Position numbers and translations under genes: made by a program | Shown: positions 1 through 33,028 of the stretch, in pieces | Numbering within the stretch: position 1 is the stretch's first letter | How the letters are laid out: the number at the start of each line of letters is the position of its first letter | From: Patescibacteria group bacterium | GTDB lineage: Bacteria; Patescibacteriota; Patescibacteriia; JAHIZJ01 | Direction: 5' to 3' | DNA: 33,028 nt | NCBI GenBank assembly: GCA_018814765.1 | Contig: JAHIZJ010000018.1 | Location: 1 to 33,028 of the forward strand | The notes under the pieces: generated by a model | Databases searched by the model: none | Told to the model about the DNA's origin: nothing | What the model saw: only the letters and a program-made list of their open reading frames with translations

Positions 1-770
1 CCCGATACGCGTTACTTACCGCCTCACCAATAAGGCGCATATCGGATTTGTCTTATCCCCTCCATGTAATATTGCTCATGCAGTAATCCCACAACTGAGA
101 TATTGTTATTTTATATGTACTAATGATGTTTGTCAATCTCATATAGGTAAGGTGGCAACATCTAGTTTATATAAAATGGGAACCAAATATTAAATAAACC
201 AATACACCGCTATCCGTTTCCAAGAGTATTGCTGTGGGTAAAGAACGAGACTCCGTCGGGGTCATTTGGTATGGTAAAAGAAAAGGTATACCCGCCGTCG
301 CCTTAAATAGTTAAAGCTATGGGTATAGTAATGGGCTTTGGCGGGTTATTTACAATGGCTTAAGATATTGACTGTTCATTTTATTTAATATCTTCGTTCT
401 CCTTTAAGAACTGGTTCCTTGTAAATAAAAGAGCCCCCGCTGATCACCGTGTAAGTCCGGTTAACGAGGGTTGGGCCAGATACCACCATACAGGGTAAAC
501 GATTCAACCCTTCTACGAGCCTAGTTGTAGGCAAACCCCTTCTCGGGTCCGTCCGTAATCGTTTGCTGTTGTCATGCTCTCACAAGATTGAATTAGATGA
601 TGGTTCCATTGTCTTTCTTCATGAAGCCCATCCCATAAAGCAGATAACGGATTATGTTTAATTCATGCCTATAGAGAAGTGAACAACTGCAGGCGCCAAC
701 TAGACGATAATAATTTACAATATTAATAATATCCAGTCAAACTATTTATTCTCTTAAAAATGTAGTACAA
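1..770. other. Non-coding, arm-rich region; candidate structured RNA(s), family not recognised
   Basis: No ORF >=60 aa in the track. Complementary arms include CCGATA..TATCGG (2-7/40-45) enclosing CGCCT..AGGCG, GACTCC-GTC-GGGGTC (249-263), ACCCGCC/GGCGGGT (290-296/340-346), AAGATATT..AATATCTT near 363-395, CCTA-GTTG-TAGG near 520-531, GTAAACGATT/AATCGTTTGC (495-504/557-566). Not matched to tmRNA, RNase P or SRP by eye. Confidence 0.45.
712..740 (-). promoter_or_regulatory. Candidate sigma70-type promoter reading leftward into the non-coding region
   Basis: Minus strand TTGACT (735-740), 17-nt spacer, TAAATT (712-717). Confidence 0.4.
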
Positions 771-771
771 T
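766..771 (+). promoter_or_regulatory. Candidate -10 box (TACAAT) for the VIT-like gene
   Basis: TACAAT ends 6 nt before the ATG at 778. Confidence 0.35.
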
Positions 772-777
772 AATTAC

Positions 778-1266
778 ATGAAATTTGCCAATAAACATTC
801 TTGGAACGTAGGCCTTAGTTTTGGTTTAACTTCAGGCGTAATCACTACACTGGGCTTAATGGTTGGATTAAGCGCGGGCACTAACTCCAGGCTAGCCGTC
901 ATTGGCGGTATATTGACAATTGCCATTGCGGATTCATTATCCGATGCGCTTGGAATACACATTTCCGAAGAGTCAGAAAACATCCACACACATAAAGAAA
1001 TTTGGATATCTACATTTTCAACTTTTATTTTCAAGCTATTTTTTGCTTTGACGTTTATTATACCCGTTCTGGCTTTCTCTCTCACTACAGCAATTATTGT
1101 TAGTATTTTCTGGGGTCTGGTCCTGGTGGGTTTCTTTAGCTATTTAATATCAAGGAAAGAGATTGTCCGCGCCTGGCATTCTGTTTTTGAACACTTGGGA
1201 ATTACCGTTATAGTAATAGTTGTCACTCACTTTCTAGGTAGGTGGATTAATTCGGTTTTTAGTTAA
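778..1266 (+). CDS. VIT1/CCC1-like integral membrane protein
   Basis: 162 aa, N-terminal GLSFGLTSGVITTLGLMVGLSAGT pattern typical of VIT family, several TM segments. Confidence 0.7.
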   Translation: MKFANKHSWNVGLSFGLTSGVITTLGLMVGLSAGTNSRLAVIGGILTIAIADSLSDALGIHISEESENIHTHKEIWISTFSTFIFKLFFALTFIIPVLAFSLTTAIIVSIFWGLVLVGFFSYLISRKEIVRAWHSVFEHLGITVIVIVVTHFLGRWINSVFS

Positions 1267-1267
1267 A

Positions 1268-1711
1268 ATGACTAATAAAATTATTATCAAAGAAAATCAA
1301 CTGGCTGATGCCCTTATAGTTCATAAGACTGTGACTGAATTTAATCTTCCTTTTGACGAGAAAGAATTCAATGAAAGGGTGGGTCAAAAGAATAATTTGG
1401 TTTTAGTGGCTTACTTAAATAGTCAGCCAATAGGGTTTGTCATATCCTATGATTTTCAGAATAATGGTTCAATCTATTGCTGGTTGGCTGGAGTGGATCC
1501 AAAATACAGAAAGCATGGTGCCCATAAGCTTATGATGGATTACCTGGAAATATGGAGTAAACAACAGGGCTATAAAAACATCTGTTTAAAAACCAGAAAC
1601 ACACGTAGAAATATGCTCGCCTACTTAGTAAAATATGGCTATAACTTTACTGGTGTAAAAAATCAGCCTCAAATTGAAGAGAACCGCATATTCCTAGAAA
1701 AGAAGTTATAA
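1268..1711 (+). CDS. GNAT-family N-acetyltransferase
   Basis: 147 aa; WLAGVDPKYRKHGAHKLMMDYLEIWSKQQGYKNICLKTRNTRRNMLAYLVKYGY resembles the GNAT acetyl-CoA core. Confidence 0.8.
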   Translation: MTNKIIIKENQLADALIVHKTVTEFNLPFDEKEFNERVGQKNNLVLVAYLNSQPIGFVISYDFQNNGSIYCWLAGVDPKYRKHGAHKLMMDYLEIWSKQQGYKNICLKTRNTRRNMLAYLVKYGYNFTGVKNQPQIEENRIFLEKKL

Positions 1712-1715
1712 TTTC

Positions 1716-4700
1716 CTAATTTGCACAGGCTACAGTAATGCCGTTTTGATAATCTGTACTATAGGCATTAAATTCTGTCATAACCTGCACTCCATTTTGA
1801 TCAAATATTCTCACTAACGGATTACCATCACCGCCCACACCGGTGATTATTTCGTCATAGCCATCATCGTTTACATCGCAGGAGGCTAATGATACTCCCC
1901 CTCTAAAATCAGGGTGATAGGCCATAAATCCGGGATTGATCAGACTGATCTTTCGTTCACTGTCGCGCCCAAATATTCTCAGATGCGGTCCGCCATTTTT
2001 AACAATGCCCGTAACTATTTCATCTCTACCATCTCCATTTACATCACCAGTGACTGAATTGATGCCACCCCTAAAGCTTTCAGCATAAGCCATAATTCCT
2101 AAAACCACAGGACGAAAAACACTGTCCCTATATCCAAATATTCTTATTTGAGGACCACCGTTGCTGGTTGGAGTTGTTATTATTTCACCTTTACCTCCAT
2201 CTAGGTCCCCGACTGACACTGACACACCTCCTCTGAAAGTTGAGGCGTAGGATAGAAAATTTTCAGTCGTAGGCTGAATCACTCCAGATCGATAACCAAA
2301 TACTCTTGTATTAGGTCCTCCAGCTGACATGGGAGCGGTTACTATCTCTGACTTTCCTCCATCTACGTCACCCACTGCAACATTTACACCACCGCGGAAA
2401 CATGTGTCATATGCAAAGAAATCCCAGCCTTTATTATTGCCTTGAAAATCAAAAATTCTAATTTGTGGTCCTCCGCCAATTCCAGCGGCAGTAATAATTT
2501 CAAATACTCCGTCACCATCTATATCTCCTGTAGCTACATTTACACCGCCACGAAAAGTTTCCGCATAGGCATTGAAATGCGTAATCAAATATCCATCTGA
2601 CGTATAAACTCTGACTTCCGGGCCACCACCTTCTTTGGTCCCTGTTATAATAAACGGCACTTTCACACTCACATAATAGCTCGTTCCCTCTGATACATGT
2701 CCGGCGTTATCGATTGTTTTGATATTCAAGTAATAAACCCCATCTGCTGTCAGCCTAGGAGTTGTAAAGCTGGTTCCTGTTTGAAGGTCTCCATCCAAAG
2801 CATCTGCATAGCTATCCTTTGATAATCTAACATAGTAACCCTCTATGCCACTAACTGAATCCTCTGCTCCACTCCATTCAAAATATATTTGTTGATAGTT
2901 CTGCCAATTACTATTGTCCAGTTGGATTACTTTCGAGCTATCGCTATATGCAATGATAGCTGTAGGGTCTGTTGGCGCCACCAAATCAATATTTGCTACA
3001 GTAGCAGTGGCAGTACCTTCATTACCGACAGCATCTTCAAAAGAGAACACAAAACTGCCATTATCTAGAAAATTATATGTATCTAGCCCACTATTATTTG
3101 TTACAGTTATTGTTTCACTCGGCACTAGCGTCGCCACAACATTACTCTGTGTGAAATCTGTGGTTGAATAGCTAATTGTGGCCGTTGGGACAACCTTATC
3201 AATAGTGGAAACTGTTGCAATAGCTGTTCCGGGGTTTCCAGCCTCATCCTGAAATTCAAAAGTATAACTACCATTTTCTAAAAATGTATAGCTTAGTGAT
3301 CCGCTATTATTCGTAACTGTTACTGTCTCACTCGGTACTAATGTGGCGACTACATTACTGTTGGTTGGAAGCGTGCTTGAATAGTTAATTGTTGCGGTTG
3401 GATTAATCGTATCAGTCCCCGTAAAGGCCTTATATGCGTTTATCCTGCCCCCACTAGCCACATAGCCGCTCAGACCGGCCTTTATATCAACATTTTCCAT
3501 AATAGCGTTCTTTAGGCCGGTATAAGCATAGTTGGGATTATATGATTTAAGCATCGCCGCTAGTCCGGCCACATGAGGCGTAGCCATAGATGTGCCATTC
3601 ATGTATTCATAATTTACAATTTCTGATTCAGGCAAAAGAACTTTTACATTATCAATTGCCGCTCCAAAATAATTGCTATCCGAGCCATCAGTCACCCATT
3701 TAAACCTCACTCTCATGCTGTCATCCCTATAGCTAGTCACGTCAATCCCCGCAGTATCAGATTGTAGTGACCCACAATAATACATTGTTTCAGTCCAAGT
3801 GCTACCATTAAAGACCTGAGCTGAAAGGTAATCATTTGAACAAAGCGCTTGGTGTTCTGCTTCTACAAAGTACGTGTATTGTAAAACTGCCGTGTCTTCC
3901 CCCGTTGAATCAAATGTGGTTGATGTAATGATTCCATTTGAGCTGGCTGAATATGGATTACTGCTCGAATCTCCATAAGCCCAAACATTGCTTCCGGAAA
4001 TATCGGTTTTCCAATAATTATTTGATCCACTCGAGCTAAACTCAGTACCACTAAAGCTGGTTACACTAGCTCCATTAAAGTCTTCGTCAAATACATTATA
4101 CGGTGCTGTACTATATATATTAACGCCCGGAGCGGCAACATCTACTGAGGTGGTACCATAATTTGAAAAGCTGGCCAAGGAATCATTTTGGTCTGTCGCT
4201 GTAACAGATATTATATTGTCTAAATCATAATCAGACGGATACTGATGCGTACCTCCATCATTGTTGGTTGAGTCATTTCCAGCCGCCGCAACTATCAGGC
4301 AATCATAGTCCGCGGCACCTATACCTATAGCATTATACATACTGGCTGAATAACCACTACCGCCCAGACTCATATTAATAATTTTTGCCCCTCTATCATA
4401 AGCATCATATAAACCTTCAACTATGTCTGCCGTCGTTCCGCTACCTGTAATACCAAGCACTCTGATAGGAATTATTTTTATCTCATTACCAAATCCTGAT
4501 ACACCGATTGAATTATTTGTAGTAGCAGCGATAGTGCCTGCCACATGTGTACCATGATTCAAATAATCATAAGCATACGCATCATCATCTACAAAGTCAT
4601 AACCAGGTTGTATTATATTCTCCAGCTCCGGACTGTTCAAGGCTACCCCACTGTCTAATACGGCCACCTTAACCTCACTCATTGTTTCATCAGACAGAAA

Positions 4701-5207
4701 GCTCCAAGCTTCAGGCATATCAATGTCAGCATCAGCCGTACCCGCAGTACCATTTACCGTCTGCCCGGTATTATGAAATCCCCACTGCAAACCAAAGCTA
4801 GCATCGTTAGGCGTCCAGGATGCATGATAGATATAATTTGGTTCAACATACTCCACAGCCGGATCACGACTCAATTCATCTATTAGCTCCTCTGTTGTCT
4901 TAGTATCTGACTTTAATAATGCAGAATTTTGTCTACTAATTCGTTTTTGTAATGATAAATTATTATTGGTCTTAAATGTGTTAAAACTACTCTCAACTGA
5001 ATTTTCATCTACTTCCATACTTTCATCTTTGAATTTTACTATTACTTCATTCTCAACATAATTTTCAGTTATTACTCTGCCGTTAATATCTGTAGCTTCA
5101 CTAAATAATTCTGATGAATCAGCTGTTATTGCCGGATAAAACAAAAATACTATACCAAAGATTGTAATGGCTATAAGTAAGTAAGGTTTTTTCATATTAT
5201 TGACCAC
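1716..5207 (-). CDS. Secreted S8 (subtilisin-like) serine protease with inserted domain, two Big-like repeats and C-terminal FG-GAP-like repeats
   Basis: 1163 aa; N-terminal hydrophobic signal; catalytic motifs VAVLDSGVA, NHGTHVAGTIAA, IVAAAGND, NGTSMATPHVAGLAA; two tandem PTATI..VVATLVPSETVTVTNNSG modules; repeated FRGGVNVAxGDxDGDGxxEIxT..GGPxxRIF modules. Confidence 0.93.
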   Translation of the reverse strand: MVNNMKKPYLLIAITIFGIVFLFYPAITADSSELFSEATDINGRVITENYVENEVIVKFKDESMEVDENSVESSFNTFKTNNNLSLQKRISRQNSALLKSDTKTTEELIDELSRDPAVEYVEPNYIYHASWTPNDASFGLQWGFHNTGQTVNGTAGTADADIDMPEAWSFLSDETMSEVKVAVLDSGVALNSPELENIIQPGYDFVDDDAYAYDYLNHGTHVAGTIAATTNNSIGVSGFGNEIKIIPIRVLGITGSGTTADIVEGLYDAYDRGAKIINMSLGGSGYSASMYNAIGIGAADYDCLIVAAAGNDSTNNDGGTHQYPSDYDLDNIISVTATDQNDSLASFSNYGTTSVDVAAPGVNIYSTAPYNVFDEDFNGASVTSFSGTEFSSSGSNNYWKTDISGSNVWAYGDSSSNPYSASSNGIITSTTFDSTGEDTAVLQYTYFVEAEHQALCSNDYLSAQVFNGSTWTETMYYCGSLQSDTAGIDVTSYRDDSMRVRFKWVTDGSDSNYFGAAIDNVKVLLPESEIVNYEYMNGTSMATPHVAGLAAMLKSYNPNYAYTGLKNAIMENVDIKAGLSGYVASGGRINAYKAFTGTDTINPTATINYSSTLPTNSNVVATLVPSETVTVTNNSGSLSYTFLENGSYTFEFQDEAGNPGTAIATVSTIDKVVPTATISYSTTDFTQSNVVATLVPSETITVTNNSGLDTYNFLDNGSFVFSFEDAVGNEGTATATVANIDLVAPTDPTAIIAYSDSSKVIQLDNSNWQNYQQIYFEWSGAEDSVSGIEGYYVRLSKDSYADALDGDLQTGTSFTTPRLTADGVYYLNIKTIDNAGHVSEGTSYYVSVKVPFIITGTKEGGGPEVRVYTSDGYLITHFNAYAETFRGGVNVATGDIDGDGVFEIITAAGIGGGPQIRIFDFQGNNKGWDFFAYDTCFRGGVNVAVGDVDGGKSEIVTAPMSAGGPNTRVFGYRSGVIQPTTENFLSYASTFRGGVSVSVGDLDGGKGEIITTPTSNGGPQIRIFGYRDSVFRPVVLGIMAYAESFRGGINSVTGDVNGDGRDEIVTGIVKNGGPHLRIFGRDSERKISLINPGFMAYHPDFRGGVSLASCDVNDDGYDEIITGVGGDGNPLVRIFDQNGVQVMTEFNAYSTDYQNGITVACAN

Positions 5208-5320
5208 AATTTTTTCACTCCTATAGGGATTATATTGTTTTAACTGCTTATCGTCAATATATTCTTATGATATTTTAACTAATATAGTTATAACCAAACA
5301 TAAGTATTATTATAAAGCTT

Positions 5321-5338
5321 TATTCAGATTACTGAATA
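5321..5338. repeat. Small palindrome upstream of the protease gene
   Basis: TATTCAG-ATTA-CTGAATA, 7-bp perfect stem. Confidence 0.4.
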
Positions 5339-5368
5339 TTATTGATACGGGTATAATAATTTGTGAAG

Positions 5369-5743
5369 TTATTTACAGCTAAAACTATAAGACCCCCCGC
5401 TAATTTTATTGGTTTTTTCCCAATATGCCCGGAATTCTGGAGTCATACTCCACGTACCTTCAATTTCTTCAACTAAGCCCAGTTTCGTCAGTTCTACTAA
5501 AGCATCATCTAGTATAGTCCCAGACATATTGACCACATGCTCAAAGTCATTGCGTTCAATAATACCATCTCTGACTTGTATAGCATGTAGGGCTTTTAAA
5601 ACATCTAAAGAGAGGCCATCAATTACTGCTTCAAATTTTGACCCATCATCAGGTCCCGTTTCTCTGCCCATACAATGATTGTTAAATAAATAATTTTTAG
5701 TAAATATTTCAGCTAACGTTTGCGGATCATGCGATGTACTCAT
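5369..5743 (-). CDS. Hypothetical protein, possibly winged-helix-like
   Basis: 124 aa; LDDALVELTKLGLVEEIEGTWSMTPEFRAYW resembles a wHTH end; no firm family. Confidence 0.55.
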   Translation of the reverse strand: MSTSHDPQTLAEIFTKNYLFNNHCMGRETGPDDGSKFEAVIDGLSLDVLKALHAIQVRDGIIERNDFEHVVNMSGTILDDALVELTKLGLVEEIEGTWSMTPEFRAYWEKTNKISGGSYSFSCK

Positions 5744-5822
5744 TTTATCATATAGGCCGTATTAAACAACCCGAACAAAGTATAACTGATTTAGAATGCA
5801 TCGTGGCGCGACTGAAGGGAGC

Positions 5823-5895
5823 GAGTTCAAAAAATATTTTTCATTCAATTCCATTTTGACAGGCTTTTTATTCAATAATCATAAATTTGTTTTTT
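5823..5895 (+). repeat. Left imperfect inverted repeat of the defence cassette
   Basis: Core ATTTTGACAGGCTTTTTA (5853-5870) is the exact reverse complement of 12914-12931; flanking blocks ATAAATTTGTTTTTT (5881-5895) and TTCAAAAAATATTTTTC also have counterparts on the right. Confidence 0.8.
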
Positions 5896-5896
5896 T

Positions 5897-5947
5897 GTTT
5901 TGGATTTTGGGCAGAGGGGTTAGGGGTGAATGCCCAAAATCCAAAAC
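5897..5947. repeat. Hairpin 1: 16-bp perfect inverted repeat with G-rich loop
   Basis: GTTTTGGATTTTGGGC (5897-5912) / GCCCAAAATCCAAAAC (5932-5947); loop AGAGGGGTTAGGGGTGAAT. Confidence 0.95.
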
Positions 5948-5961
5948 TCCTTATTCTGTTT

Positions 5962-6016
5962 AAATAAAAGGCAAAAAGGAAGGGGTTTAAGGGGAGGGAA
6001 TTTTTGCCTTTTATTT
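5962..6016. repeat. Hairpin 2: 16-bp perfect inverted repeat with G-rich loop (possible operon terminator on the minus strand)
   Basis: AAATAAAAGGCAAAAA (5962-5977) / TTTTTGCCTTTTATTT (6001-6016); loop GGAAGGGGTTTAAGGGGAGGGAA; 17 nt past the stop codon of the last operon gene. Confidence 0.95.
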
Positions 6017-6033
6017 GTTTGGTTTGAATGATT

Positions 6034-6897
6034 CTATTCTCCTAATAATTCCAATATTTCTTCGTCTTTCTCACTTTCAATTATACTCTTTTTCATCTCA
6101 TCATCAATTTCGCCGTTCTCTTGCAAAATTTTAATCGCATTAAATCTTTTACTATCGTCGGTTTCGTTTTTGGCAAGTTCATGAAGCGCGGGAATTGTCT
6201 TGTCATAAGTAAACTCCAAACCTTTATTTACAGCTTGCGTCCACTGGTCAAAATCGAGCTGTTCGGCGCCGAGTAGTATTCCAACAATGTCACCAAAATC
6301 GTTAGGGGCAATACTTAAATCTAAAAACCTGTTTTCTAACAATTGATCGAAGTTATCTCCTTCGGTAATTTCTTCCAGCCAACTATGGGTCATTTGCTCG
6401 TTGTGGCTTTTGAATTTTTGCTGAATATTTTCTACTGCTTGCAAATATAAATCAACTTTTTCCTCAATTTTTTGCTCAATACCGCCTTTGGCATGGGCAA
6501 GATTATTATTTCTCTCGTCAATCAAATCTTTAATGCTTTTAATAACTCCATTACCCAGCCCAACTAGTTGAAAAATTTCCGGGATGGTGCGTTCATTAAT
6601 CAAGGCGATGTCAAAAACTGATTTTTGTTCTGATAAAAGCTCATTTTTGCATCTACCGGCGACTCCGCAAAAGAAAAGATTGCAAGATTCAGTATGAATT
6701 TGGGAAACTCGTAATATTTTGTATTGCACTGCCAGCATAAAAAGCAGATGAAACGGCATAATACAAAATGGGTGGGCAGATGATTCGCTTGCGTCTAGTT
6801 CAGAAAAAGCTCTCCAAAGATGCTCGATGTAGTCATTTTCGGCTTTATTCTTGCGAATGGGTAAATAACTGAGGATTTTTTGAGCATCTTCATACAT
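6034..6897 (-). CDS. Hypothetical protein with HEPN-like RNxxxAH motif (candidate RNase effector)
   Basis: 287 aa, helical-looking; contains DLIDERNNNLAHAKGG, an R-x5-H HEPN-type motif. Confidence 0.55.
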   Translation of the reverse strand: MYEDAQKILSYLPIRKNKAENDYIEHLWRAFSELDASESSAHPFCIMPFHLLFMLAVQYKILRVSQIHTESCNLFFCGVAGRCKNELLSEQKSVFDIALINERTIPEIFQLVGLGNGVIKSIKDLIDERNNNLAHAKGGIEQKIEEKVDLYLQAVENIQQKFKSHNEQMTHSWLEEITEGDNFDQLLENRFLDLSIAPNDFGDIVGILLGAEQLDFDQWTQAVNKGLEFTYDKTIPALHELAKNETDDSKRFNAIKILQENGEIDDEMKKSIIESEKDEEILELLGE

Positions 6898-6901
6898 AAT
6901 T

Positions 6902-7399
6902 TCACATAATAAAAGCTAATCCAAGAAATAAGTAAATAATTCCAAAAATCCATGGGATCAATAATTCAATATGTGAAAATGGATAATATTTCTTTTTATC
7001 TTTTCCTTCTCCAAGAATATTCCATTCATAATCATATATTGCTAATGGCAACAATTGCTCAATCTCATGGATCACTTTAAACTTTCCAGAGTTAAGTTGT
7101 TTATATGCTCGCAATAGAAACCAGAAAATAACACATATCAATATTCCAAGTATGGCCAACAATAATCTCGACCAGCTAATAACATCAAAGACTTTAACCT
7201 GAAAAGACAACCCTATGACGGAGATTAATACCGTATTAAGCGTTAAGAAGAAGTTGTTTGCATTTTGTCTGCGGTCGCTAATTTTTTCTGCACTCTCAAC
7301 ATACATTTTGTATTGTTCAAAAAGATGCGAGTGATAATTATCGCTATAGTCGCTTGAAATTTTATTTAAAAGTTTTTTCTCCATATTATCTATTACCAT
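6902..7399 (-). CDS. Multi-TM membrane protein resembling the RipA octameric membrane protein family
   Basis: 165 aa; YKMYVESAEKISDRRQNANNFFLTLNTVLISVIG .. LLLAILGILICVIFWFLLRAYKQLNSGKFKVIHEIEQLLP .. EW..; hydrophobic segments by eye. Family from memory. Start may be an internal Met. Confidence 0.6.
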   Translation of the reverse strand: MVIDNMEKKLLNKISSDYSDNYHSHLFEQYKMYVESAEKISDRRQNANNFFLTLNTVLISVIGLSFQVKVFDVISWSRLLLAILGILICVIFWFLLRAYKQLNSGKFKVIHEIEQLLPLAIYDYEWNILGEGKDKKKYYPFSHIELLIPWIFGIIYLFLGLAFIM

Positions 7400-7781
7400 T
7401 TACTAAATTTTTTACATTGTCCCATGTCCAATTATAATAACCCTCCAAACCTTCTGGCTTGGGACAATTTTTACTAGGATAACCTTTTAATCCGACAACA
7501 GGGACACGAGCTTCTTTTGCCATTGTAATTTCAGCCCTTACACCGCTACAAGTGTGTGTTTTTTCTCCCACCATAACGATAACCAGGTCACATCTCCTGA
7601 TTTTAGACAAACATTTTTCCTTCCATTCACTTTGATTCCAAGGCTCTTTTACTGACCAGTCTTCCATATCAAAGGGCGTTCCATTATTTTTACATTGACC
7701 GATCAATGAATCTCTTAGAAACTTATCATTGTCAAAATCGAAACTGATAAATACTTTTTTCTTTGTTTGGTAATAATTCAT
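7386..7781 (-). CDS. TIR-like protein of the MTH538/DUF1863 (ThsB-like) type
   Basis: 131 aa; KKVFISFDFDNDKFLRDSL .. DMEDWSV .. WKEKCLSKIRRCDLVIVMVGEKTHTCSGVRAEITMAKEARVPVVGLKGY. Confidence 0.8.
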   Translation of the reverse strand: MNYYQTKKKVFISFDFDNDKFLRDSLIGQCKNNGTPFDMEDWSVKEPWNQSEWKEKCLSKIRRCDLVIVMVGEKTHTCSGVRAEITMAKEARVPVVGLKGYPSKNCPKPEGLEGYYNWTWDNVKNLVNGNR

Positions 7782-7794
7782 AATTTTTTATAGA

Positions 7795-10224
7795 TTATTC
7801 TTCCCAAAGTTTAGCTACCGCATCTTTAGTTTTTTGTTCGTAGATTTCAATCAGTTTTTTGGCAGATTTAACGAGGGCATGTTCGGCTTCGATTCTTTCT
7901 ACGATTTGTTTTTGGACGGCGAGAGAGGGAAGAGGAATTTCTAGTTCACCCACTTGTTTTAACGAGAGATTAAACTGAGCGACACCAACTTTAATATTCT
8001 CAATTAGAGATATTATCATTAGAGATCTCAAATAATTTAATAGATATAATGGGTTAACATTATTTTTTAACCTTATAATTGCCAGAGCTTGATTTGTGTT
8101 TGCAGGTAAATTATTGTTTTTAACAATAGCTGATATCCCCATTTTTGTACCAGCTATGGAAAACAATATATCATTCTCCTTTAACTGACTTCGTTTTAAT
8201 GACTCATGACACTGTTCGGAAATAAATGATATTTTTTTATGATCAATTTCGCCAGTTTCAGACAAACTTTCAACTTTAATAAAATTGACTCCTGTTTCGG
8301 TAAATTTATCGCCATTAGTTGTCGGCGTCGTACCTTTTGTAATTAAATCAGAGATTTCTTCCAACTTCACCTTCTTCCACTCCGGGTCAATATCAATCTT
8401 TGGTTTCCAGTTTTGGGCGATTTGTTTGGCGCCGATGATGATGCCTGCGTAGCCGTCCAGTTCCGTCACGATTTGCTCTTGGATTTCGAGAGGCGGGAGA
8501 GGGATTAAAAATGTTTGTAACATTCCGAGTTTGATATAAGGCATCGTATTTCCAAGCTTCTGCAATTGCATATTCTCTTTCAAAGAATTGTTCAAAACTT
8601 GAAAAAGATATTTCACATTTACATTTTTAAAATCACTCAAAACATAAGTTCGCTGATATGCATCAAATTTTCCTTTGTAATATTTAACCGCGCCGACATC
8701 ACCGTTTCCAGCAATGAGTAATGCTTCAGTGTCGAATGAGAATGTATCAATGAATGTGTTTTCTTTGGAACAAGTAAAGAATGGGTATTCGCCGTCCGGA
8801 TTTCCTTCGTTTACATCTTTTCTGCCTGTTGTAATGTCACAAAGTTCTTTCAACTCCACCATTGTCCATTTGGCATTAGTGTAGTCAGTAGCTACACGAT
8901 AGCAACCACCGGAAAGATTGTAGTCGCCGCTCTCGGCAATCTTGGATTTTTCTACATACACCGCCAGCTTGTTTTCTGCTTTTTCGCCACTGTTCCATTT
9001 ATTGAGAATATCCAAAGCAGTCGGCAAATCATTTTTGCTGATTGGTCGCTTGGTGGCGCCGAGTTCGTAGCCGTCTTGTTCTATTTTTACAAACAAAATC
9101 TCTTGGCTTGTTTTTGCTAATTCATTATTAAAAAGTAAAATACTCGTTTTTACTCCACTATATGGCGCGAATACGCCCGACGGCAAACTTACCACAGCAT
9201 ACAGTCCGTCACTTACAAGATTTTTGCGAAGCTGTTTATAGGCGGTGCCTGATTGAAAAATAATTCCTTCCGGCACAATGATACCGGCACGGCCTTTTGG
9301 CCTGAGGTGGTTCATGATGTAATCCACAAACAGTACTTCGGAACGGTTTGATGGAATACTAAATTTGCTGTGTGGTTTAATTCCGCCCTTTGGCGACATA
9401 AACGGCGGATTTGCGAGAATCACATCAAACTTATCATTCCAGCGTTCTTCACTGGAAAGCGAATCATATTGAAAGATTTTTGGATTCTTAAATTGATGCA
9501 AATACATATTGACCTGCGCAATACGCACCATCGTTGGGTCTATATCGTAGCCCTCAAAATTTGCCATCAATTTTTTACGTTCGTCAGGAGTGAGTGGTTT
9601 TTCAATTTTCTTTGGATCGTTTTTACCGTCGTGCTGTTCGAGAATATGTTTGTATGAGCTAACTAAGAATCCGCCTGTACCACAAGCTGGATCAAGTACC
9701 TTGTCTTCTTTGGTCGGGTTAACGACATCTACGATGAAATCAATAATATGACGGGGCGTGCGGAATTGGCCGGCATCACCTTGCGAGGACATTATGGAAA
9801 GCAAGTATTCGTAGGCGTTACCAAGTTCTTCGGGGTGGGAGTAGTCAAAATAATCAATTTCTTTCAAAAATAGTCCGAGCGTTTCTGGTGAGCGATACGG
9901 CAAAAAGGCGGATTTGAAAATACCACGGAAAAGTTCCGGCAGTTGTTTGGCTTGCGAGAATTTAATCAGCGCCTCACCGTAGAGATTCATGCGCTCTTGG
10001 TTTCCCATTCGCGGATCCATCAAGCGCGTCCACGCATATGGCTCCAAATCGTCCACAAAAAATGCCGGCTCGCCACCTTGTTTGATAGCCGCCTGATCCA
10101 TATCATCCATAAATTTATAGATGAGTGCATTGGTGATCTGGTCGATCTGTGAAGTTGGGTTTGGCACCACGCCAACAAGCACTTGGCGGGCAGAATCAAT
10201 ATGTCGTTTTGTATCTGTATTCAT
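7795..10224 (-). CDS. Type I restriction-modification: fused HsdM (N6-adenine methyltransferase) and HsdS (two TRD-like regions)
   Basis: 809 aa; DPACGTGGFLVSS and ILANPPFMS motifs followed by two Methylase_S-like regions starting near KWTMVELKELCDITTGRKD and EWKKVKLEEISDLITKGTTP. Confidence 0.92.
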   Translation of the reverse strand: MNTDTKRHIDSARQVLVGVVPNPTSQIDQITNALIYKFMDDMDQAAIKQGGEPAFFVDDLEPYAWTRLMDPRMGNQERMNLYGEALIKFSQAKQLPELFRGIFKSAFLPYRSPETLGLFLKEIDYFDYSHPEELGNAYEYLLSIMSSQGDAGQFRTPRHIIDFIVDVVNPTKEDKVLDPACGTGGFLVSSYKHILEQHDGKNDPKKIEKPLTPDERKKLMANFEGYDIDPTMVRIAQVNMYLHQFKNPKIFQYDSLSSEERWNDKFDVILANPPFMSPKGGIKPHSKFSIPSNRSEVLFVDYIMNHLRPKGRAGIIVPEGIIFQSGTAYKQLRKNLVSDGLYAVVSLPSGVFAPYSGVKTSILLFNNELAKTSQEILFVKIEQDGYELGATKRPISKNDLPTALDILNKWNSGEKAENKLAVYVEKSKIAESGDYNLSGGCYRVATDYTNAKWTMVELKELCDITTGRKDVNEGNPDGEYPFFTCSKENTFIDTFSFDTEALLIAGNGDVGAVKYYKGKFDAYQRTYVLSDFKNVNVKYLFQVLNNSLKENMQLQKLGNTMPYIKLGMLQTFLIPLPPLEIQEQIVTELDGYAGIIIGAKQIAQNWKPKIDIDPEWKKVKLEEISDLITKGTTPTTNGDKFTETGVNFIKVESLSETGEIDHKKISFISEQCHESLKRSQLKENDILFSIAGTKMGISAIVKNNNLPANTNQALAIIRLKNNVNPLYLLNYLRSLMIISLIENIKVGVAQFNLSLKQVGELEIPLPSLAVQKQIVERIEAEHALVKSAKKLIEIYEQKTKDAVAKLWEE

Positions 10225-10228
10225 AATT

Positions 10229-12781
10229 TTATAAATTCGTTAAATGATAAGCATAATCACGGACATATTGCGGGACGATTGTTTTATATCCATTGAGCTG
10301 CTGATATTCGTCAAAATGAAAAGATGATTCTGTGCTGAAGCGACCTATTTGACGACTGGTTACAATTTCGCGTACTTTTTCATCGGTCACATACGCTTTG
10401 AAAAACATTTTAACTGGTGCGTAGTGTGCTTGATCCACAGGATTTACTTCCATAAACTTTTCCCATTCAGATTCTAGAAGGTCGTCTTTCATTTCAAAAG
10501 TCTCTTTGTCGCCAAAAGCTACCTGCAAAAATTCTTTGACTGTAATACGACGATCAACACCAAAAATCTTTTTGATCTTGTCAAGGTTAAGGAAATATTT
10601 TGGTCGATCAAAAATCTCTTTCTTGGCAAAATCTTCAGCTTCCTCGGTATCACCGTTTTGCCACATATTTTTGAGTTTTTCGTTACCAAGCACATCCTCC
10701 TCTACTGCGCGTTTAAATCCTTCTCGGTCAATACGCATTATCACGCCCTCTGGTGTTTCAGATAAAGTGGCGAGTTCGTCAGTTGTCGCTAAGTCAATCG
10801 GGCCTTTTGGTGGTTCTGGAGGTGGGTTACCAATTGGGCCATCGCCACCAGGGCCAGTTGGCGGAGTAACATGAATAGGTGGAAGTTTTATTTTTTCATC
10901 ATAGTTGAAGTCCTCTTCAAAATACTCACAAGTGGCAAAGAAATCAAAAAACTTGAATTTTTCTTTCTGCTCAATAATCGAATCATTTTCATAGTCATTA
11001 TATTCAAAAGTCCACTTTCTCGTGCCTCGTCCTTTGATTTGCACAAAATCAGTCGGAGAGAAAACCGGTCGCATCAGGGCAATATTGAGTAAGTCTTGGC
11101 AATCGTAGCCAGTTGTCATCATGCCAACAGTCACAGCCACGCGAGTTTTGCTGGAATCATAGCCTTCGGGATTGTTTGTTTGACCACCGAGGCGATTATT
11201 AGCGAAATTGATTGTCATTTGCTGAGCACTTGCGACTTGCGAAGAAACTTGCATGGCGAAATTTGATTCACTATATTGTTCCGGCCATTTTTCAAAGGCG
11301 ATTTTGTTTAGGATATTAGTAAGCCGAGCAGCGTGCTTTTGGGAAACTGCAAAAACAATCGTTTTGCCAAAAAGATCTACTCCGAGCTGTTTGGCAACAG
11401 GGTCATAGATGCCATTATCAATCAGCGCCTTGCACATTGCGATATTAGTTTCTTCGTTGAAAATTTTACGTTCGTAATGACGCTCGTTGAAGGTTTCGTC
11501 AATTGTTTCGCCACTTTCTGTAAGCGTGTGGACGGCATAGCCTTCTTCTGAAAGAAGTTCGGTCGTGATATTTGTGCGAGCATCCACAAGTGTCGGTTTA
11601 ATAAGATAACCGTCTTTTGAACCTTGGTCTAAATCATATGAAAAAGTAGGATTGCCGGGTTCACAACCGAATGTTTTGTAAGTATCAATTAAAAGTCGGC
11701 GCTCATACTCTCTTTGACTATCTGAACCTTCGGCATCAAAACCTCTCAGATAGTTTTTTGGAGTAGCGGTAAGTCCGAGTTTATAGCCAACAAAATATTC
11801 AAAAACTGCGCGACTATTGCCCCCAATTGAGCGGTGAGCCTCGTCTGAAATAACGAGTTCAAAATCTGTAGGAGAAAATTCTTTTTTATAACGATCACCT
11901 GCAAGAAAAGTTTGAATCGTGGAAACAACGATGCTGGCATTTGCCCAAGAGTCTCGATTTTCTTTATATATAACACTTCGAAAGTCCTTTCCGAGATAGT
12001 GAACAAAGGCTTTTTGTGCTTGATCTTCAAGCTCAAGACGATCAACAAGAAAAAGAATTCGTTTCGCATTACCGGATTTCAGAAATAGTTTAATAACTGC
12101 AGCAGAGATGAGGGTCTTTCCTGTTCCGGTCGCCATTTCAAAAAGAAATCGTTGATTCCCTGTATTAGCTGATTCTTGCAGTGCCTTTATGGCTTGCACT
12201 TGATATGGACGAAGTTGCTTTAGATTATTAGTTCTTAAAAACTCTACTCTATTTGATTCATCTTGAAATGACGGATCTGTAGCAAATGCTGGAACTTGTG
12301 TCGAAATAATATAATTTTCGTTAACCTCTGTTCGTGCTAACTCGGCAGGGTTAGGCGTATATTTTTCGTATTGCGTAATTGAGTTTTGCGTCGGAAATCG
12401 TGAGATAGTGTCGGGGTTACCGTGTTTTGTATCCCAAAAATAGTGAATGTTGCCGTTTGAAAGAATGACAAAACGAGCGCCAGCATTGCGGGCATAATTG
12501 CGGGCTTGTTCTTTGGCGGACAACGGATCAATTGCTTCTTTTTTAGCTTCTACTACAACGAGTGCACGACCGTCCTTGTCGAGCAAGAGAAAATCTATCG
12601 CTCCTCGACGGCCATCGCTTGTGACAGCATTTTCTAAATCTTCATCAAGCTCGTTAAATTTGACCCCTGCTTCAAGTTGAATATTAGCTTTACCATTTTT
12701 GTCATCCTCAAAACGCCACCCCGATTCTTCAAGGAGTTTGTTTATCTTTATTCGTGCTTTTGCTTCTTTAGAATTTGCCAT
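10229..12781 (-). CDS. hsdR: Type I restriction enzyme R subunit (HsdR)
   Basis: 850 aa; N-terminal nuclease-like RGAIDFLLLDKDGRALVVVEAKKEA, Walker A FEMATGTGKT, DEAH box, helicase C-terminal IKGRGTRKW. Confidence 0.93.
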   Translation of the reverse strand: MANSKEAKARIKINKLLEESGWRFEDDKNGKANIQLEAGVKFNELDEDLENAVTSDGRRGAIDFLLLDKDGRALVVVEAKKEAIDPLSAKEQARNYARNAGARFVILSNGNIHYFWDTKHGNPDTISRFPTQNSITQYEKYTPNPAELARTEVNENYIISTQVPAFATDPSFQDESNRVEFLRTNNLKQLRPYQVQAIKALQESANTGNQRFLFEMATGTGKTLISAAVIKLFLKSGNAKRILFLVDRLELEDQAQKAFVHYLGKDFRSVIYKENRDSWANASIVVSTIQTFLAGDRYKKEFSPTDFELVISDEAHRSIGGNSRAVFEYFVGYKLGLTATPKNYLRGFDAEGSDSQREYERRLLIDTYKTFGCEPGNPTFSYDLDQGSKDGYLIKPTLVDARTNITTELLSEEGYAVHTLTESGETIDETFNERHYERKIFNEETNIAMCKALIDNGIYDPVAKQLGVDLFGKTIVFAVSQKHAARLTNILNKIAFEKWPEQYSESNFAMQVSSQVASAQQMTINFANNRLGGQTNNPEGYDSSKTRVAVTVGMMTTGYDCQDLLNIALMRPVFSPTDFVQIKGRGTRKWTFEYNDYENDSIIEQKEKFKFFDFFATCEYFEEDFNYDEKIKLPPIHVTPPTGPGGDGPIGNPPPEPPKGPIDLATTDELATLSETPEGVIMRIDREGFKRAVEEDVLGNEKLKNMWQNGDTEEAEDFAKKEIFDRPKYFLNLDKIKKIFGVDRRITVKEFLQVAFGDKETFEMKDDLLESEWEKFMEVNPVDQAHYAPVKMFFKAYVTDEKVREIVTSRQIGRFSTESSFHFDEYQQLNGYKTIVPQYVRDYAYHLTNL

Positions 12782-12888
12782 AGTTTTAAATCCAAGTTAA
12801 GTAATTGTATTGTATTCGTTTTCCCCTTATAAATAAATCGTTTTCGTAGCGTAGCGGAGAAAACACCATATTACCCCTTTCTAATAAA

Positions 12889-12966
12889 TAAAAAACAAAT
12901 TTATTCCCCTTTTTAAAAAGCCTGTCAAAATTCCTTATAAAAAGAAAAATATTTCTTGAATTGCGT
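12889..12966 (-). repeat. Right imperfect inverted repeat of the defence cassette
   Basis: TAAAAAGCCTGTCAAAAT (12914-12931) is the exact reverse complement of 5853-5870; AAAAAACAAATTTAT (12890-12904) and GAAAAATATTTCTTGAA also match the left arm inverted. Confidence 0.8.
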
Positions 12967-13082
12967 ATAACTCGTTTTTATGCGAACAAAGTGTATGATA
13001 TACCCCAATTATTGCATATTATGCGAACTAATGCTAGATAACAAAAAACGGCATTAAAACCGACTTCATGCTTATGCAACTA

Positions 13083-14831
13083 TTAAGCTACTCTTAGCCT
13101 TATGTGATTTGGGGTGATTTCCAAATACTCGTCTTCTTTTATTATTTCCAGTCCTCGCTCAAGTGTCAACTTTAACGGTGGTGTGAGCTTAATACCAATG
13201 TCCGCGTTAGAAGCACGCATGTTCGTCAGATGTTTTCCTTTTATCGGATTTACTTTCATATTATACCCTTTAGAAGCACTGCCGATAATCATCCCATCAT
13301 ATACATCTGTATTTGCTTCAATATAGAGATCTCCGCGATCTTGTAAATTGGCCAGTGAAAAAGCCAATGCTTTACCTGTGGCCATGGAAACCATTGAACC
13401 AAAACTATGTTTTTCAATACCATCAACACAGGGCTTGAAACCAATAATCCGAGAACAGATTATACCTTCACCCTTGGTATCAACTGTGAATTCATTTCTA
13501 TATCCAAGGAATCCCCTGGTGGGTATTTCAAATATTATTCTTGTATTTTTTAGTTCAGGTCGCATCTCTATCATCTTCCCTTTTCTCTTTGAAAGCTTTT
13601 CTATTACAATGCCGGAATATTCTTCAGGAATATCTACGGTTACTTCTTCGAATGGTTCGCATTTTTTCCCATCTATTTCTTTGATAATTACTTGGGGTTG
13701 TGAAACCTGCAGTTCATAGCCTTCCCTTCTCATGTTTTCCAGCAGAATAGCAATGTGTAGCTCTCCCCTTCCGAACACTTTATAGAACTCGGTTGAAGAA
13801 AAGTCTATTTTCAAACCAACGTTGACCTCCAATTCTTTTATCAGCCTTTCTTTTATTTGTCTGTTAGTGACAAACTTACCTTCTCGGCCGGCAAATGGAG
13901 AACTATTAACTAAAAAGTTTAACGATATTGTTGGTTCGTCAACTTTGATAGCAGGTAGAGCTTCTTGTTCCATGTTTTCACAAATGGTGTCTCCGATAAA
14001 TATATCCGGAATACCGGCTATCATTACAATATCTCCTGCAATAGCCTCTTTTGCTTCTTTTCTTTCTAGTCCATTAAAAGTGAATATCTTGGTAATTTTA
14101 TTTGGGCTTGTTGTGCCATCAATCTTTTTTAGAAATATATTGTCACCGACTTTAAGATTTCCTGAATAAACTCTTGATATTGCCAATCTGCCTAAGAAAT
14201 TATCATAACCAAGATTAAAAACTTGTGCAGTCAATTTCTTTTTTATAAAAACTTCGGACGAAGCTGGAGGCACTTCTCTTAAAATTAAATCCAAAAGTGG
14301 AGATAAGTCCTTGGCATCGTCCTCCATTTTTAACTTGGCTAATCCATCTCTGGCGATCGCATATACTACCGGAAAATCCATCTGTTCATCTGAGACACCG
14401 AGATTCATAAATAATTCAAAAACAGCATCATGAGCCCACGCTGGTCTTGCCGAAGGCTTATCAATCTTGTTCAAAATAACTATAGGCTTTAAACCTAGTT
14501 TAAGAGATTTTTTTAAAACGAATGTTGTCTGAGGCATGGGCCCCTCTTGAGCATCCACTACCAATAATACAGAATCAATAGATCTCAAAACACGCTCAAC
14601 TTCAGAGCCAAAATCAGCGTGGCCGGGAGTGTCAACGATGTTTATCTTGGTGCCTTTGTAGGAGACTGAAGTATTTTTTGAATAAATAGTTATGCCTCGC
14701 TCCAATTCCAAGGCATCGCTATCCATTGTGAGCCCCGCCTCCGTCATATTACATTGACGCATCAAAGCATCAGTCAGCGCTGTTTTACCGTGATCTACAT
14801 GAGCAATAATTGCTATATTTCTAATTTCCAT
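13083..14831 (-). CDS. typA: Translational GTPase BipA/TypA
   Basis: 582 aa; [55 protein letters not shown]. Confidence 0.95.
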
Positions 14832-14883
14832 ATTCTTACAAAAAAAGCCGCGCCTATGGCGACCAAAATTAATTAACTTATTC

Positions 14884-14912
14884 AGTATGACTTAATAAAA
14901 TACTTGTGTCAA
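14884..14912 (-). promoter_or_regulatory. Candidate promoter for typA
   Basis: Minus strand TTGACA (14907-14912), 17-nt spacer, CATACT (14884-14889). Confidence 0.5.
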
Positions 14913-14957
14913 TACATGAGTAATAACCAGTATTGTTTTCCTAATTATATAAATAGT

Positions 14958-16055
14958 CTATATCAACTCATTTTCAATATTTATTTCACCATGCAAGTCT
15001 TCCAGCATTTTTATTTTAATCTGTTCATAGCTAAGATTCTGGGTAAGCAGCCAGGCCATCTTTGTGGTCATTGACTCTATGCTCATATCATAGGCCGGAA
15101 TTGCCAGATCATTATTCTTTAACTCTTTACCCGGTTCATTAACCTGAAAACTGGCAATACCATTAGGTGCCTGTGTTGTAACAACAATTGGTATTTGTTT
15201 CTCCTTAAGATATTCAAACCCCTTTCTAAGATTTTTACTGGCATCACCGGCACCGAATGCTCTTAAAACAAATGCTTTAATATTATTATTCTCAACGAGG
15301 GATTGAAAAAGCTCATAAGACATTCCTGGAACTTCAGTGAGTGATGCAATTACTTTTGTATTAAAATCTTTTTTTACACTCAATACTCTGGATTGAATTG
15401 CTAATGGTTTTACCTTAGAAAGATATGAAATATGTTTCTCCAGGGCTGCCTCTGATATCCTGATAAAACGTCCTATCTGTCCCAGAGACCCCGTAATAAA
15501 AGCAGCAAAGGGATCATAATCAAAGTCAGTTCCCTTTTTAACCCTTACACCCGAAATAATTTTACTGCCAAAGACGGCTATCACACCTTTTATTGGATGA
15601 TATCCCCAAACTGCCAGCCTGAGAGAGTTTACCAGATTAGTTGTCGCATCAGACCCCAAATATCCCAGAGGTACCTGTGCACCGGTCAAAATGACCGGTT
15701 TGTTAATATTTTCCAGAGCAAATGACAGGGCAGCTGCTGTATAGCCCATTGTATTAGTACCATGTAATATAATAAATGCATCAAAATTATCATATTCTTC
15801 CGCAATTTTTTCTACTAATGTTGTCCAGTTTTCAGGCAATATATCTGAACTATCTACGTTAAATACATCGATATTTTTTGGCTCTATTTCAATGTTCCAA
15901 TTTCTTTTTACGATTTTAATTGAATCATCAAGAACAGCCAAAAAACTGTCAGGATCAGAGCGCTTCGTTTCCGAAACATTACTCTCAGCAACATTTCCTG
16001 CAATTGTTCCACCTGTATAAATAAGTAATATTCTTTTTTTAGTAGCCGTGGACAT
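14958..16055 (-). CDS. L-asparaginase (type I-like)
   Basis: 365 aa; LLIYTGGTIAG, ILHGTNTMGYTAAALSFAL, KPVILTGAQ. Confidence 0.92.
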   Translation of the reverse strand: MSTATKKRILLIYTGGTIAGNVAESNVSETKRSDPDSFLAVLDDSIKIVKRNWNIEIEPKNIDVFNVDSSDILPENWTTLVEKIAEEYDNFDAFIILHGTNTMGYTAAALSFALENINKPVILTGAQVPLGYLGSDATTNLVNSLRLAVWGYHPIKGVIAVFGSKIISGVRVKKGTDFDYDPFAAFITGSLGQIGRFIRISEAALEKHISYLSKVKPLAIQSRVLSVKKDFNTKVIASLTEVPGMSYELFQSLVENNNIKAFVLRAFGAGDASKNLRKGFEYLKEKQIPIVVTTQAPNGIASFQVNEPGKELKNNDLAIPAYDMSIESMTTKMAWLLTQNLSYEQIKIKMLEDLHGEINIENELI

Positions 16056-16162
16056 GATTTTTCAAAAATAAATAATAATTAAGATATAATTCATTATACC
16101 ATATCACATATTAAAAAAATACCTATTTTTGGTGTCCTTTATGGTGGACCATACTGAACGGG

Positions 16163-16420
16163 CTAAGCTTTAGCCTGTTCTAATTCTTCTAAAATTTTCT
16201 TAGCTCGTTCAATTAAACTTTCATCTGTTTCATTCACCGGTTGTACAGTTGATATTCCTTGACGGCATTCGTGTACTACTCTTCTTCTAAATTCTAATCT
16301 ATCAGTGTTCATATCTTCAGGCAATTCTTGCAAGAGTGTGGCTGCTGTTTCAGCTCTTGACCTACCAGCAGCTGATATGTTGTCTTTTGCTTCACTTATA
16401 CTACTTAATTGTATAATCAC
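16163..16420 (-). CDS. Hypothetical protein
   Basis: 85 aa ORF; no recognised family. Confidence 0.4.
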   Translation of the reverse strand: MIIQLSSISEAKDNISAAGRSRAETAATLLQELPEDMNTDRLEFRRRVVHECRQGISTVQPVNETDESLIERAKKILEELEQAKA

Positions 16421-16574
16421 CCTGAATAATTCACGTTCTTTTGTATTAAACTCTCTTGCATCAGGGCTTTTTGTGCTTCATGGTTCATAATGTTTTATTT
16501 AGTAATAAATTAACTATTGGGTTTACCTCGATTAAAAAGTTTATTTTTCTTCAAGAGTCCCACGGTGGACCAGG

Positions 16575-16590
16575 CCCCGCCTTGGCGGGG
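16575..16590. repeat. GC-rich palindrome
   Basis: CCCCGCC-TT-GGCGGGG next to a tRNA-Tyr fragment. Confidence 0.8.
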
Positions 16591-16660
16591 CGAAGGCCGA
16601 AGCCATCAGATTTATGCCGCCACCGGCGGCACCCCGCCATAGGCGGTGGCAGTCTGTTAA
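16591..16660 (-). pseudogene. tRNA-Tyr anticodon/variable-arm fragment interrupted by a palindrome
   Basis: CGAAGGCCGAAGCCATCAGATTTA (16591-16614) and CAGTCTG (16650-16656) match the intact tRNA-Tyr; about 35 nt of GC-rich palindrome lies between them. Confidence 0.75.
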
Positions 16661-16668
16661 AAGTCACA

Positions 16669-16754
16669 TGGTGGGCCGGGCAGGATTCGAACCTGCGAAG
16701 GCCGAAGCCATCAGATTTACAGTCTGACCCTGTTGACCGCTTAGGTACCGACCC
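16669..16754 (-). tRNA. tRNA-Tyr (GTA)
   Basis: GGGTCGG..CCGGCCC acceptor stem, long variable arm, CAGACTGTAAATCTG anticodon arm, GCAGGTTCGAATCCTGC T arm, encoded CCA. Confidence 0.93.
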
Positions 16755-16802
16755 ACCATGTGACTCTTTTTGTTTATTAATAAATATCTAATGATCTACT
16801 AT

Positions 16803-16868
16803 AGGTGGCATCGGTCTAGTCCGGAGCCTATCCCGTGCTTGACACGTGAACCGCTTTGGTACCGACCC
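16803..16868 (-). pseudogene. 5' half of a tRNA-Tyr-like gene followed by palindromic sequence
   Basis: Minus strand GGGTCGGTACCAAAGCGGTTCACG resembles the tRNA-Tyr 5' half GGGTCGGTACCTAAGCGGTCAAC; then CACGTGTCAAGCACGGG. Confidence 0.6.
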
Positions 16869-16932
16869 ATCACCTGTGACCAAATTTTACTGAAGCCCAC
16901 CGCCGGAATCGAACCGGCGACCTACTCCTTAC

Positions 16933-16967
16933 CCCCGCATCTTGTCGCTATCGCTCCAAGTGCGGGG
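16933..16967. repeat. GC-rich palindrome inside the tRNA-Thr-like anticodon loop
   Basis: CCCCGCA-T-CTTG .. CAAG-TGCGGGG. Confidence 0.88.
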
Positions 16968-16999
16968 CATGCATGGAGTTACCCCGCCTGCCGATCGCC

Positions 17000-17075
17000 T
17001 GGAGCCGATGCGCGGATTCGAACCGCGGACCTACTCCTTACCATGGAGTTGCTCTACCAACTGAGCTACATCGGC
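17000..17075 (-). tRNA. tRNA-Thr (GGT)
   Basis: GCCGATGTAGCTCAGTTGGTAGAGCAACTCCATGGTAAGGAGTAGGTCCGCGGTTCGAATCCGCGCATCGGCTCCA, complete cloverleaf with CCA. Confidence 0.94.
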
Positions 17076-17137
17076 GCCCGGCGACTGGCGGGCAGGTCTA
17101 CCAACTGAGCTAGGTGGACATAATTATTTATATTTAT

Positions 17138-17240
17138 CTGTTGCTCCCTGCCCAGTACCCGAACGAAATGAGTGGTACTGGGTACCAGCTGCCTGTCCGC
17201 CGAAGTGAATGAAATGAACGAAGGAGGAAGCTAGGTGGGC
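17138..17240 (-). pseudogene. tRNA 5' half with two palindrome-type insertions in the D arm
   Basis: Minus strand GCCCACCTAGCT [insert] CAGCTGGTA [insert] GAGCAACAG; second insert carries CCCAGTACC/GGTACTGGG (17151-17159/17174-17182). Confidence 0.65.
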
Positions 17241-17243
17241 AAA

Positions 17244-18104
17244 TTAAGCGCTCTTTATCTTAGTTACTTTTTCCAATTCTTTTATCTTAACAGAAAACTC
17301 CTCTAATTTTTTATTTTCTGGGTTAACTTTCTTTAATCTATCAAAAGCTTCCCAGGCTGAAATTTTATTACCAGCTATTATACTGGTTTCCAGAAATATA
17401 TCAAGGTTACGAGGATTATTTCCTTCTAACTGGCATGCTTTTTCAATTGTCTCGAGAGCCTTATCTACCAATCCCAAATCTCTATAAACCAATCCAAGAT
17501 TAATATAATCAGCAGCTACGTCTGCGTCATCTGAGCCATCTATAACTTCACTTTCCTCTTTATGTTTCATGTCCAATGTCAATATATACTCGAATGTTTC
17601 TTTGGCTTGTTCTAAGTCTTTTATGGTCATATATAATTCTCCCAATCGGCGATACGGCTCAACCTCTCTTGAATCATTTGATATCAATTCTATCAATTTT
17701 TTTTCAGCTTGTTCGTATTCTTCTTGTTCAATTAATCCATCTATTTCTGAAGACAGGGTAAATTGAGTGTGCGCTTGCGGATCAATAACCCCATTTTTTT
17801 TCTGATTACTCATTTTAGTATATTGCTTTTCCAAATGCACCACTTTTTCGTATATTTCTTTTACCAAATTTATTATCCTTACATATATTGGTCTCAGTGC
17901 CTTTATTATATAAGAACTAATTTTAATAATCTTTCTTTCAAGTCTTGAGCCAATTATTTTATACTTCGTTGCGTCTTCTCTTACCTGCTGAATAGTTTTT
18001 TTGTTTGTTTGAGCTAATTGTGGAAATTTTCTACCAACAATAATAACTATGGCAACTAAGCTTAATACAGATAATATTAATAGAATTATATCAAACATAC
18101 TCAC
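17244..18104 (-). CDS. TPR-repeat protein with N-terminal TM segment
   Basis: 286 aa; TPR-like EPYRRLGELYMTIKDLEQAKETFEYIL and ADYINLGLVYRDLGLVDKALETIEKA. Confidence 0.8.
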   Translation of the reverse strand: MSMFDIILLILSVLSLVAIVIIVGRKFPQLAQTNKKTIQQVREDATKYKIIGSRLERKIIKISSYIIKALRPIYVRIINLVKEIYEKVVHLEKQYTKMSNQKKNGVIDPQAHTQFTLSSEIDGLIEQEEYEQAEKKLIELISNDSREVEPYRRLGELYMTIKDLEQAKETFEYILTLDMKHKEESEVIDGSDDADVAADYINLGLVYRDLGLVDKALETIEKACQLEGNNPRNLDIFLETSIIAGNKISAWEAFDRLKKVNPENKKLEEFSVKIKELEKVTKIKSA

Positions 18105-18877
18105 TTATAAGGGATTTCAATATACTTATCTTCTACTTTTACCATGACGCTCTGTTTTAACACATTTTGATTACATACAACGCCTTGGCCATTTTTTGTT
18201 TTTATTTTTGTACCAACTTTTGGTAGCTTTTCCATAAGTTCTTTGTAAATATCAGCTTCAAAAGCTAAACAACACTTTAGTCGGCCACAAACACCTGACA
18301 ATCTTTCACATCCTCTGTGTTCTACACCTTGAACTTTTGCATAGTCTGACGTTATACTGCTTAATTCGTTCAGAAACTTTCGACAACACAACAGTCTTCC
18401 ACACGCACCTATGTCTCCAAACAACTTAGCCTCATCACGAATTCCCATCTGTTGAAGTCTAACTGTTTTTTGAAAATGGCGTGTTAGTTCTTTGACTAGC
18501 ACTCTAAAGTCGACTCGACCATCAGCAATAAAGCCAAATATTACACGCCCGCCATCCAATGAGAAGTGGCAATCAACTAATTTCATTGGTAGCTTGTATT
18601 TCTGTACCAGATCTTTACAATGCTTGAGAGCTTCTATTTTTGATTTGTTTAGCTCGTCATATTTCTTAATGTCGTTTTCTGTAACTTTTCTTGTAACGGT
18701 GACCGCAGATAAACGAGACTCAGGTTCGTCAATTTTTTTTATATTAACAATCTTTGCTAAATCCTGACCATTCTCAAACTGAATCACCACATATTCACCT
18801 TTTACGAGATCGTATTCAGGTATTTTCGCATAATGAGTTTGGTCCCAAGACTCTGTTTGTAATTCTAACAGTTCCAT
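18101..18877 (-). CDS. PSP1 domain protein (RicT/YaaT-like)
   Basis: 258 aa; RVDFRVLVKELTRHFQKTVRLQQMGIRDEAKLFGDIGACGRLLCCRKFL .. GRLKCCLAFE. Confidence 0.9.
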   Translation of the reverse strand: MELLELQTESWDQTHYAKIPEYDLVKGEYVVIQFENGQDLAKIVNIKKIDEPESRLSAVTVTRKVTENDIKKYDELNKSKIEALKHCKDLVQKYKLPMKLVDCHFSLDGGRVIFGFIADGRVDFRVLVKELTRHFQKTVRLQQMGIRDEAKLFGDIGACGRLLCCRKFLNELSSITSDYAKVQGVEHRGCERLSGVCGRLKCCLAFEADIYKELMEKLPKVGTKIKTKNGQGVVCNQNVLKQSVMVKVEDKYIEIPYK

Positions 18878-18880
18878 TGA

Positions 18881-19468
18881 TTAAATTTCAAAAAACGCAA
18901 ATTCTTTAACTTTTATATTCTCACCCAAAGATGATACTTTCTGATTTATTAATTCTTCGACAGTTATAGAATCATCTTTTATGTATGGCTGGTTCATTAG
19001 GCAAGCTTCTTTGTAGTAACTATTTAGCTTTCCTTCAATGATTTTTTCCTTTATATCTTTGGGTTTACCTTCATCAACCTGAGTTTCATAGTTCTCTTTT
19101 TCTTTTTTGATTACATCATCAGGAATATCTTCTGGTACTAAATATTCAGGACGCGTAGCTGCAACCTGCAGAGCTATCTCATGGGCTAATTCTTTAAATT
19201 CATCTGTCCGAGCCACAAAATCAGTTTCACATAATAATGAAACTACACCGGCTACTTTATGGTTGTTATGAATGTATGTGTCTATTATGCCTTGATCAGT
19301 TGTACGATTGGCTTTTGAAAGAGTTATCTTCTCTCCCCTCTTTACCAAGTAATTGATTGACTGCTCCATGTCACCATCACAACTTTCCAATGCTTTCTTT
19401 GCTTCCATTAAACCTACGCCTGTTTTTTTTCTTAGTTCTTGTATTTGATCTGTTGAGATTTTATTCAT
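18881..19468 (-). CDS. tsf: Elongation factor Ts
   Basis: 195 aa; IQELRKKTGVGLMEAKKALESCDGDMEQSINYLVKRG and CETDFVARTDEFKELAHEIALQVAA. Confidence 0.96.
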   Translation of the reverse strand: MNKISTDQIQELRKKTGVGLMEAKKALESCDGDMEQSINYLVKRGEKITLSKANRTTDQGIIDTYIHNNHKVAGVVSLLCETDFVARTDEFKELAHEIALQVAATRPEYLVPEDIPDDVIKKEKENYETQVDEGKPKDIKEKIIEGKLNSYYKEACLMNQPYIKDDSITVEELINQKVSSLGENIKVKEFAFFEI

Positions 19469-19489
19469 ATTTTTTTATTCTATAATTTA

Positions 19490-20221
19490 TTAATCTTTTT
19501 TTGTCTTTTCTTCTTTGACTGTTTCAACGTTTTCTTTTATTGCCATTTTGCCTTCTTTGATGCTCTCAGCTACCAATCCTGTAATAAGCTTGATTGATTT
19601 TGTCGCATCGTCGTTTGCAGGTATCGGATAAGCTACGTTTGTAGGATCAGTATTTGTGTCTGCTAGGGCAACTATCGGTATATTTTTTCTATTGGCTTCT
19701 CTAACCACTGTTTTTTCATTTTTCAGACCAACAATAAATATTGCATCAGGTATTTTTTTTATTCCCGATATTCCACCAACCAGTTTTTCAAGTTTTTCAA
19801 TTTTCTTTTTTATTGCTGTCTGTTCTTTCTTGGTATATTTTTCCAGATCTCCACTTTCCTGACTCTTTTTTAATTCATGCAATCTATCAATCAGCTTTTT
19901 CACAATTGCAAAATTAGTAAAAAGTCCACCGATCCATCGGTTAATTATATAGGGCATTCCGCAATCTTCCGCAGCTTTTTTAATAATACCTTGGGCTTGT
20001 TTTTTTGTTCCTATAAAAACAACCACTCCACCTTTGCTGGCAGTATCATGTAAAAAAGTTAAAGCTTCCTTTAGCTTTTCACGTGTTTGTTCTAAATCCA
20101 CAATGTGGATACCGCTTCGTTCAGCAAATATATAGGGTTTCATTTTTGGGTGCCATCGTGACTTTTGATGCCCGAAGTGCACTCCATTTTTTAGCATCTC
20201 TAAAAGAGATATGTCTTTCAT
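19490..20221 (-). CDS. rpsB: 30S ribosomal protein S2
   Basis: 243 aa; GVHFGHQKSRWHPKMKPYIFAERSGIHIVDLEQT, NRWIGGLFTNF, VALADTNTDPTNVAYPIPANDDA. Confidence 0.97.
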   Translation of the reverse strand: MKDISLLEMLKNGVHFGHQKSRWHPKMKPYIFAERSGIHIVDLEQTREKLKEALTFLHDTASKGGVVVFIGTKKQAQGIIKKAAEDCGMPYIINRWIGGLFTNFAIVKKLIDRLHELKKSQESGDLEKYTKKEQTAIKKKIEKLEKLVGGISGIKKIPDAIFIVGLKNEKTVVREANRKNIPIVALADTNTDPTNVAYPIPANDDATKSIKLITGLVAESIKEGKMAIKENVETVKEEKTKKD

Positions 20222-20429
20222 TATTCTTTTTCTCCGCTACCACACATTCTACCCATAACCCCACAATTATGCATTGATAAGGCAAGAAAAGGTATAATTC
20301 TTCACATGATCGTAAGAAAAGCGTGGTATGTGTGATTTATTAATTAGATGTCATGATAATAACAGGTTTTAAAAAAATATTCAAGTCTTGCCCGGCTTTA
20401 TTAAAATTGGTATATTTTAACACAGATAG

Positions 20430-20458
20430 TTGACTTTTTATTAAAAAATCAATACACT
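20430..20458 (+). promoter_or_regulatory. Candidate promoter for rpmE
   Basis: TTGACT (20430-20435), 17-nt spacer, TACACT (20453-20458). Confidence 0.5.
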
Positions 20459-20551
20459 TCCGCTATTGGTCTAATTAGTTCAATATTCTTAAACATTCGG
20501 GCCACTAATCAATTATCAATAATTAAATATTCATCGATAGGAAAAGAATAA

Positions 20552-20785
20552 ATGAAAAAGAAAATACATCCGGAGTATCATACTGACGCCAAAATAAAGT
20601 GCGCCTGTGGTAATGAAATTAAGACTGGATCTACCGTAGCATCAATACAGGTTGAGCTTTGTTCTGCCTGTCATCCTTTTTACACAGGAAAGCAAAAGTT
20701 GGTTGATACAGCCAGACGTGTGGATAGATTTAATAAAATTATGAGTAAAAAAAAGGCCTCTAGGGTAAGTCAGAACAAAAAATAG
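20552..20785 (+). CDS. rpmE: 50S ribosomal protein L31 (Cys-containing form)
   Basis: 77 aa; [48 protein letters not shown]. Confidence 0.95.
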
Positions 20786-20796
20786 CTAACTATATA

Positions 20797-20828
20797 ATAA
20801 AACCCACCTATTTTTTTGGTGGTTTTAT
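20797..20828 (+). promoter_or_regulatory. Hairpin between rpmE and prfA (terminator/attenuator or RBS-masking)
   Basis: ATAAAACC-c-ACC / GGTGGTTTTAT with loop TATTTTTTT; ends 4 nt before the prfA ATG. Confidence 0.55.
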
Positions 20829-20832
20829 TAAA

Positions 20833-21873
20833 ATGAACGACAAAAAATCAATCAAGAGTCAAATAGAGAAACTTGAGATAGAGCTGCAGAGCCCTAGTCT
20901 TGTGAAACAGCCTGATAAAATGAAATCTTTATCGCATAAATATTCACGATTAAGTGAATTGTATAAAGACATTGAGCGTCACGAGGCGCTCACCAATCAG
21001 CAAAAAGAGCTTGATGTTTCGCAAAAAAATGAAAATGATCCTGAGATTCTCGAGTTAGTAAAATCTGAATCAGATAAAATCAGTAAGGAACTAGAGACCC
21101 TACAGACAAATATTGACAACAGAATGAATCCATCGGATGAACGGGACTCAAAAAACATTATTGTGGAGATACGTGCAGGTACAGGTGGTGATGAAGCAGC
21201 TCTCTTTTCTGCAAATTTATTTCGTATGTATTCACGTTATGCTGAAAAAATGAATTGGTCGACAACGTTAATTTCTTCAAATCGCACAGGCATAGGCGGC
21301 TTCAAAGAAATAATCTTTGAAATTCGCGGTCAAAGCGTTTTTAGCAATTTGAAATATGAAAGTGGCGTTCATCGGGTACAAAGAATCCCCGAAACTGAAA
21401 AATCAGGTCGTGTTCATACATCTGCCGCTTCAGTCGCAATTTTACCCGAAGCTGAAACAACCGATATAGAACTTAATCCTGATGACTTAGATATTCAAGC
21501 ATCTACCGCACAAGGAAACGGCGGTCAAAGCGTTAACACAACATATTCTGCAATTAGGATTACTCATAAACCCACAGGGATCATGGTGCAGTGCCAAGAC
21601 GAAAGATCTCAGCTCCAAAACCGTGAACGTGCTCTTCAAGTATTACGCACACGGCTATATTCCTTGGCTGAAGAAAAAAAGCGCCAAAAGCGTTCATCTG
21701 ATCGCAAAAGCCAAATAGGTACTGGTGATCGTTCTGAAAAAATAAGAACATACAACTTTCCACAAGATCGTGTGACAGATCATCGCTTAAAAAAAAGCTG
21801 GCACCATCTTCAACAAATTTTGGATGGCAATATAGAAGAGATTATTGCCAGTCTCAAATCAGCTGACCGATGA
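20833..21873 (+). CDS. prfA: Peptide chain release factor 1
   Basis: 346 aa; [65 protein letters not shown]. Confidence 0.95.
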
Positions 21874-22706
21874 CAATTCATCAGGCACTCCTACGTGGCT
21901 ACCAAATATTAAAAAGTCATGATATTGATTCAGCTTATATTGATGCTGACATTATTATGTCTTCTTTTATCAATAAGACGAGAAGTTTTTTATATACACA
22001 TCCAGAAAAGGAAATTTCAAACCTTTTATTTACTAATTACATTGAAGCTATTAAAAAACGATCTAATAATGTTCCTATATCTTATATAACAAATAAATGT
22101 AATTTTAAAAACAAATACTTTTTCATTGACAAACATGTCTTGATACCTAGGCCCGAAACCGAGCTATTGGTTAATAAATCAATTAGCCTTATCTCAAAAA
22201 TTAACAAAAATAATGTTGTAGTTGCCGACATAGGCACCGGTAGTGGAATTATCGCCATATCAATTGCAATTGATTGTCCTAGTGCTAATTTACTAGCTAC
22301 TGATATTTCTAAACCAGCCTTAACAATAGCCAGGCTTAATTCTAAATCATTTAAAACAAATAAACGTATATCGTTTATTTATGGCTCTTTATTGTCCCCT
22401 ATTATTAACAAAGACATTGACCTGATAGTAGCAAATTTACCTTATTTAAAAACAGATGAATTGTCTTTTAACACTTATGAACCGAACATTGCACTGTCAG
22501 CTGGATCTGATGGTTTACTTTTTTATTCTAGACTTATAAAACAAATATCTCAGCTAGGTCACCAACCTGAATATATATGCTTAGAAATTGGTCATGATCA
22601 ATATTCTAAATTAGATATACTTGCAAAAACATACCTTCCAGACTTCTCAAGCGTTGTACATAAAGACCTAAATGGATTTGACCGAGTTTTGATTCTTTCT
22701 AGATAA
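21870..22706 (+). CDS. prmC: Release factor glutamine methyltransferase PrmC (HemK)
   Basis: 278 aa directly after prfA with ATGA overlap; [36 protein letters not shown]. Confidence 0.9.
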
Positions 22707-22720
22707 TACAAATTATTATC

Positions 22721-22750
22721 AAAAAACAGAGCAGCGTGACTCTGTTGGCT
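22721..22750 (-). terminator. Intrinsic terminator of the DUF3048 gene pair
   Basis: AACAGAG (22725-22731) / CTCTGTT (22740-22746); minus strand continues into TTTT. Confidence 0.65.
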
Positions 22751-22774
22751 TGATTGTTTTATATTGTTTAAGTT

Positions 22775-23941
22775 CTAGTTACTATCAGATTCCTGATAAA
22801 TAACATCACGATCTTCCGGAACTATTGATATCCACGTGGTTCCTCTATTAAATGGTATTTCCTCTCCCTGCTCGTCATAATACAGGGTTCGGCTTATTCT
22901 ATCAGGTTTTTTCCAAGTACCCTCAATCTTCTGACCATCTCTGAATATAAATGCCTTGCCTTCGCCTGATATATCCAAAGTAATTCTGCCTTTTTCACCA
23001 TAGGATGATATCTCAGGCACTATCACAATTACAACGTTTTTTGTTTGTAGTTGATTTCCAGACTCTTCATCTATGTGAGGTCTGCCAGCATGAAATTTTT
23101 CATAACTATTTGTTTCTCTTTTGTAAACATATTCTGATACCCACGTTTGACCACCAGAAAAATGCACTTCTATTCGTTCATCTTTATTGGTTCTTTCTTC
23201 AAGTGGCAAATCGTCCTTAAATTCCCAGGTTTGATATTCATAGTCGTTATCGACAAGATCTTTGTCTCTCAAGGCTCTTTGTATTAACTCTGAGCTAGTA
23301 TAGACATTGTGTGGTGCATAGCGAGATGTATCTCTCCAGAAAAACTGCCCGTTAAAAAATTGGCTAAAATCATTAATACCCAAGCCATCAATAGCAGCTA
23401 ATGCTTCAGGTGATCCGCCTACATGCCCGTACAATGCATCATACTCTGACACCCATTCAAGGAAATATGGTCGAGCTGATCGTATCGGTCCTATTTTTTC
23501 GGCATTACCATTCACAAAAACACCCATAAGTCTGGTTGCGCCACCTTCCACCAATGCTTCATACACAATTGAGGCATCTTCTAGTCCACTTTGTGGCCAG
23601 GCTGGTGGAATATTATCAAACATTATTGCTACTGGAGTTGGATTAACGTCTTCTACGGCAACTTTAATACCATCGAGACATCTTTCGTTTGCATCAACTT
23701 TATCAACTGAGATAATACTATCTGTAGTGTCTGGCGCCGAGCTAACACCATTATCGGCTTCTCCATTAAATGACCAGACAATTGGCAAGAAATACTGTTG
23801 CGTAAACCCAAATACAAACACCCAACATACCACCGTAGTAACAACAAAATAAACTGAAATAAGCTTCCAGCCTAACATTTTGTTATTTGTAGGTGTTTTT
23901 TTAAACGAAACCTTTTGATTTTTATCTTTTTGTTTAGCCAT
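22775..23941 (-). CDS. DUF3048 (YerB-like) domain protein
   Basis: 388 aa; PVAIMFDNIPPAWPQSGLEDASIVYEALVEGGATRLMGVF .. GPIRSARPYFLEW .. FNRGTTWISIVP; N-terminal TM. Confidence 0.9.
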   Translation of the reverse strand: MAKQKDKNQKVSFKKTPTNNKMLGWKLISVYFVVTTVVCWVFVFGFTQQYFLPIVWSFNGEADNGVSSAPDTTDSIISVDKVDANERCLDGIKVAVEDVNPTPVAIMFDNIPPAWPQSGLEDASIVYEALVEGGATRLMGVFVNGNAEKIGPIRSARPYFLEWVSEYDALYGHVGGSPEALAAIDGLGINDFSQFFNGQFFWRDTSRYAPHNVYTSSELIQRALRDKDLVDNDYEYQTWEFKDDLPLEERTNKDERIEVHFSGGQTWVSEYVYKRETNSYEKFHAGRPHIDEESGNQLQTKNVVIVIVPEISSYGEKGRITLDISGEGKAFIFRDGQKIEGTWKKPDRISRTLYYDEQGEEIPFNRGTTWISIVPEDRDVIYQESDSN

Positions 23942-23949
23942 TCACTCTA

Positions 23950-25017
23950 TTATTCAAAAGTTACAGTTCTGTCTGTTGGGAGCACTTCAACCCAGGTAGT
24001 ACCACGATTGAACTCTATTTCGTCACCCGATGAGTCATAATACTTCGTTCTTTCGTCACGAGCTGGTTTTTTCCATTGACCATTTATTTCTTTGCCATCA
24101 ATATAAATTCTTGCATCTCCTTCACCTATTGTTTCGATGCTTAAACGATTTTCATCATCTGCTGTACGAGTTTTAACATATTGTACTACTACATTCTTCG
24201 CACTGATGGCTTCACCATTCTCCATTGTGTGTGGCTCTCCAGCTTGATATCTTATAAATTCATTATTGGTTTTGTTATATTTATATTCCACTAAATAATT
24301 ATAAGTGGAAAAACCAATTGTCAGTGTTTTCTCACTATCGGCCGGGTTGGCTGTCTTTGAATACTCCCAGCTTTCATAGTCCCCAGTTTCACTAAAATCT
24401 TTATCGCGTATAGCCCTAGCTAATAACTCAGATGACGTATACAGATTATGTGGGGCATAACGATCACTTGAGCGCCAGAAATACTGGCTATTATAGAATT
24501 GATTTAGGTCAATAATGTCATACTGAGGAATCAGTTCAAACGATTTTGGACTCCCCCCCACATGCGCGTATACGGCGTTTAGTTCTTTGGCCCAATCTAA
24601 ATAATAATCCCTAGCTGATCGAACCGGTCCAATCTTTTCTACCTCATCACCTGATGCATATACAGCCATAAATCTTGTAATGCCACCCTCTACAAGTACT
24701 TCATATACCAGATTCGCTTTATTTACACCTGACTGAGGCCTAGACGCTACTAAATTTTCTATCATAATAGCAACTGGGTTCATATTCTCACGACCAATTT
24801 CCACCCAAGTCCCGTCAATAGCCCGCATTTCTTCACTGATATTATTCGAATTTCTTTCACTGTTAGTATTTCCAGTTACTGTCTCCTCGCTTTTAAACAA
24901 ATAACTACCAGCTACTATTGCTATAATTATCAATACTATCACAACAATAATAACAGGAGTTTTTTTACTTTTCTTCACCGACCACAACATATCTTTTATG
25001 TTATTTGATAAGTTCAT
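23950..25017 (-). CDS. DUF3048 (YerB-like) domain protein, paralogue
   Basis: 355 aa; PVAIMIENLVASRPQSGVNKANLVYEVLVEGGITRFMAVYA .. GPVRSARDYYLDW .. FNRGTTWVEVLP. Confidence 0.9.
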   Translation of the reverse strand: MNLSNNIKDMLWSVKKSKKTPVIIVVIVLIIIAIVAGSYLFKSEETVTGNTNSERNSNNISEEMRAIDGTWVEIGRENMNPVAIMIENLVASRPQSGVNKANLVYEVLVEGGITRFMAVYASGDEVEKIGPVRSARDYYLDWAKELNAVYAHVGGSPKSFELIPQYDIIDLNQFYNSQYFWRSSDRYAPHNLYTSSELLARAIRDKDFSETGDYESWEYSKTANPADSEKTLTIGFSTYNYLVEYKYNKTNNEFIRYQAGEPHTMENGEAISAKNVVVQYVKTRTADDENRLSIETIGEGDARIYIDGKEINGQWKKPARDERTKYYDSSGDEIEFNRGTTWVEVLPTDRTVTFE

Positions 25018-25025
25018 TTTTTATG

Positions 25026-25751
25026 TTATTTTTTTTCTTTCTTTGGTTCTTCTTTTTCGGCGGGTTTCTCATTCTCTTTATCTTTATCTTTATCCTTGTC
25101 ATCTTCTTCATCTTTTTCTTTGTCTTCCTTGTCTACTTCGACATCTTCTACGACTTCTTCTACTTTTTCATCCAGAGCTTCTAACTCTTCATCAGTTCTA
25201 GGAGGTTTTACATTTACGACTGTTTCATCTTCTTTGTCAAGAATTTTTATACCTGCGGGTAATTCAATATCCTTGATATGTAATGAATCATCAAAAGAAT
25301 TCAATTTACTTATATCAATTTTTAGTTCATGTACCAGGTCATTGGGCAAACATTCTACTTTTACGTGGTCTATGCTTTTAATCAAGACTCCTCCAAGTTC
25401 TTTCACTGCCTTGGACTCGCCTATGAATAATAATTCAATTTCTGTCGTAATTTTTTTCTTTAAATCAACCTGATAAAAATCAACATGTTCATATTCCTCA
25501 GTCAAGGGGTTTTTTTCTGCAGAGTGAACAATCACCTTGACTGGCTTTTCTTCATCAACTGTTAAATCAATAAGGGTAGATTCTCCGGTTTGTTCATAGA
25601 GTTTTTCAAATACTTTAAGATCTGTTTGTATTGGTCTTGTTTTAATACCAGCCCCATACAATACTGCCGGCAGATTCCCCTCCTTACGTAATGCTTTTAC
25701 TCTTTTACCCAGCATTTTACGTGTTGTTGACTGTAGCTTATATTCAGACAT
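25026..25751 (-). CDS. rplY: 50S ribosomal protein L25 (CTC form) with highly charged C-terminal tail
   Basis: 241 aa; RKMLGKRVKALRKEGNLPAVLYGAG .. VDFYQVDLKKKI; low-complexity K/E/D tail. Confidence 0.92.
   Translation of the reverse strand: MSEYKLQSTTRKMLGKRVKALRKEGNLPAVLYGAGIKTRPIQTDLKVFEKLYEQTGESTLIDLTVDEEKPVKVIVHSAEKNPLTEEYEHVDFYQVDLKKKITTEIELLFIGESKAVKELGGVLIKSIDHVKVECLPNDLVHELKIDISKLNSFDDSLHIKDIELPAGIKILDKEDETVVNVKPPRTDEELEALDEKVEEVVEDVEVDKEDKEKDEEDDKDKDKDKENEKPAEKEEPKKEKK
25075..25094 (+). repeat. Hexanucleotide microsatellite in the L25 tail region
   Basis: TCTTTATCTTTATCTTTATC. Confidence 0.8.
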
Positions 25752-25765
25752 TTTCTTTCCTTTAA

Positions 25766-26119
25766 TTAAATTGATGAACTGAGGTATTTAACCATATCTA
25801 CATTTAAATGCAAGAGGCTATATAGATTTATTACATCATCATCGTTTACCCTACTACTTTTCTTGAAACGTAGTGCATCTTCACCAGATAAATCAGTTAA
25901 CAGTCCCACTGAGCTGACACCTAAGGCACTTGATAATATAAGCGCAACAATCGAAGAATTGCATTTCTTACAATTAATATGCACTAAGTGAGCATCATCT
26001 TTTTCCTCTAATACTTTGGCAGATAGGGGGTTATACTGTGTATTACATAAAGGACAATACGATATAAGTCGTATCCCTTCATTATTTGAAAACATTGGGT
26101 TAGGTTGTGCTGATTTCAT
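25766..26119 (-). CDS. Hypothetical zinc-ribbon-like protein
   Basis: 117 aa; YCPLCNTQY .. NCKKCNSS, two CxxC pairs. Confidence 0.7.
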   Translation of the reverse strand: MKSAQPNPMFSNNEGIRLISYCPLCNTQYNPLSAKVLEEKDDAHLVHINCKKCNSSIVALILSSALGVSSVGLLTDLSGEDALRFKKSSRVNDDDVINLYSLLHLNVDMVKYLSSSI

Positions 26120-26187
26120 TATTTTTTATTTCTAACATGTATATTATAGCAAATTTGTATGAAATGTCAAATACATATCATAGCGTT

Positions 26188-27288
26188 TTATGTCTTTCTA
26201 TGTACAATTACGCCCTGAACGACTCCAATAGCAATAAATGAGGCTACTAATGAACTACCTCCGGCACTTACAAAAGGCAATGGTATTCCTACCACAGGCA
26301 CCAAGCCAATATTCATTCCAATATTTATAAACATCTGCAAAAATATCATTATTATAACCCCACTTATCACAAATAAAGAAAAATCATCACGAGACTTTCG
26401 AGCTACATTAATCAATCGTATGAATAATACAATAAAAAACGCTAGTACTAACACAGCACCAACAAGCCCAAGCTCTTCTGCTACTACGGCATATATAAAA
26501 TCAGTTTGTTGTTCTGGTAAAAATTTTAGTTGACTTTGCGGACCTAAGCCCATACCACGTCCCCACAAATTTCCCGAGCCAACAGCTACAATAGATTGAG
26601 TAATATTGTATCCAGTTTTCAATGAATCTTGCGATGGATTTAAAAAAGTACCTATCCTTTCTTTCTGGTAATCCTTTAAACCAAAAACCCAGCCAGCGGT
26701 AGCAACTAAAGATATTATAACCAATAGTGTAATTAGGTATGATCTCTTAATATTTAATAAAAATAATAATCCTATCCAAATAAGGAAATAAATAATGGCA
26801 GATCCAAAATCTGGTTGAAACATTATCAAAACCAAAAAAACTATTGTTATCCCACCGCTAATGATAATATGCTTTGGATTGTGGATGTCTTTTCCATGAC
26901 GCGAAAAATATCGCGCTAATGAAATAATAAAAAACATTTTTACGAATTCTACAGGCTGTATTCCATAGCTACCCATAAATATCCAGCCCTTGGTACCACG
27001 AATTTCAGTACCCACAAACAATACCAACAATAATAATCCCAACCCAACTAATAAAATAACAGTTCCATAGGCACGAAAAAAACGAAAATCTATGAAGCTT
27101 ATTCCAAACATAGCCACCAAACCAACTAGCACAAAGACTAACTGTTTTACAAAGACAGATGTGTCTTGTCCGGCAGTATTATATGAAGTGCTATATATTG
27201 AAAGTAAGCCAATCGATACCAGTAATATTACCAGGCTAACAATTAACCAATCAATTTTTTTTAGATAAAATAAATATCGGCCAAACAT
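26188..27288 (-). CDS. rodA: RodA/FtsW/SpoVE family glycosyltransferase (RodA-like)
   Basis: 366 aa; GWIFMGSYGIQPVEFVKMFFI, LPEQQTDFIYAVVAEELGLVGA, GIPLPFVSAGGSSL. Confidence 0.92.
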   Translation of the reverse strand: MFGRYLFYLKKIDWLIVSLVILLVSIGLLSIYSTSYNTAGQDTSVFVKQLVFVLVGLVAMFGISFIDFRFFRAYGTVILLVGLGLLLLVLFVGTEIRGTKGWIFMGSYGIQPVEFVKMFFIISLARYFSRHGKDIHNPKHIIISGGITIVFLVLIMFQPDFGSAIIYFLIWIGLLFLLNIKRSYLITLLVIISLVATAGWVFGLKDYQKERIGTFLNPSQDSLKTGYNITQSIVAVGSGNLWGRGMGLGPQSQLKFLPEQQTDFIYAVVAEELGLVGAVLVLAFFIVLFIRLINVARKSRDDFSLFVISGVIIMIFLQMFINIGMNIGLVPVVGIPLPFVSAGGSSLVASFIAIGVVQGVIVHRKT

Positions 27289-27312
27289 ATTATAACCGAT
27301 TAATTAACATCA

Positions 27313-28152
27313 TTAGTTAGCTATTACGTTGCTCTTAGACAAATTATCAGACTGTACATACAACTCAACTTCAGTAGCTTTAAGAATATTTTCTGAGAAA
27401 CGAATATCTACAGGCCTTGTGGAATTTACATAGAAGTCATTTAATGTAGTACTTTTCACAGCAATTAGTTCATCATTTGACCAAACCAATGCGATTACTT
27501 CAACACTTCGTAAATTGGCAGTGCTTTTGTTTGTAATATCAGAAATTACGCGTGCTTGAGTCGCCTGATCATCAATAGACTGAATTTTTGTGTCTGCAGT
27601 TATAAAATTTGGTAAATCGTAGTCTGCCACATTGCTTATCTGCTCCCACCTTGTATCTGATATCAAAAAATGGACATCTTCGTTCATAGCGTCATTACTC
27701 GTACTCCTAAAGTCCTGCGCATACACAATCATTTTTTCGCCGGGTAATAAATAAGTACTCCTAGCTTCTGTTTTTTGACCTGCAAATATAACCTTGTAAT
27801 CAATATTATTTGCATACCATTTTTTATTGGGATTTCTTAGCCATATTACAACATCATATGCACCTGGCCCTGCTTTAATAATTTCTGTCTCTACTACTAT
27901 TGCTTCTTTAGGAGCAATATTTATATGTATGGCCGGCCAATCAATAGTTGAAGCAATCATGGTATTTGGCCATTTATTCATATACTCCATGTCAGATATG
28001 TATGGGATTACAAACAATAAAACCCTTGTGTATAGCCCGGCATTAATTACTATCAATGTTACTAATAACAGTCTTTTCAGCCTATTCTTGTTGGATAAAA
28101 ACCAATAGCTGAACTTTAACTGTCTATCACTGACAACTTTTTCTTCTGACAT
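27313..28152 (-). CDS. Hypothetical membrane-anchored protein
   Basis: 279 aa with one N-terminal TM segment; no firm family. Confidence 0.65.
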   Translation of the reverse strand: MSEEKVVSDRQLKFSYWFLSNKNRLKRLLLVTLIVINAGLYTRVLLFVIPYISDMEYMNKWPNTMIASTIDWPAIHINIAPKEAIVVETEIIKAGPGAYDVVIWLRNPNKKWYANNIDYKVIFAGQKTEARSTYLLPGEKMIVYAQDFRSTSNDAMNEDVHFLISDTRWEQISNVADYDLPNFITADTKIQSIDDQATQARVISDITNKSTANLRSVEVIALVWSNDELIAVKSTTLNDFYVNSTRPVDIRFSENILKATEVELYVQSDNLSKSNVIAN

Positions 28153-28248
28153 ATATAAAATTATCGATTAACCTTAATATTTTAACAAATTATATGTTTT
28201 TCAACAAATCAGTATTATGTTATAATAATGCTGATTTTATAATTTATT

Positions 28249-28278
28249 TTAAGACCTTGTAAAACAAACTGGTCTTAA
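28249..28278 (+). promoter_or_regulatory. Leader hairpin upstream of the 97-aa gene
   Basis: TTAAGACC / GGTCTTAA with inner TTGT-AAA-ACAA; TATAAT at 28221-28226 upstream. Confidence 0.5.
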
Positions 28279-28297
28279 GCTTGAAAGGCTCATAATT

Positions 28298-28591
28298 ATG
28301 TTTGAGACATCAAAAGACGTTCTTCATTTAGTAAGCGCTGGTGCCATTGCTATCTTTGCATTTTTTCTCTGTTGGATCATGTACTACTTTATCTCTATAC
28401 TTAAAACTGCAAAAAACACAGTCAACGATATTCAGGAAAAAATAAACGGAATAGATGAAATCCTTAAGTCAGTCAAAGAGAAAGTTGTCAACTCGTCAAA
28501 CTATCTAGCACTACTCACCAAGAGCATTATGTCTCTTATTGATTTCTTTAAAGAGCGCAACGACAAAAAATCCAGTAAATTAAAGAAGTAA
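28298..28591 (+). CDS. Small membrane protein (one TM, coiled-coil-like tail)
   Basis: 97 aa; AIAIFAFFLCWIMYYFISIL then charged helix. Confidence 0.65.
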   Translation: MFETSKDVLHLVSAGAIAIFAFFLCWIMYYFISILKTAKNTVNDIQEKINGIDEILKSVKEKVVNSSNYLALLTKSIMSLIDFFKERNDKKSSKLKK

Positions 28592-28605
28592 CCTATTAAC
28601 TTAAG

Positions 28606-31600
28606 ATGGGATTTGTCCATCTCCACCTACATAGTCACTATAGCCTTCTTGATGGTCTTCCTAAAATAGACGAAATAGTAAAAAAAGTTAAAGATGAAGG
28701 CATGTCAGCCGTGGCCCTAACCGACCACGGAGTTATGTATGGGGCGATAGAATTTTATCAAAAAGCAATCAAAGAAAACATTAAGCCTATCATAGGTACA
28801 GAGGCATATGTTGCGCGAAATAGTCATCTTGATAAACGATCTAAAATTGATGAGAAGCCCTATCATTTAATTTTGTTGGCAAAAAACCATATTGGCTATA
28901 AAAATTTAATCTCTCTAACATCTCTAGCCCACTTAGATGGTTTTTATAGAAAACCACGTATTGATTTTGAATTATTAACCAAATACCACGAAGGTATTGT
29001 TGCTATCACCGCTTGCCTACAGGGTGAATTGGCAAATCACATTATTAATAATAATCTGGCCAAAGCCGAAGAGATGATAATCAAATATAAAAATCTTTTC
29101 GGTGATGATAGTTTTTATTTAGAGGTTCAGGCTCATCCAAACCTTCGTTTTCAAAATGAAGTCAATGAGCGCATTTTTAGCTTTAGTAACAAGCTAAACG
29201 TACCTGTTGTCGCAACAAATGATGTTCATTATCTTGAACCAGATGATAAAGATGCTCAAGACATACTTCTTTGTATTCAGACAAAAAGAAAAAAAGATGA
29301 TAAAGACCGTCTGACCTTAACCGAATACGATCTATCTTTCAGGTCCGCAGAACGAATGATAAGTGCTTTCCCTGATCATCCCGAGGTCATAATAAATACA
29401 GAGAAAGTAGCCAATCAGTGTAATCTAAAACTTGACCTAGGACAAACTTTACTTCCCCAATTTCCTCTCCCTGAAAATAAAACTGCTGATGAGTATTTAA
29501 AAGAGCTCTGCATAGGAGGGCTAAATAAACGCTATCAAATTGCAGACCACAAAAAATTAATAAATAACAAAGAAAGAAAAGTAATTGAACGAATGAATTT
29601 TGAGTTATCAGTTATTGAAAAAACCGGGTTTGCTTCTTATTTCCTGATTGTTCAAGACTTTATCAACTGGGCTAAAGGAAAGGGTATTGTGGTTGGTCCG
29701 GGTCGTGGATCAGCTGCCGGATCAATAATTGCATATCTGACAAATATCACTAACATGGACCCAATAAAATACGAATTGTTGTTTGAAAGATTTTTAAATC
29801 CCGAACGTATCTCCATGCCTGATATAGATATTGACTTTGCTGACGACAGAAGAGATGAAGTAATTCACTATGTTGAAGAAAAATACGGCCATGATCATGT
29901 GGCCCAGATTATCACATTTGGAACCATGGCGGCACGCGCAGCTATACGTGATGTTGGCCGAGCTTTAGGGTTAAGCTACTCTTACTGTGACCGAGTAGCC
30001 AAATTGATCCCAATGTTTTCTACCCTATCTGAAGCCATAAAAAACGTTGCAGAATTAAAAGAGATTTATGATAATGACGAAGAGGGTCGTAACTTACTTG
30101 ATAATGCAAAAAAACTTGAAGGCGTCGCTCGCCATGCATCCACCCATGCATGTGGAGTAGTCATTACCAAAGACACGCTGGAAAACTATGTACCGGTTCA
30201 ACATGCTAGTCAAAACGACGAGACCATAATTACACAATATTCACTGCATGCGATAGAAGATTTAGGCCTTTTAAAAATGGATTTTCTTGGATTAAAAAAC
30301 CTAACTATTTTACAAAACGCTATAGAGATCATTGAGAAAACTAACGATACAAAAATACTACTCGATGATTTACCTTTACATGACAAAAAAACATTCAAGC
30401 TCCTCCAAAAAGCTCAAACTACCGGCGTCTTCCAATTAGAAAGCTCGGGTATGAAGCGCTATTTGAAACAGCTCAAACCCACAAGTTTAGAGGATATAAT
30501 TGCAATGGTATCATTATACCGCCCTGGACCAATAGAGCTGATCCCTGATTTTATTGCCGGTAAACATGGGCTCAAAGAAACGCATTATTTACATCCCAAG
30601 CTTGAACCAATACTAAAAAAGACATATGGAGTGGCCGTTTATCAAGAGCAAATTATGCAGATTGTTCAATCATTGGCAGGCTTTACGCTAGCTGAAGCAG
30701 ATGTTTTACGTAAGGCTGTTGGTAAAAAAATTGCCGGTCTGTTAAATGAACAGAAAAAAAAGTTTATTGATGGATGTGTAGAAAATAATATTGCCAGAAG
30801 TACAGCTGAAAAAATATTCCAATTTATTGAGCCCTTTGCCCGCTATGGATTCAATAGATCACATGGAGCCTGTTATGCCTTAATCGCTTACCAAACAGCA
30901 TATTTTAAAGCTAATTACTCTGAAGCATTCATGGCCTCACTATTGACTTCTGATCAAGAAAATACAGATCGTATATCTGTAGAAGTTGATGAATGTAAAA
31001 AAATGGGTATTCAAGTTTTACCGCCAGATGTAAATGAAAGCTACTCCACATTTACAGTTGTAAAAACCGCCAAAAAACCGACTATCAGGTTTGGCTTAAG
31101 AGCAATAAAAAATGTAGGATCAAATATTGTTCGAACAATCATACAAGAACGAAAGAAAAATGGTCCATACAAAAATCTCGAAGACCTGCTTAGTCGTGTA
31201 AACACAAAAGATTTAAATAAAAAATCTCTTGAAAGCCTGGTTAAGTGTGGCGCGCTTGATTCATTTGGCAAACGCAATCAACTTTTAGAAAATATCAATC
31301 TACTATTAAGCTATTCAAAGTCCGCCGCCAAGGAAAGTGCCAATGGCCAAACTAATTTTTTTAGGCTTAACCCGGTATCAAATAGTCCCAAGCTAAAACT
31401 TAATGACACAGCTCCTGCAACAAAAGAACAACGCCTTGCCTGGGAAAAAGAATTGCTTGGTTTATACATTACCGAACATCCCTTTTCTGATTATCAAAAA
31501 CTTCTGCAAAACCACATCACTCCTATTAATGAATTATACAATGTCTCATCAAAACAAAGAGTTACAATTGCTGGCATAATTACAAAAATACAAAATGTAC

Positions 31601-32100
31601 TAACTCGCAATCACGACCAAATGCTTTTTGTCAGACTGGAAGATACAACCGGCTCTGTAGAAATACTTGTCTTCCCTACTCTATTAAAAGATAATTCTGA
31701 TATCTGGCAAACTAGCCGAATTATTTCAATCTCAGGAAAAATATCCGAAAAAGACGATGAAAGAAAATTTCTTGCTAATAAAGTTACAGAATTGAATCTG
31801 GAATCAGCAATAAATAAAGTAAAATCTCTAAAAGATCAAGACCAAAATAATAATTTTGAGAAACACACTAAACCAAACAATAATTTCTTTATCCACGTTC
31901 CTAGTAGAGCAAAACGTGATGTTTATGTTAGACTAAAAGAGTTACTAGCTCAACACCCGGGCAACACCCCAGTATTCTTGGTGGTTGATAACCATGATGG
32001 CCAACGTGTTATAAAAACCACTCTTCAGGTCCAAAACAACGAAGAAACAACTAAAGCCATTGAAGCACTTATCGGTCATGATAGAATAAAGATTAAATAA
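28606..32100 (+). CDS. dnaE: DNA polymerase III subunit alpha
   Basis: 1164 aa; PHP VHLHLHSHYSLLDGLPKI, VGPGRGSAAGSIIAYLTNITNMDPIKYELLFERFLNPERISMPDIDIDF, FARYGFNRSHGACYALIAYQTAYFKANY. Confidence 0.97.
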   Translation: MGFVHLHLHSHYSLLDGLPKIDEIVKKVKDEGMSAVALTDHGVMYGAIEFYQKAIKENIKPIIGTEAYVARNSHLDKRSKIDEKPYHLILLAKNHIGYKNLISLTSLAHLDGFYRKPRIDFELLTKYHEGIVAITACLQGELANHIINNNLAKAEEMIIKYKNLFGDDSFYLEVQAHPNLRFQNEVNERIFSFSNKLNVPVVATNDVHYLEPDDKDAQDILLCIQTKRKKDDKDRLTLTEYDLSFRSAERMISAFPDHPEVIINTEKVANQCNLKLDLGQTLLPQFPLPENKTADEYLKELCIGGLNKRYQIADHKKLINNKERKVIERMNFELSVIEKTGFASYFLIVQDFINWAKGKGIVVGPGRGSAAGSIIAYLTNITNMDPIKYELLFERFLNPERISMPDIDIDFADDRRDEVIHYVEEKYGHDHVAQIITFGTMAARAAIRDVGRALGLSYSYCDRVAKLIPMFSTLSEAIKNVAELKEIYDNDEEGRNLLDNAKKLEGVARHASTHACGVVITKDTLENYVPVQHASQNDETIITQYSLHAIEDLGLLKMDFLGLKNLTILQNAIEIIEKTNDTKILLDDLPLHDKKTFKLLQKAQTTGVFQLESSGMKRYLKQLKPTSLEDIIAMVSLYRPGPIELIPDFIAGKHGLKETHYLHPKLEPILKKTYGVAVYQEQIMQIVQSLAGFTLAEADVLRKAVGKKIAGLLNEQKKKFIDGCVENNIARSTAEKIFQFIEPFARYGFNRSHGACYALIAYQTAYFKANYSEAFMASLLTSDQENTDRISVEVDECKKMGIQVLPPDVNESYSTFTVVKTAKKPTIRFGLRAIKNVGSNIVRTIIQERKKNGPYKNLEDLLSRVNTKDLNKKSLESLVKCGALDSFGKRNQLLENINLLLSYSKSAAKESANGQTNFFRLNPVSNSPKLKLNDTAPATKEQRLAWEKELLGLYITEHPFSDYQKLLQNHITPINELYNVSSKQRVTIAGIITKIQNVLTRNHDQMLFVRLEDTTGSVEILVFPTLLKDNSDIWQTSRIISISGKISEKDDERKFLANKVTELNLESAINKVKSLKDQDQNNNFEKHTKPNNNFFIHVPSRAKRDVYVRLKELLAQHPGNTPVFLVVDNHDGQRVIKTTLQVQNNEETTKAIEALIGHDRIKIK

Positions 32101-32105
32101 CTAAT

Positions 32106-33028
32106 GTGGCTACAAAAAGGAATATAAAAAAGGCTAAAATTCAACGATATTATCGTACTGTTATTATTGCATTTGCTATTGTTGCTTTTGTTTTGTTTGC
32201 TTTAATTGCTTACTTCTCTTTTTCAAATACAATTATTAATGTCAGCATTAACGAAGAGAATTATTCAACCAGCTCTCTTATTTTAATATCTCGCGAACTT
32301 CCCATAGAACAATCCGTGAATAATTTAGTCGCTGGAGTATTATTAGAAAAAAGCATAGAACACACAAAAGAATTCACTGAATTAACCGCAGAGTCAGAAG
32401 TGCCAGATAAAGCTAAGGGCAAGGTTATTATTTACAATAAGTACTCTCAACCTCAACCGTTAATAGCTACCACCAGGCTTTTATCGGAATCTGGTATTCT
32501 ATTTCGCACAGACACCCGTGTTGATGTCCCTGTGGGCGGACAAGTAGAGGTAAGTATTACTGCTGACCAGCCGGGTGAAATTGGTGAAATTGGACCTTCT
32601 AGATTTACCATTCCTGGACTTTGGACGGGTCTTCAGGACAAAATTTATGCTGAAAGTACGGAACCAATGACTGGGGGAACTATCATCACTACCGCCGCTA
32701 CTCAAGAAAATATTGATCAAGCAAAGGATGCCACATTTCAAGAGGCCTATAATATAGTCATGGATGAACTGGAAAAAGAATTGAAGACCATAAATACAGA
32801 TTATAAAATAAATGCTTATAAAAAAAGCTTACTCTCAGAAGAAGCATCGGTAGCTCCCGATACGCAGGCAGATTCATTTTCAGTAACCACTTCATTAAAT
32901 GTGGTCTCTCTTAGTTTCAACGAGGATGAAGTGCAATCATTGGCCATGGAACATATAAAAGATAATCTTCCTGAAAACATGAAATTTACCTTAGACACTG
33001 ACAAACCATTTACCTACACAATCGACAA
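32106..33028 (+). CDS. Baseplate-J-like membrane protein, partial (runs off the window)
   Basis: Absent from ORF track. GTG start at 32106, open to the edge: VATKRNIKKAKIQRYYRTVIIAFAIVAFVLFALIAYFSFS .. AKGKVIIYNKYSQPQPLIATTRLLSESGILFRTDTRVDVPVGGQVEVSITADQPGEIGEIGPSRFTIPGL. Confidence 0.75.
   Translation, partial: MATKRNIKKAKIQRYYRTVIIAFAIVAFVLFALIAYFSFSNTIINVSINEENYSTSSLILISRELPIEQSVNNLVAGVLLEKSIEHTKEFTELTAESEVPDKAKGKVIIYNKYSQPQPLIATTRLLSESGILFRTDTRVDVPVGGQVEVSITADQPGEIGEIGPSRFTIPGLWTGLQDKIYAESTEPMTGGTIITTAATQENIDQAKDATFQEAYNIVMDELEKELKTINTDYKINAYKKSLLSEEASVAPDTQADSFSVTTSLNVVSLSFNEDEVQSLAMEHIKDNLPENMKFTLDTDKPFTYTID

Follow-up and report, generated by a model that had tools for sequence, protein, structure and literature searches.

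Intact tRNA genes carried in cassettes with inverted-repeat ends lie inside broken tRNA genes of Patescibacteria. The arrangement displays nesting, recurrence, redundancy and stratigraphy, and is accompanied by a clustering of GIY-YIG genes at tRNA genes. Comparison of the sequences strongly suggests that each cassette arose by insertion, that this happened recurrently and that the newest cassette is the innermost. The window analysed here is the whole 33,028-nucleotide stretch of contig JAHIZJ010000018.1. A sequence-only reading of it had described palindromic elements interrupting tRNA copies; it had overlooked the main unit, which is a palindrome-flanked intact tRNA placed within another tRNA gene.

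Layout of the tRNA-Thr and tRNA-Tyr loci

The cluster at 16564-17240 of the window has the order PSP1, TPR protein, tRNA-Thr(GGT), tRNA-Tyr(GTA), with all features on the minus strand. Exactly two intact tRNAs were identified by ARAGORN and Rfam, Thr(GGT) at 17075-17000 and Tyr(GTA) at 16754-16669, the former being the only Thr(GGT) gene found by ARAGORN genome-wide. The features are, in the direction of reading of the minus strand:

17134-17240, minus strand: extra broken tRNA-Thr 5' fragment, composed of GCCCACCTAGCT, a hairpin (17228-17192), CAGCTGGTA, a hairpin (17182-17147) and GAGCAACAG (sequence reading)
17097-17119, minus strand: outer broken tRNA-Thr, 5' part GTCCACCTAGCTCAGTTGGTAGA (gap-tolerant alignment)
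17076-17096, minus strand: cassette left arm CCTGCCCGCCAGTCGCCGGGC, pairing at 15 of 17 positions with the right arm
17000-17075, minus strand: intact tRNA-Thr(GGT), the cargo flanked by the palindrome arms (ARAGORN; Rfam RF00005, 71.2 bits)
16983-16999, minus strand: cassette right arm GGCGATCGGCAGGCGGG, pairing with the left arm
16972-16982, minus strand: outer tRNA-Thr, middle part GTAACTCCATG, i.e. the 5' anticodon stem and the start of the loop (gap-tolerant alignment)
16933-16971, minus strand: outer tRNA-Thr, anticodon-loop hairpin of 39 nt (fold z-score -4.7)
16891-16932, minus strand: outer tRNA-Thr, 3' part, i.e. the anticodon 3' side, T arm and acceptor 3' strand (gap-tolerant alignment)
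16804-16874, minus strand: outer broken tRNA-Tyr, 5' part GATGGGTCGGTACCAAAGCGGT leading into an imperfect hairpin (repeat)
16669-16754, minus strand: intact tRNA-Tyr(GTA) (ARAGORN; Rfam)
16564-16658, minus strand: outer broken tRNA-Tyr, 3' part with a 35-nt hairpin (16649-16615) after G34 (repeat)

Thus, a 17-nt inverted repeat enclosing the intact tRNA-Thr occupies the D-arm of a broken Thr copy, and the locus reads GTCCACCTAGCTCAGTTGGTAGA, then the inserted unit (CCTGCCCGCCAGTCGCCGGGC, intact tRNA-Thr, GGCGATCGGCAGGCGGG), then GTAACTCCATG, the 39-nt hairpin and GTAAGGAGTAGGTCGCCGGTTCGATTCCGGCGGTGGGCT. Pairing is retained between the acceptor strands of the outer Thr (GTCCACC/GGTGGGC), which are distinct from those of the inner Thr (GCCGATG/CATCGGC). 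Segment 17047-17146 is 84% identical to positions 1230-1333 of contig C7 of G000, the genome to which the window belongs. The Tyr locus repeats the Thr layout, the intact Tyr being preceded by a 5' Tyr fragment and followed by a 3' one; in the outer copy, the T arm is replaced by the hairpin CCCCGCCAAGGCGGGG (16590-16575).

The individual inserts described by the sequence-only reading exist to the base. The Tyr-like one reads CAGACTG, 35 nt of insert, TAAATCTG, and the Thr-like one (16971-16933, minus strand) reads AACTCCATG, 39 nt of insert, GTAAGGAG, its position being after 33 or 34 with a one-base ambiguity; two hairpins also occupy the D arm of the further Thr fragment. The hairpins are real, but the working genes are not interrupted, since the hosts are dead extra copies enclosing the intact Thr and Tyr genes.

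Two other features were observed nearby. The acceptor stem of the intact tRNA-Tyr is lengthened by flanking inverted repeats (16768-16748 and 16679-16659), and comparable stem extensions were seen, by eye only, beside a number of further intact tRNAs, among them those for His on C114 and Leu-CAA on C112. An 85-residue ORF of unknown function (16163-16420, minus strand) lies between an asparaginase-like gene and the broken tRNA-Tyr.

Broken copies and cassettes across genomes

The 47 intact tRNAs of G000 were aligned, with long insertions allowed, to 392 kb of their own genome in which the real tRNAs had been masked. This yielded 15 clusters of broken copies at a score of at least 34, and none with dinucleotide-shuffled tRNAs. 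Among relatives, the same alignment gave 21 clusters in G002, a member of the family of G000, as well as 12 in G027 and 2 in G034, the shuffled controls again being empty at that score. The expectation that hairpin-broken tRNAs would be found in relatives was thus borne out, with 12 to 21 broken copies per genome in three of the genomes (G000, G002 and G027). Tracebacks in G000 showed that broken copies enclose or adjoin the intact gene of their own isoacceptor, among others for Leu-GAG, Leu-TAG, His, Val-CAC, Arg-GCG, Arg-TCT, Ser-GCT, Val-TAC, Lys-CTT, Gln-TTG, Gln-CTG and Cys. A clean case is Arg-TCT of G002, where a single insertion (CCCCGCCCGCCTCAGCGA, intact Arg, TTGAGGCGAGCGGGGCGGG) opens the anticodon loop of a tRNA-Arg that is otherwise whole. 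A search for isoacceptors present only in interrupted form showed tRNA-Trp to be missing from the intact set of G000. The end of the assembly is the likelier cause because contig C7 stops where Trp would come next in relatives.

Solo hairpins, mostly 16-90 nt long, fall mainly in five parts of the broken copies: 10 in the anticodon loop, 10 in the D loop, 9 in the variable region, 5 in the 5' strand of the D stem and 5 in the T loop. Site-preferring palindromic elements in tRNA-derived sequence, as the sequence-only reading had proposed, are thus upheld and are frequent in relatives, while a strict preference for position 34 is not borne out. Twenty-three of 44 solo inserts fold at a z-score below -2, some rows of the automatic table being weak alignments. 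Within intergenic DNA the excess of hairpins near tRNAs is only about twofold, and hairpin density alone is weak evidence, the regions far from tRNAs being mostly coding. A dispersed palindrome family of another kind, GTCA(T/C)CCCGG..CCGGG(A/G)TCTCC, is intergenic and lies away from tRNAs (L088:3452-3480, L092:10610-10638 and L093:1325-1353).

We then searched 85,488 species genomes with the exact junction between D-arm and left arm, GCTCAGN{1,3}GGTAGACCYGCCCGCC. It matched at 35 sites, 31 of them in tRNA context; the other 4 are in Chloroflexi, WOR-3, Janibacter and Deltaproteobacteria. Nearly all tRNA-context sites belong to Patescibacteria (Moran-, Gottesman-, Kerfeld-, Nealson-, Taylor-, Falkow-, Woese-, Shapiro-, Kuenen-, Berkel- and Portnoybacteria), the remainder being in unnamed bacterial bins and in one bin labelled Nanoarchaeota. 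The exact junction was present in 4 of 389 genomes sampled phylum-wide, which is a lower bound, as the arms vary. At 27 sites an intact tRNA follows the junction within 80 nt, usually between arms CCTGCCCGCC and GGCAGGCGGG; by our own reading of the loci, the intact tRNA is followed at about 21 of these 27 by a GGCAGGCGGG-type right arm, a feature that was not part of the search pattern. The insertion point in the junction set is in the D stem, between positions 23 and 24. When the flanks were rejoined to recreate the empty site, a tRNA was predicted in 13 of 27 cases, and in 7 of these the anticodon was that of the inner gene; random joins gave a tRNA in 1 of 81 cases. The arms pair at 85% of positions, compared with 52% after shuffling, and the sequence CCTGCCCGCC was found 8 times close to tRNAs but not once in 357 kb elsewhere. 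Viral contigs, inspected for carriage by viruses, gave no exact junction match.

Nesting can reach three layers. Locus L224 consists of three Thr layers, of which the innermost is intact, the middle one is broken by the cassette alone, and the outermost is broken by the cassette and two more hairpins; this order of decay is that predicted by successive insertion. L228 also has three layers, its middle layer being opened in the anticodon loop. In another genome, two loci (L235 and L237, JALUUX010000100.1) carry a near-identical 5' tRNA-Lys fragment, hairpin and upstream flank before two different tRNA-Lys genes, a pair that suggests a unit may have been copied within one genome; one of the two has an apparent GIY-YIG ORF. 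An assembly artefact was rejected, because many assemblies made independently show the same architecture, and among them are genomes assembled into 2 and 6 contigs.

GIY-YIG genes and the origin of inner genes

In seven genomes, 35 of 53 short GIY-YIG genes lie within 300 nt of a tRNA, where 1.5 would be expected. A broken same-isoacceptor copy accompanies 13 of the 21 tRNAs with a GIY-YIG neighbour and 24 of the 119 others (odds ratio 6.4, P = 2e-4). Two orders recur: a 5' tRNA half with hairpin, then GIY-YIG, then the intact tRNA (Ser-CGA, Arg-CCG, Leu-CAA and Lys-CTT of G027; Leu-CAA of G034), and the intact tRNA, then GIY-YIG, then a hairpin with the 3' tRNA part (Val-TAC and Lys-CTT of G000). 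One tRNA-linked GIY-YIG protein is weakly similar, below cutoff, to endonucleases of group I introns (TIGR01453). A GIY-YIG gene is missing from the cassette in the window and from many nested loci.

Two loci of G000 that combine a tRNA with a GIY-YIG ORF deserve mention. An ARAGORN tmRNA call (L065:6161-6728, on C102) in fact comprises intact and broken copies of tRNA-Val together with a GIY-YIG ORF. At L086:4782-5137 (on C16), an RF00028 match of 48.5 bits, just below the cutoff of 50, interrupts the anticodon loop of what, once joined, reads as tRNA-Asn(GTT); this insert is probably a group I intron, and a GIY-YIG ORF is located immediately upstream.

Comparison of inner and outer genes bears on where the inner ones come from. 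Compensated stem changes distinguish the two genes in several pairs, and there the outer gene resembles the ortholog of relatives; in Pro-TGG of G002, for example, the outer acceptor is CGGGGAT/ATCCCCG and the inner one CGGGGTG/CACCCCG. Such a mismatch speaks against the outer gene being the simple template of the inner one, because a template would give a matching pair. The outer Arg-TCT of G002 matches the Arg-TCT of G000 at 61 of 69 positions and its own inner gene at 50 of 69, and that inner gene matches a gene of G027, another family, at 70 of 73. This pattern, which would fit a foreign inner gene, is clear for Arg-TCT of G002 and weaker, although suggestive, in Cys of G002, Phe of G027 and Arg-GCG of G000. 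It is not seen for His (50/50) and Leu-GAG (72/74); since the inner and outer genes of these pairs are near-identical, local origin or gene conversion of inner genes appears to occur too. At the syntenic Thr(GGT) locus, a broken copy is detectable at 6 of 22 loci, the others having an uninterrupted gene or only weak traces.

A candidate mechanism, its alternatives and its parallels

We consider it probable that homing-type cassettes insert in tRNA genes while carrying a spare tRNA, leaving a decaying remnant that gathers hairpins. The cassette would be a spare tRNA gene, usually the target's own isoacceptor, framed by GC-rich inverted-repeat ends, and would enter the D arm or anticodon loop of a resident tRNA gene, killing it. 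The tRNA of the cassette would assume decoding, which would make the insertion tolerable; the spare tRNA would thus do for the cassette what self-splicing does for introns. The displaced tRNA would decay and gather more solo hairpins, which may be minimal or secondary elements tolerated since the shell is already dead, and the new tRNA would be a possible next target, generating nested layers. In autonomous versions, a short GIY-YIG nuclease acting in cis or in trans would cut an uninterrupted tRNA gene, and repair from a cassette-bearing allele would copy the cassette in. From the sequence comparisons, we infer that the unit is mobile, that other lineages may be the source of some spare tRNAs and that GIY-YIG cleavage may be the driver. 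Several points count against parts of this. Because the window cassette and many nested loci have no GIY-YIG gene, one would have to suppose that the nuclease acts from elsewhere or has been lost; the near-identical His and Leu-GAG pairs would also result from local duplication; and a single homing site would fail to explain solo hairpins at many positions. Moreover, GIY-YIG proteins in rRNA insertions of CPR bacteria were judged non-homing in their spread (PMC11270868), which counts against homing here. The rarity of the exact junction, seen in 4 of 389 genomes of the phylum, is a further counterpoint.

Local duplication or replication slippage would dispense with a mobile element: template switching at the cloverleaf and at GC-rich hairpins, which would also make the hairpins, would leave the outer copies as pseudogenes. 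Some outer copies are indeed identical or nearly so to the inner gene, hairpin sequences differ widely from site to site, and the lineage-specific abundance fits a mutational bias. We nevertheless regard this as unlikely, given that the ends CCTGCCCGCC..GGCAGGCGGG and the insertion point recur in distant orders, that inner and outer genes show compensated stem differences with the outer one closer to relatives, and that a whole gene inserted mid-gene is not a simple tandem duplication. Another candidate is REP-like hairpins moved by RAYT/Y1 (IS200/IS605-type) transposases, which would hit D arms via GTAG and carry the tRNA by accident. G000 encodes 12 Y1_Tnp proteins, several inserts directly follow the GTAG of the D arm, and REPs do carry a GTAG tag (PMC3733652). 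This motif is, however, intrinsic to the tRNA D arm and is absent at anticodon- and T-loop inserts. Unlike GIY-YIG genes, none of the 12 Y1_Tnp genes of G000 lies within 300 nt of a tRNA identified here (one is at 345 nt), and the variable hairpins do not form one REP family with its tag and consensus. It would be quite surprising if RAYT transposases were responsible.

There is very little chance that the arrangement works at the RNA level, i.e. that the outer tRNA is still used after removal of the insert as a minimal intron, or that its halves are joined in trans through the complementary arms, as in the split tRNAs of Nanoarchaeum. A few outer copies would be perfect tRNAs once the insert is subtracted (L212, L220, L232, L234 and L239), and the arms are complementary. 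Against this, each encloses an intact gene, mostly with the same anticodon, most other outer copies are decayed or truncated, and by inspection the inserts share no splice motif. We know of no bacterial enzyme for such tRNA splicing. The interrupted outer tRNA would be dispensable because intact same-isoacceptor genes exist inside or beside it, and the intron-like reading of the inserts was dropped: the copies that carry them are redundant, many show additional decay, and neither a splicing motif nor a ribozyme was found. In the window, Rfam gave no intron match at gathering or permissive thresholds, and no group I ribozyme core was identified.

The proposed cassettes share traits with several known systems. 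Group I introns that occupy the anticodon loops of bacterial tRNAs lie near position 34 and are sometimes linked to GIY-YIG genes; insertion near 34 is shared by some of the inserts described here, but these have no ribozyme. The closest precedent is the fungal mitochondrial mobile ORFs that restore the gene end they break. In these mORF elements, e.g. those of Allomyces atp6 and Glomus atp6, atp9, cox2 and nad3, an endonuclease-linked insert replaces the displaced gene end with a foreign one (PMC3630166). In mORFs and in the proposed cassettes alike, an essential gene is broken and a replacement of the lost part is supplied, the native piece being left downstream as a remnant by mORFs; however, mORFs concern the 3' ends of mitochondrial protein genes, whereas here bacterial tRNA genes receive what is often a complete spare between palindromic arms, in nested fashion. 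Phage T4 SegB is a free-standing GIY-YIG homing endonuclease of a tRNA region (PMC2988022), likewise a GIY-YIG gene among tRNA genes and linked to the inheritance of that region, but it is located in intergenic tRNA DNA of a phage, and palindromic arms or broken tRNA shells are not described in that paper. The double-hairpin and repetitive hairpin-forming elements of fungal and sponge mtDNA insert in intergenic DNA and RNA genes, those of Allomyces without flanking duplications (PMC2800124). They resemble the present hairpins in being short and in inserting into RNA genes, but they are organellar and have no spare gene, and tRNA targeting is not reported in that study. REP and Rickettsia palindromic elements are short bacterial palindromes, both intergenic and intragenic, with a GTAG or CGTC tag and a family consensus (PMC3733652), whereas here the ends are CCTGCCCGCC/GGCAGGCGGG, the interiors are variable and the cargo is an intact tRNA. 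Our search of open-access papers turned up none that describes, for Patescibacteria, either nested tRNA genes or GIY-YIG genes linked to tRNAs.

We give an even chance to the broader proposal that these cassettes form a phylum-wide class of Patescibacteria mobile elements which carry a complete spare of the essential tRNA they disrupt, are harmless without splicing, and successively replace tRNAs from the inside, partly by alien isoacceptors, leaving nested dead shells. For tRNA annotation, caution is needed, as nested loci yield fragments and false tmRNA calls. If the proposal is true, a whole spare would be a third route, next to self-splicing and the restoration of one gene end, by which a selfish element can reside harmlessly within an essential RNA gene. 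It would also give many small GIY-YIG nucleases of CPR bacteria a role, explain how tRNA genes may turn over and be replaced horizontally in minimal genomes, and leave in these genomes a layered record of successive invasions.
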